Source: Moniliella sp. 'wahieum'
Lineage: Eukaryota; Basidiomycota; Moniliellomycetes; Moniliellales; Moniliellaceae
Direction: 5' to 3'
NCBI GenBank assembly: GCA_003971905.1
Contig: RSEE01000054.1
Span: forward strand, 372,001-436,000
Length of the DNA: 64,000 bases
The position numbers and the translations under genes were made by a program. Of the stretch, positions 1 through 64,000 are shown piece after piece; the first letter of the stretch is position 1, and each line of letters opens with the position of its first letter. The notes beneath the pieces were generated by a model, which had not been told where the DNA came from, did no database searches, and worked only from the letters and a program-made list of their open reading frames with translations.

Positions 1-411
1 TTTGGCTCGCATCCTACCTATCGACTCGGCATACGGCATGCGGGGGCTCGAGTTACCGCTCGCCTCGGACCGGCGCACGGTGACCATTCCGGCTGCGCAG
101 ATCGACACTATCTTTGGTCCACTCAACGTCCAGCACAATTGCGTGAAGGCCAAGTGCCGGATTGTCCCCAACAGCATTCCTGATCCGGTCACTGGCTTGA
201 CCTCCGATGCGGTCCAGCACAACAACTTAGCCGGGACGTCGGCGGTGCAACGCTACGTGCTCAACCACTTTGTCAATTCGGTCTCTCCCCACACACCAAC
301 ATCCTTCGACTTGCTGACTTGGCCTTTGCCCAAGACTGGGCAGTCGAGGGCAAGAATGCGCCTTCGGCCGACGACGTTGTGAGCGCGGTACAAGCAGTGA
401 TGAACGATTAG
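1..411 (+). CDS. C-terminal fragment of an unrecognised protein (runs off the left edge)
   Basis: The reading frame is open from the window edge and reads RILPIDSAYGMRGLELPL near its start. About one base is missing near 280-295. After it the frame continues as ILRLADLAFAQDWAVEGKN and SADDVVSAVQAVMND, then stops with TAG at 409-411. The smooth continuation across the shift and the acidic helical tail argue for real coding sequence. I do not recognise the family, and the N-terminus lies outside the window. No intron is evident. Downstream is a dispersed repeat and low-complexity DNA, so this is the last gene before a small gene-poor gap. Confidence 0.5.
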
Positions 412-439
412 ACGGTTTTTTGCGGATGTGGCTACTCTA

Positions 440-605
440 CTGTAAGACCGGAGGAACCCACAAGGATTTGAGTGGAGAACCTCTGGAGATGTAGAGTAAT
501 GCAATCGCGCGATGGTGATGGTTGAGGTGTATATAACCCTTTTGCCACGCATGGAGGAGACATAGGGGTTCGAACAAGCCGGAGTATACACCCGGAAGCA
601 GAGGA
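440..605 (-). repeat. Dispersed repeat, copy 1 (minus orientation)
   Basis: Read on the minus strand, this stretch aligns with 20870-21035 on the plus strand. Shared blocks in the same order are TTCGAACCC, AAGGGTTATAT, GCGATTGCATT, CCAGAGGTTC, CAAATCCTTG and CGGTCTTACAG. By eye about three quarters of bases match. The copies are inverted relative to each other and 20 kb apart. No terminal repeats, poly-A or reverse transcriptase are visible. Both copies carry GTTCGAACC, which resembles a tRNA B box, so a SINE-like origin is possible but unproven. Confidence 0.6.
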
Positions 606-1129
606 TTCGGTGGAGGCCCCAACAGCTACTACTGTTGAGGCGACGCAGCTGTGCGGGTTGAGATTCATTGCGCAGCAGAGAGGAAGGCCACTGGGAGGGG
701 TGATGGCTACGGTGGCGAACTGGACTGCCCTGAACTGACGATGACTGTTGTGCAGCATTGCTGCGTGTGCGGCGCAAGGAATGCGCCTTGAAAGCTCTGT
801 GAAAAATATGGTTCCAGTATAGAGATACTATACACCTGTTGCAGATTACTATTGCCCGTTGTTTTTGTGTTGTACCAGCCCAACAGTAGAGACGATACCG
901 TGGCCTCGACCTGAATGCATCTATTACAAGGCCCGCTATGCAGTGTAGTGGAAGAAGAAAGGAAAGAAAAGAACGGGAGGGATTGAACCGATATAACTTC
1001 ATATAGTTGCGCGGCAGCGCACGCGAACCGCGAACCGCGAACCCCGAAGAGAGAGGGGGCCTAAACTAGTGAGCGCGGGGGGGGGGCAAACGAATCCATT
1101 CTAGCAAGAGAGCGGCACGAGGATCCAGA

Positions 1130-1300
1130 AAACGCGAACCAGAACGAGAACGAGAACGAGAATCGGAACCAGCAAGCGAACCAGAACGAGAACGAGAACC
1201 AGCAGGCGAACCAGAACCAGCAAGCGAACCAGAACCAGAACCAGAACAGAACCAGGACCAGGACCAGGACCAGGACCAGAACTAGGCCCAAGGCCCGAAG
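1130..1300. repeat. GAACGA/GAACCA hexamer tandem repeat
   Basis: Degenerate 6-bp units (GAACGA, GAACCA, AGCAAGC interruptions, then GGACCA) run almost without break. The tract lies downstream of the kinesin stop codon. In several frames it encodes only low-complexity peptides, which I do not call as genes. The remaining sequence from 610 to 1130 shows nothing I can name. Confidence 0.75.
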
Positions 1301-1545
1301 TAGAACGAGGGGGGGTATCGTCAAAGATCAGATCAAGAAAAAGAGACCAACGCAAAACGAGGGGGATCGAGCAGAGCTAGGGCAGATGTAGAGGTAGTAG
1401 ATGCGGAGCTGGATCACAGTAGGGTAGAAAACGGTGCAAGAGCACGGGAAAGGGGGGGGGGGCGGGGGTTCAAGTAGTTGGTGGGGGGGGCCCTAGGCTT
1501 TTTAAGTGGTGGTCCGACTTTTTTTTTCCAGTAGGGACGTGAGGG

Positions 1546-1645
1546 GCGGGAGGGGCGGGAGGCACGGGAGGCACTGGAGGCACGGGAGGCACTGGAGGCA
1601 CGGGAGGCACGGGAGGCACGGGAGGCACGGGAGGCACAGGGGGAC
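1546..1645. repeat. GGAGGCACG 9-bp minisatellite
   Basis: About ten tandem copies of a 9-bp unit, GGAGGCACG with GGAGGCACT variants, preceded by GGGAGGGGC. It ends just before the kinesin stop codon and so sits in the probable 3' UTR of that gene. Confidence 0.75.
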
Positions 1646-1650
1646 GAAAG

Positions 1651-4600
1651 TTAGAGACAAAACAGCCGCGTACTCTTACGTTTCGTCACTTCCTCCAACC
1701 GAGCCGAGAGAGCTTCGCGCGCTTTATCGCGTGCAGCGCGTTCCTGTTCAATCTGCAATTCGAGCGCTTGGCGCTGTTCCTGTACACGTGCCTGGGTCTG
1801 GGCCAGTTCGGCAGTGGCCGCATCGACTTGAGTTTGCAACTCGCCCGATTGCGCCGCAAACGCATCGCGTTCCCGCGTCACTTCCGATACTTGCGTTCGC
1901 GCTTTGCGCAAATTGCGTTCGCTGTCGTTCAAGGCCGCTTCCAGCGTAGCGACCAAATCGGACGACGCGTGCGTTTCCGCTTCCAAGTGCGTCAACTTGG
2001 CTTGCAAGCGCTGGATCTCTTCCTGGGCACGCTGCTGTTCTTCGGGCGGGACCGTGGCCAAGGGCGCCATCACCATGGGCGCCGGACCGGCGGGGGCCGA
2101 CAGTGCCGGGCCCCGTGGTCGTCATGGACGATACCGAGTCGGCCAAACTGGAAGAACGAGTGAGCGAGGCGGGGCGGGCGGGACAGCCGTCGGGGTAGGT
2201 GGTGGCGGGCCTGCCGGAGGCGGCGTGGGCGGCGGAGGCGGTACTTTGCCACTGCCTGACGAGGGGCTGGCGCGATGCGCATGCGCATGCGCCGTATCCC
2301 ACGACGTGATTCGTCCTGGTGTCGCGTCTTGCTGGTCCAGCGTTGAACGCTGCGCTTTGCCCCCCGTCGAACGGAGGGATACCGCGCGCTCGGCGTGGGC
2401 CAAACGTTGTTGCGCGTCACGCAACAGCGCCTCGTTGCGCGCCGCATCTGCCAAGGCTGCTTGCGCTTCGGCGCGGGACCGAGCCAAGTCGGAGCGGGCT
2501 TGAGATAAGAGGGTACGGTGGGAATCCAGTTCGGCGAGTAAGCTAGCGTTGGCGGCGTTGCCGCTGCCATTCGTGCTGCCGGGCTCGTGCTGCATACCGC
2601 CCCTACTGCCCCAACTGCCCGACCCGGCCGAGGGTCCCAACGAGTCGCGTAGGACGGCGAGGTCGGTGGCAAATTGGTCGCGTTCCGCTTGGGCCTCGGT
2701 CAAGGCGCCTTCCAGCACGACAAGTGCGTCGGAGGTTTCGGCGAGCTCGGCTTTGAGCATGTCCATCTCCACGGGGTCCACTTGGACTTGGGCGGACAAT
2801 TGGGCGATGCGTGCCTCGTTGCGAGCGGCCACGGCGCGCGCTTCGTCGCTTGCCTGCCGCAACGCCGCGCACTCGTCGACCAACCGACGTACTTGGGCAT
2901 CGCGCTGGGCCAGTTCGCGCGCATGCGAGCCCACCGTCTGGGCATGGCTCGCGCCCAGCGCATCGAGGTCGTGGGAAGCGGTGTTACGTGCTTCCTCGAG
3001 CAAGGCAAGTTGCTTGCTGGTCTCGTCAACGTGGCGAGCGAGACGAGCCGCATGAGCCGCTTCGACCTCCTGCACCGCCTTGGCGTGCTCTTCGTCGCGA
3101 CGTTGCAGCTCGGCCTCGTTGGCCTGTTTCAACGCTGCCAGCGCCGCGGCGCCCGTCGCCTCGCCTTGCTCGCTCAGCTGGGCCAAGGCGCGCGCGTGCG
3201 TGTCCTGCAGGGCGGCGACCTCGGCCTGGGCCTGGTCACGGTGCGTGCGTTCGGCTTCGGCCAATGCGTCGGCATGCGCACGCTCCAGCATGGTCACTGA
3301 CGCTTGGTGCTTTTCCTCCAGCGCTTGGAGCGCCGTGGCAAGCGCAGCTTGGTGCTTTTCGTCCTGCGCTTGGAGCGCCGTGGCAAGCGCAGCTTGCTGA
3401 GCGTCCTCCGCTGCGCGCGTTTGGGCCGCGTGGTCATCAAGAAGCTTGGTCTGCGCCTCGGCGTGCTGCTGCTGCAACTGGGCTAGCGCACTGGCGTGCT
3501 GTTCGTCCGAGCGAGCGACGGCGGCTTTGAGCTCGCCATGCGCCTCGGCCAGCGCGCGGGCATGTTTCTCCCAGCGAGGCCAGGGCAGCGTCGTGCTCCG
3601 AACGCAGCTGGGCCAGAGCGTGCTGATGGTCCTCAGCGACCTGGGCCGCGGCCGCTTCGGCTGCTGCCTTGTCTTCCTGCTGGGCCTGACGGACGGTATC
3701 CAGCTCAGCTTGGTGCGCGTCGCGCAACTGGTCCAACGCAGTCTCGTGGTCAGTCTGCAACGCGGCGAGCGCAACGGTATGCTGCTCGGAGGTGGTGCGC
3801 AAGCGGTCCTCGTGCTCGGCTTGGAGGGTACTGTGGGCGTGGGCGAGCTGGTCAGCCTGCTTGGCCAGCGCGTCTGCTAGGGCAGCACGATGGGCCTCGT
3901 CGCGCTCTTTTACGGCACTCGCAACGGCCGCGACGGTGGCCGACGCATGCGCCGCCTCGGCGGCCTGCAGCGCGCGCGCATGCGACTCGGCCGCGTCGTC
4001 CCGGGCGCGCTGCAAGTCAAGCGCATGTTCCTCCTTGGCCTGCGCCAGCGCAGCGGCCAGGGCTGTCTCGTGGTTGCTTTGTGCCTGGTACAGCGCGTCA
4101 GCCTGCTGCGCGCGCCATTGGGCCAACGAGTTGTCCCTTTCTTCTTGCGACTGCGCCGCCCGAGCCTCGTCCTGCTCGGCGGCGGCACGAGCGGCGGCCG
4201 CCTGCGCCTCACGCTCCTCCCGCAGCGCTTGCGCATGTGCCTCGTCCCGCGCCGCCAGCGCCGCCTTGTGCTCGGCCAAACGCGCAGCCAGCGTTGCGGC
4301 CGCTGCGGTCTCGGCGGCAGCAAGGGCGGCAGCATGTTTTATCGGCTTGCGCTTGCGCTTCAGCGTGAAGCGACTGGAGCGAGGCGGTGGTGCGTGCTTG
4401 GGCTTCCTCGGCCGCCTCGGCCCGGGCTTGGACCAAAGTCTGATCCGCCTGCTGCAGCGCTTCCTCATGGGCCGCCTTGAGACTGGCGATGGCCTGGTCG
4501 TGCTGAGTCTGCAGGGAGCTGAGTTGGTCGGCATGCTCGGCCACGCGCGCAGCCAACGTTGCGGCCGCTGCGGTCTCGGCGGCAGCAAGGGCGGCAGCAT

Positions 4601-7600
4601 GCTTTTTATCGGCATCTGCTTGCGCTTCAGCGTGAAGCGACTGGAGCGAGGCGGTGGTGCGTGCTTGAGCTTCCTCGGCGGCTTCGACCCGGGCTTGGAC
4701 CAAAGCCTGATCCGCCTGCTGCAGCGCTTCCTCATGGCCCGCCTTGAGACTGGCGATGGCCTGGTCGTGCTGGGTCTGGAGGGAGCTGAGTTGGTCGGCA
4801 TGCTTGGTCTCCATGGCCGCGAGGGCTTGGTTGTGCTCTTGGATCAACCGAGTTTGGGCGGCGGTAGCCTGTTCGGTCTGGAGGGTGGACAAGGCAGTTT
4901 GGTGTTTGGTCTGGAGCGCGTCGATGGCCTGGGCATGGGTTTGGTCTGACTGGGCGAGCGCGCGCGCGTGGGTCGCCTGCGCTTGTTCCAGCGCATGCGC
5001 GTGCTCAGTAGCTTGCTGTGCCAGCGCGGCGTCGTGGGCCGCGGTGAGCTCGGCAAGACGAGCGGCGTGCGCCGCTTGGCTCTCTTGGTTCGCGCGCGTG
5101 GCCTGGCTCAGTTGCGCTTTGGCCGCGTCGGCCTGCTCGGCCGCCTCGGCAGCGGCGACCTGCGCAATCGCGTACTGTTCCTGCAGCGCACGGTGCGCTT
5201 GGGCCAACAGCGTGGCGGCATGGTCGCGCGCGGCCAAGACACGGGTGTGCGCCTGCTCTTGTTCGGCCATGTGGGCGGTATGGCGAGCGTCAAGCGCGGT
5301 CAACTGGTCCTTGTGCGTGTTTTCCTGCGTAGCGAGTTGGGCCATCAGTTGTTGCACTTGGGTCTGCATCGAGTCGCGCGACGAGGCGGATGGCGAGGCA
5401 GGGTCAGCGTGCAGCGCCTCGGTCGAGCCATTGGCCACCTCGGCTGCACCCACGGCCGCCAGCTCATCCGCCAAGGGGGTGTTGGGTTCCGTCCGACCGC
5501 GCACGGTGGCCGCAACATCGGAAGAAGAGGACACGCCAACTTGCTGCAGCCCATCCAGCTCGTCCTCCCTCTGGATCAGGAGCGCTTGCAACGTGTCCCG
5601 CTCGCGTTCCAAGGAACGGATCTTACGCTGAGCCTCTTCTGCAACCGCCGCCGCAGACGATCCTGCCGCCTCCGCTCGCCCTGCCACCGTCCCGCCCACC
5701 AGGGACAAGGGTCGGCGGCCTGGTTGGGACGAGGTGGAAGCGGAGCGGGCGTGCAAGGGCTTGGTGGGCGAGGTGGCCTCGGTGGGGCTGCCTTGGTGGG
5801 GAGCTGGTACATCGTTCAAGTCGCGTGCGGTGGAGGGCGCATCGGGTGGACGGTAGGCGATGCCCGAGTTGGACCGACGGTGGGTAGCACGGGAGGATGG
5901 ACGCGAGGGCGTGGAGAAGATAGCAGCGTCGCGGCCAGAGAGCGAGTTGCGCCGGGACGAGGCTGAGAATGACAGGCTGGAACGGCGACTGAGCCGGCCC
6001 TGGCTCGGCTGGTCACTGTCTTCCCCTCCATGCAAGAGGCGGGCAAGGTCCGGCTCGGTTCGGCTGCGCAGGGACGGGTGCCACGTTTCGCGACGGGTGC
6101 CGGTCGAATTGCGTCGCTGCAGCGCCTGGACCGAGTCGTCGTTGTGGATCGAGAGTACCTCGAGCGGATCGTCGGTACTGGAGCTGTTGCGCGTACGAGA
6201 GCTGGCGGCCGGGGTAGGCACGGACGACAGCTCGGCCACCTGCGTGGCCAACAGTTCGGCACGTTGCAACGATTCTTGGTGAGGGATTGGGCGGGTACCC
6301 AAGTCGGCCATCGCGGCGGCATACTTGGCCTTGATTTCCGCCAGCTCGGTGCGAACGGTGGCCAGCTCTGTCAACTCGGCACTGGATGCCGCCTCGGTGG
6401 ACTGGGCAGGAGACGGAGCTTCAGGCGATGCCGCCTGCGCACCAGACGGAGCGTCAGACGAAGACTCCAGTGCGCGCGACGGAGCGTCAGACGAAGACTC
6501 CAGCGCGCGCGACGGGGTGGTCTGGGCCTGTGCCTTGGCCTGTTCCACCTCGTTCTGCAGCGCCTCGATACGTTCTTGGCGAGCATCGAGCTCAGCAAGC
6601 AACAACTTGTGGTCCTGCTTGGACGAGTCGAGGTCGTCCAAGGCGTGTGCGGCGGAGCGGTCGTGGGCCGCTTGGGTTTCCCACTGGCTGAGGCTAGCCT
6701 GGGCGGCGGCCAAGTCGGTATCGGTCTGGGCCAAGCGAGCTTCGAGTTGTTGGATGTAAGATTCGTTGTGCTGTTCGCTGTGCTGGTGCCGGGCGAGGTC
6801 CTTGCGTGCCTGGGCCAAGGTCTCGACCAGCTGCTGGTGCGCTTGCTGGGTCGTGTGCAGCCGAGTCTCCAACTCACTCGCATAGTCTGCCCGGCGGCCT
6901 CGCGATCGGTCAACTGCACCGCGGCACTCTTCATGTCCGCCACTTGCTCCCCCAACGTCTCGGCCAGCCGCTCCTTTTCCGCCAGCAAGTCCTCCTGCTC
7001 CACCACGTGCTGTTCCAGGTCGGTAATCACATCCTCCGAGTGGCCCAGGGCGGCCTTGAGCAGGTTGATCTGGCCCGTCAACACGTCGATTGACTTTTCG
7101 TACTCGAGAATCCGGCTCGGCCGATTCGAGAAAGGTGTCCTTGCCCCGCTCCTCATCGGAAAAGTCGGGGGCCATAAGATCTTGCATGGTGGACGACTGA
7201 CGGCGCACCCGCTGACCCAGCCGCGTCTTGTCCATCTTGAGCTGCGCCACTTCCTGCGCCAGCTCGGCAAGGCGGTCCTGTTGGTTCCGGATGATCTCCT
7301 GGGCCTCGCGCGTGCCCGTGGGGAAGAGAGCCGAGGAGCGGAGTTTGGTGCTACCTGCGCCGGCACCTGCCGACGCCGGCGCCGCACGGCCGGCACGTGC
7401 ATCGAGCAGGTCACGGCGCAGCTTGGTCACGAGCATCTGCATGTGCGCCAGGTCGTCCCACCCGGGCTCATGTTCGTTGACCTCGGCCTTGTTTTTGATG
7501 GCGCGAGCGCGCGAAGCATACTGCAACGTATTCACCGTCTCACTCAGGTTGTACTCGGCGGGACTGACACAGGCAATCATCAACGTGTACGCGTTGCCCC

Positions 7601-9316
7601 CGAGCGAGTCTTGCAACAGACGGGTCAGCTTCGAGTCGCGGTAGGGCACATGCACCGCCTTTTTTCCCTTGGCCACGTCCCCCAGGGCAGAGATGACGTT
7701 GCCGAGCGCATGGAGACCCGAATTGATGCTGATGCCTTCCTTGATGCGCTCGCCTTTGGCCGCGGTCCGTTTAAGCTGTGGAAACGGAAAACGAACGCAC
7801 AGGGCGCCCCTAAGTTAGTCTTCTTGTCACGTCAAAAAACGATCCAGTCCCACAGGAGCGACCAAATACAAAACAAAAAGCAGAGAAGAGAAGAAGAGAA
7901 ACGAAAAGAGGAGGAAAGAACTCACCCGTTCCGACCCGGCCAAATCCACAAAGTGGAACTTGCTGATGGTCGTCACCATCTCGCCTTCGGTCAAGACGTT
8001 GGTACCTTGGGATACCGACCGGGCACGGTGCCCCAAGTTGGTGATGGTCGCCTGCGAGCTGGGCGAACGGAGGGCAAACATGGACTGGCGCTTGCCCTTG
8101 CCTGCCGTGGCGCCGGGCGTAGGCGAGGGAGACGGAGGGGGTGCAACAGTGGAGCGGGAGAGGGCGGACTGGGGCCGCGGGATGGCGGACATGCGGTTGG
8201 CCGGTGGTGGTGCGGCCGGTAGGGGTAGGGGGTGGTGCGACCGGCCGGGGTACGGCGGCCGAGACTGCTGGGCGGCGGGGACATGGTGGGGTCCGAGAAG
8301 GCCGAGGCGCTGGCCGCGACTGGGGGCCTGCGGGAGCTGTGGGACGGGGAGGTCGGGGGCGAGATGGCCATGTCGGGCGTCGCCTCGGCCGGGGCAAAGG
8401 ACAAGGGCGGGAGGGAGGCGGCACGGTTGGGTGAGGGTGAGGCGGTGAAGATGGCGTGGGAGCGGGAGGACTGGGCATTCATGTCGGTCGAGTTGGTGCG
8501 ACGGACGGCGTTGCCTTGGGCCAGGAGCGCCATCACATCTGCCACGCCATGGACCGGACCTCGTTCATGCCAGACCAGACGATCTGGCCCTTGTCCTGGC
8601 GGATCTGGACCAAGGGGCGCAGGTCGGCGGGGCGGTCGCTGTCGGCGAGGAGGTCGATGAGGTCCTCGTTGTAGAGCTCGATGAAGCTGACGCTGAGCGT
8701 ATAGCTGGAGCCGGGGCGGGTATCGCGGTTGGTGTAGTAGTAAAGATGTCGGCAATGGCGCGGGGGATGATGCCTGTGCCGGGCTCCCAGGCGCGGGGCT
8801 GGTCGGGGGGCGGGTAGTGGGGCGGGGCAGCGGCGGTGCCCATGGTGTAGGACTTGCCGCTGCTGGTCTGTCCATAGGCCAGGATGGTGGCGTTGTAGCC
8901 CTGGAAGAATTTGGGGATCAGGGGCTGGACCGAGTCGGCGTACACGTCGCTCTGGCCATGCTCGGGGGCGAGGACGCGGTCGTAGACATAGTCGGAGCTG
9001 GCGGCGGCGGCGGCGGTGATGGAGGCCGAGGCGGGGGCGGCGGCGCCGGGGGGGGCGGAGGGGTCGACGCGGAGGCGGGTGGGGGAGTCGGCGAAGATGG
9101 CGGTGCGCTGCCAGCGGGCGGGGATGGCGGTGTGGTCGTGGGCGGTGAGGGGGCGGATGCGGACGGCGACCTGGACGGCGTTGGGGGCGGTGGGGGTGGG
9201 GTCGGGGGCGCTGCTGGTGTGCGGGCGTGGGTGTGGGTGTGGGTGGGGGGCAGGGGTGTGGTGCGGGGGCGCGAGGGCGGGCGCGCAGCCGAGGGCGGGC
9301 GGGGGATGGCGGACAT
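1651..9316 (-). CDS. Kinesin-4 family motor with a very long coiled-coil tail
   Basis: This is a plus-end-directed, N-terminal-motor kinesin that hydrolyses ATP to move on microtubules. The chosen start ([14 protein letters not shown], 9316) precedes [13 protein letters not shown]. The P-loop [12 protein letters not shown] is near 8850, switch [13 protein letters not shown] near 8480 and switch [11 protein letters not shown] near 7935. An intron at 7776-7925 (GTGAGT...CACAG) splits SER from [14 protein letters not shown]. The motor ends with [17 protein letters not shown] and [26 protein letters not shown], which is typical of kinesin-4 (KIF4/KIF21). About 1,900 further residues are Ala/Gln/Glu-rich coiled coil, ending near 1651 with [14 protein letters not shown]. 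Frame changes near 8550, 4350, 3580, 2165 and 2105 look like sequence errors. The tail has internal duplications and the motor carries an insert, described under findings. The family call is firm; exact ends are approximate. Confidence 0.9.
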
Positions 9317-9708
9317 GGGGGGCGGGGAGGCGTCCCAGCGGACCCAGGCCTGGTGGAGGTGGGGCAGCAGACAGCAGCCGCCCCCCCTGCATCTCTCTTC
9401 TGCACGGGGCGCCGCTGTCTCGGCGGGCGCAGCGCAGCACACGCGCCCCGTGCGGCGCGCATCCGGCCGAGTGGCGCCTGCAGGGTGGCGTGCATGCTCC
9501 CATCCCTCCCCCGCGGCTGCTGCCACGCTGGCACTTTCAATTTTACCCTCAACATGAATATTCAAGCGGGCGCGGCGTGGCACGAGGCAGGGCGAGCGCG
9601 TCGGCCGCACACACGCGAGGCGGCCGTTCTGCGCTCGCTCTCCACTCTCCTCTCCGCTTCCGCTCTCGGCTGTCTGCTCTGCTGCGGCGGCTGCCCCCCC
9701 CCACCGCG

Positions 9709-11223
9709 ATGCTCAGCCCCCGCGCCCCACCCGCCTTGCCCGCCAAGCGCACGCGCACCCGCTCCTGCTCCGCCGACGCGTGGCAGCCGGGCGGGCGCAC
9801 CAAGCGCATGCGCACCAGCACCAGCACGGCCGAATCCGATGCCGCGTCGGTGCCGTCGCCGCAATCCACCGCGCCTTCTTCGCCCCCCTCGGACGAAGCG
9901 GCGCATCTCAGTGGAGATGCATGGTGTGCCGCAGCTCTCGCTCCTCGCTGCGCCTCCCTGCCCCATCCCTTCTCTCCCGCCAGCCGATGCGCACCAGGCG
10001 GCAGACGCAGACACGCGTCGCATCACGCGCTCCGCACGCGTGTTGCGCGCCACGACCCGCCGTGGTCGGAAGGACGCGCTGGCGGCTGCTCAGCCCCCCG
10101 CACCAGCTACGCGCCCCGTCCCTTCCCTCCCAGCAGCAGACGATGAGGAGGAGGAGGAGGAGGAGGAGGAGGGGACGCGTCGCATCACGCGCTCGGGACG
10201 GGTGCTGCGCCCCCGGCTCGTGCTGGCCGGACGAAGGACGCGCGGGCTTCTCACTCCCTTGGCTCCGACGGCAGGGCGGACGTGCGTTCCGCCTGTTCGG
10301 ACCAGGACGTGCGTCGCATGACGCCTTCGGGCCAGGTGCCAGAGCGTGCGCCGGTGCGAGTGCGGTCGAAGGATCGGCTGCGCGCGTCGAGCGCACCTCG
10401 GTCGGACTTGCTGGGGTTGTGCAAGACGACGAAGACGTGTACCTGGCCCAGCGGCTTGGGGCGCCTGCGCACGCTGCTCCCTGGGTACCGCAAGGTGCCG
10501 ACGGTGGCCCAGATTGAGCGGGAGCTGGAACGGGAAGAGGAGGCCAAGGAGGAAGAGAGATGTGCATGACCAAGGCTGCTCGCGCGCGCAGGGCATTATG
10601 CGCATCACACCTCGTGCCAAGGTGCACCATGTACCGGCGCGGCAAGAGCAGGATGCGGCCTCGGCCCCGCGAGCCATGCGTTGGCGATGGGTGCGCTGGC
10701 ACGCAAAAACGCGCGCGGCCGAGGCGAGTCGGGTGGCGGACGACAAGTGGGTGCAGAGGGGCCGTAGCACCGCCGCTAGCGATCTACTTCGGACGCGCAA
10801 AAAGGCACTTCGGTTCGCCAAGAGTCGCATTCACGATTGGGGGCTGTACGCGCTGGAGCCGATTGCGCCGCGCCAAATGGTGATGAGTACATTGGCGAGT
10901 GGTGCGACAACAGGTGGCCAACGAACGCGAAACGCCGCTACGAACGGTCGGGCCAATTTTCCACCTACCTCTTTCGCGTCGACGATGACTGGTGGTCGAC
11001 GCACCTGCAAGGGCAACACGGCCGCTTGATGAACCATTCCTGCCGCCCCAACTGTACCGCAACATTGTGACCGTGAATGGCCACAAGCGCATTGTCGTGT
11101 ACGCCAAAGAATGGATCCTCCCCGGACGGGAGCTGACGTACGGACTACAAGTTGGCCCATTCCAACGACGAGGATCCGATTCGGTGCCTGTGCGGAGCCA
11201 AAGGCTGCCGCGGGTTCCTGTAA
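9709..11223 (+). CDS. SET1: Set1-type histone H3K4 methyltransferase (short, frameshifted)
   Basis: It is predicted to transfer methyl groups from S-adenosylmethionine to histone H3 lysine 4 in the nucleus. The start ATG at 9709 opens a basic region (PALPAKRTRTRSC). An acidic Glu run lies at about 10145-10172. The SET domain begins at 10800 with KKALRFAKSRIHDWGLYALE, followed by IGEWCDNRWPTNAKRRYE, YLFRVDDD, the cofactor and knot motif NHSCRPNCTA, VTVNGHKRIVVYAKE, ELTYDYKLA (one extra G in the DNA) and post-SET CLCGAKGCRGFL directly before TAA at 11221-11223. Ending exactly on the post-SET motif is characteristic of Set1. No RRM domain is recognised, and at about 500 residues it is short for Set1. 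Several one-base shifts separate the pieces. The N-terminal half carries four copies of an RRITRSGRVLR-like motif. Confidence 0.85.
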
Positions 11224-11763
11224 ATCTCTCCTCTCGCTGGATGTTGCTTTTTTTTCCTTTTTTTCCCTCCTCTTGTTTCCCGCAGTTGTTCATACTGTTT
11301 GTTTACTCGACGCTTGGATCTCCCGTTTGCACTTTACTCTTTCTTCTGCCCTCAACAGCGCGATGGATTGCCGTCCCATCCATCTGGCCGGAAGACTGCC
11401 TACCAGGGACATAACTGTGTGAGCGCGAGAGGGATGCATAGCAGCGTTCAACCACAGTGCAAACCAGCCTTTTTGAGATATGCAACGACGCCAGAGGCAA
11501 CGGATGCAACAAGGGGGTAGGGGGATGGGGGTAGGTGCCAAGGAGAGCAGGGAGGAGGAGCATGGAAACATAGAGATCGGGTAGGGACCTCCATGTGCCC
11601 CAAGGAGCATAGATGGGATGCAGAACCATGATAGCCTACTCCCTACCGCCGCCTCCCCTCTCCTGAGGCTCCCCTCAACGACCTCGTACCACACAAGGAC
11701 CGTTCCCAACCAAAAAGAAGGACAACACGAGCGGCACACACGCCGAGTTGGTGTCTGACCGCT

Positions 11764-12348
11764 TAGTTTTGGTCTCCTCCTCCTGCTCCACAGCCAGGAT
11801 AGCGGCGCGCTTCTCGGCGATGCGCTGGGCGCGGCGCTCGCGCATGGCCTGTTGCGGGACCGACGGGCCTCCATCTGGTCGGCGAGGTGCTTGGAGCGGG
11901 CCTTTTCGGCCGGCCTTGTGGATGTGCTCAATCAGCACACGCTTGTTCTTAAAGACGTTACCCTTGCTCTTGAGGTAAAGCTCGTGGTAGAGGTGCTTGT
12001 CAATCTTGCCGGCCTCGCGGTACTTGCGCAGCAGGCGGCGGAGCACGCGCTGGCGGCGCATCCAAAGGATCTTGGTGGGCATGCGGGCTTCGGCCGTACC
12101 AAAGCGCTTACCGTGTCCGTGTGGCGGCCGAGACGCTTGGCCGCGTGCAGCGCACGCGCCGGCCCTTGGACTGGCCCACGTCGGGCTGCTTGAGGATCTG
12201 GCCCTCGGCAACGAGCTTGCGGATGTGGCACGGCTGTTGGCGTTCGCAATCTCGCCCTGCTCGGCCGGGTCGAGCCACACCTTGCGCTTGCCAACACCGA
12301 GCACCTCGCCGCCAGACGCTTCTGGATCCGAAGGTTGCTGCCTGCCAT
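11764..12348 (-). CDS. RPL19: 60S ribosomal protein eL19
   Basis: This is a cytosolic large-subunit ribosomal protein. It starts at 12348 with [15 protein letters not shown]. Continuing across single-base losses gives [95 protein letters not shown] and a basic C-terminus ([15 protein letters not shown]). Length and order match eL19. Missing bases are inferred near 12304, 12225, 12160 and 12112, each in a run of two or more identical bases, with others near 11905 and 11875. The stop is placed at about 11764 (TAA in frame after EEETK) but is uncertain because of the shifts. It is divergent from eS27, with 369 bp between the start codons. Confidence 0.92.
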
Positions 12349-12717
12349 CGTTTGTTTAGTCTTGGTGGATCGACGGCCCAGCCCGCCGTCCGGCAGCGCG
12401 CGACGAGCAGCACGCAACCGACGGGGGGGGCGGGGGGCTCAAGCCCAAAACTCGCGCCGTGCCGTGCCGCAGCCTCCCGCACAGGGGAAGTATCGGCGCC
12501 AGGAATATTTCGTGGCCAAGCGTCGCAACACACTGGGCCTGCGCGACGCCTCGTACGGCTGCACGGCGCCGCGGAGCAGGGTTGGCAACCCTACTCTGCC
12601 TGGGGTGGCCCACCGCCGGGAGCAATGGGCGCGAGGATGGGAAGGCGAGCGGGGGCCTAACCCGCCCGCCCCGCCCCCACCACTCGTTGCTTCCTCCCGC
12701 TTGCTGCTGTGCTCAAC
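12349..12717. promoter_or_regulatory. Shared promoter region of eL19 and eS27
   Basis: These 369 bp separate the start codons of two oppositely oriented ribosomal protein genes, so it must hold both promoters. It is GC-rich with G/C runs near 12422-12437 and no clear TATA box. Co-regulation is inferred from the arrangement and from the known coordinate expression of ribosomal protein genes. Confidence 0.6.
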
Positions 12718-13052
12718 ATGGTGCGTGCTTGCGTGCCTCTCCTCGCTCGTGTGCGCTGGGGGCCGCGGTGCTGACGCTCTGCTGCTCTCTCTTCTGCTTC
12801 CTCTAGACTCTGGCCGTCGACCTCCTCAACCCCAGCGCGAACAGCAGGCACGGACGCACAAGCTCAAGCTGCTCGTCCAGCAGCCCGCTCGTACTTCCAG
12901 GACATCAAGTGCCCTGGCTGCTTTGCCCTGACCACCGTCTTCTCCCACCCCAGACCGTTGTTGTTTGCGGTTCCTGCTCCCAGGTCCTGGCCACCCCCAC
13001 CGGTGGCAAGGCCCGTCTCACCGAGGGCTGCTCCTTCCGGCGTAAGATGTAA
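12718..13052 (+). CDS. RPS27: 40S ribosomal protein eS27
   Basis: This is a zinc-finger protein of the small ribosomal subunit. Exon 1 is only the ATG at 12718-12720. The intron runs from 12721 (GTGCGT) to 12806 (CTCTAG), a start-codon intron common in fungal ribosomal protein genes. Exon 2 gives [10 protein letters not shown], then across one-base losses [47 protein letters not shown] and [20 protein letters not shown], ending RRKM with TAA at 13050-13052. The CPGC and CGSC pairs are the zinc ligands. Losses are inferred at C runs near 12837, 12885 and 12949. It shares an upstream region with eL19. Confidence 0.93.
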
Positions 13053-13240
13053 AGTGTAAAGCATCTCTCTTGCCGGTTTTTTTTCTGGCACGTGCTCCTC
13101 ATCTTTCCTCTTCGTCATTCTCCCCTTTGCATCTCGGGGTCGGTGGGTCGGTCGTTGCCTGTGGTGTGGGACCTGTTGCCCCGGATGCCTCTACGCTGTC
13201 CCATCCATACCCGGGGCGGCCTGCTGCAACGGCACATACG

Positions 13241-13280
13241 CAACAGCATCAGCATCAGCAACAGGAACAGCAACAGCACC
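13241..13280. repeat. CAGCAT/CAGCAA/AACAGG short tandem repeat
   Basis: Imperfect 6-bp units lie about 190 bp downstream of the eS27 stop codon. The interval 13053-13660 otherwise holds no supported gene. Confidence 0.6.
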
Positions 13281-13664
13281 CTAGCGAGCCTTAACGCTTC
13301 GGCATGTCCGGCCTGGCTGCATCATCCGCTCTTCATTCTTCCCCCTTTCCCCCCCCATCTTGCAGACATGTTGTTGCCGTCTACGGCCCTCAAAAATTGG
13401 CGCCCTGCAACTACGCCTCGACCCCGTTTGTCTTGCCATAGCATTTTTTCCTAGCCAGTTCGACCCCGCGAGGTCACCTGGAGAAAGGCTCGCTGTGTGG
13501 GTAGCCAGCAGTAGCTAGCGAGCTAGTTTGTTTGCCCGTGCATCGAGTGCTGTCGGCAACCCCCACCAAACGAAAAACGAAGGAAGCGGCCCGATGCAAA
13601 TCGAACGGGGGCAGTTGTTCCAGTGGAACCACCTGGAGACTAGGGTGGGTTTTTTTTTTTCAGT

Positions 13665-13692
13665 TTCAACGTTCAACGTTCAATATTCAATG
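13665..13692. repeat. Heptad array, TTCAACG type, upstream of chorismate synthase
   Basis: TCA triplets start at 13666, 13673, 13680 and 13687, exactly 7 bp apart. The units are TTCAACG, TTCAACG, TTCAATA and TTCAATG. They follow a run of ten T and lie about 185 bp before the start codon of the next gene. This is a short outlying member of the array type that fills 18.7-29.9 kb. Confidence 0.7.
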
Positions 13693-13872
13693 GACCATTT
13701 CCGCTGGAATGACTGACTCGTGGCGTGTGGAGGAACATTTGTCGAATATCTCCGTCGACGGGCGTGGGCAAGTCGCCCGATCGGGTCAGCACTTGGGCGT
13801 GGAGCGCCACCGGTTTTCTTTGTTCCACCACCGCTTACCCTTTTGCGCCGCGTTGCTGTCGTCTGCCCCAGC

Positions 13873-15142
13873 ATGTCTACCTTTGGCCGCTTCTTCGCGT
13901 GACTACCTTTGGCGAGTCGCACTGCCCGTCGGTGGGGTGCATTGTGGATGGGTGCCGCCGGGATGGCGCTGCGGAACGAGGATGTGCAGCCGCAGCTGAG
14001 CCGGCGTCGGCCGGGCCGAGCGCGCTCACCACCCCGCGCGACGAGAAGGACCGGGTGGAGATCCAGTCGGGCACGGAGCATGCGTGACGCTCGGCACACC
14101 CGTGGCGATGATTGTGCGCAACCAAGATCAGCGCCCGCACGATACACGGACAAGACTTTGGACCTCCTCTACCCCCGTCCGTCGCATGCTGACTACACGT
14201 ACTTGGTCAAGTACGGCATCAAGGCCTCCTCTGGTGGTGGCCGTTCCTCGGCGCGCGAGACGATTGGCCGTGTGGCCGCAGGCGCAGTGGCAGAGAAGTA
14301 CCTCAAGGAAGCGTTTGGCGTGGAGATTGTTGCGTTTGTCAGCTGGTGGGCAAGGTGCACATCCCGCGCTTCCCTGGTGAGAAGCTCGCCCCGGCACCCA
14401 AGGCCGACGTGCACGACCCTGCGCACCGGCGAGCAGCGTTGACAATGTGGTGGTGTACGATGGTCTGAGTGCGGCCGAGGCAGAGGAACCGTTGAGCCAA
14501 GAGTTCCGTGACTTGCTCAAGTCGGTCACGCGGCCGAGGTGACAAGACGCCGATTCGCTGCCCGCACCCCGCGGCGGCGGAACGGATGGAGCAGCGCATT
14601 CTGCTCGCCAAGAGCAAACACGACTCGATCGGAGGCACAGTGACGTGTGTCATTCGCGGTCTGCCGCCGGGCTCGGGGAGCCCGTGTTTGACAAGTTGGA
14701 GGCCGTCTTGGCCCACGCCATGCTCCCATTCCCGAACCAAGGCGTTTGAGTTTGGTTCGGGCCTGGCGGTACCGAGGTGCCGGGCAGTCAGTCGGCACAA
14801 CGATGCGTTTTTCGCCAAGCCCGATGGCACGCTGGGAACCACGACGAATTGGTCGGGAGGTGTGCAGGGGGGCATCACCAATGGCGAAGACATTTACTTC
14901 CGCGTCGGCTTCAAGCCCCTGCCACCATCTCCCAAGACCAACAACCACGGCGTACGACGGTACTGAAGGTGTGCTCAAGACGCCGTGGGCGGCATGACCC
15001 TTGCGTTGTTCCCCGCGCGGTGCCCATTGTGGAGTCCATGGCTGCGCTGACGGTCATTGACGAGCTGTGGGCCAGGATGCTCGCCAATTGGCCCGCCTCG
15101 CGTCTCAACCCGGCGGTTGTGGCAGGGTTGCCCGCAGCATGA
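13873..15142 (+). CDS. ARO2: Chorismate synthase
   Basis: It converts 5-enolpyruvylshikimate-3-phosphate to chorismate, the last shared step of aromatic amino acid synthesis, using reduced FMN. The start at 13873 gives [20 protein letters not shown] and GCIVDG. Pieces in other frames follow in family order: [82 protein letters not shown], a [13 protein letters not shown] block, [19 protein letters not shown], a GRHDP block and [18 protein letters not shown], with the stop TGA at 15140-15142. Length (about 420 residues) fits the fungal enzyme. Around ten one-base shifts are needed. Fungal enzymes are often bifunctional flavin reductase/synthases; I cannot judge that activity from sequence. Confidence 0.93.
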
Positions 15143-18100
15143 AGCTGCCCAAGCACAGGACGGCCTGAGACGAAGGCCAAACGCCCGCTGTTTCCGTCAA
15201 CTTAAAATGCACTTTTTTACAGAAGTACACGTTCCATCTTAAGAGTTTTAGTGTAGTCTGCACCCTCTGATTCCACGGCTCTACGCGCCCAAGCACCTGC
15301 TTTGAGCATGTGCAATGCAACAGCACCCGACTCACATTCGTAAAGCCCAGCGTCGTCGTGAAAACGTCAATCCCACATGTGTAATCGCTTTCGTGCGCAA
15401 CTGAGCGGGAAGTACAACTGTGTCGTGCTTGGACACCATGCCTGTCCCCACCACTATCACGGGCTCCCGATGACGGATCTGTTAACCTAATGCTACCGAC
15501 ATTGGCGTGCACACCACCGTAGATCTTGCAGCCGAAGATGTTTACTCTCTGACCGATACCCAAGTCGCTGCACGAGGGATACACGACGGTCCTAATCACT
15601 CGATCTGCTTCCTACTGATCACGGGGGCTGCATCTTCGCCTCCTCCAGATCTGACCAAAAGTCATCATTCTCACACAAACCATTGGTGGTGGACAGAGAC
15701 CGGCGGAGCTAGCAACCTCTTCCTGTACGGCCCAACCCCAACACCAATGTGTATATTAGCAGTCCCCCCCGAACATGTACCAGCTTCCTTCGCCTTATTG
15801 AGGTTGTGACGGGGTTGACCCCATGTACACACCCTGACTCCCCCTTCCCCTTCCCCATGCCTGGCACCCCTGCTTGGCAAAAGATGGAGGCAAAACATCA
15901 CAGAAGAGGAGTAGACAACTATGAGTAGAGAACGTGCTATAGTATACCCAAGTGGGATAGGACGTCCCCCCTCTGATCGATCCCCATCTAGTCACTTCAC
16001 TTTCTATATTCTGTCTCACTGAGAGCAGTCCCATTCGTCCCACCCCTTGTTCCATTATCATACGTGTACGTAGCCGTCTTTCTCCCGCCCCCCACCACCT
16101 CTTCATCATCAGTCTTCTCTGATCTGCAACGACAACGACCGCCAGCTTCTACAGTGGTGCACAGGTGTCGAGCTCGTCCAAACGCGCCTTGCCCTACAGC
16201 CCCATCTCTTGACGTACCAGCATCGCCCAGCACAGCCAGCCCGACACATTTCGATCTTCCTGTGGCGCAGAGACCGTCACCACGCCGTCATCAGCTCTCG
16301 CTTCGACATCCGTCGTCGTCCTTCAGCACCGTCCCTTCGTCACCCTCCTCAGGAGTTGATGGGCCCGTCCCCTCTCACTGTATCCGAAACACAACCCCAC
16401 CTCTGGTGTGGAGCGCAAACGCAAGCGCGAGCATGAGGACGAGGACGAGAGCGAAGACGACAATGAAGATGCGGATACGAAGTTTTGTGGATGAATCGAC
16501 ACTAACTCAAAATTGTCAACAAGGTACTGAACCATGTTTGCTTGCCTGAGATAACCGCCTCAGCGCGCCTATGCTGGTGCTGAGAAGCCTCAGGCGCGTT
16601 CCTGCTCCCTCCTACCATTCAAGATGAAAAGGAACGGGCCAGTATCCCCATCAATTTGAGTGACCACTGAAACGCTAACCCTGATCGTGGGAATGTGTAG
16701 CCTCTTACTTCGGCGAGCGAAGGATATGACGAGGATGATGCGTTGGAGGTGCACGCTCCGCCAACACTTTGGTGTCACGCAAGGTCTTGGTCTGGCCAAT
16801 ATGTGATTATTGGCGATGGTGTTCGCGCTCAGCGGTATAAGATCACGAATTGCCAGGGCAAGACCAACCGAGTACGGGGGGAAGTTTCGGCCCTCAGTGA
16901 CATGGTCACCAACTAACAGAGAAGATGAATAGGTTGAGTATAGCGCCGACAAGGCCAGGCGCACCGAGGCGTTGCGTCTTCACACCCAGAGCCTGCATGC
17001 ACAGCCGGCGCCATTGAACACGGCTTGTGTCCGTGGTTCTCTACCAACCGCCGGCGGCTGTGCATTGTGTTGGACAGCAATAGGGCACCTGTGCTCGTGG
17101 ACTACTTTCTCAAACGTCACCTCCACGGCCGTCGCCTCTCCCTGGAATACATTTAGTCAGCATCATGAAACGAACCCTTCAGTTTTTCTCGTCGCCTCGA
17201 TCCATGCGAAACTGCGTCCATATTGGGCACGGACGCTTACCGCAGAGAAGACGTCTTGTTGAACAGCACTTGCGCCCATCCCCGATCCTCCACGCCTGGC
17301 CAGATGATTTATTTCCTTTCCTCTTCGATGGTCCACGTGATCGACAGAGACGAGCCACTTCTCGTGCACAGTTCAGCATGAAGCCAATAGTATCCTCTCC
17401 TTGATGCAATAAACTGTGCGGTATCCCTTCCGACCAAAGCTGGCTTGGTGGGTCGCTCACTCGTCCTCCGTGTTGGTCCGTCGGCATCCATGCGCGCATA
17501 CGCAACGGATCTTATTGTTTGGGTATGATCCCACTCCAAATCGGTACTATAGGGACATAATATAGTACAACGGCAGTTTCCCTCAGAATCTCCCCCTACT
17601 CTCTCTTACGGCACACCTATACCACCCTGTGAACCCATCTTGCCTTCGTCGGTGGTTTGTGCGACTATTGCCATTACCCGACGTCCACACTCACGCTCTC
17701 CATAATACCCCCTCATGGCGACCCCTCAAGAGGACTGCCGAAGACGTGCTCACTCACGGGCAACAACGAACCAAATGCCCTGCAGTTAAACAGAGCCCCA
17801 GGATACGGTGGTCTGCTCCTGCAAAGCTCCCGCCATAATTGATAAAGGCTCTTTATCAACCTCCTACCCCCCCCCTGAGCCTTTTGAAAACCTCTCAGCT
17901 CGTATTGGATGGGGATGTTGCATTACATATGTGCCTCTGTGATGGATTTGTTCTCCTCCTGCGTTACTCCCTTCTCTGTTGGCAATGCCTCCCTCCCCCA
18001 GGTCAGTTCTATGATCATAGTACGGCTTCTCAATGCTGCTGTCGAGGACGACGATGGACACTCCATAATATTGCATGAGCAACGTCCGCATTACCAATGG

Positions 18101-18700
18101 CCAAAGCGCTGCCATCACAACGTGAGATGTTGGCTTTGGGATTGGGACTGTATCCTGGGCGCCACCCGAAGAAGCCATCGCGGCGTCAATGCTCAGAATA
18201 TATCAACAGCAAACCGTTGTCCAGATAGATGAGTGTGTTTTGTTGTCTGCTGTCCTAAGGGGACTTGGGCCTGCTGGCTCCTCGACGGGGAGCAGTTGCA
18301 GCAAGGGGAAGAAGAGGTGGGACAAGGGGGACGGATGGATAAGAGGGAGGATTTCGGTGATGCTAAGGACGGTGGGTTCCGGTTTTGATGACGGGGAAAG
18401 TACGACTATTCTCACAATTCTCACGGTTCTACAGGTCTCATGGCGGCCATGCTGATATTAGGAGCTGTGGCCAGAAGTCGCCCCGATCGCCCCTCAACCC
18501 TTGTATTCGCCGTGCCAGAAAGGGAGGGTAAAGCCCGCCATCACCCGGGAAAGGGGAACATCGCTTACGAGCAATACAACAGCAACACGCCCCCCCCCCG
18601 CGCTCAGTCTCCTTAACAAAAGGGAGTTGAGGATGTTGACCGGTCAACCCCGGCGTTGTTGGAATTTCCCCTCCTGTCTAATCTCTATCCGACTGGTATA
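15143..18700. other. Region without a supported gene; possible gene remnants
   Basis: Short open stretches exist but none is long or recognised. The best hint of coding sequence is 16390-16495 on the plus strand, which reads ERKRKREHEDEDESEDDNED before a stop, resembling a nuclear acidic region. A second stretch at about 16798-16915 reads VIIGDGVRAQRYKITNCQG. A minus-strand stretch near 15360-15600 reads GQRVNIFGCKIYGGVHANVG. They do not join into one model even allowing one-base errors. A decayed gene or mobile element is possible. Base composition is less GC-rich than the flanking genes. Confidence 0.4.
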
Positions 18701-19302
18701 AACGTTGGCAAAGCGAAGCAGACGAAGCAACCGAGACGCCTGCGACTCAAGGCTGCAAAGCTCCGCGGCGCCAAAAGAATATGATCCACTGCGATATCAC
18801 TTGTTCGTATATGTATACTATCCAAATCCACCATCTGCCTCCCGTTCCTATATCTCACGTTTCGTTACTATCACATTAGTTCAAAAAGGGTGCCCGTTTT
18901 CCTTCTCACGCTCTTGGTCCATGTCAGATCCCCCCTGCTCGGATATACGTTCGATATACCCTCTGTTGGACGGGGTAGATACCCTTGGCGCACGGGTCGC
19001 TGCGCTCTGCGCGGGAGGCGGGGCTTTTGAACGTGTGTGGAAGCCTGTTGAGAGGCCTGGGAGACTGGTGCCATTCCGTTTGGCTGAACCCAACGTTGAA
19101 TAACGTATTCGTACGTTGAACGTATACGCGTGGAACGTGTGGAGAGTAGAAAACTGTGGACGCATGCTACTCACACGTGCATGTGATGCATGATGTCACC
19201 CGTGTCACATGACACAGGTCACAATCTCATTGCATTTTCAGGAGAGCCATCAGTGAGTGCATGAGATGCGTGACACTGTGACGGACCGCATGTCACCTGA
19301 CC

Positions 19303-19344
19303 GGTGACATGCGACATGTGACATGTGACATGTGACAGGTGATC
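19303..19344. repeat. Heptad array, TGTGACA type
   Basis: Six units in exact 7-bp register: GGTGACA, TGCGACA, three TGTGACA, GGTGATC. The TGTGACA unit is TG-TGA-CA, an odd palindrome with complementary arms. Related words (GTGTCAC, ATGACAC, AGGTCAC) precede it at 19195-19222. Confidence 0.85.
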
Positions 19345-19386
19345 ATCGTCAGCGCGTCAGCAATCATGTAATCACTATAGTACCTA

Positions 19387-19414
19387 GTTACTGGTTACCG
19401 GTTACCAGTTACCG
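19387..19414. repeat. Heptad array, GTTACCG type
   Basis: Four units at 7 bp: GTTACTG, GTTACCG, GTTACCA, GTTACCG. In the shifted register GGTTACC the arms GG and CC are complementary around TTA. A related run lies at 19705-19750. Confidence 0.85.
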
Positions 19415-20869
19415 GTTTCGCTCAGACCCTCAGACCTCCTTCGACTCATCGATCCATTACACAGTGAGCTGCGACGGCGACCGCCTATATAGGGCCCTAA
19501 GCACTACGCCCCACCCAGTATATAGTGTGTAGTATAGGATCAGTATGGGAGGAAGGATGGGAAGTGACACCAAGTCGGGAGGGTGGACGGGAAATCTGGC
19601 ATATATATATAGTGCACATAGTGCTACATGCTGAAAAGATGAGTGTGACGCGGGACGTCGGATGTGGCTGGCCCCCCTCTGATGAGAGTGACCCGGTGAT
19701 ATCTTCCCGGTTGCCAGTACCGGTTACCCTTGGTCACCACGGTAACCCTTCCATCAATGTGACGTTCAGGGTGTGGACCCCCTCTCTGCTATAGTGCGAC
19801 TCGGGAGCACTCGGCAATCTTATGGATCAGCTGCAAAGCAGCTCTGAAGTCAGACAAGGCGTGTGAAGCATGAAGCTTGAAGGGTGGAGCCACAAAAAAA
19901 ACCTTGAAGAAGCTCATTGAATATTGAAAACGTCTGAAGGGACAAGAGACGGACATCTCATTAGAAATGAGGGAGTTGGAGCGAGTAGTGCAGGGGGTGC
20001 GCAGCCTGCGAGTGCAATTGTTCCTCCCGGATAGGCGAGCGTCACCGATCAATCTGGGGCCGTGCAGGGGAACTGCAGCACTATACTCCTGCACTCTCTT
20101 CTCTCCTCTCGTCCGTGTCAGGCGTCAGGCGTCAGGCCTGCTGAGTGGTCGCCCAATAAAGCATCAGTGCATTAGCATATCTCTCCCTTTGTACGCCATC
20201 GCTTTCCTTCTGTGTCGTTTCATATCATTTGCAGAGCTTATTTTATATATTACGAGGCTCAAAGGATGGAAAAGAAGCACACACGCTTTTGAATAGTGAG
20301 GACACTATGGATATCTGAGTAATCTACAGCACCTATAAAAGCAAAGAACTACCGCATAGCGATGTACAGGCATCTGTGTCACAAATGATCATAATTGATG
20401 CATTGAAGATAAGAAGGGCAGGGAACATGATATAGAGAAAAAGGTAGAGAATCAATGAGATCAATAAGCGCAAGAGAAATTAATTGTGTAGAAGAGATAA
20501 ACCAGATTCGTGTGCGGATGAGAGCACAAGAAAGGGAGAGAGAGATACAATAAACGAAGAGGAAGGAGCAGCGTTAAAAAAAAGACGTCTCCGGTGTGTC
20601 CCACAGTTGAGGGCTATACACAAGATTCGAGGGAGATCATCATGTTGAGACCCGCGGTCCCAGACATAGTAGGCAAAAAGAAACTGTCAACGAATGACTA
20701 AGCTTGCTCCAATTTCCATTCTGCATTCTGTGTCTCTCGCTCTTCCCCTTCCTTTTGCTTCCGTTCTCTGCCATGCCTTCTGTTTCCTTCCACGAACGAA
20801 CTTGCCTTTCCCCTCGGCTTTGACAAGCACCTCATTACCCTATTTCCCCTTTTTGACCGTCGAAGAAGC

Positions 20870-21035
20870 CTCCATGTGTAGACTCTCCACCTGTTCGAAC
20901 CCATGCCTCTTCCAGATGGGGAAGAAGGGTTATATTACCCTAACCACCACCGTTATTGCGATTGCATTGCTCTGCCTTTCCAGAGGTTCACTATCCAAAT
21001 CCTTGGATTTCTGCGGTCTTACAGGAGACTATAGA
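20870..21035 (+). repeat. Dispersed repeat, copy 2 (plus orientation)
   Basis: This aligns with the minus strand of 440-605 through the shared blocks TTCGAACCC, AAGGGTTATAT, GCGATTGCATT, CCAGAGGTTC, CAAATCCTTG and CGGTCTTACAG. Both copies have substitutions and small indels relative to each other, which suggests old insertions. No flanking direct repeat is obvious. Confidence 0.6.
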
Positions 21036-21520
21036 ATTGGTACAAAAAGGACGGGAAATGCAGCAATCACTGACCGGGAAAACGAACAGAGCATAAGGAG
21101 CGGCGTATAAAAGAGCAGGAAGGAAAAGTCGCTGGTATCCCACTAATATTATATAGTGTCCTTTGGGCTAGTGTCACTCCCCTTCCTTCTTCCTCTTCTC
21201 TTCCACAGTCTGGGCCGGAGCCAGCTCCCTTTACTTCCTTCATCCAATGTATAACTGCACTTAGGACATCTTTGTGGGGAACGAGTGTCACGGTCCTCTT
21301 AACTAATCAGGGGATTCTTCTCACCACTCGTCTTCCCGCCGATCCTGTTCTCCCTTCTCCCACCAGTGCATCTTTGGCTTCCCTTGGTACTTGGTCTCAC
21401 TCGTATTCGCCCGACTCTTACAACAAGGGCCATTTTCATGACACCCGTCCCGGCATCACTAGTGACTCCACCCTCTCTCAGACCCCATCATCAAAATGTC
21501 CCTCGAAGCATGAAGTAAAC

Positions 21521-21537
21521 TGAGTACTGAGTGTTGA
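21521..21537. repeat. Heptad array, TGAGTAC type
   Basis: TGA triplets start at 21521, 21528 and 21535, exactly 7 bp apart (TGAGTAC, TGAGTGT, TGAGTAT). Confidence 0.65.
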
Positions 21538-21960
21538 GTATCTAAGTACTGGGTTGTCGTGTCCCAACACGTTTTAAGCATCGAGCAACGATAAACGGAA
21601 AACGTTAAACCCCAACACAGCTCTCCATTATCCGGGAACGAATGATGCACGTCCCAGCTATTCGCAAAAAAAAACCACATCACAGCAACCGCGCGGCGTG
21701 TCTGTATAATTTCTCTGGGGTTGGTTCTCATGTGTGCCCTCGTGCTCTGGCCATCGCAGCAAAACAACAGAGGGGTCGGAGCAAATCCGTTTATCGTGGC
21801 ATAGAACAAAAGGGATGGACAAGAGGCCGATGTGGAGGCCGAGACGGATTTTATATGAGTGGGTGTGGCGCATTATACACTGTGTTCTGAAGCTATTATG
21901 GCGCTGACTTTCTTGGGAGATATCAGGATCACCGATCACAAATGTTAATGATAGGCGCAT

Positions 21961-21988
21961 GGTGACCGGTGACCGGTGACCGGTGACC
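21961..21988. repeat. Heptad array, four perfect GGTGACC
   Basis: Four identical 7-bp units, each GG-TGA-CC. The unit centre is an odd palindrome and each junction (ACCGGT) is an even palindrome. Confidence 0.9.
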
Positions 21989-22170
21989 TGGGTCCGGGTG
22001 ATACAGTGATGCATTTGGAGAAAGCGCGAAAATCAGGGACACAGTTACCGAATAAGGAGTGATGTTAATGCATAACGCATGGTGGTGCATAGTGGGAAGT
22101 GGTCCCATAGGGTCAAAACACGGCTAGTGGCTGCCTATGTTGGGGAATGGAGGCGATTACTGTCTCGCCG

Positions 22171-22198
22171 TGATGCATGATGCATGATGCATCATTGA
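22171..22198. repeat. Heptad array, TGATGCA type
   Basis: Three perfect TGATGCA units followed by TCATTGA, keeping the 7-bp register. In the register CATGATG the arms CA and TG are complementary. A GGTAACC pair follows at 22215-22228. Confidence 0.85.
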
Positions 22199-22321
22199 TG
22201 CTGGGGTGGCAGCTGGTAACCGGTAACCGCCGGCGTATTGGCCTGTGGTGGATACTTGGGTTCCGCGCTTGGCATATCGCGACACGTCCAGCTATACCGC
22301 TCATGGCTCCAAAGAGACCTT

Positions 22322-22356
22322 AAGGCCTAATGTCCTAAGGCCTAAGGCTTAGGCCT
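22322..22356. repeat. Heptad array, TAAGGCC type
   Basis: Units AAGGCCT, AATGTCC, TAAGGCC, TAAGGCT and TAGGCCT run in 7-bp register. Junctions form AGGCCT and CCTNAGG words. Confidence 0.8.
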
Positions 22357-22552
22357 AATGGCACGCTGTAGGGCCAAACAATCACGTCCTCACATGTTTT
22401 AAATCACACGTGTCACACATGTCACAACGCCTCTTCTTAGAAACCCTCAGACAGAAGGGGTCTTGTTGTTCTGAACACCATATGTCTTTTCTCATCGATA
22501 TCATTTCGCCTCCGGCCTGAGCCTTTGGCATCAGGCCCCCAGGGACCTGACC

Positions 22553-22627
22553 TCAGGCCTCATCGATATCCACCTCATCGACCTCATCGACCCCATCGAA
22601 TCGGCCTCATCGATCTCATCGAGATCG
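22553..22627. repeat. CCTCATCGA 9-bp repeat
   Basis: CCTCATCGA and close variants (CCCCATCGA, TCTCATCGA) recur about six times, mostly 9 bp apart. It keeps the TCA core of the heptad arrays with a longer spacing. Confidence 0.7.
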
Positions 22628-22912
22628 TCTTCTCTCTTCAGCGCATTCACAAATTGTCTCGGCGTTGTTTGCCCAACCGGAGCTTGAGGGATCAGAAAAG
22701 GGGGATATGACAGGGTGGACAGGGTGGGACTTGCAGCGGGGCCGAGGGGGGCCGAGGAGTGGATACCCCACTCAGAGGTTGTGGAAGCCGATGCATCACT
22801 GATGTGTCAAGTACAACGCTAATAGTAACGTTCGATGGACGTCGGACTTCGAGAGAGCTTAATGCCAAAAGTTGAAGAGGCGCTGAAGCTTTGAAGGTTG
22901 GATCAAGCCTGA

Positions 22913-22940
22913 AGTCACTAGTCACTAGTCACTAGTCGAC
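22913..22940. repeat. Heptad array, AGTCACT type
   Basis: Three perfect AGTCACT units and one AGTCGAC in register. Arms AG and CT are complementary around TCA, and each junction is ACTAGT. Further copies lie at 27830-27850 and near 28130-28155. Confidence 0.88.
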
Positions 22941-23480
22941 CTTGACTTCATCAAAGACCTTCACGCTCTTGACGTGTCCTGTTCCTACTCAGTATGTCTA
23001 ATTGGTTCTTTCATCCTGTGTGTGGTCCTTATACCCGCGCCTATTATTACTGAAGCGGAGAGTCCACACTACGATTTACTTGAAAGCCTAGGAACCTCTT
23101 TAACTATTTTCAGCACCTCGCCCTGTGCTCCTGCTACGAAGAGATCGCGATCCCTCCGTCAACAGATTCCGGGTGCACAGAGCGCGAAAATGTTTGGGGG
23201 AAAATAATGCAGGACTTTGGTGAAGGGCAGATGCGAGGAAAACAAAACATTAATAAGAGGCAGTCATGTGGCCACACCCCCGTAGAAAATGATGGGTAAT
23301 CCGGTAGGGTAGTCTCCCGGTAACCCTCGGTAAGCCCAAAGCGCCATAATACCGGAAACCTTGTGAACAAACCATGAATCACATCCAGAAATGTATATCA
23401 TCCTTTTACCTCGTCGACAACCCAAACGGCAGTCCTTTCCTCTTCTCCATGGAGGTGCATATATGTGAGGGTGGTGAAGC

Positions 23481-23508
23481 TGAAGCTTCATGCATGAAGC
23501 TTGCAGCA
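23481..23508. repeat. Heptad array, TGAAGCT type
   Basis: TGAAGCT, TCATGCA, TGAAGCT and TGCAGCA in 7-bp register, alternating TGA and TCA cores. Confidence 0.7.
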
Positions 23509-23713
23509 GAGAGGGTGAATAAGTGTGCCCTAAGGCTTCCCTACCATTAGTAGTTGGACAGTCGCGCTTTTGCGTTGGCTGGTTTGTGAAATGTGAATGG
23601 CCTCGGTCACCTGGGGCCTGACCGGGACCGCAGATGTGGCCAAATCTCCCTCCCTCCCTCCCCCATCCCTTTATGTGGTTCCTTCCATTCAATGTCATAA
23701 TATGCAGGCGTTG

Positions 23714-23867
23714 TTGAATATTCAGCTGAAGCTTCAACTTGAAGCCTGAACCTGAGGCCCATCAGGGCTCAGCGCTGTTGAGGCTCAACGCTCAACGAGC
23801 GCTCAGCTGAGCCTCATGCCTCACGCCTCAGCCTGAGGCCTCAGGCTCCAACAGGCTCCAAGGCCGT
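23714..23867. repeat. Mixed heptad ladder
   Basis: TGA/TCA triplets start at 23715, 22, 27, 34, 40, 47, 53, 62, 69, 79, 85, 92, 103, 108, 114, 121, 128, 134 and 141 (offsets from 23700). The usual step is 6 or 7 bp. The bases around the cores change from AAG/CTT to GAG/CTC to CCTCAGG along the ladder, so the spacing outlasts the unit sequence. Confidence 0.75.
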
Positions 23868-23912
23868 TACATGCCGTTGCAGGAGGTTACATGCTACAGG
23901 TGACCGGTGGCT

Positions 23913-23984
23913 GTTGAACGTTGAACACGTTGAACGTTGAACGTTGAACGTACTTGTGACATGTATGACATGTGACATGATGAC
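23913..23984. repeat. Heptad array, GTTGAAC then TGACATG
   Basis: GTTGAAC units at 23913, 23920, 23936 and 23943, then TGACATG units at 23957, 23966 and 23973. Two different odd-palindrome types abut within 70 bp. Confidence 0.85.
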
Positions 23985-24210
23985 AATTGATTGTGATTAT
24001 CACGGTAGTCACCGTGATAAGCTTCTATGACCCCTGTACCACATATACAAAAGCGTTAACTACTCTTTGAGAGACCAGCTTGGACAAGATGAGACTGTTC
24101 CTGGAAGTAATTTATTGGTGAAACCCGAGACCTTAAGGCTTTTCAACGTTGAACGTATAGTAATGAGAACGTTGACGATGTTGAGAACATTGACTCCGCC
24201 TCACACAGCC

Positions 24211-24346
24211 CTCAACGTCCTCAACCCTCGGCCTCAACTCTCAGAACTCAATCTCAACCCTCAGGCCTCAAGGCCTTAACGTTCAACCGTTCAACTTGAA
24301 CCCTCAACCCTCTCAGGCCTCAGGCCTTAACCCTCAATCGTTGACA
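24211..24346. repeat. Long heptad ladder, CTCAACC/CTCAGGC types
   Basis: From 24234 to 24342 sixteen TCA/TTA/TGA triplets follow one another at steps of 7, 7, 6, 7, 7, 8, 7, 8, 6, 7, 9, 7, 7, 7 and 8 bp. The units are CTCAACC, CTCAGGC, CTCAAGG, GTTCAAC and similar. Confidence 0.8.
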
Positions 24347-25629
24347 CATTATAAGACGAGGAAGTGCTATTGGATGATATTTTTAGCGCCTTGGCAGCCT
24401 TTTCGCTTGTGCTTCTGTTGGGGGGGTAGTGCTAGGCTTCACCTGCTCGTTATAAGATTTTTTAGTTTATAGTACGGATGGCACCATACTGCATCGGTCG
24501 CTGTTACCCTGTATGGCTGCCATACGTGTGGGCGGAAGCCGTTGTGCACACACCAATATGAGAGTTTCTTTACATATAAAAAGGGGTAAACGTTTAGGAC
24601 GTTTAGGGGCTTAGATGCAATTGGCAGAGAGACAGCGTAGCAGCAAGTCGGTATCGCTCCAATCTCGATAATTATATCTCATCTGCATTATTTTAGTCGC
24701 CACCAAGTCCAGACTCGCTGGTGGTGGAACCTTCACAACTGAACTACCAATCGGACGCGGAATGGGGTGGCGGCAATGGGGCTATAATAAAATGTATGGT
24801 GTTTCCATCAGGCCGGCACCAGGTGTGGCATGTGAGCGACGAACCATTTGAATAGCAGACGAGATCTTAGATCTTACTGCATAAAATCACTAGTGACTTC
24901 TGCACTTTTCCCCCCAGGTCTTACTGGTAGAATATATGGTGTTGTTTGCCGGTAGCCGCGCTTGTGCATCATTGACGAACTTTTGCTCATGTCATCATGT
25001 CATATGTCAGGCTCAGGCGCATCCCCGCTGAGACTCTTTTTCAGAGAAGGCTACTGTAGAACGATAGTGCGTTATCGTTTAGTACCGCTTGTGGTCGGTT
25101 CGACAAAATAGTTCGGACGGCCCAAAATCAAGAATAAGTGTTAGCCACAATAAGGCACGGTTCAAGAACCGAAGTAGTCATGATCCCTGTCATGTTCCCT
25201 GTCAACGGAGGTAGGTTCGGCAGGATCGCCCTTCTCCTGGTTTATGCTGTCTTTCGGTGCCTTGTTTGATGTCAAACGGACATGTACTTGTAATTCGGTT
25301 CAGGGAAATGCGACAGAAAATCGGCATACTGGCAATGGTTATAATGATTCGATGACGCGAATGAGGTATGGGTATAGAACAGAGCCATTCTACTATTATT
25401 TTTATTCAAGTTCTCTCGCTCTCGCTTCACATTTGCAGCAGTGCTCCAGCTCCATCTGAGCAACATCGAGACTCTCGTTCGGCACCGCTTCTCACTTGGG
25501 ACTCTTCGAGTCGTTCGGATACATCATTGTTGTCTCTCGATTCCAAACAGGGCATCATTGATGCATGGATATAGGAGGAGGACCACTGGGCCTACGGCCC
25601 GCCCAGCTTTTTGGTGCTTTGTCGCCACC

Positions 25630-25683
25630 TTAGCCACCGTTCCCCCTTCGCCACCGTAGCCACCGTTCCCCCGTCGCCAACAC
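25630..25683. repeat. 27-bp tandem duplication
   Basis: Two adjacent copies of a 27-bp unit beginning AGCCACCGTTCCCCC and ending in TCGCCACCGT (second copy diverging at its end). Confidence 0.65.
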
Positions 25684-26045
25684 CGACATCGAAATAATAT
25701 CACGGATACTTGCTGGCTGCGGGTGGCGTGAAATGTGGTACATTCATTGCATGTTTTCCCCCTATTCACGGTATACTGCTGGCCATAGGCCATTCTTACG
25801 GCGTGTATAGTCGTATGTGTCTTTGGCTTTTCGATGCAAAGTGTGTATATCGAAATTGTTTTGCTTTCAGGTGTCCCCCACGACACGCTGAGCGGGGGGA
25901 GGCTCTGGCACATATGTAACCTCTTTCTATTTCGTGCAAACATATACGATTCGGACCTGTAGAGAGAGCCGGTCTGGTACACGGCACTGGGTATATACTC
26001 ACAGTGCCACTCAGTGTACACTGGTCCTGAAAAGCAACTTCCCGC

Positions 26046-26087
26046 TTCAACGTTCAACGTAAACGCGTTACGCGTTAACATTCAACC
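26046..26087. repeat. Heptad array, TTCAACG to GTTACGC
   Basis: Six units in exact register: TTCAACG, TTCAACG, TAAACGC, GTTACGC, GTTAACA, TTCAACC. The unit type changes twice and returns without losing the 7-bp phase. Confidence 0.85.
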
Positions 26088-26218
26088 TGCAAAGGACCTT
26101 CCACGTACAAGCCGGGGTATCTGTGGCGCATGTGGGGGAAAGGAGGGGAGCGTGCACAGGTTACTAGTTACAAGCTGTTACATGTTACTGCTATCGTATA
26201 GTTTTGTGTGCGGACGCG

Positions 26219-26239
26219 TGTGACATGTGACATGCGACG
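26219..26239. repeat. Heptad array, TGTGACA type
   Basis: TGTGACA, TGTGACA, TGCGACG in register, the same unit series as at 19310-19337, 7 kb away. GTTAC-rich words lie just before it at 26159-26190. Confidence 0.78.
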
Positions 26240-26431
26240 CGTGTGATTGTGACGATCGGCGATGTGACCGACACCATGCATGATGCACTGACTCCACCGG
26301 TGACCGGAGAGAAGTTTATTAATGTGTAACGTTTAACCGGGTAAGCTTGAGCCAGGACGGCAACAGGCGGGAACCAGTATTTCGCAACGGGTAATGGTTA
26401 CCGGTTAAGCTTTAAGTAACACCCGTTTTCA

Positions 26432-26480
26432 GGTGGCTGGTGGCTGGTGGCTGGTGGCTGGTGGCTGGTGGCTGGTGGAC
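26432..26480. repeat. Heptamer array, six GGTGGCT
   Basis: Six perfect copies of GGTGGCT followed by GGTGGAC. The period is 7 bp, as in the other arrays, but the unit is not a near-palindrome and has no TCA/TGA core. Confidence 0.9.
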
Positions 26481-26499
26481 GTGGGCCACCCAGGAACAG

Positions 26500-26527
26500 G
26501 CTTGAAGCTTGAAGCTTCAATATTCAG
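26500..26527. repeat. Heptad array, GCTTGAA type
   Basis: GCTTGAA, GCTTGAA, GCTTCAA, TATTCAG in register. The CTTGAAG register is an odd palindrome, and junctions form AAGCTT. Confidence 0.85.
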
Positions 26528-27176
26528 TCCATCTACCTCCCTTTTGGGGGTGTTGGGATGGTCAATAGCCACCACGAGCAACCCATTGCCAGTGCCAAGA
26601 AGCTTCAAGCCTTCGAGCTTCGGCGGTGGAGACAGCTACGATACGCGATACACAGACACCCTGTGCCCGCCATGCGTGGGATGTATGACCTGTGTTTACA
26701 TATGTTCTTCTTCATTTTTGGCTGGCACAGGCCAGGGGCCCCATCACCACTTGAGACAAAACCACCCCTCCAAAACAAACATAGGGACCCCTATACTGTT
26801 CCTACCTGGTGCCTACAGGTGCCTGTAGTGCTGGAGCCGAGCAACTAACCGCGTACGGGTTGCACGTTGCCTGCGGGTCCGGGAGCCCTAGCCGTGTCTA
26901 TTGGAGTTCTGGGCTTGGCGGCGCTTTCCTCTGTGGACGGGTCCGCAGACCCTACTGCCCTACTGCAGTCACCGCGAAGGGCCACACCCTGCCACTCCAT
27001 GTAAAAGGACGAAAAACAACCACCCAGTTAACTATTGGCAACACAATGGACGTTACGTGTTCCTCTATGAAACAGGCTGTCATGCAGTCATGTATTCGAA
27101 CTCAAAGCTTAAGCGCTTGGGGCTTCAACGTGAACGTACGTGCCACAGAGAAGAAGTCTGTGGCATGCTCTGCGAG

Positions 27177-27232
27177 CGCTCACCCGCTCATCCGCTCAGC
27201 GCTGAGGCTCAGCGCTCATGCGCTCATGGGCC
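27177..27232. repeat. Heptad/octad ladder, GCGCTCA type
   Basis: TCA/TGA triplets start at 27180, 27188, 27196, 27203, 27209, 27216 and 27224, in GCGCTCA-like units of 7-8 bp. AGCGCT palindromes form at junctions. Confidence 0.7.
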
Positions 27233-27829
27233 CAGCTTTGGAAACTTCAACCGCTTCAACACATCATACATCATGCGTCGTCATGCATCACCTAAACCAT
27301 TCAATATTCCACGTTCGACCTATGCTCTCCGTATCCATATCCATTCCCCTTCGCCTTAGGCCTTACGGATGCGCCGGTCCATCAGTGGCTGCTCCTAATA
27401 GTGATCAGCGTCTAGAAACAACAGTGGCACTTATCGAAATCATTAACCGATGTGAGTGACATCTATCCTATATCTTACCCCCATTGGCGCAGAGAAAACG
27501 TGAATGTGTATCGTCAGCGTGTCAGCGAACTTATGAGCGCAGGACCATCTGTGGCATCAAACTGGTTTAGCGGCGCCGGTAGCCCAAACCCGGATCCATT
27601 TCCGATGCATTCCTTCCAATATTCCGTCCAAGATGACAGGAATATTCTCTGGCCTCTGTAGCTCATACCTACAATGCAATGTACCATCAACTGCCTGCTC
27701 TCTGGTCTTCTCTACACCATCAATAACCAAATGCTGATGGGTGGCAAAAGAAGAAACGTCAGCGCGTCAGCGTCAAGCTTCAAGTCGATTCGCCCCAATA
27801 GTTACTAGGTATTCATAGTCGCTATAGTC

Positions 27830-28042
27830 AGTCACTAGTCACTAGTCACATCGGTCCCGCTGGTCACACTAGTCACTTCTTGATTAGACTAGTCGCTCGC
27901 TAGGATCTAGTCAGCACTCGTACGTACTCAGTACTCGATACTCAGTGAGGTACTCAGGTGCTCGAGAGTACTCAGGCCTCAGGCCTCAGGACTCAGGTAC
28001 TCAGCAACCAAGCTTCTTCAAGCTTCAAGCTTCAAGCTTTAA
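27830..28042. repeat. Heptad arrays AGTCACT, ACTCAGT, CCTCAGG and CTTCAAG in succession
   Basis: AGTCACT repeats at 27830-27850. TACTCAG-type units then start near 27926 (TCA/TCG at 27928, 27935, 27942), CCTCAGG types follow (27972, 27979, 27986, 27993), then CTTCAAG types (28018, 28025, 28032). Four odd-palindrome classes follow one another within about 210 bp. Confidence 0.82.
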
Positions 28043-28685
28043 GCCCAAAACCACTAGGTTCTAGACTCTAGTCACTTAAGTTACTATTTACTAGTCATTT
28101 GCCAAAGCGACCAAACTCGATCTCGTCGATAGTCACTCTAGTCACTAGTCACTTGCTTGCAGTCACATGTCACAGCGACCTGTCTTCCATCTGGAGCGAG
28201 TGGATGGAGTCACAGTGGGGCTAGGCGGAACCCGCGGAGCCCCGGGTTAAATACCGATAAAACCACATCAACATAGGAAACGCGAGAAGTATAAGAAGCT
28301 GGGAGATAAATAGTAAGAGAAGTTGAGAATGTTGAGAGAAGCTGATGCGCTGATGTCGATGATGTCGATGATGGTCTATTGCAGTAACATGTAACAGTCA
28401 ATGTTCATGTTTTTAACGTGATAGCCTAACCGCTTGACGCTACAAAGCCTGCAGATGGTAGCCTCTGGTAGGCCGTCGTATAGGCTGGGGGGAGGGGGGG
28501 GGGGACTGATGCACTGATGAGACGCGGCGAGCTGCGCGGCGTATGCAAAACCAAGGCGCTATTAGCTACTACTTTCTAGTAGCTGTAGTTACTGATGGTT
28601 ACTAGTTGCTAGTGACCGGTGACCTTCTCTAACTTTTCACTAGTGAGACTGTGACATGTGTGACTAGTGACTGCATTATTAGCAC

Positions 28686-28713
28686 GTTACGCGTTACGCG
28701 TTAGGCCTTAGGC
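28686..28713. repeat. Heptad array, GTTACGC to TTAGGCC
   Basis: GTTACGC, GTTACGC, GTTAGGC, CTTAGGC in exact register. The array drifts from the CGTTACG to the CCTTAGG type. Confidence 0.85.
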
Positions 28714-30144
28714 CGGCCGGCTGAGGTGTCTCCGAGCCCTGTCGGAAAATAGGCGGCATGGTTCCCGGTACGCTTAGACCCTTAGGCTTCAGGAAAGGCC
28801 TTAGGTATCTTGGCATAGAGAAACGCAGTGTCACATTGCCGCCGGCACGGCGTCACGCGCCACTGCGCCACCACCCAATACCCAGAAAAAGGTCGTCTTC
28901 TGGATGGCTTTTTTCAAGCTTTTGATGACCCTTGCCTCGGGGGTTCTGCGGTCACGCTCAAGGCTCACCGGTCGACAGTCATCCGCCACCAGTCACACGG
29001 TCACGGGCTACGCATCCTACATTGCATGTCACATTGTAGCAGATCCCAGACTAGTCGCGCCTATCCCACACCTCCATCATGTCACAGGGATCACATATGT
29101 TACACTCGGCGTCACATGCGTCACATGTCACAGCCATCCTGTCGTCACCACGTTACTATTTGCTAACTGCTTGCCCTGTCCATGTCACTATCACTAGTCA
29201 CTGTCACACTGTTGCACGAAGCTGCTGGTACGCTCGGTGGGCGGTGGTGCACTGGAAACTCGAGGGAACATAGTGAACATGGGAACGTACTCGAACGAAC
29301 CGTCGTGATGTTCTGCCTGGGCACAGCAGTGCGTCAGTGACCGAGCGATCCGCCTACCGCTGAGGCTCAGCGGTGATGCTCAACTCTCAATCTCACGCCT
29401 CCAACCTTCAAGCTGCAAGCTTCCCGGCCAACATTTCGCCCCAAGCGCACCCCTTTCGACATACTACGTAGCGGGAATACAAAGCCGTAAGCGGCAACAG
29501 GCAAGTACGGGTAAGGGGTACGCGCCACGCCCTGCACCGCAACGCCCCAGGCCGCTCAGTCTGAGCACTCAGTCAGTACCGGAAGTACTCGACCTGAGGC
29601 CTGTGGCCAAAGTGCTAACCGGTGCCACCATCCACAACACTCTCCCCTGCCCTGGCCGGCACACAACACACAATCCAGCACACGCCGCGCTGTCACCAAG
29701 TCACAAGTCACATGTGAGCCGGCGAGGCGCCTGAAGCTTGAAGGCAGGCCCACGTCCCTGCCCTCCCAGTCGCCCTACCTGACCACTCGGCACCACAGTA
29801 CCTCCTTCCTCGTTCCCACCACCACCACCACCTCCTCTCTTACTTCGCTCCTCGCTCCTCCACTCGACCCTACACTCCCGTTCGAATTGGCTCCCGCCAG
29901 CGATTGGCTACAGCAGAACGCAGCGGCACCTTATACACCCACCGCTGCCTTTCTCGCTCCCTTGTCACTCGTTGGGGTCTGCTCTTCGTCTCCCTTTCTT
30001 TCACTCTACCCTTGCCGCTGTTTCGACTCGTCTCGTCTCGTCCCTACCCGACCCGTCTCTTCTTCTCTCGTCCCGTCCCGGCCCGTTCCGTCCCTTCTTG
30101 TCTTATCTCGTACTTTCTTGTTTCCCATTTTTCATTTTGTTCGC

Positions 30145-32473
30145 GATGACGTTTTCGACTTCTCCTGCTCTCGCCACTTCAACTCTTGGCATTACCCCCA
30201 TGGCACATCTCTGCAAGGTACCCCTCCCGTCTCTCCTCGGACTTCGCCCTCCCCAGACACGCCGGGCGAATCCAAGGTCTCCAAGTCGACCACTCGCTCC
30301 CCCTCGTCCTCTCGCAAGGCTCAATCTGCCGGCCAACGCAAGAGATCGTCTATCGGTGGGGCCACCGCGTCCGCCAACCAGGCACCTGCACAATGTGAGC
30401 AGGAAGACGATGACCTGTCCACTACCGTCTCCATGGCATGTACTTTTTGCCGCCAACGGTACGTTTCTCGTGTTTGGCTATTCATTGATTTTTTACAATC
30501 ACACCTACTAACCGTCTTTCTTAACCCTTTTCGTCATTGTAGCAAGATCAAATGCAACAGCGCCAAGCCGGTCTGCAGTGCTTGCCACAGCTATGGCCGC
30601 AAGTGCGTTTACCAGGCGGTTCACGGCTGAAGCCAACGCGGCATTGCGCCTTGCCAAGCGCACTCGTCGAGCCCGCCTGGCTGCCTCTTAATCCTGTGGC
30701 TCCGTCGCTGCAGTCGTGCTTGTTAGCCAAAAGGTTGTGGCTAACGTGACCACTCGGGTGCACCAGCACACAGCGCACTCAACCAGATTGACGAGTCGAT
30801 GCAGGTCTGGCCTTGTACTCAGACAATGGCGAATCGCTCTCGCATCTTCACCACGCCGTTCGCTCGCCCGACGATGGTGTGGTGAACCGTGCCTCCACCC
30901 CAGTCAACTTGGATGAACTTCTTACCGTCGATTCCGATGTGCAGCCGTCAAGTCGAGGTGAATATACCTCGCTTCACCCTATGTACGCGATTCCAGGCGA
31001 GGCCAGTGCCGCCACCCCGTTTGCTCCCAGAGCTCATCATCAAGCTCAGAGTTACTCCCACTCCGCTGCCCCATCTATTCCATGTGGTAAGCTAGAGGGA
31101 CCCGTAGTACCTCCCAACGAAATCCTCAGCTTGTCGGGGTACGTGCCTTCGGTCAACCTTGGCAAGCCGATGTGCCTCCTGTCCCGTTACCGTCTCCTCT
31201 CGATTCGAGGTCTCCAAGCAACATGGGTTCGGCCATGCCCACCTTTATGCCCGTGTGGCCCGATACGCCGAATGCGGTACCGTTTACGTCCTCCAAACAC
31301 CGTTTCCGGATCGCCATTGCCCATGCTGTTTACCCCGCAGCCCTCGATGGGACGGACGAAGGAGTGGGAGGGTACTGCTTCCGAGACATGGTGGAGTGCC
31401 CCCTGCCCTTCGCGTTCGTTGCCTTCCTCCTTCTCTGCTCTATCGGGACCGGGACCGGACTCCATGTTCTGCGACCCCAACAACGTGTTGCGCCAGAACC
31501 GGTCGTGGATGGCGAGCAACCTAGGTATGGCAAACTCCCCGCTGCGAATTCCTCGTCCGAGGGTGGCACGGAGACCTCTTCATCAGCGGTGGGAGCCAAT
31601 GGCAGCAAGTGACCCAGCTAGGCTCTTGTGTTGATCTTGACCTCTCCCTCCTGCCGGAGAAGATGGGGGAGGCCATGTCGACGTCCTCTGCTGCCCCCAT
31701 GCAAGGGCTGTCTCAAGCTTGGACCAACAGCCACCCGGGTTGGCAAGCTGGTGCAGGGTTTACCCTCCCGAACACGGAGGCTACGACGGAAACGGTTGCG
31801 ACGGAGATCAAGTCGAGGGAAGCGATGGAGTGGGACTTGTCCCGCACTCCTCCACTTTCTCCCTCGCTTTCTCCGTGGCCGTCGGAGGCAGGGACGGTTG
31901 ATCAATCGGTAAGCACTCGGCGGGAGCTGCGCCGGCCCGTGGTTGTCAATCCTCGCCTATACCATGTGATTGAGGTCATGAAGCAGATCCAAACCCCCGC
32001 GCAAGTGAGTCCGCTGGCTCGCCGCCGCCTAGCACGGCAAGCGCAGTCGACCGCTGCACACTGGACCGGTCCGAGCGTTGGTCCGGGTTCGAACGACGGA
32101 TCAAGTGTGCCAACCAAGACGGGCAGCACCTTGCTCGGCGATCCCAACCAACAGTCAGGCGCAGGGTTCTGTTGGAGTTGGACATGGCTGATTTGCTACC
32201 TAGCTCAACCCGTCTCAGTGGAGCACACCGTGCCTCGTTGAGCGTGGGCTGAGCTTTTGTCCCCTTTACTCCAACCACGGATGATCTGCTCACCCCCCCT
32301 CGCCTGAACGGCTGCCGGCTGGGTCAGATTATGCCCCCCCTCCCATACTGGGGCTCATGGAATCGTCCTGCATGCCCACACAGGAGGAGCTGCTTGTGTC
32401 GGAGTTTATGGTGGACGACCCCTTTGCCATGTCGCTTAATCTTGGTGATCAAGCTATGTCGGCGGGGGTATGA
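30145..32473 (+). CDS. Zn(II)2Cys6 binuclear-cluster transcription factor
   Basis: This is a fungal-specific DNA-binding regulator acting in the nucleus. The start is taken at 30145 (MTFSTSPALATSTLGITP). A Ser/Pro-rich stretch leads to the cluster ACTFCRQR, then an intron (30459-30542, GTACGT, branch CTAAC near 30510, TTGTAG), then KIKCNSAKPVCSACHSYGRK and CVY. All six cysteines have the usual spacing. Further pieces follow in changing frames: AEANAALRLAKRTRRARLAA, VEYTSLHPMYAIPGE-like text, QTPAQVSPLARRRLARQ, LLELDMADLLPSSTRLSG and a C-terminus ESSCMPTQEELLVSEFMVDD ending MSAGV, TGA at 32471-32473. No fungal-TF middle-homology domain is recognised. Target genes cannot be inferred. Confidence 0.8.
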
Positions 32474-33294
32474 TGTCCACAGGGCCTCCCGTGCCACAAC
32501 GTCTGTGGAAACGCGTTGGAGGTTTATCTTTTTTTTGTTCTTTTGTCACCCCTGTCACCATCTAACCAGCATCCTTGTTTGGGCTGGCCGATGTGGGTGC
32601 GGTGCTGATTGTCAGTTGTGATCCTATGACATGACTGTCTCTCCGGCATCCTTGCTTGCACCCTATCGTACTCTCCGCCCCATCACTTCCCCTAAACTGC
32701 TTTCTTTTATGTATGTCGACTCATATCATTCAAGTTTTTATGCTCCCATACGAGCTACACCCCTGCCTTTTTGCCCGTTCCCGTTCCCATTCCCTTCTCT
32801 CTCTGTTGGTTGCCCGGCTGGAAAGATGGAGTATTCGAAACACGAACATGCCCTCTTCCTGGAAGAAATTCGGCATGGCTCCATCCTTTCCTGGCCCCCT
32901 TGCTCTTGTCCCGCTTTATCCCCCTTATATGACGGCCTTTTGCTGTCCATGGTTGTGTCTATTGTTAACATCCTGTCGCTTTACTCTGCGCATAGTTGAC
33001 CCCTCCCCTCCCCCGCCCCGCACCTGTAGACCTATCAGGTCTGATGGAAACACTCGTACTAGTGCGGCCAACAAAGATATTTTGTCATCCTTTCCTAATA
33101 TTGCCGCACATGTGTCTTCATATCGTCTCATCGCGCCGTATAGGATCGATCCACGATCATTTTGACCGTCACTCTAGCCACTCCGACACGGAAACAATTC
33201 TCCTTGGTGCAGAGCAACAACAGCATGACGCATTGGGGGGAAACTGGTGGTGCTCAGTTGTAGTGACGGTAGTAACATCGCGTAGGTTGTGGGC
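32474..33294. other. Intergenic, no supported gene
   Basis: This is the pyrimidine-rich space between the Zn2Cys6 gene and the 3' end of Trm82. Open stretches are short and show no domain. It probably holds the 3' UTRs of both convergent genes. Confidence 0.5.
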
Positions 33295-35102
33295 CTATGG
33301 CGTGAACGTGGTCGAGCGCATGGCATAGCATGTGTATCTGCGGAGAGGACACTCTATGGCCTCAGCTGGAGCGATAGATGCAACTGCACCGTGTGCTACA
33401 AATGCATATATTAAGCCATCCGTGGGCAAGTGATCCAATGCGAAGCGCCAGGGACGAACGATAGGATCTAGCTTATACCCCTGCTGCTTGGTCGCCAAAC
33501 AAGGCGCGCAAGTTCTTTTCCCTTCCTGCTGCCCGACGACCAGGCGATGGCGGCGCGCATACGCGCCTCGGGCGAGTCTGTCTGCCGCCGACCCATCCGA
33601 TGCGGTCTTGGGGAAGGAGGAGAGCGCAGGGTACAAGTCCAACGATGCTGGACCTTGGCGTCCCAGTACCTCCAAGGATGGCCGAGATTCGTCGTTTGCA
33701 GCTAGCATTGGCGCGAGACCAGCACAGAGAGGCGAACCACAGCCAGCGTTCCCTCCTTTAGAGCTGGAGAGCAAGCAAGTCCCGCCCTTGCGACTCGGTC
33801 CCAGGAGAGGGCCGACGCGCGTGTCCAGCGATAACGTACAGGTCTCCGCTACCACGGCAGCGTGGAGGATAGTTGGCCAAGGTCGAGGGTGGTCCCTCGT
33901 TGCTACCACTGAAGAGGGTGGACAGGAGGATTGAAGGGCGGTACTGGCCTCGAGACGGAGGAGAACGTGGGTAGCCTGCTTCGAACCGGGGGCGGCCAGG
34001 AGGCTAGTTGGACAATGGCGAGATGGCCGTCCCTGGATGGAGTTGCCTCCTCGCAGGGAGCGCTCCGTCTCGTCCCAGAGGGGGAGGCGGAGCACGCGGC
34101 CGGGAGCAGGCAGGACGTCGGTGCGGACGTACTTGGCCAGCAAAGCCGAGTCCAGCTCAATGTGGCCAGGAAGGCGTGGGCCGCAGATGCGGGCGCAGGG
34201 GAGGAGGCGGGGTAATTGGGCAGGTAGTCGCTTAGGCGAAGCGTGCTGCCGCCATCGGCAGAGAGCAGCGCCGACTTGCGCGCGCCCTCGGATGGGTACG
34301 GGACAACCAGCAACGCCCCAATGAAGGATGCGCGCCCAGCACGTAGTTTCTACGACCCATCCGGACCGTTGGGGCCCCCAGCGGGAGATGCGGATATGCT
34401 CGTCGCGGTCCGCAGTGATCACGAGTCGGGGGGACCGGGCCAGCGTACGTGGTTGATACGGGCAAAGGGGCAAATACAGCGTCGGTAAGCATCCCCACGG
34501 CCGATGCGGGGACTAAGAGCATCAGAGGGGTCAAAGAGCCCATGTCGGCCGTCCCGTTGGGGGTAGCTTGGTAGTGGGGAGAGGGGAGCCGGCCTTGGGA
34601 ACCGGGAAGGAACGTACACGCCATGCCGATCGCCCACCAGAAGGTGGAAGTCGCCCTTTGATGCCGCAGGCTCCAGAGGAAACGGCAGCGGCTTGGGCAG
34701 ATGGAGGGAGATGGCTTCTTTGCCATAGGCAAGAGGGATGCTTGTCGCAGGCTCGTGAAGGGAAGGTCAACGGCAGGTACCAGACGCGCAGCGTCTTGTC
34801 GTCTCCGGCTACAGCAAGCGCCGAGGCATCGGGGGAGAAGGATGCGATTCTAGGAAAAGACAGCTGTGCAGAATGGGCTGCGTCCACCTGTTTGCCCTGG
34901 GGCTGGGATGCAGGCGCAGTGTAGGAGAGCGAGCAAGGCAGATGGGCTACTTGCACCGCCTCGCCGGCCGTCGTGTCGAGGGGGACGGCCCAGAGCGCGA
35001 GCGAGGCCGCGGTAAGCAGCGCCAGGAAGCGGTAGCTGGATCCGGGGGCGCCAAGGGAGGCGCTGGCGGCGACGAGGGGACGGGGAGGCGGTCGGAAGCC
35101 AT
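33295..35102 (-). CDS. TRM82: tRNA (guanine-N7)-methyltransferase non-catalytic subunit Trm82 (WDR4)
   Basis: It is the WD40 partner of Trm8, needed for m7G46 in tRNA. The start is taken at 35102 (MASDRLPVPS). A propeller blade reads ASFSPDASALAVAGDDKTLR then VWYLPLTF. The diagnostic block is SAVGMLTDAVFAPL, then LVITADRDEHIRISRWGP, YVLGAHPSLG and LLSADGGSTLRLSDYLPN, which matches the Trm82/WDR4 signature (vertebrate and yeast proteins have a TSDRDEHIRVS-like motif here). Frame changes occur near 34960, 34700, 34480 and 34300. The C-terminal third is in a single long frame to 33295, but its family match is weak, so the stop is approximate. It is divergent from Rrp14, with 235 bp between starts. 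Confidence 0.8.
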
Positions 35103-35337
35103 GGCGGATGGGCCGGTGAGCGGTGCGGGAGGAAGGGGAGGGGTGGGGGCGGGCAGGCAAAATCACAGGCCGGCGGGGGCGAGATTCCGCGGGCAGAAAA
35201 TTGGATTCCGCGGTGAGACGCAGGGCTGCCTCTGAAAAAAAATTATTGCCGCGGGGGCGCCTTTGCAGTTTCCTCTGCTCTCTCTGCCCTCTGTGCTGCC
35301 TGTCTGCTCTGCCGCCCAGCGCTCTCCCGCCCCCACC
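35103..35337. promoter_or_regulatory. Shared promoter region of Trm82 and Rrp14
   Basis: These 235 bp lie between the opposed start codons of two RNA-biogenesis genes. It is GC-rich, with an A run at 35237-35244 and CT-rich sequence near 35275-35300. No TATA box is seen. A shared promoter is inferred from arrangement alone. Confidence 0.5.
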
Positions 35338-36962
35338 ATGCCTCCCAAGCGCGGAGCAGTGCCCCGCACGCCCAACCGACCGCCGCCAAGGCTGTGGAAG
35401 AGGCGGTGCCCCGGGATCCTTCGCCGGCCCCTTCCCTGACCGTGTGCTGGTCCGTGGCGAATGGCGTATCGAAGCAGGCCAAGCCAGACTCCCCAACGGG
35501 GGCGCCCTTGCAGCCAGTTAGTCCTCCCTGTCCTCCTCCTTCCCGCTCACAAGCAAAGGTAACTGACGCGTTCGCTTCGCCTAGCCTCCTCTCCCTCTGG
35601 CACCTGTTCCGGCCGTGGCCGAGGCCAAGGCACTGCCGTTGCTCTCGGCCAGCTTCTCCTCTTGTGGCTTTGATCCCCCCGCGGCTCTACTTGGTCCAAG
35701 ACGAGGAGGAGCACCTTTTGGTTGGCGATGGCCAGGCTTCTTCGCGCTTCCACAAGAACGTGCGTCCGGGCACGGCAAACAAGAAGGAGGCAGCCAAGGC
35801 GGCTCGGATGGCCAAGTTGAACCCGGCGAACCATGTGTCGGTAGAGGAGGTGGCTCTGGCCCGGGCCCAAGGCAACGACAGTTCGGAAGACGAGTACGAG
35901 GATGAGGAAGACAGCGATAACGAGTCTCTCCCCTTTGCTGTGGACGATGACGATGAGTCGGACATGGAGGACTTGAGCGGACGCAAGCGCAAGCGTTCCT
36001 CGGAAGAAGACGAGTCTGGGGACGAGGACGAGGTCCCGCCACCGAAGGGGCTGGCAACTTCGATTGGCGACCTGCGTTCTCGCCTGCAAGATCGGATTGT
36101 TGCGCTACGGAAAAAGAGGGGTGTGGACGAGACCAAAATTGAGTCGGAAGAAGTGTTGGCCGAGCGGAAGCGGAGGGGTGAAATGCGGGATCGCAGGCGG
36201 AGGGAGAGAAAGGAGGCGCGGCGTGCTGCCGCTACGGCGGCTGCTTCGTCCTCAACGTCGGCGCCGAGCTCCAGAAAGAACACAGATTCCCTTTTGCGTA
36301 CCAACAACTCTGAAGGTGGGGAGGAACGGAGCTCCTGCCTTGTTGGTGACTGAGCCCAAGTCGGCCGCTTCCCAGGCCAGGGAGGAGGCCGCCAAAAGGC
36401 TCGGGAAGCTTATGAGGTTGACACCTCAGCTACGGATGTGCAATTTGGGGGAGAAGTGGATGAGCGGGTGGCCAAGTTGGCCGAACGCCACAACCTGCCC
36501 CGAGACCCCAAGGCAGCGTTGGCGACGCTCCAGGCGCGGAAGGCCAAGGCTGAGCGCATGGCGAGAAGAAGCAAGCCAACACGGGGACAAGGCGGAGAAA
36601 AACTACGGCTGCAGACGCAGCGTGGGATAAGGCCACGCGGCCGCGGCGGGCGTGCGCGTGCGGGACAATGAGGCAATGCTTCAGCAGGCAGCAGCGAGGA
36701 AGGACCGGGCCAAGGCCAAGGGCAAGGCCGCATGGGCGGAGCGTACTCAATCAATGAAGGACGCCCAAGCGGCGCGCCAGGCTAAGCGAGGGGAAGAGAA
36801 CATTGCGCTCCGCCAAAAGTCGAAGAAGAGCCACAAGCCCCACCCGAAGGACACGCGCAAAACTTCTTCGTCCTCACGCCCGGCGCCGGGGGTAAGGCCA
36901 AGACCGCTCGTGGAGGGATGCAGAATAAGGCCCGGGGCAAGGGAAAGGGCGGACGGAAGTGA
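35338..36962 (+). CDS. RRP14: Ribosome biogenesis protein Rrp14/SURF6
   Basis: This is a nucleolar protein needed for rRNA processing. The start ATG at 35338 (MPPKRGAVPRTPNRPP) is followed by an intron at about 35517-35584. The Rrp14 N-terminal motif is LVALIPPRLYLVQDEEE, with DEEEHLLVGDGQASSRFHKN after it. An acidic stretch (EDEYEDEEDSDNE) and RSRLQDRIVALRKKRG follow. The SURF6 domain carries GVRVRDNEAMLQQAAARKDR, AWAERTQSMKDAQAARQ and ENIALRQKSKKSH, ending with a basic Gly/Lys/Arg tail (KARGKGKGGRK) and TGA at 36960-36962. Lys/Arg-rich composition fits nucleolar location. At least four one-base shifts interrupt it. Confidence 0.85.
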
Positions 36963-37690
36963 TTCCCCACCTGTCCAGTTAACAGGCTGATCTCGCCCAA
37001 TCCATTAACGCTCGTTACACTCACCTTTCACGTTGGGTACTAAGTATATTTCCCCTGGCTCAGGTGGATGTCAAGTGGGCATCGTATAGGCTGGCATGAC
37101 CTGTACCTGGTCAGGTGTCGAAGACGTTCATATTTTGGTAGACATGATGCTCGGACAACGGGAACATTCCACTGGCAATGCGTACTAGGTATGCTACTCA
37201 TCTCAGAAACACTGCCGCTGGCCTTTATTAATAGTCGTTGTGCTACTAGTGTTCCACTAGTTGACCACGATCCTCCTAGTACTAAGTAGGCTGATCCTCT
37301 TTCTTTTCTCTGATACCTTGTGATACGCTGACACCCAATCCCTCCGAACATCGAGCGTCAGTTGAAAGTCATCCGTGCGAGTGACAACCACGCGGGCGCC
37401 TCAATTCAGCCCCATCAACATCATCAAATCGCTTCTGATATGATGCCCTACTTTCATGTCCCCACCTGCCCCTTCTGCATTTGCATACTATCACTGTTAT
37501 CGTCATACATAAACCCTTTCGAATCGCAGGACAATCAAGCCTAATCCGGACCAAAATGTTCCTCAAGCCCAGGTGTCTCTTGCGGTTCACACTCGAGTAA
37601 CTCTTCGTGGTTTGCGAAGGTACGGCACACAGTGTCGTTTCCAGCCACCGCATTTCAGGTTCCGTATTAGATGCGGAACTCCTCTGCCGG
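36963..37690. other. Intergenic between Rrp14 and RCC1 3' ends
   Basis: This is convergent-gene space. Words such as ACTAGT occur at 37238-37262. No gene is supported; part may be RCC1 C-terminal coding, whose stop is uncertain. Confidence 0.45.
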
Positions 37691-39533
37691 GCCATACCAA
37701 GCATCACAGCGTTCTGTCCGCCCGCCGATGCTGTGAGGCTGACCTGCGTACGCAGCGCAGCCGACCGCAGCACTTGTGGTGTCTCCACCGTCTCCTCTTC
37801 GCCCTGCCCCAGCTCCGACCGTTGTCCTAGCCCCCAGGTGTAGGCATTGCCATCCCGCGCGACTGCAATGGAAAAGCGCGGTCCCGCAGACACTTGCACA
37901 ATATGCGGGTTGCCAGGGAATGGGATGTGGACTGGCTCGGTGAGGTACTCGTCTGGGGGTGGGCCACGGATCGGGGGCACATCTTCAGGGGAAAGCAAAG
38001 TGGCAAATGTGCCTTCGGTAACAAGAGCTTTCTTGGCCGCCATACGGGCCTCGTAGGCCCGCAACTCTTCCTGCAGTTGTCGCTCTCGTTCTGCTTCCCA
38101 GGCATGCCGCGCTTCCACGATGGTCAGCTTGGCTGGGTGTCATCCCCCAGCCCCAGTTCGTTACCGTCGCACCGCCCAGTGCCCCATACTTGGCCATTGT
38201 CCAGCAAAACAGACTAAAATGAGCCAGCGTCAATCTGGACGACCTTGGCACCGTTGTGCTTGGAAGGCAACAGGCCCTGTACCACCGGTTCTACCCTTGG
38301 TCCTCGGCTGTCTCGAGCCCGAGCTGGCCAAATGTGTTGAGCCCCAAGCATAGACAATGCCCAGATTGTCGACTGCAAACGAATGGTATGCGCCACAGCC
38401 GACGGCGACAATGTTCTTAAGTGCGAGACGGGAGGGAGAGAGGGCGTTAAGTTTGCGCCGTTCGATCACCTTGCGGCCCAATTGGCATTGCTGCCGTTGC
38501 CCCATGCCCACACTTGACCCTGTACCGACAAGGCCAGTACATGGTCTCGCCACAGGCCACGGAACTGAACCGCACCTTATCCAGTCCATGTAGCGCACGG
38601 GGAGTAAACTGCAGCCGAGCCGCTTGGGCGATGGGTCAAAACCAAGAAGTCCTTCGTTGCTCTACCATCCACGTCAGTCATGTCAGCCACTAACGCCCCC
38701 CCCCGAACGGAGGAGAGACATACACGGAACGATCCCCACACTCGTAGTTGACCTTGATCATCGAGGGCCAGTGAACACGAGCTTGATGCGGCCACACGGG
38801 TGGCACGGAACGTCTCTACTGGCCCGAGGGAACCTGCCCGAGGCCCGTTCCCGCCGATCACACCATGGCCCGTGGGGGACAGGCCCTCAACGAGAGCGGG
38901 CGTTGTTTCCAGCTCCTCTGCTTGCTGGTCTGGGTTGCGCGTTGTGCTCCGTCCCAGGGCGGCATTGTCGTTGACGCCCCAGGACCAAATCTGTGGGGTT
39001 GTCACATCAGTACATGCTACCGTAGGAAGAAAAACGTGCCTACCCGTCCAGTCGAATCCAGGGCCAACGAATGCATCCCGCCCGCCACCACTTGCACTAG
39101 GCCACCGGGGCCAAAGAGACCCTCTTTGGTTCCCTGCTCAGCCCACGCATGCAATCTCGGTCGCTGAATTTCTTCAAGCGCATCCATCCCAGGCCATGCT
39201 GGCCCATATCCCCGTTGCCCCAGACCAGGAGGGAGCGGACGTGGGCATCGGGCGCGGCATGGAGATGAGAAGGCGGTGCAACAGGGGCCGGGAGCGGGTT
39301 GAGGCGACCACTTCCCGCTTGATGCGCGGCCGCTTGGGGATCGCAGCCGACGGCGTGGAGCTGCGTCCTCGCTTGGCCCGGCTGGCTCGCAGGGGGTGCT
39401 GGCGGGGGGCGGGATGCGGGCGGGGGGGCGCTGCTGTGGCGGACGCCTCTCTGGGCGTCTGCATCGTCGCGTCGTCGTCTGGGTCGGAGGGGGGCGCCCT
39501 CGATGTGGCGCGGCTGCTGCTGCGGGGCGCCAT
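37690..39533 (-). CDS. RCC1-family guanine nucleotide exchange factor for Ran
   Basis: It exchanges GDP for GTP on Ran at chromatin, powering nuclear transport and spindle assembly. It starts at 39533 (MAPRSSSRATSRAPP) with a basic N-terminal tail. Propeller blades follow in order: LLVWGNGDMGQHGLG, EIQRPRLHAW, VVAGGMHSLALDSTGRVG, IWSWGVNDNAALGRSTTRNP, VAASSSCSLALDDQGQLRVW, VAVGCGAYHSFAVDNLGIVY, AWGSTH, VSAGPRFSIAVARDGNAYTW and TASAGGQNAVMLGMA. Order and wording match Pim1/Srm1/RCC1. An intron probably lies near 38990-39030. The C-terminal stop is not clear: the frame stays open to 37369, so the end near 37690 rests on family length. It is divergent from the transporter, with 426 bp between starts. 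Confidence 0.85.
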
Positions 39534-39959
39534 GGGGGCGAGCGTGTGGCAGCGAGGAGGGCGCGGTGGGCTGCGCTGGGTGGGTGGGATGCATCCAACA
39601 CGCCCCGACGCTCCACAAACCCAAGGCGCGGCTCTGTTTGTGCTGCCGCTGAAAACGAAAAAAAAGTGCTTTGGTGCAACTTTCAACTGTCGCGTCGTTC
39701 CCTGCACGCGTCACGTGCCTCCCATTAGCCATTGCCGACTCCCTCCCGGCCTCATCTTGGCTGGGGAGCCACGGGCATCGGTCGTAGATAACCCCATGAA
39801 ATTTCCATTTACGCCTGGCGCGAGCGACCACCACATCAGCACCACCATCAGCACCACCATCACTGCGCTCTCCTCTCCGCCCCCCACCCCAGCACGCCCT
39901 CCCTCCCGCTGGTTTCTTTGCCCAGGTCGGCGCACTCCTTGCTCACTGCCCCACAGGGA

Positions 39960-42286
39960 ATGACACACGAGGAAGAGTCCATCCCGCTTGCAGATATGAG
40001 CACCCCCCGCCCCGCCTCGACCGCCGAGAGCGACACACTGGCCGCCACCAGTGACTTCCCCCCACCCTCACCTCCACCACAACCGGCATGGGTTCATCCT
40101 ATGCACGCACCGACACTGCCTATACTCAGAGCTTGGACGGACTGGACGCACACTCCAAGCTCAGCCCCAAGTCGGACGACGAGGGCCGTTCGGACCTGGA
40201 CCCCTTGGACGCGCATGCCCATTATCCCAGGAGAGAAGCGCATGGCGACCAAAACGATGGCGATGGCGATGGCAATGGCGATGGCGATGGCGATGGAGAT
40301 TCGTTCCTTGGCGACGAAATGGGAGAGGATACGCTGATTCCAGAAGGGGGTACACGTATTACCTCGACTGATCCGGGTTGTGCTCATCGCCTGCTTGAGC
40401 GGACTTCAATTTGGGATGGATGTAAGTGCGCTCCCCCCAGCCCCGGACTTGGACCCCATGCTGACGTCGCGTGTTGCTTGGGACTAGATGGTGCTGCTTC
40501 AGGCATGCTGGTTGCCATCCATGGTGATCTGGGCCATCCTTTGTCTGCAGGGAGCAAGAACTGGTGGTCTCTGCCACGACAGCGGGGGCGATTGTAGGCT
40601 CGCTCTGTGCTGGCCGTGTGGCCGATTGGGCAGGGCGCAAAAAAGTGATGGTGACAGCAGCGATCTTGTTCCTGTTGGGCGGACTGGAACAAGCGGCGAG
40701 CCAAGTGGTGCAAGAACTCGTGGTCGGGCGGGCAATTCAAGGGGTGGCCGTTGGGATGGCCAGTATGGCCACGCCCCTGTTCTTGGCTGAAGTGGCACCA
40801 AGTGACATCCGCGGTCGCTTGGTAGGGATCAACTCGCTGCTCATCACGGGGGGGCAGGTGGTCTCCTACATCATCTCGGCAGTATTCTACCACACTTCCC
40901 ATGGATGGAGGTGGATGGCCTTATCGGGGTGTGTACCAGCTGTTGTTCAGCTGGTCAGTTTGATCGCTTTGGACGAGTCCCCGCGCTGGTGATTCATCAG
41001 GGTCGGGTTTCGCAGGCCCGCCACGTCTTGAGCCGCATCTACCCTGTGCTCCCTTTCTGGTGATCGAAGAGGAGATTACGCGGATTACCAATACCTTTGG
41101 GCAGACGGCGTATGAAGCACGCGCCTCCGCGCGTGCCGCCGAGGCGAGCATCGGGAAACTCGACGCAGGAAGTTATGCTCACTCGTCTCCAGAGGTGGAG
41201 GTCCAACATGGCCGCGTCGATCAAGGAGTCGGTCCAGCCCGGAATCACACAGCTCAAGATGCTCTTTGGTGTGCCGGCCAATCGCCGTGCGCTCGAGCTG
41301 GCGCGGGCTGCTCTTTTTCCAACAGATGATTGGTTTCAACAGTCTCATGTACTTTCCTCCAAAATCCTCTTATGCCGGGTTTGAAAACCCCAACGCTATG
41401 GCAATCGGGATTGCGGTAGCTAATCTGGTAGGAACAATGGGAGCGATTCGCTTGGTGGATACCATCGGTCGCCGTCGCCTGTACTTCGCACCATTGCTCT
41501 CGCCGCCCTTTCCCTCGCTTCCTCGCGATTGCCCTGCACAACGTTAATATGAAGGACGTGACGGAACAGGCCTCCTCCTCCCTTTCGGCTCGGGGACTGC
41601 CCCACCTCGCTCTGGTGGGCATGCGGGCTGGGCTTATGCCAGCTTGGCTGCCGTACGTTGAGCGCATTGATCACCTTGTCGGGGTTGCTGATACTGACCC
41701 TCTCCTCCTCATTCTACTTTTTGCTCTCCCCAGATTATTCTCTTCACTTTGTTTACGCTCTAGGACTCGGGATTATCCCCTGGCTCGTCTCGTCTGAAGT
41801 GTTTGCCTCGCCTGTGCGTGCCGTCGGAGGCGGCGTGGCTTCGGCGGTGAACTGGATTGCCAACCTGATTGTGTCGGCTACCTTCCTCGACTTGGTCGTA
41901 CGTACCCACTGCTCCCCTGCTACCCTACCACTGGATGGAGGAAAGTGACTGACATTACCATTGTGCACAAACTGCCTCGCAGCGCGCGGTCACGGCGTCG
42001 GGGTCGTTTGGCATCTATACTGGCATGGCCGTCTTGGCCTGGTATTTACCTACTTGCGCCTGCCCGAGCTAAGTGGAGTGTCGATCAACGATGTCCAGCG
42101 TGCCTTTGGCGCTACGGAGGCTGGCGGGGGCGCAGGCGTACCAAGCGTTGCCGCAGCTGGCGTCGTGGTGGACCTGGGACGAAGCGCGATGGTGGCGAGG
42201 AGAGGCGGGCAGCTGCCGTGCAAGAACATGATGATGATGGTGATGATGAAGGTGATGGTGATGATTATGATGATGCTGGTCGGTGA
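39960..42286 (+). CDS. MFS sugar transporter, myo-inositol (Itr1) type
   Basis: This is a plasma-membrane, proton-coupled carrier with twelve predicted membrane segments. The start at 39960 gives MTHEEESIPLADMSTP; a later ATG at 39995 is possible. A long acidic N-terminus includes DGDGDGNGDGDGDGDS. Segment 1 (LIACLSGLQFGMD) is split by an intron at about 40423-40487. The pieces SATTAGAIVGSLCAGRVADW, AGRKKVMV, GRAIQGVAVGMASMATPLFL, AEVAPSDIRGRLVGINSLL, HGWRWMALSG and DESPRW are classic sugar-porter motifs in the wording of inositol carriers. LLFFQQMIGFNSLMYF and LGIIPWLVSSEVFASPVRAV follow. A second intron lies at 41899-41983 (GTACGT...CGCAG). The C-terminus is acidic (HDDDGDDEGDGDDYDDAGR), ending at 42286. 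The substrate call is inference from motif wording. Confidence 0.82.
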
Positions 42287-42786
42287 GGTTGATCGAGGAG
42301 CAGGGCAGGGGAAGAGAGGGGTTCGTGGGACGGACGAGTGGGGTAGGCGGGTAGTTGGGCATGTCGAGTATCTACAGGGTGCGTACCTAGTGTGGGACAA
42401 GATGGATGCGATGCCTCCCATCGATGATCGGCGCAGCTGCTGCGAGTCAGGTACACTTGCTAGCTGCGCATTGCATATTGATCGGTTGTTGATTGATCGC
42501 CCCCTGTTGGCCGCCGCGCCCATCGCCTCGCCCATCGCCTCGCTCACCACCACCACCATCGCCACCACCATCGCCGTCCCCGCGCCCAGCGTGCAGCGTC
42601 CGTGTTGGCGTCCCCGCCGCTGTGCTCCATCAGCAGCGCCTTCTCAGACAGGCCGCCCCCCCGCCACCCATCCTGCTCACGCCATGCCTTCCCCGCCTCC
42701 TTCTCCCTAGCAGCAACCACCGCCACTCCAGCCTGTCCCACGGCATTCTCCCTGCCCCCGCCCCGCTCTCGGGCACCCTTCCATCC

Positions 42787-45045
42787 ATGTCGGCCGCCCA
42801 CAGCTTTGCACCCTCCCTCTCCAGTCTAGCCGTCGCCGCTGCGGGCGACTCCCTCCGCCCCCCCGTCTTGGACCAGAGCGCTCTTTCGCCCGCCGAGTAT
42901 GCTGCCTACATCCCCGCCCTGCTTGCTCTGCCGCCTTCCGAGGCCGGCATTGACGGCTTGTACGACGAGCAAAGCGCGCTCCAATATCTGCGCGAAAAGT
43001 GCAAACTCGAACTCAAGGACGAGGCCATGATCTTGGCCCTGTTCGAACGCACCCCGCTCGGCATCCAGCCCGGCCACTTTTTTGCCTGGCTCCGGCTCGT
43101 CTCGTGGGTCCAGCAGGGCAAGCTGCCCAGCAAAAAACTCCTCTTCACCCAAAGTACGTTGAATGTTGGCTTCCTTCCCCGCCCCCCTTCCTTCCTGAGC
43201 CGTCTCTGACTCCTTCCCCCCACCCTCACCCGCATGGCGCCTACAGCCCAGCCAGCCCAGACGTTTGTTGGTGCCCCCTCCGAATATGAGGCAGGGCGGC
43301 ACCCGGGCAAGACAGCCGCTTCGGCTTTGCGATCCCCCTGCCGCTCTCCTCCGATTATCGTGCCTCCCGGCTGGGATACGGACCGGCACCACAACGACGG
43401 GGAAGGCGCGCCAAACGGCCTCGTCCTCGGCGGCCGCCATCCCGCCGTCGTCGTTGGCGAGTGTAGCCAGTGCCCAGACCGAGCAAGTGCCGAGCAAAGA
43501 CGTGGCCCGGCCCCATCCACGTGTGGCCACCCAACCCTCATACCCACCCCCGCGCTTGCGTCGTCCACGGGCCAACAGCGAACCCATGCGGTGTCCCAGC
43601 CAGTACCCAATAGCAAAAATCCCTTCCGCCCCTCGCTTTCTCAGATCCCGTCCGAGACTGAGGGCGTCGACTCGGTTCCCGCCTCGGTCCCCTCTCTTCC
43701 AGCTCCGGCGCCTGCCCCGCTACATCACCACCACCAGACCCAGCACCACCGCCATACCCCCGACCCTTGCAGCAGCCCCTCCCCTCTCACCACCATTCGC
43801 ATCGTCTGCCCCCCAGCGACCCGGTCCTGCCCCGGCCCCCGCACATCCCCTCTCCGGATCGCGGGCCCCTCCTGCCCCTTCAACCGTGTCGTCGACGCGT
43901 ACCCTGCCTCTCGATGCATTGATTGGCTTCAATCCTAACCCGAACCCATTCAAGCAGCCCAAACCACGGCTGGTACGCCCCACGCCCGTTGTGGCCGCCT
44001 CTCGACGCCCGTGTCGCAAACGTTTGGCACGGGTGCCGAGGTGCGGGATGGAGAGCGGGACCTGAATGCGCCCACGCCTGCACCCCGTTGGTCTCTGGAC
44101 GAAAGCAATGGGTATGCGGGGGGTACAAGCCAAACGACCGTTTGGGCGTGACGATGCCGTCACGTGCGCCCATCAGTCCCTTGATCCAGGCGGGCCTGGA
44201 CGCTGCATCAGAGGTGCAAAGGGCCAAGCAAGCCTTGCCTCCCAAAACGTATACGACCATCCAACGAAGTACCTTCATCCCTCCCCGTTCAAGCCCAAGG
44301 CGGCCAAGTCGGCGACGACCAAAAAGGCTGCGGCAGCGCTTCCGCCTCGCTCTACCGCCACTGGCACCTCGGCGACCGGGGCGGGACCCAAATTGGTGCC
44401 CCGCAACCGCGGGGCGGCTGCTGGGACCGATCTGAGCCAGCACCGGAAAAAACCATCGTCCCGCTCGGAAGCATTGGACGAGGATGAGATCCGCTCGATG
44501 CGCAGCGTCAAAAGTGGTAAGAGCAAGCACAGTGCGATGGCGCGCCCGCCCCGCTGCCGCTTCCAGACCAAGGGTGGCGCCTGGGATGGGCGATCTGTTG
44601 GGCTCCCACCTGGCCAGTCTTGGCGAGGCGGACGTTCCCAAGTCGCGTGGCGCAGGCATGCCCAAGCTGCACATCCCTGACGAACTGCCTTCGGACGCGG
44701 CCATGGCCAACAGCGGCCGGGTCGGTGACCAACTGGCTGCGCGAGCAAGATACCTTAGTCCGTGCGCGCGTAACCAAGCGCCGAGTCGCATGGCCAAGTC
44801 GCCCGTGCCACTTTCGTCCGCCTCGACCCACAGTCCTCTGCCAGGGGGAGGGGGACGAGGAGGGCGAGTCGAGTTTACTGGTAGATGGGGCAGATGGGAT
44901 CAGTCGGCCAAGGAACCCATTTGATGCGCAGGCGACAGAGCCCCGTCCATCCTCGGCTTCGCCTGGGCCTGCACCGCCCGTACGGCCGACACTGGTGCTA
45001 AGCCACTCGCCTTCCGCCACCCCCACCCCTCTTCCCAGGGACTGA
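42787..45045 (+). CDS. NPF-motif protein with an EH-like N-terminal region; endocytic adaptor candidate
   Basis: The start at 42787 gives MSAAHSFAPSLSSLAVAAAG. Residues 40-120 include SALQYLREKCKLELKDEA, MILALFERTPLGIQPGHFFA and WLRLVSWVQQGKLPSKKLLF, resembling the second half of an EH domain, where a hydrophobic FF.ALRLV..AQ.G motif is usual. An intron spans 43154-43246 (GTACGT...CTACAG), joining LLFTQ to TQPAQTFVGAP. The rest is Pro/Ser-rich and disordered, with three NPF tripeptides (near 43620 KNPFRPS, 43945 PNPFKQP, 44915 RNPFDAQ). NPF binds EH domains in known endocytic proteins. The stop TGA is at 45043-45045. Function as an adaptor is inference; several frameshifts. Confidence 0.6.
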
Positions 45046-45681
45046 GGACGAGTCCTCGGGCCATGGGGACGACGGTCCCTGCGACGACACATGACGTCCC
45101 TTGCCAGCGACGGTCCCAAGCCGTCCCGAACTGACTTTCGCCCCCATTCAATGACACACCTCCTCACGCCATACGACCCGCATACTCTTTATCGCTCTTT
45201 AGCTTTGACCTTTTGTGTCCCAGGACACGGGACACGCCGCCTTCCATCTCCTTGTTTCTAACCCTCTTCCTATCCATCTCACCAGAAATCCCTGTCCTTC
45301 CCATTGCTTGCTTCCCTCCTTCAGTTTTCTACTAGGCTGTGAACTGGCACTACTGCGGTACCTGTCGGCCTCGGAGGCGTAGAGGGGGGAGGGGGGTACC
45401 CTACTCTGTTGGGCAACATCCCTGCCTGTCCAGGGGTAAGAGTATGGCAGCGCTGAAATCTTGTGCGCTCATGTCCACTCCCTCGTTTTCAACTGATACC
45501 TCTTGTCTTTCCCATGTCTTTCTCCTTGATGTTAAAGTATGGCTTGATGTTAAAGTAGGGTGCCGTGGTACGCTCGATCGAGCTTAGGATAGGTGGTAGG
45601 TCAAACCCCAACGGGAGACCAATGAGTTGGCACCCCAGCTCGCCGTGTTTGGACCGTCCAACATGCAATCCTGTCCAGTAT
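45046..45681. other. Intergenic, no supported gene
   Basis: This is convergent 3' space between the NPF protein and NudC. GGACACGGGACACG occurs near 45223. A direct repeat TTGATGTTAAAGTA lies at 45528-45558. Nothing else is recognised. Confidence 0.5.
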
Positions 45682-46582
45682 TCACTTAAACTGGACCTTG
45701 CTCCAGTCGATGTTGTCGGGCAAGCCTGAGGCCGAGGGGGCGGCTGGCCGTCGCCAGCCTGGGCCAGTTGGGCCAGGACTTCCGGTGGCAAGGAGGCTGT
45801 GGGAGGGTCGGGTTCGGACTGCTTACCCATCGCCTTCATACGTTGTTCCCACATCATCTTCTCCACCACCGCGCGTTCTTCGCCCTGCAAGTCGCTCAGA
45901 CTCGATGCCTCGGGCACAATCTTGCGCACGTCAATCTCCGGGTCCTTGGTCAACACGTGCGACCACCAGCCCGACTTGTCCACCTTCTCCAACACAATCG
46001 CAACCACCTTGGAATCCTCTGTCCGCCCGCCGCCCATCCCAGTCAGCACATACACACACATACACACACATCACTCACACCTCACTTCACGTCACTTTCC
46101 CACACGTGCACGTACGTACCCAACGTCCAAAACTCTCCTCCTCCTTGATCGGGCCAGGAAGGTCGCCCTGCACCAGCGCCGGCTCGCCCTTGAACCCGAC
46201 GGAAAGGTGGGTGCGCTTGATCACGACGGCGAGCTGCTTGGCGCGCGTGCCCTCGGGCACGGGAACATTGACCGACACTTGGTCCAGCGTTTGGGTCCAC
46301 GAGTAGGCAGCGCCGCTTGCTCCGCTGCCTCGCGCGCAGCTTGGGCCGCGTCGTACGCCTCGCGCTCCTCGGGGGAGAGCTTGTCGATGGCGTCCTGGGA
46401 CAGGGGGCGGAGGAGGGCGCAGAGCTCATCGCGGTAGCAGCGAGGGATGGGGGGGGAAGTGGCGGTGGTGGTGGTGGCAGTGGGGCCGTGGCCGTGGAGG
46501 GGCGGCGCACGGGTGGGGCCACCGCTGTGGTTATTGGTGGCGCTCGAGCCGCCTCGAAGCTTTGGAACGGGTGCTTGAACAT
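45682..46582 (-). CDS. NUDC: NudC nuclear movement protein (CS/p23 domain)
   Basis: It is an Hsp90 co-chaperone-like factor that stabilises LIS1/dynein and supports nuclear migration. The start at 46582 gives [16 protein letters not shown], then a Pro-rich linker and [15 protein letters not shown]. The CS domain reads [31 protein letters not shown] and, across an intron at 46019-46119, WTLED with [55 protein letters not shown] and MKAMGKQSE. It ends [12 protein letters not shown] with TGA at 45682-45684, the conserved NudC C-terminus. One or two one-base shifts are needed near 46130 and 45700. Confidence 0.92.
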
Positions 46583-46897
46583 TTCACGCGCAGGAGCAGC
46601 CAGGCGGTAGGGTTAGGGTCACGTGTTACTAGTAGCCCATGCCAGCCAGTCGAAGTGGTATTTGTGCTAAGGCACCGACGCCTGCCCCACCGCCATTCCC
46701 CAGCCGCGGCAGACTATCATACATCGCATCCGATTCCACAGCGGAGCCAAGCGCACCCGAAAGCACGCCGCCGGCATGTACCCAGCACGGCGTCAGGCGG
46801 ACAAGCCTGGGCACGCAGGGGGGACAGGCAGAGAGAGATATACAGAAGCCCTGCCGAGCGCGGCGATAGATAGCCCTGCTGGGAGCGAGGGGGGTTA

Positions 46898-49298
46898 TCA
46901 AGTGTAAGTATTCCAAGCGTTCCAGGGGTTATGCCTCGAGAAGGATGGGGCGTATCGGGACCTGCCACCGCCTGGCCCGGGCCGGCACTTTGTGGTGCCG
47001 ACGACGGCGGAGCGAGCGAGGGTCCGGCCGCCAGACCGAGCGCCGCTGGCGAAAGGTCGGCGTCCAGTGCCCCCACCAACGTTCGTCGGGCGAGCAGGTG
47101 CGCCGCCGCGGCCCGGTCGACGCGCACCAACGCCGAGCATGCCCAGTCCCAGACGTGCACAATGGCCTGGCGCGTGGGCGGTCCGTCGGGCCGCAGGCTC
47201 AGGAGGTAGGCCGCGCACGAGGTTACTGCCACCGCCACACACGGTCGGCCGCGGCGGCGGCATAGAGGCGCTGCAAGATGCGCATCTGCGCGGCTTGGTA
47301 CCAGGAGATACGGTGGTGGGACGCGTTGGATCGATGGTAATGGCCGCGGCTGTGCGCTTGTCGTTCGGGGTCGAGGGCACTTCGTCCGTCTTGCCTGCCT
47401 CGCTTGGCATGCTGCGCGTGCCCCCGCGCGGGATGGTACCCATTCCGAAGCGCCAGCAGCCAGGGTACGACGGGCGCCGTCGGATCAATGCGGCAGAGGG
47501 GTTGCGTGATCGGGCTTGGAACGAGGCGCGGCGAGCCAAGGCCGAGGAAGGGAGAGGCAGAGGAGGAAGTGAAGGTGGTGGCGGTGGAAGAAGATGCGAC
47601 AGGGTGGACACTGGTCGTACTGGCTGGCCTCGGCCCGTGGGGAAATGGGAGATGAGAGGATGAAACCGAGGCAGAGCAGGAAGGTGGGACTGGGGCCGAG
47701 GCGAGCAGAGGCGAGACGTGGTGGTGTCCCAGGGGGTTTTGGCCCTGCTCAGGTCCACCACGCGCACTTGGCTCGGTGGCTGGCTTGGGCATAATCGATG
47801 AGCAACGCGCGCCCAATGGGCGAGAGAGGAGCCCGTCCATCGCACGAGGCAAGATGGGCGATCCGACGCCGGGCCAGTAGCCGGTACCTCGCCCCACTCG
47901 TCGTCGCTGCCAAAATACCAGCACGGCGACCAAGGGTTGTGGGAGCGGGGCTGGGGAAGCCAAGCGAAGCCGCGTGCGTGCCCAAACAGCGTCGCACAGC
48001 CGCGGAGGATCAAGACGCCTTGCCCCGAAGCGACCAAGATGGCGTCGTGAGCCACGTCGCGGGTAAAGACCGTGTCGAGAGCGCCAAGTCCCTTGCCAGC
48101 GGTGGCCCTTGGTGATGCGAGCTTCCGCAGCCGCACATGCCGACGTGGGGGGCACGTCAAAGCAAGTGTTGAAGACAAATGTTGGCTCGGATCCAAACAC
48201 GTTCCCGACGCCAACGCTGCGCCATCGCCCACACCAACGTAGCCGCCTCCCCCTCGCTGGGGACGAAGCACAACAAACAGATCGTCCCACGTTGGGGGCG
48301 GCCAGCCGTGCCGGCGGAAGGGAGGAGGTAGTGGACAAATAGATAAAGTGGTCATCGTATCAACGAGCGGGGATGGTGGTGCCTCTGTCGGCGGACAAAA
48401 GGTGGGCGAGAGAGAAAAAGTGGGTTTGGGTCATGGTGGGCAAGTGCCATTGGACAAACGTGCCGTCGCCTGCTACCAGGGCGGGCCGATAGACCGTTGA
48501 CCTTGATGTTGGTACGAGGACCAACGTGCTGCACGCCGGGCGGCAAGGCAACTGGCCCATCAGTTTGAATTGGCCACGCCGATCGGATCCGGGAGTAGGA
48601 TGACTGGAGCACGAAACAGGTGGACGGTACAGATAGCATGGCCCCCCACGTTTGGGCCGACAAATGAACTGGTCGCCATCCGACTCGAGCGCCGTGGACC
48701 GAAGCGCAAGCGGCCAGCCGACCAGGCGGCAGCCCCGGTTGGAAGCAAGTTCACCCGGGGGGGCGGAGGTGGCGTGCCCCACAGAAGCTCGTGCGACGAC
48801 ATCCACCACATGCGTCCCCTGCACACCGGGCACAAGCAAGGTTGGGGCGGGGCAAGGCGATCAGGCGCCGCTGGAGCGCGTTGGGCACACAGGTGCGGAA
48901 ACGTGGCGACAAGCTCGCCAAGAGGGCCTGTGGCGCGGCGCACGTATTCGGCGGGCCATAGAGAGAGACGACGTGGCAATGGAAGGGAGCAAAACGGGTG
49001 TGCGAGCGCGACGGCCGAGGCCGGTGCCCCATTGGGGCCAAGGACATGGTGCAGCACCACGAGCGAGCGCCAGGAATGCACCGAGGCAAAGGCGCCCGTC
49101 TCATCCGGCGGGGCAGCGCTGGCGCGCGTGGTGGGCGCAGGCGGAAGGAGGCCGTGGCGCTTGGCCAGGCCGTACCAGACAGCGTCAGCCATGGCCAGGT
49201 GGTACCACGCCTTGCACACCCGCGCGGCCACGGCCAGCTCGCGGGGGACAGCACGCCCGAGGCCAATACGTCGCAGGCCACCTCGAAGGAGAGGGCAT
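46898..49298 (-). CDS. F-box protein with a long C-terminal region
   Basis: The start near 49298, allowing one missing C, gives MPLSFEVACDVLASGVLSP, then RELAVAARVCKAWYHLAMAD, AVWYGLAKRH, which is an F-box (the Skp1-binding helix set of SCF ubiquitin ligases). Downstream pieces include HSWRSLVVLHHVLGP, PTMTQTHFFSLAHLLSADRG, VFTRDVAHDAILVASGQGVL and IVHVWDWACSALVRVD. A possible beta-propeller or Sel1-like fold cannot be decided. Many frame changes occur and the end at 46898 is approximate. Two adjacent genes, split near 48360, are an alternative because an in-frame ATG lies there. The substrate is unknown. Confidence 0.6.
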
Positions 49299-50213
49299 GA
49301 GGATGTCCAGGGGGGGTGCGCGGGGGGGAGAGGCGGCGGCGGCCAGGAGGATGGAGATGGGGGGGGGGGATGTCCGCCCTAAGGAAACGAAGCGAGGCCC
49401 CTGCTTGGTAGGTACTACTTCGAGCGCCTACTCGTAGCCGGAGTGCACTTAGCCACTCGCCACTAGTCAGGCTCAGCCCCTGTGTCAGCCACGGCAATCG
49501 GATCTACATTCGATCATCCGTCATCAATCATTAAGCTTAATCATCGATCCACTGGGCGAAATCTGGTTGGGGTTTAAATAGGCCTGAGACCTTGTTGGGC
49601 CCTGAAGCTGGCGAGTATCGACTATCGGTTCATACATGGCTCACGAGACGTTGAGCACGTTGAACGTCGAACCTTCAGCAAACCCGCAAGGGTTGCTAAG
49701 TAACTGAGTTCTTCGGCATATCTCGTCGGTAGTCTGTCAGTTAGTTGCCACTGCCCCTTGTCAGCAGGTCCACAGATGCCTCTTCGTCGAAACACTGTGG
49801 CCTGTGCTCCCTCTCTGTCTACTGCACGTCTATGTCTCTACGCCATAGGAGGTCGTAAGGGCAGGCCTTGGTGCTCATGCGCTCACAATCCAAAGGTAAA
49901 GATGTATCTATCTGTCGTCGATCATCAGTTTCCGCCAAAAAGACCGACTGTTGCAGCTAATACACAAGGGAGACGCTCAGGACAAACCCTAATTGCAGCG
50001 AGGAACACAGAGACCAGATAGGATGGGAGTCGGAACCACCACAAGAACAGCAGACAACGTAAACAGCAACACACGGGAGACATATAGGTGTTGCGCAAAA
50101 AGACAGAGGAAAAGGAGATTGGCAGCAGTGCAGCCAGACGAGGACAAGCGGGGCTGCTCGAGACCACCAAGATCAATCCGGACCAATCTCGGTAGTGGAA
50201 TGCAGTGGTGAAC
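49299..50213. other. Intergenic with scattered heptad words
   Basis: No gene is supported. TCA triplets at 49514, 49521 and 49528 are spaced by 7 bp, and ACTAGTCAGGCTCAG lies near 49463. GTTGAGCACGTTGAAC lies near 49651. The interval therefore resembles the 18.7-29.9 kb block on a small scale. Confidence 0.5.
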
Positions 50214-52137
50214 TCAGTTCATTCCATCTTGCGGGCTCTCAACTATCTCGTTGTGTGGCGTCGCATTCTTCGACGTGCCTGCACCTCGGCCAACTGCGCT
50301 CCGTTCGGATCCGTCGCCCAGCACGTCATTGCGGCCATTGGCAATCAAAATCTCGTTCCATTCGTTGTCTTGCTCTGTCAAATCAATCTTGGTCGTATCG
50401 GGAACAACAGGCGGCATACCACGCCCACCGCACCAATCCGGCTGCCCAGAAAACGTGGCATTCTTGCCCCACCGGTGCTGGATCGGCGGAAGGATTGGGT
50501 GCCGATGGCCGCACCGGCCTTGGCAAGGCCGCTGCAAAGCCATAGTGCGTCCCACGCAACGCCGTGGGAACGAAGACGCAGCCACCAACCCGCACGCAGC
50601 AGAGCCAGGCCGAGTTGCCGACGAGGCCAACAGACCATACAACACCACCATCGCAGCTGGCGCATGCAGCAGCTTGTCCCATGCCGCCCCGATGATCACA
50701 CCTGTCCATCCAGCATTGATCAGTTACTCTCATCCTAACAGGAACCAACTGGGCGAGAAAGAAAGCAAAGGAAAAAACGAACCCAGAATGACGTAGCCGC
50801 CAAAGCCCAAGACGAGGAGCCGCTTGGTCCCAACATGGGCAGAGGACTGGGCCCAGGAAGGCACCGGGGAGAGAAAGTGCTCCGAGCAACAGCTGGTACT
50901 CTGCGGTCCTGCGCAGCGGCGGTTTGTGGAGGATAAGAGAGATGACCGTGCCAGAAAAGCCCGTTGGAAAAGCTGACAACTATGAAAGGAGGGGAACAAG
51001 CACAGAGGGTCAAACAGGAGGGTCGAGGCGTTGTGGGAGAGAGAGATAGGACCACACTCACAGTCGTACAGGAACCAGGACATGGCGATACCAAACAGAC
51101 GGGGCCAGTACTTCTTAAGTGCGAGCCAGTAGGGCACCTTGTGACGAATGGCATTCTTGCGATAGAGCTTCGAGTTGATCATGCGCCACCGGAAGTAAAA
51201 CACCGTCAGGGGCAGAAGAGCACCAATGCCAAAGCAGATGCGCCAGGTAATGTGCAAGCTTGCGCATATCGCTTGGCCATGAGGGACAGGCGTGTCGCCA
51301 TACCCGGTGGCGACAGAACGATGAGGAAAATCGAAGATGCCAGTGGCCGCCAAACGTGAGGACCACATTGGTGACCCAGATAAACACCGAGTCGCGCTTG
51401 GCCCGCGAAGAGCGTTCATCGGCCGCCTCGGAAGCGGAGACGGACGAGGCAGGGTACTCGCCTCCGACGCCAAACCCAATAGCCCCGCGCGTGATGACAA
51501 GCCACCAGAACAGGTTGTTGGGGTTGCCATGAATGGGCGAGGCGGCAGTGGAAAAAATAGCACCCAGGACGAGAATGACGGTAGTGATGACGATGGCTGA
51601 CTTGCGGCCCACGCGGTCGGTAATGACGCCGACGATCAGTTGACCAAGAATGGCACCCACAAGGAGCGCATTGCTCACGCGCGTGCTCATGGTCGATGTG
51701 TAGACGTTGGAGCCATACCGCTACTCGGGAAAAACCATCTTCCATCAGTATACAAGAGGAGCAACGCCAAGGCAGGGAGAGAGGGCGGGGCGTGGGTGCG
51801 TACCGTTCGAAGAGCACATTGCCAGGGTCATGCAGTTGTTCTGATAGCCGTCGCTAATGAGAGCAGCGCCAGCGGCCAGAACAGTAAAGAAGGAGCTGTA
51901 CTTGGCGATCCTGGCCTGCTTGGCCTCCTTGGCGGTCTGGATGGGATCTTGGTAGGGCAGGTTGGCGGCGGGGGACAACTCGCCTGAGGGAACTTCCTTC
52001 AGCGGCGACTTGATGCTGCTGCTCTGCCCGTCCGAGGACGAGACCTTGAGAAAGTCGGCTGGAGCGAGCATGTCGGGTGCAGGCGCAGGTGCTGGCGGGG
52101 GCCAGGACGGAGCGGTGGCCGTGGGGGGGGCGGCCAT
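50214..52137 (-). CDS. MFS permease of the GIT1 type (glycerophosphoinositol/phosphate)
   Basis: This is a proton-coupled plasma-membrane carrier; GIT1 relatives import glycerophosphoinositol, glycerophosphocholine or phosphate. The start at 52137 gives MAAPPTATAPSWPPPAP. Membrane part: YSSFFTVLAAGAALISDGYQ, NNCMTLAM; intron 51721-51803; YGSNVYTSTMSTRVSNALLV, GAILGQLIVGVITDRVGRKS, TRGAIGFGVGGEYPASSVSA, SEAADERS, VFIWVTNVVLTFGG. Then KNAIRHKVPYWLALKKYWPR, LFGIAMSWFLYD; intron 50980-51061 (GTGAGT...CATAG); FSNG, LLLGALSLPGAFLGP and GVIIGAAWDKL. The cytosolic tail reads TKIDLTEQDNEWNEI, stop at 50214. The GVGGEYP signature and the YDF.SFSNG junction fit GIT1. Substrate is inference. Confidence 0.85.
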
Positions 52138-54177
52138 GGTGCTGTGTGGGAGAGGAATAAGGGGGGGGGAGGGGTGACGTGTGGGCGGGGTGCGGGGCGC
52201 GCGGGATGGGGCGGGAGGGGTTTTATGCAGATGGCTCCAGCACCAGGCGCGCAGCTGGAGGGGACGAAGGTGCGGGCGAGTGTAGTGGGGATGGGGGGAG
52301 AAAGGGCGCGGACAGACGGTGGGCGTGCATGGCGGGAGGCGAGCCTTCGTTGGCACAGATGTGATCACACTGTTCTGGAATCGTCCAAGTGCCGCAGCGC
52401 TGGGGATGGGAAGCAGCCGCGTGCAAATCCTGTCCCCAAGACACGCGCCACGCCGGCCGCAATAGCGACGGAGCACGGCGTGTGTGTTCCTGCGAGCGCT
52501 GTGCCTTCTCCGCAGCTGCCCAGTCATTAATCATTAACCCGCATGATCGGCTTAGTCCGGCTAAACGTTTAACGAGAATCGAGCTAATCGAGCTAATCTG
52601 TGATCAGTACGCGGGCACTGCCGGGCACTTCCCCGCCAGCCGCGCCCCCACACGCGCCGAGCCAGCAGCAAAAATGTCCGCCCCACAGCCGCCGTGCTGG
52701 GCGATGTTGTCCCCGACCCCGCACGCACACCACTGGCCCCGTGCGGCGAGGCGCGGACGCGGGGCAACTGCGAGCGCACCCTGGTACCTGCCTAGTCCCC
52801 ACTGCTCGTGTGTGTCACGCAGCGGGCGGTGATATCGTGATGCTGGGGGCCCCGCACCAGCGCACTGTCCTGCGCGCCGTATCGCCACGCCTGCCCAGGC
52901 GGCTGGGCCCAGGCTGGCCTGGCGCCAAGGCAGGCACCAGGCCAGTACCAGGACTAGTAACCTAGTAACCATGCCTGCCCGTCGGCCCGTCTCCGTGTGA
53001 GCAGCAGCAGTCGCACAGCACCGTCGCCACCCTCGTCCGCACACGAACGAAGCACCTAGCAAAAGGACAGTATATAGAAGGGCATTGCCCTGTATAGCGC
53101 CCGAGCCCAGAGCCTCCCAGTCCCTTCCCCCCACATCCATCCTCTAGAGAGCCGAGGATATATATGGCCCACCGGTTGGACCACATCCAATTGGGCCCAT
53201 CTCGGCGGCAACCGTGGCTTGATGGGTGTTGGTTATATTATGTGGGCACAGAAGCGCAAGTCGCCTAGCGCACACACAGGTGAAACTCGAGTAGACTCCG
53301 ATGGTTGCAACCGGGTGCCCAGGCACGCATTGGTAAGCATGTTGGCTGTTTCGTGTCCGCCCTTCTTTTTGTATCCAAGTTTACCTGGTATGTTTGGACA
53401 CCTATGCTTTCTCTGTATAGGTATGCCAAAAAGCCAACAGGTCCCGAGCACAATCAGGTACAAAACAGGATCCACGTGTCTGGGGTAACTAGTGTGGAGT
53501 CGCGTGAATCATTAAGAAGGATCGACTTGGCCGCGGGCCCTTTTCACCGTCTCTCGCCCTCGCTCCCTTAGCTTGTTTTGGGTTGAAACCTCCCCCACAA
53601 TGCATTTAGGAGAACTGTGTTGCAACCTGATTTTGTGCAACTGAGTGAGCGGCAGGTCTCCTGCCGCCTTCTCCCGAGTTGAAGCATATCGGTGTGAGAC
53701 ATATATAGAAACGTTGTATATGGAAGCAGCGCTGTAGGGTAGTCTCGCCCGTCGGCGGGGGCTCAACCCGCCCTTCCCCAGATGCCGGGGAAGCCTATTA
53801 GGTGGGTCACATGTCCGGTCATCAAAAGCTTTTATATACGTCTCTGCTGAGATGATGCGTGGCGGATATAACCGTCGGTTTTCGCACCATAACTTGCATC
53901 CAAACCCAGCTGGACACACATCCAGTAGCATATTATACGCCAGAGCAAGATGGTTCTGTCTATATCGCACTTCGGCTTCATTGAAAGAGACGAGATAAAA
54001 TGAATTTGACTTGGGTTTTTTTATCTGTTTTTTTGGTGGAGAGGGTGGATGGAAACATGGACGGGTGTGAGAGACAAGAGATGTTCAGGGATCATGGATC
54101 ATGGATCATAGAAGATATGATGAGGTTGAGAACAACCAATCCAGGGCGATGACTGAAAAGAGATGACGGACGCCCAT
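52138..54177. other. Intergenic, about 2 kb, no supported gene
   Basis: Words seen include a 9-bp repeat AATCGAGCT near 52570-52595, CTAGTAAC repeated near 52954-52968, and an inverted repeat at 53337-53455 (see findings). Open stretches near 53512-53970 on the minus strand show no domain and no codon pattern like the neighbouring genes. Confidence 0.5.
54089..54109. repeat. Heptad array, three perfect GGATCAT
   Basis: Three identical 7-bp units in the 3' flank of the next minus-strand gene. The ATGATCC register contains a TGA core. Confidence 0.8.
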
Positions 54178-56056
54178 TCAGGGGCGAAAACATGACGGAT
54201 CCTGGAACCGAACCAAAACAAAGCGAGAGCGTCTGGCATCTCTCGGGGCGATTATATTCACCCTAGATGTGGCCAAGCCCCGACGGGTGCCCGCCAAGAA
54301 CGCCGCGCTCACCGCGGCCGAGCCCGGGTTGAGCATGTTGGCCATGCCCAGCACATTCATCTCGTTAAATGCACCCTGCAGAACGGCGGCGGCAGCAATG
54401 GACGGGAGAGCGGCTGTGCCAAACTGCGCTGCCGCATTCGCCGCAATGGCCTGCGTCACGCTCGACTGGGCCGCCGCCGTAATCATGGCCTGAACACGAG
54501 CCTGCGTCAGGGCAATGGACTGGGCAGCTTGGATGCCCGACCGCGAGATGAGGTCCTGAGCAAGCATCTGCTTCCGAATGGCCGCAGTGACAATGGAGCG
54601 GAGGTAGGGTGCAGTGGAAGCTTGCTCAATCGCCTCCTCCACCAACGAGCCGGTTACACCCACTGCCGCCGCCTTCTGCAGGGCCGACGCAATGGCGATC
54701 TGCTTGTTCGTCTCGACCAACGAAGACAGGCACGACTGGAGAATAGCCGAATAGGCCGCGGCCTTGATTTGTTTCGCCTCCTCATACGCGGCACCCTGCA
54801 TCCTGGCAAACTCGAGAGCATTGGCCACTGCCGAACGGGTAAGAATCGACTCCTTAGCCGCCAGCATATAAGGCGCCACACTGGTGCCCGCTTCGAGCAT
54901 GCCAGCCTGAACAAGACTGTCGGTGAGCAAGCTCTGGGTGGAGCGCGAAGAAGCCACATCACGAAGAGCCGCCAACACCTCGGCCGACGAGGCCGTCGCC
55001 GCCTCTTCGGCCAACAGTGACGGGGCAATGATGCCATTAGCCAACCCATTCATCGCAGCCCACTGTAGCACGGCAAAATGCGCGTCAGTACATATACCCC
55101 TCACAACTGAGTCCCAACCTGATTTCCATGGCGCTGTCATCCGAAAATTAACGTACCTTCACCATCCCATTCGTAGGGCAGGCGCCCATCATCATCATTC
55201 GGCTCGCCATCACGTCCTTGGCCGCGGCCTGGTCCGCGATAGCCGACTTGATCATCGCCGCCTCGACCGCCTGGTCTTCGGCGATTTTCGACTTGAACAT
55301 CGCCTCGTCGATCGCCTGGGTTGCCATGGCCGACTTTTTCATCTCAGCCCACTGCGCTGCACCTTGCGCCCGCACGGCCGAGTCGAGCGTCGTGCGCCAC
55401 GCCTCGTCGGCCAGGGTGGCCGAAGCGGCAGACAAGTAGGGCTGGTTGAACCAATTGACCGACTCGGCCGCCGCCATCTCGCCGGCAGCAGCCGTGGTCA
55501 TCATAGCGGCTGACGAGAGCGGCGCAACGTGCAGGAACGGTGTCCACTGGGCAGCAGCGCGCTTCTTGGCCTCGGCCGTGGCAAGCCGTGCGGCCAGAAT
55601 CTCAGCATGCGGCAAAGGCAAGGCGGAGCCATTGTAGATCATGTCAATCTCATTGGCCCAATGGCCGGCATGTCGGCCAAGACCTTGTGGTAGACCGTGT
55701 CCATCGCATCAATCGGTCCGTCAAGGGAGAGGATCGACGAGCTGATGCGGCTCGCGTCCAGGCCCATCTTGGATGCCAGCGCCATGTTGGCCTCGAGAAT
55801 GTCGAGCGAGGGAGCAACGAGGTGCACGTTGGCGCCTTGCTGCAGCAGCTTCATGGCCATCGACGCACCCTGGCGGTTGTCACCAGTAAAGAACATGATC
55901 CGCGCGCCGGCCACGGTGGGGTCGGCCATCATGGACGAAGACAGAATCCCAGGGGGGGGACCAAACGCAGCAGACGCCGCGAGAGAACGACGGATTGCCA
56001 ACGTGTCAGGCACAACGTGGCCGGGAAAGAGTTGGAGGCTGGTGGGGAAGGACATG
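54178..56056 (-). CDS. Unrecognised Ala-rich protein with a Rossmann-like N-terminus
   Basis: I do not recognise this family. The start is taken at 56056 (MSFPTSLQLFPGHVV); an upstream in-frame ATG is at 56082. Residues about 45-150 resemble the first half of a short-chain dehydrogenase: ARIMFFTGDNRQGASMAMKL, then QQGANVHLVAPSLDILEANM, and after one shift near 55645 EIDMIYNGSALPLPH. The Tyr-x-x-x-Lys catalytic pair is not visible. The following 400 or so residues are helical and Ala-rich (e.g. SVNWFNQPYLSAASA, LQSCLSSLVETNKQIAIASA). An intron at 55063-55156 (GTACGT...CTACAG) joins NGMVK to WAAMNGLANG. It ends at 54178. It has fewer frame breaks than most neighbours. A TATA-like box lies about 130 bp upstream. 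It may be an orphan or fast-evolving protein. Confidence 0.65.
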
Positions 56057-56188
56057 TTGGACAAACAAGTGCTTGGGGGCAAGGGAAGTGGGAGTAGTGG
56101 GGAGCGAGAGGTAGTAGATGTGGGGAAGTGCGGGAAGGCAGAAGGGGGTGTGGTGAAGAAGAGAAACCCAGGGGGGTCGTCCGCTGGG

Positions 56189-56196
56189 TTTATATA
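56189..56196 (-). promoter_or_regulatory. TATA box upstream of the Ala-rich gene
   Basis: TATATAAA on the minus strand, 133 bp before the start codon at 56056. No equally good box is seen before the neighbouring genes, which fits a regulated or strongly expressed gene. Confidence 0.4.
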
Positions 56197-56737
56197 CGGT
56201 CGTAGCTCCGCTTCACAGCTATTAGAAGAAAATACTGCACCACACTGGAAACACGTCCGTGCGCCTTTGCTGATGCAATGGACCGCCGCTGCACCACCAA
56301 AAGTGTATATTTTCGGATGATCTGTGCTCGTTTGTACGCCCTGCGCAAAGGCCCCAACCCCACCACCTCTCGAAGCTCTGATTTGACCGACAAGTGTCGT
56401 ATGACACCTCCCGTCCTACTGGCCCTGCGCCTCCGCTCGACTTTCAGCCTTGCTCCGCCCGTCGCCTACTAGACGACGCGCTAAAACCTGTGCGCACAGG
56501 CAATCGTCCTAAGTAGCCGACGAGGTGGGACGCACGGGCGCTAGGGGTGGTTCGTTCCTCAGTTGCCGCCTCAATGACCGACTACTTTCCCGCGGTGCCA
56601 CCCACCTTATTACCTTACCACCCGGCCACCTGACCACCCCACCACCCCACCACATCCCACCTCCACCGACTCCCTACGGAGACACGAAGCGAGAATGAAT
56701 GGCTTAATTAAGCGCATGGTATACTAGCAGACTAACG

Positions 56738-59700
56738 CTACTCAGTAGGCTGCTGCCGTGGCAGTGAGCGGGGCCATCCGGGGATGCAGGCCAATGCGCC
56801 GCCCTCCTGCCCGGAACAGCAGAAGGCGCTACGGACGGACAGGTCAGGAGCCTCTCCTGGATAGCTTCGATTTTGGCGGCAAAACGGGCTTCGAGAGTGC
56901 TGACGCTCGGTCCAGCATTTGGTGGGCACAGAGGACGCTGCGCTCCAGCGCTTAAGCCGGACCAAGGTTGTAGGAATCGCCTCCGCTTCGCTAGGCGACA
57001 CATGGGAAGCATGTTGGGGCGCGACTGGCTTGTCGGTACCTTCTCTCTCATCCGCTGGGTCCGAGCCCTTCTCGTCCGCAACCGGGCCAGCTCCCGAGGT
57101 GACCGACTGCCGCGCGAATGACGGTGGCCATGGCTCTGTGCGTGCGGTGCGAGCGAGGCGGCTTAAAGGTAGAGCAGGTAATGTCAAGCATCCGTGGCGT
57201 GGCAGCAAATTCGAGCGCTTGCTTCCGCACCATCTTGGCTTGGTACAAGAGTGATGGCAGATCCAACTCTCCCTCGGCCTTTTCCAAGGGCAGAAGCGTT
57301 GCCACCCTTCCCTCCTCGTCCTGTTCGGCCTTCTGCACCTCGCCCTCTTCAACCAAAGGCAACAGTGGGAGGCTGAACAAGGCGCTGCGCAGGTCGGCAC
57401 TCTTGAGGTAGGCGTTCTCATTGACGACGTGCTGCAGCGGCGCGGAGCGACCGTACCCGGTCCAAAAGGTAGGAGGTCTCGACGTCAATGGAAGAGTAGG
57501 TGAACTCGGTGTGTGTTTGGTTGTCTCCCTCTCGCACACCATCTGGGTTGTCGGCGTTGTTTGCAGTTGCAGCAATAGTGGCCTGTTTGCGTGCGATAGC
57601 CAAGTTTTTCTCCAGATCGTCAATCTCGGCTGGAGTGCGTCGTTGGCTTCTTGGTAAGTCTGGCTCTGTTTGAGCGTTTCTGCTAGTTCATGCTTCACAG
57701 CAACTATCTGGTCGGCCTGCTCGCTGGCCTTGAGCTGCCGGTTTAATCGCTCCACCCTAATTCCATCTTCTTGCAATCGCTCATCGCGCCACTTGAGCTC
57801 GCGGTACAAGTCGCGAATTTCATCTGTCAGCTTGGCCACCGTTCGTTCTGCTTCAACGTTACGCATCGACTCGATCTTGACCTGCTCCACTCGGGCAAGC
57901 CATGGCTCGGCGCCCACGACTGAAGATGCGTTGGTCAGTGTCGTGGGAAAAAGGAAACAGAGGGGAAATAGAAGCACGCACATTGCACAATGTTATCAGG
58001 TTCCTTGGCCACAATAAGCAAGAAGAGACAGTCGCCACCATAGACGTTGTGGACTCGAGGGGTTTGGCCAGGGCTCTGCGTCAAAGACATTGAACCCTTC
58101 CTTGGTTGCATCCAGAACCTGTTTGAGAAAGTTGGAAAGCAGGCACGGCATCTTGGACATCTTGACCTCGTGGGCATAGGCCGCGGCAGAACGCGCCAAC
58201 GCTGCAGCAAACTCTACCAGCTCCGAGCTGGTCTGGGTGAGAGTGGGCAAAGTGGATGATACAGCGTCCATGCGGAGGGCCTCAGTGTTGGCGTGCAACC
58301 CCTCAAGGTGGCGGAGGAACTTATGTGAGGTAACCTTGGCCGCTTGAGCTTGTCCACCAGTTCGTCCAGTGGCCCAAACATCGACCTGTCAACACTCTTA
58401 CCCCCACCACCGAGCTCCCACTCGACCGAGCCATCGACATGGAGCGCAGCGATGACTTGCCGGGTAAAGGTCAGGGCGGCAAATAGGGTGTCAAGGTCGT
58501 GTTCAAAGAGCGAAACACTGCCCACCTCCTTGGCCCAAAGGTCAGGCTCGGCATCGAGTTCGATTGCCATCCCGTCCGCAATGACGCCTTCTTGGTCGGC
58601 ACCTGCAAGTGCCTCAGCAAAGTCCTCCAGCTGAGCGATGAAGCGTAGCAGGTCCGATACGCACTCGGACTCCTTGAGTTCCTCTTTGCGTAGTGCTTCG
58701 ATATACATATCCATCCTCCGCTCCACGGAGGCAAGCTCCTTGTACATCCGCACGACGGATAAAGGCAGACGTGCTGCCATGGCCAGCAATAGCTGAAATC
58801 TGCCGCGAGACGGCAGTAACGTGGGCAAGATGGCGCCGCATTTGACAAATAGAAATGAGCTTCTCGTTGGGTGTTGGTGAATCCGCGACCGTGATCTCGG
58901 AGTGTTCCAGTTGACGGGGAATGTCGTAGTGAATCTCAATTACATGTTTGATGATGTCCGCCTTCTGGTGAATGCGTTCAAAGAACAGCAAGGCGTTGAC
59001 TGCATCCGCATCTTCACGGAAAAAAGCAGCTGGGAGGTAGGGACGCGTGACATCAATGTGCATCTGGGCCTGCTGGGCAGCTAGCTTGCCCAACTCGAGC
59101 TCGATGGTCTTGGCTTGAGACTTGAGAATGGACGTTTGAAGCTTCATGTTAAGGTTGAGCATGGCCTGGGTCTGGTTGGCGAGTTTGCCATTCCCACTGA
59201 CCGTTGTGAGTGCACTTGCATCGGCTCCCTCCGAATCCGATAGCCACTTTGCCTTCTCCTCCTGTAATCGCTCTAGCTCAGACTGAAGTTGGATGGTCAC
59301 CTCGCGGAACTGAGTAAAGATCACTTGGTCTTCTGCCACATTAGCTTGAAGCGTCTCGTTGCGGTGGTGCTGCTCTGCAAGCTGGATCGCCTTGAGATCA
59401 ATCTCCTCTTGAAGTTGCTTCTCTCGTCTCGATATGGGTCTCCTCGAGCTCATCGTTGAGCTCCCTGAGGGCATCGAGATCCTTGATCACAGCCTTCATC
59501 TCCTCCACCTTCTCGTTGAGAAAAGATTGCGTTCCGTCAGTTCTTCCAACATCTCCTCAGCATTAAGCGCATCATCCAGCTGCGCTTTGAGTTCTTCGAT
59601 CAACGTCTCTGCACTCTCCAAACGCTCTGAGGTCTGCTCGTACTGAGTTTGGATGTTGACAAGTTGGGCAAGCTCCTTGTCCATCTCAGCAATCTTGCGC

Positions 59701-61638
59701 TGTTGCCAGCTCAACCTCGTTGGTGATATCACGGAAACGAATGAGGGCTTCCTTGAGCTTCTCGTTCTGCCGCTCCAATTGGGCGATGGTAGCTGCTGCG
59801 CGCATGTCGGTAGCGCTTGGGGTCCATCCCTGTTACCCTCTAACCAGTTGGGGAGAAAGAACCGTGGTCTTGGATGCGATCAAGTGCATCCTGCTGCTGC
59901 TCCTGCACACCTCGAGATCAATTTGGAGCTCATCGGCACGGAGTTTTCTTGCTCTAGCTGCTCTTGAAGCAGCTCTACTTGTTCTTCCGCCACTTCCTTA
60001 TCAAGCGTAGACATCTCCAGCTGCTCGCTCAAATCTTGAATTTGGAGCTCCATCTGGTTACGCTGGCTCAACCATTCCTTTCCATCTTCTCGTAGTTGCG
60101 CACATCTTGCTCCAGGTCTTGCATTCGCTCTGCTATCTTTCCTTTTTGCGACAGGAACTTGGCTGCATCCTCCTTGTATTGCTCCAGCTCCCGCAGACGA
60201 TCACGATCCTCCTTCTGTCGCTCGAGCACTGTTACCTTTTGTATAAGTCGGTCACTTCGTGTGACGAGAGAACGTCTTTGACAGGCGAGGCTGCCATGCG
60301 TCTGTTGCGGAAAAGGACGCAGACACTCCGCCAAAGCGCGCCGAAGGCGACTCATCATTCAGTTCCACCAGCGCATCCTCCTCATCTTCCTCTGACTCAG
60401 CAGAGAGCCCAGTCAAGAACTCAGACCTTCCCCCCCACGATCCCGCTCGCTAGGATCAAACTCGGTCGAACGCGGTAAGACCAAGTCGTCTGAGCCCTCG
60501 TCGGGCGGGTCGCTGCGCTGGCCAAACTGAACTTGACGGTCGCCGAAGCCAGAAGTCCGAGCACGGGTCGATGGGGCGGAGATCGGTTGACGAGCAGGAC
60601 GATCCGAAGGAATACGAAGCGGGTTGGTGCGGGGAGCCAAAGCGGAAGAGGAGGTGGTGGCCGCCGGCCCGGCGCGGCGCGTGGCAGGCGTGGTCATGGC
60701 AGCCCCAGATCTACGAGCTAGGGCCGTTGCAGGGGTCGTTGCGGGGTCGTTGCAGGGGTCGATGCAGGGGTTGTTGCTGTGGCCGTCGCACGCGTACGGA
60801 CAGGTGCGGAAATGCAGGAGCAGGGCGAGTAGTAGTGGTAGGTCGGCGGGTCCCTGGACGGGTCGCCATCGAGGGACGGGCAGCAGGAGTGACGGCTGCG
60901 GTGGATGAGGCGCGAGAGGCTGCGGGAGAAGGAGATGGGCGAGCTGAGGATCGTGGCGTGACGATGGACGCAACCGGTCCGGCACCGTGCTAGCGCCCAT
61001 AGTCTCTCGTTTCAACGGAGAACCACGCGAGGACGGAGGTGTAGGTCGTGTCGAGACCGGGCGGCTCGCGATAGCGGAAGAACGTGTCCTAGGTTGGGAG
61101 ATGCGGCAGCACCGATAGCAGAAGGGGATGAAGAAGTAGGGTAGCAGTCCTTACTCGGGGTAGCCGACGGGTTCGGCGTGTTGCCTGTGTGCAGCAAATG
61201 GTTTCATGTCAGAAGAGCCCTGCCACCAGGCCATGAGGAAGGCAGGACGTACAGTCGCTGTTCGCGCAGACACCGATGGCCGAGGGCTCCTGGCAGCAAC
61301 AGTAGGTGGCGTACCGGAGGCACTTTTGCGTGCCGGAGAGGCTTATCAGGGTCGCTGGGGATGACGGACAACTCGTCGTCGGCACGCTTGATGATGCTAG
61401 CGCTGGTGGGAGAGCATGTACCTGGGTGGGGCGGACAAATACACCATGGTTTGGTGGGCAATCCTGGATGTACACCTGTCCCTGCACCGATCCGTCGTTC
61501 TTTCCGTTGGGAAGGTCGAGCACAACGCCGACCCACTGCCCCGGAGCAAAACGGGGCTGGCCAAGATACATAATCTTGCCCACCCCCGCTGACCTCGACG
61601 CGCTGCCCGACCCACAGCTGGGGCGCATTGGCGCTCAT
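56738..61638 (-). CDS. Dynactin large subunit p150-Glued
   Basis: It links dynein to microtubules and cargo. The start at 61638 gives MSANAPQLWVGQRVEV. The CAP-Gly domain reads VGKIMYLGQPRFAPGQWVGV, VLDLPNGKNDGSVQGQVYI, then GVFVRPTQV. The GKNDG motif that binds EB1/tubulin tails is present. A Ser/Pro/Arg-rich basic segment follows (61200-60480), then coiled coil (for example KIAEMDKELAQLVNIQTQYE). The dynactin domain reads DVTRPYLPAAFFREDADAVN and LLFFERIHQKADIIKHVI. A C-terminal helical region includes VLSVVRMYKELASVERRMDM-like text near 58740, an intron at 57920-57981, and RNVEAERTVAKLTDEIRDLY with RELKWRDERL. The end at 56738 is approximate. Introns near 61200-61420 and 59830 are likely but unresolved. 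Many one-base shifts. Confidence 0.88.
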
Positions 61639-61710
61639 TGTGGAGACTGCTCTCGGGTACCGAAATGGCAACAGAAACGGAATGGATAGGAACAGGGGCA
61701 GGGGCGATGG

Positions 61711-61755
61711 CAAGAGACAAGAAGTGGTGGTGGTGGTGATGCTGGTGGTGGTCAT
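61711..61755. repeat. GGT/GGTGAT short tandem repeat in the p150 upstream region
   Basis: A GGT-rich tract 70-120 bp upstream of the p150 start. The rest of 61639-62110 holds no supported gene. Confidence 0.6.
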
Positions 61756-62110
61756 GGCGTGAGCAAAGCAGCAAGAGATGAGTGAGACCCCGCAATAAGG
61801 ACGCCCTCCCATCCCGCAGGGAGGGCGTTGGACGTTGGTACGAGGCAGACAAACCCTACGTACACCCTACCCTAGCGCCCCACGCTCAGCCTGAGCGCTC
61901 ACGCTCCTATCCGACCTACCCAGCCTACCCCCGTTGTTCCCCATGGCCTCATCTATCCGATCGATCATCATCAACCTCCTTGGCCATCCCGACTGGTCTC
62001 CTTCCGGCTGCACTCGCGCCTATCTCCCGAAGCCTTAGATGCCCCCAACCATCGATTCGTAGTGCAGGATACCAGCAGGACCAGGCACCTTATGCGTCCA
62101 TCCTGCCCAC

Positions 62111-63379
62111 TCAAACGTCAGTTCCCCTTTCATCCGGCGCAAAAAAACGGTCCACGTACTCATTCACACACTCCCACTCCCCCTTCAGGTTCTCCTTCCA
62201 CAGCGTAATTTTGCCGTCGCCACACGACGGCCAATACGTTGCCCGATGGACCAGGATACCTTCCAGACCGTGTCGGGGAACTTCCCTTGTCCATCGGAAG
62301 AAGGGTCCAGGGTGACTTTGGACCACTCGGACGACATTGCCTCTTGCGTCCAGATGAGCACGGTACGGTCCTGCGATGCGGTCGCCAGCTGTGTCCGGGG
62401 CAAGCCTTGACCGGGAGCAAAGGCCACATCACGCACCCAATCCGTATGTCCAGCAAGTGGGACGGCCTCCTCAACCCACCGGTTCTGCTCCTCGCTAAAC
62501 TCCCACAGCTTGACCACATTGTCGCATCCGGCACTCGCAAACCTCCGCACGGGGGGCAGCGCCTGCGCCGCATCCTTGCCCACGCCAAGATGAGGGTTAA
62601 CCAGGCTGCCGGGAACCACGGCCGGCGCCCCACGAGACGGCATTGGAGCCAATCGGATGGGCAGTGACCATGTCCACTGCCCAAGTGCCATTGACTATCG
62701 GTCAAGGAAACATGTCAGTTTACTAACCTCGACATAAAATGAGAACAGGTCACGCACAATTGAACGTCAATACCGACACGTTACCATCGGACGAGGCACA
62801 GGCCAGTACAGCGCCCAGTTCAGGCGGGGCCCAAGCCAGCGAGTTGACCGAGGCCGAATGCATGGCATGCTCCTTGATCTTTTGCCACGACCCAGTCGGT
62901 TGCTGGAGGTGTCGCCCGCCCCGTGCCGGCGCGGCAGCGGAGCCTCCTCGTACTTCCAAATCAAGACCTTGCCATCGTACGACGCGCTAGCCAAAATCGA
63001 GCCGAATTTGGGGTGGGCCCATGCGACCTGCCACACCGGCCCCTCGTGGCCGGTCAGAGACACACCTGGACCAGTCGCCGCGCCGTCCACAACATCAAAA
63101 ATCTTGACACTCCGGTCTGAACTGCAAGTAGCCAATCGGCGCCCGTAAAAGTCGAGCTGGGCATCGTGTGAACAGAATCGCTCTCGTCAGTTCCGCTCCT
63201 CAACACAGAGGGGTGCAGGCCACGTACAATCATATCCTCATGGTGAGTTTCAATGGTTTGGGCTCCGAACGGGCGGGGCAACGGGAGGGGCAGCAAGAGC
63301 CTGTGAAGTAGCAAATAAGTGGTCAGAAAAGGCGGTCAGACAAGGGTTTCGAGCGGCGGGGCCAGTTGGAGCATACCAT
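62111..63379 (-). CDS. SEC13: COPII coat and nuclear pore protein Sec13
   Basis: This is a six-blade WD40 propeller of the COPII outer coat and Nup84 complex. Exon 1 is the ATG at 63377-63379; intron 63301-63376 (GTATGC...TTCACAG); then [22 protein letters not shown]; intron from 63227 to about 63143; [92 protein letters not shown]; intron 62695-62757 (GTGCGT...CGATAG); then [15 protein letters not shown]-like text, [74 protein letters not shown], and [18 protein letters not shown] with the stop at 62111. The second intron lacks a clean AG, probably from lost bases. Confidence 0.92.
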
Positions 63380-63558
63380 CGTTGGTGAGAAATAGCGTGG
63401 TGGTGGTAGAGGCTGAGAAGACGGCAGCGAGCACATGGACGTGGCGCCGGCGAGCTGGCCACGTTGCTCCAACGAACAGATTGACTGGCCTTGTGCGGCT
63501 GGGGTTATGTAATACAGGAAACGTTCAATTTTCCAGTGGCAGGTGCCTTCCACGTGTG

Positions 63559-63687
63559 TCATCATCGATCATGGATCATAGAGATCATCCGTTAGCCGGG
63601 TCATGCGTCACGCGTCACACTCATCATGCACCATGCGATGAGCCAGAAGGATGGCATGATCATCGATCATGCATCATGCATCATGCG
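63559..63687. repeat. Heptad arrays, TCATGCA/TCATCGA/GTCACGC types
   Basis: TCA triplets start at 63562, 63569 and 63576; 63601, 63608 and 63615; and 63660, 63667, 63674 and 63681, each set exactly 7 bp apart. TGCATCA and TCGATCA units are seen. The rest of 63380-64000 holds no supported gene. Confidence 0.8.
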
Positions 63688-64000
63688 TGCACATTTTCAC
63701 CAAAATGTGAGATGCTCCTCCTTGTTCAGGATCGATGGATGTGTCGCCTCGGGGCATACGCGAACCAACCCGATCAAATGCTAGTAGCTACGGCCAGCTA
63801 CAGCCTCTTGACATCCCATCCACCATGGGTATGCTGTAGCACCACTACATCATACTCCTCCCTCTCCCTCTTCTCTACGTTTACGCATACGCGCGAATTG
63901 TTATCAACAAAAGTTCACGCATTTCAGCAAAACTGTCATTGACAGTCAAGCTAGTCACAGGCCAGCTCAAAACTGCGCGGGTCCCAGTATGGTATATAGT

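Follow-up and report, generated by a model that had tools for sequence, protein, structure and literature searches.

Genome-wide TNA arrays with a 7-bp step in Moniliella sp. 'wahieum': a possible record of two-base fold-back copying

The window analyzed here is a stretch of 64,000 nucleotides from the fungus Moniliella sp. 'wahieum' (GCA_003971905.1, contig RSEE01000054.1, positions 372,001 to 436,000 of the forward strand; genome size 69.5 Mb). Its interval 18700-29880 is poor in open frames and rich in short arrays, which an earlier note had described as sharing one grammar, the repetition at 7 bp of an odd palindrome N1N2-T[G/C/T]A-N2'N1'. The shared grammar is borne out: the interval holds 175 exact 7-bp tandem positions, compared with a mean of 0.8 and a maximum of 4 in 50 dinucleotide shuffles. 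The test proposed in the note, for lag 7 and odd-palindromic 7-mers against such shuffles, also reveals an excess. Odd-palindromic 7-mers with a TnA core number 141 (shuffle mean 42.2, maximum 53), and those spaced 7 bp number 26 (mean 0.1, maximum 1); AnT (44), CnG (42) and GnC (58) cores are near expectation (42.8, 46.5 and 45.8, respectively). To the left and right of the interval, TnA odd palindromes in the window are not in excess (33 versus 43.5 and 81 versus 91.9), nor are their pairs at distance 7 (0 and 1), although there is a modest rise in exact 7-bp tandem positions irrespective of type (19 versus 1.9 and 22 versus 2.7).

We describe as a chain any sequence of the form TNA-(pal4-TNA)n, where pal4 is a 4-bp palindrome. 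A chain scan identified 59 chains in the interval, 41 of them with a single constant TNA, and 12 further chains elsewhere in the window (examples in Table 1). The T and A of the core are fixed, as first claimed, but TAA centres also occur, in 5 of the 41 constant-TNA chains, and the core is therefore TNA. In mixed chains, adjacent spacers may differ while TNA is retained, for example at 28685-28712. One 7-bp array, GGTGGCT x6.7 at 26432-26478, does not follow the grammar.

Table 1. Chains identified by chain scan (window positions)
Chain	Position	Remark
TG-(TGA-CATG)2-TGA-CA	19317..19337	
GG-TTA-CCGG-TTA-CC	19393..19406	
TGA-AGCT-TGA-AG	19871..19882	right-templated
AC-TGA-GTAC-TGA-GT	21519..21532	
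(GGTGACC)4 = GG-(TGA-CCGG)3-TGA-CC	21961..21988	
GG-TAA-CCGG-TAA-CC	22215..22228	
CC-TAA-GGCC-TAA-GG	22334..22347	
CC-TCA-GGCC-TCA	22551..22562	left-templated
AG-(TCA-CTAG)2-TCA-CT	22913..22933	
GT-TGA-ACGT-TGA-AC	23913..23926	
GT-(TGA-ACGT)2-TGA-AC	23929..23949	
TGA-CATG-TGA-CA	23966..23977	right-templated
TCA-ACGT-TCA-AC	26047..26058	right-templated
CG-TTA-CGCG-TTA	26066..26077	left-templated
TG-TGA-CATG-TGA-CA	26219..26232	
GG-TTA-CCGG-TTA-AGCT-TTA-AG	26396..26416	mixed; first spacer from left flank, last from right flank
CT-TGA-AGCT-TGA-AGCT-TCA-ATAT-TCA	26501..26526	centre switches mid-chain
GC-TCA-GCGC-TCA	27207..27218	left-templated
AG-(TCA-CTAG)2-TCA	27830..27848	
(TCA-GGCC)2-TCA-GG	27972..27990	
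CT-(TCA-AGCT)3-TTA-AG	28016..28043	
AG-TCA-CTAG-TCA-CT	28140..28153	
TGA-CCGG-TGA-CC	28613..28624	right-templated
CG-TTA-CGCG-TTA-CGCG-TTA-GGCC-TTA-GG	28685..28712	mixed; CG gives the left spacers, GG the right one
TCA-CATG-TCA-CA	29121..29132	right-templated
TGA-AGCT-TGA-AG	29732..29743	right-templated
GA-TCA-TCGA-TCA-TGCA-TCA-TGCA-TCA-TG	63658..63685	mixed; beyond 18700-29880

The basic unit is a TNA followed by a 4-bp palindrome, (TNA-pal4)n, and this grammar is genome-wide. In 20 ten-kb pieces from other contigs, picked blind to content (200 kb in total), pairs of the same triplet 7 bp apart were scored for the enclosed 4-mer. It is palindromic in 161 of 303 TnA pairs, compared with 5/134 for AnT, 21/379 for CnG and 21/504 for GnC; Markov models of order 1, 3 and 5 predict 5.4, 4.0 and 17.8 cases for the 161. 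Arrays are dense in the interval, as had been seen, but not limited to it: the pattern is present in 18 of the 20 pieces. Extrapolation (161 per 200 kb, 69.5 Mb) gives about 56,000 TNA-pal4-TNA steps per genome. Prokaryotic and viral-contig controls have 6/176 and 3/107 palindromic pairs, and three copies of GGTGACC have 127 genome-wide matches, including overlapping ones, versus 2 for the reversed control. The symmetry and 7-bp spacing of the originally proposed unit are found, but we rejected the odd palindrome per se as the unit: isolated odd palindromes are not enriched (0.077 for TnA versus 0.080 for AnT).

Within the range of cores and spacings tested, the grammar is restricted to TNA and a 4-bp spacer. 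Same-triplet pairs at 7 bp are palindromic in 243 of 458 cases for TnA; in each of the other 15 XnY classes the fraction lies between 0.030 and 0.085. Among spacings from 5 to 17, a strong excess occurs only at 7 and its multiple 14. Spacing 8 shows a slight excess (18/184 versus 0.063 by chance), as does spacing 9, where 6-base palindromic spacers are rare (7/242 versus 0.016 by chance); palindromic spacers of 8 bases are absent (0/145). When word lengths of 2-5 are combined with even spacers of 2-8, TnA with four bases reaches 8.5 times expectation and all other combinations at most 2.5. Of the period lengths 4-14, screened in 264 kb, only period 7 has a clear over-representation of symmetric units, 91 of 173 arrays being entirely odd-palindromic versus 9.7% of random units. 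All 16 palindromes serve as spacer, from AGCT (35) to TATA (1). Of 276 pairs of TNA with different centres, 76 are palindromic, including 41 that combine TCA with TGA. Steps are few in long open frames: their density is 1.21/kb outside these and 0.15/kb in frames of at least 300 codons.

Arrays are mostly short: among 207 arrays in 284 kb, 114 fall short of two full units. A length of 12 bp is the most frequent (53 arrays); it corresponds to a direct repeat of 5 bp with two further bases that complement its end. Extensions of 0 and 2 bases past the outer TNA are the most frequent on both sides. Head-to-tail copies of a single 7-bp unit make up part of the arrays, and mixed chains switch unit. 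These 114 arrays are below 14 bp and array ends fall at defined phases, so a process consisting solely of exact tandem duplication of 7-bp palindromes was rejected.

The spacer is not a fixed word and is largely determined by the flanking bases. Let L and R be the two bases to the left and right of TNA, and rc the reverse complement. A left rule converts L-TNA-R to L-TNA-rc(L)L-TNA-R, and a right rule converts it to L-TNA-R·rc(R)-TNA-R. This flank rule fits 122 of 153 single-spacer chains, about four-fifths, compared with a mean of 20.2 and a maximum of 37 for shuffled spacers; the left and right rules fit 78 chains each, and neither flank fits in 31. In the interval, 35 of the 41 constant-TNA chains satisfy it on at least one end. 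Among 11 mixed chains with one TNA, eight have rc(L)L as first spacer and R·rc(R) as last; of the remainder, two obey the flank rule just at the right end and one at neither end. The dyad spacing of 3.5 bp follows from the flank rule and need not be a cause.

Subtelomeric paralogues vary by 7-bp steps of the TNA grammar, and by other steps. At two TCA sites, copy C151 reads AG-TCA-CTAG-TCA (+14), and the C39/C135-type and C82 copies are without CTAG-TCA; the 14 bp could reflect one step and then a 14-bp duplication. Copy C72 has one extra CTAG-TCA unit relative to C151, and a clean 7-bp duplication, ATGACAT, with core GAC instead of TNA. GTAC and AGCT arrays differ in length among paralogues, and a unit difference at CGC-TCA has the spacer ACGC, one base away from the flank rule. 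The copies also differ by an 8-bp duplication and by indels of numerous further lengths. Five near-identical subtelomeric copies contain 20 TNA-pal4 sites each. Self-comparison of the sample yielded several short repeats; 19 repeat pairs were aligned, in which 7-base gaps are present, none obeying the flank rule. In a 233-bp mobile element, R1, which ends in TG..CA, no 7-bp TNA insertion was apparent by eye in 40 aligned copies (the query plus 39 others, which share 93-98% identity with it); one copy was inspected by eye for a 5-bp duplication. No second haplotype was found with one 1.4-kb query.

We tentatively propose, at somewhat less than even probability, that the arrays arose as gains of 7 bp by a fold-back double strand switch directed by TNA, that is, as micro inverted triplications. 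In this model the substrate is L-TNA-R. A 3' end terminating in ...L-TNA, whether growing or broken, would reverse direction at TNA and copy exactly two bases, L, as rc(L); a second reversal at the outer border of L would let it copy L-TNA once more and proceed into R, yielding L-TNA-rc(L)-L-TNA-R. The identical act on the opposite strand would yield L-TNA-R-rc(R)-TNA-R. As the same act may occur on either strand, left and right products are expected to be equally common; as each product has two TNA sites, it would be reusable, leading to arrays that resemble odd palindromes in tandem with dyads 3.5 bp apart. We infer that the steps are gains, made by fold-back or strand switch, and the hairpin-templated product imagined in the earlier note is supported in this sense. 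A protein would account for why T and A are chosen and why the reach is always two bases, because base pairing alone would suit CNG or GNC at least equally. It is possible, although doubtful, that a dedicated or domesticated enzyme reads T-N-A symmetrically and makes the two-base fold-back copy; the resulting 7-bp micro inverted triplications would have shaped much of the intergenic sequence. Such an enzyme would be a sequence-directed insertion mutator whose product is derived from the local flank, with no donor.

TNA is self-complementary except at N. Several observations speak against fold-back: TNA specificity lacks a base-pairing explanation, 31 of 153 single-spacer chains fit neither flank, a simple direct copy does not yield the palindromic pairs with different centres, and the R1 copies and the 19 repeat pairs are without TNA-type 7-bp insertions. 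The paralogue steps may be gains or losses, some of them depart from the flank rule or the TNA core, and the known inverted triplications discussed below are far larger.

Alternatively, though this seems unlikely, the arrays may be footprints of mobile-element or transposase-like activity cutting at symmetric NNTNANN, each insertion and excision adding exactly 7 bp. A 5-bp target duplication (TNANN or NNTNA) would be joined via a hairpin of the flank; opening of this hairpin at two bases from the tip would leave two palindromic (P-like) bases. The composition of the 12-bp arrays fits this scheme, as does the direct duplication of TNA, whose centre is unchanged in most palindromic pairs (243, versus 76 with different centres); free arms around a fixed T and A are also akin to the target preferences of transposases. 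PIF/Harbinger is a class of transposons with TNA targets, and both PIF/Harbinger and IS5-type elements produce TNA target duplications, a direct duplication of the triplet as in our arrays. However, the array spacer depends on the flank instead of on fixed element ends, and no such transposase was found: six-frame genome searches for DDE_Tnp_4 and MULE gave no match at E 0.001 (0 matches for PF13359, DDE_Tnp_4, introns ignored; its control matched 1 of 14 genomes). A genome search for hAT gave no match either, a negative of little weight because its control matched nothing anywhere. Finally, excision footprints commonly vary in length, whereas the step here is constantly 7.

Ordinary replication slippage on chance odd palindromes, helped by CNG-like hairpins, is disfavoured as the origin of the arrays, and we hold it to be quite improbable. 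Units are indeed self-complementary except at the centre, and paralogue arrays differ in copy number by 7. But the supposed seeds, isolated odd palindromes, are not enriched, CNG, GNC and ANT cores, equally capable of hairpins, give no signal, and plain slippage, an origin suggested at first, is insufficient because it leaves unexplained the flank rule and the 12-bp arrays, with more than half of all arrays below two full units. Less probable still is a selected platform, with intergenic arrays kept by selection as sites at which some protein or chromatin complex recognizes TNA at 7-bp intervals. The strong bias outside long open frames and the density in this 11-kb interval agree with such a platform, also raised in the earlier note; it would, however, predict a preferred spacer or none, and not one made of the reverse complement and copy of the two flanking bases, all 16 palindromes being used, and gene avoidance could stem solely from the frameshift that a 7-bp insertion causes. 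An assembly or sequencing artefact is hardly credible: a single assembly was examined, but the rule applies specifically to TNA and to spacing 7, with most instances lying outside long open frames, it recurs across the five near-identical subtelomeric copies, and the prokaryotic and viral-contig controls are low.

Resemblances to the proposed fold-back switch exist in known systems. Small inverted triplications (SITs; DUP/INV/DUP) in rad27/FEN1 mutants have segments of ~148/160/148 bp and breakpoints favouring nucleosome midpoints and Okazaki junctions, and are modelled by 3'-flap fold-back or annealing with a double template switch (PMC13334657). SITs and TNA arrays have in common the direct-inverted-direct copy order and a modelled fold-back or palindrome-primed synthesis followed by a switch back to the first template. 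In our chains this order, and the order only, is seen as L-TNA-rc(L)-L-TNA in 78 of 153 and as its mirror in 78, with at least one in 122. They differ in scale (~148/160/148 bp versus 5/2/5 bases), and the cited passages mention no triplet specificity, whereas TNA arrays have a fixed step of 7 in place of ~150-bp segments without one. TNA arrays would number tens of thousands of copies in this one genome, by extrapolation. Heptanucleotide microsatellites, like part of the TNA arrays, have head-to-tail 7-bp units, with single-unit copy changes (PMC5427490); TNA arrays have no shared unit, but symmetry and the flank rule instead, and neighbours may differ. A unit free of flank or symmetry constraint, as in short tandem repeats, is not what is observed (91/173 and 122/153).

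CNG trinucleotide repeats are head-to-tail odd palindromes forming hairpins with one N.N mismatch per unit; here CNG is not enriched (21/379 palindromic versus 161/303 for TnA), the unit is 7 and the sequence is set by the flank. Quasipalindrome-associated template-switch mutations likewise involve strand switching at inverted repeats, but need a pre-existing imperfect inverted repeat, whereas in TNA arrays palindrome and direct copy arise at the triplet. Perfection of an existing unequal repeat, or a two-step model of 7-bp duplication then palindrome correction, which we rejected, is not reflected in the data: uncorrected 7-bp duplications show no excess for TnA (19/458, versus 32/537 for CnG, 45/715 for GnC and 24/197 for AnT). 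Among the matches listed from openly licensed full-text papers, none describes such repeats, and we could not match the underlying mutation process to a described one.

Repeat families are usually defined by a common sequence; what defines TNA arrays is an operation performed on the sequence that happens to be present, in which TNA is duplicated and a fold-back of the adjacent two bases is placed between the copies. If gained as proposed, the arrays would reveal an error of replication or repair that is specific to a triplet and reaches a constant two bases, tandem repeats would be born from unique DNA, and the genome would hold a record of thousands of events in which template-switching rules are directly legible.

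An extended target motif was sought around 87 single events: apart from A at -5 and A or T at +7, probably left over from further units, the only raised bases are C at +1 and G at -9. An 8-bp variant, with four-base words around pal4, shows a small excess (16/117 and 18/114), and TNA is contained in 24 of these 34 cases.

Within the interval 18700-29880, an earlier note had described arrays of 7-bp odd palindromes with a TCA/TGA core, and comparison with shuffled sequence bears this out. Exact 7-bp tandem positions number 175 (shuffles: mean 0.8, maximum 4), odd-palindromic 7-mers with a TnA core 141 (mean 42.2, maximum 53) and pairs of such palindromes at distance 7 number 26 (mean 0.1, maximum 1); AnT, CnG and GnC odd palindromes are close to expectation. 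In the window outside the interval, TnA palindromes are not above expectation, distance-7 pairs number 0 and 1 in its two parts, and there is a modest surplus of 7-bp tandem positions irrespective of kind (19 vs 1.9 and 22 vs 2.7). The 7-bp array with the most copies in the window according to Tandem Repeats Finder, (GGTGGCT)6.7, does not follow the TNA rule described below.

The window lies on a 453-kb contig of a genome of 69.5 Mb in 223 contigs. Long open frames are scarce in the interval, whose G+C content (47-58%) is mostly lower than that of the remaining window. Judged from predicted domains, the window is marked as eukaryotic by Zn2Cys6, kinesin and dynactin matches, the last two elsewhere in the window, and as fungal by Zn2Cys6. 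No Rfam match and no tRNA was found in the 64 kb.

The repeat unit was defined on 284 kb, comprising the window, its two 10-kb flanks and twenty 10-kb pieces of the genome. When two identical triplets lie 7 bp apart, the four enclosed bases are palindromic in 243 of 458 TnA pairs, against fractions of 0.030-0.085 in the other 15 XnY classes. All four triplets contribute (TCA 104/213, TGA 91/151, TTA 26/45, TAA 22/49), and all 16 possible palindromes occur as spacers, from AGCT (35), ACGT (24) and TCGA (22) down to TATA (1). Among spacings of 5-17, a strong signal appears only at 7 and its multiple 14; spacings 8 and 9 are slightly raised (18/184 vs 0.063 and 7/242 vs 0.016). Likewise, among periods 4-14, symmetric units are in clear excess only at 7 (91 of 173 arrays vs 9.7% of random units; 264 kb, omitting the window's flanks). 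Isolated TnA odd palindromes show no excess (656/8529, AnT 731/9089), which, with the TnA specificity at distance 7, indicates that the unit made is TNA-pal4-TNA, two TNA triplets enclosing a 4-bp palindrome. Period, symmetry and core stand as first described, and the 7-bp odd palindrome gives way as the unit. Pairs with different centres are palindromic in about a quarter of cases (76/276), 41 of them TCA with TGA. There is also a slight excess (16/117 and 18/114) of an 8-bp variant in which a 4-bp palindrome is surrounded by four-base words, for example TCAG, TGAG or CTCA.

The pattern is genome-wide. The twenty pieces, from 17 contigs, were taken at round coordinates blind to local content; of the 303 places where the same TNA recurs 7 bp on, 161 have a palindromic 4-mer in between, a density possibly slightly inflated because the contigs were drawn from matches to GGTGACC arrays and each carries at least one. 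First-, third- and fifth-order Markov models predict means of 5.4, 4.0 and 17.8, and other cores give 5/134 (AnT), 21/379 (CnG) and 21/504 (GnC). At least one TNA-pal4-TNA occurs in 18 of the 20 pieces. As controls we used 67 prokaryotic stretches with GGTGACC x4 (506 kb) and nine viral contigs with CTTGAAG x4 (51 kb), loci picked for one long single-family array each; single arrays therefore exist outside this genome. With the seeding family removed, 6/176 and 3/107 pairs, respectively, are palindromic. Two or more further array kinds were found at none of the prokaryotic loci, and two in one viral contig.

On both sides, arrays tend to stop at TNA or two bases past it, and their modal length is 12 bp (53 of 207). 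With L and R the two bases left and right of TNA, and rc the reverse complement, this length and these end phases correspond to L-TNA-rc(L)L-TNA or its mirror form, in which the flank predicts the spacer. Among 153 single-spacer chains with one TNA, the left flank gives the spacer in 78 and the right in 78; at least one flank is obeyed in 122 and neither in 31, while shuffling spacers among the chains (1000 trials) yields a mean of 20.2 and a maximum of 37. Where spacers differ within a one-TNA chain, the first is predicted by the left flank and the last by the right in 8 of 11, the right end alone conforms in two and neither end in one; in five more mixed chains the centre changes too. In general, chains can be written as L-TNA-(rc(L)L-TNA)a-(R·rc(R)-TNA)b-R. 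Of the 41 constant-TNA chains in the interval, 35 follow the rule at one end or more.

Array and repeat features (window coordinates unless a locus, L, or contig, C, is named)
Feature	Location	Remark
Mixed chain CG-TGA-CGCG-TGA-TGCA-TGA-TG	L011	
Mixed chain CG-TTA-CGCG-TTA-CGCG-TTA-GGCC-TTA-GG	28685-28712	
8-bp variant	near 19250, 19350, 27760, 27990, 28505	also other loci
(GGTGGCT)6.7	26432-26478	
Zn2Cys6 domain	30391-30630	domain match; adjoins interval
26-bp tandem repeat block	25621-25679	relatives at unlinked L018:8047-8207, L008:733-931
About 200-bp repeat	20868-21031, 433-599	old copies; two near-identical copies in L015
233-bp repeat	L018:6225-6456, L031-L070	
5.8S rRNA genes	C2, C6, C21, C33 (two), C37, C39, C41, C83, C89, C103, C137, C178, C195	locus L082

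Subtelomeric copies, five of them 99-100% identical and three more distant (alignable parts 90-99% identical), differ by 7-bp steps within arrays. The C151 copy has AG-TCA-CTAG-TCA at two TCA sites next to each other, where C39/C135-type copies and C82 have spacer-free AG-TCT and AG-TCA; applied to AG, the left rule predicts CTAG. The C72 copy exceeds C151 by one CTAG-TCA, and GTAC, GGCC, ACGT and AGCT arrays also vary in length. Other differences are off-rule: C72 carries a 7-bp duplication of ATGACAT, one unit has ACGC as its spacer, one duplication spans 8 bp, and numerous indels have other lengths. No 7-bp rule-type insertion was seen by eye in 40 aligned copies of a 233-bp repeat, nor any such step among 19 repeat pairs inside the sample.

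To our knowledge, no known repeat class takes its definition from an operation that acts on its own flanking bases, and the matches listed in the openly licensed full-text literature include no description of such repeats. Copies in the product are ordered direct-inverted-direct; one turn lies inside TNA, the other at the outer end of the dinucleotide that is copied. According to PMC13334657, yeast without Rad27 (FEN1) forms small inverted triplications of like order from far larger segments; in the model presented there, a 3' flap either folds back on itself or pairs at a palindromic junction and then switches back, the second switch being described by the authors as unresolved. By analogy, TNA steps may be a miniature of this triplication, with TNA as turning point, and palindromic different-centre pairs could arise if that turn had an alternative, perfectly inverted outcome. 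Chance pairing alone would hardly account for the preference for T and A, the constant reach of two bases or the frequency of the steps, which may mean that a protein recognises TNA symmetrically. The nearest alternative, which may instead apply, is a transposase-like cut whose hairpin is opened two bases from the tip. Six-frame searches of the genome at E 0.001 gave no match to transposases of the DDE_Tnp_4 (PIF/Harbinger) or MULE type; a hAT search gave no match, but its control was silent too.

If open frames are taken as a rough proxy for genes over the twenty pieces and the window, TNA-pal4-TNA steps number 0.35 per kb within frames of 150 codons or more vs 2.21 outside them, and 0.15 vs 1.21 when the limit is 300 codons. 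As a 7-bp insertion shifts the frame, selection in genes could suffice for this scarcity.

Several other repeats were encountered. 5.8S rRNA genes were scored at 14 places in the genome in several sequence variants (120-149 bits), 10 of them at most about 17 kb from a contig end (end distance not judged for C41, C89, C137 and C195), which suggests dispersed subtelomeric rDNA. The about 200-bp repeat gave 40 scored matches, self included, out of 162 candidates genome-wide. The dispersed 233-bp repeat (40 scored out of 676 first-look candidates) has TG..CA ends and, in the single copy inspected by eye for it, a 5-bp duplication, much as a solo LTR or a small LTR element would; it contains a variable GGT microsatellite.
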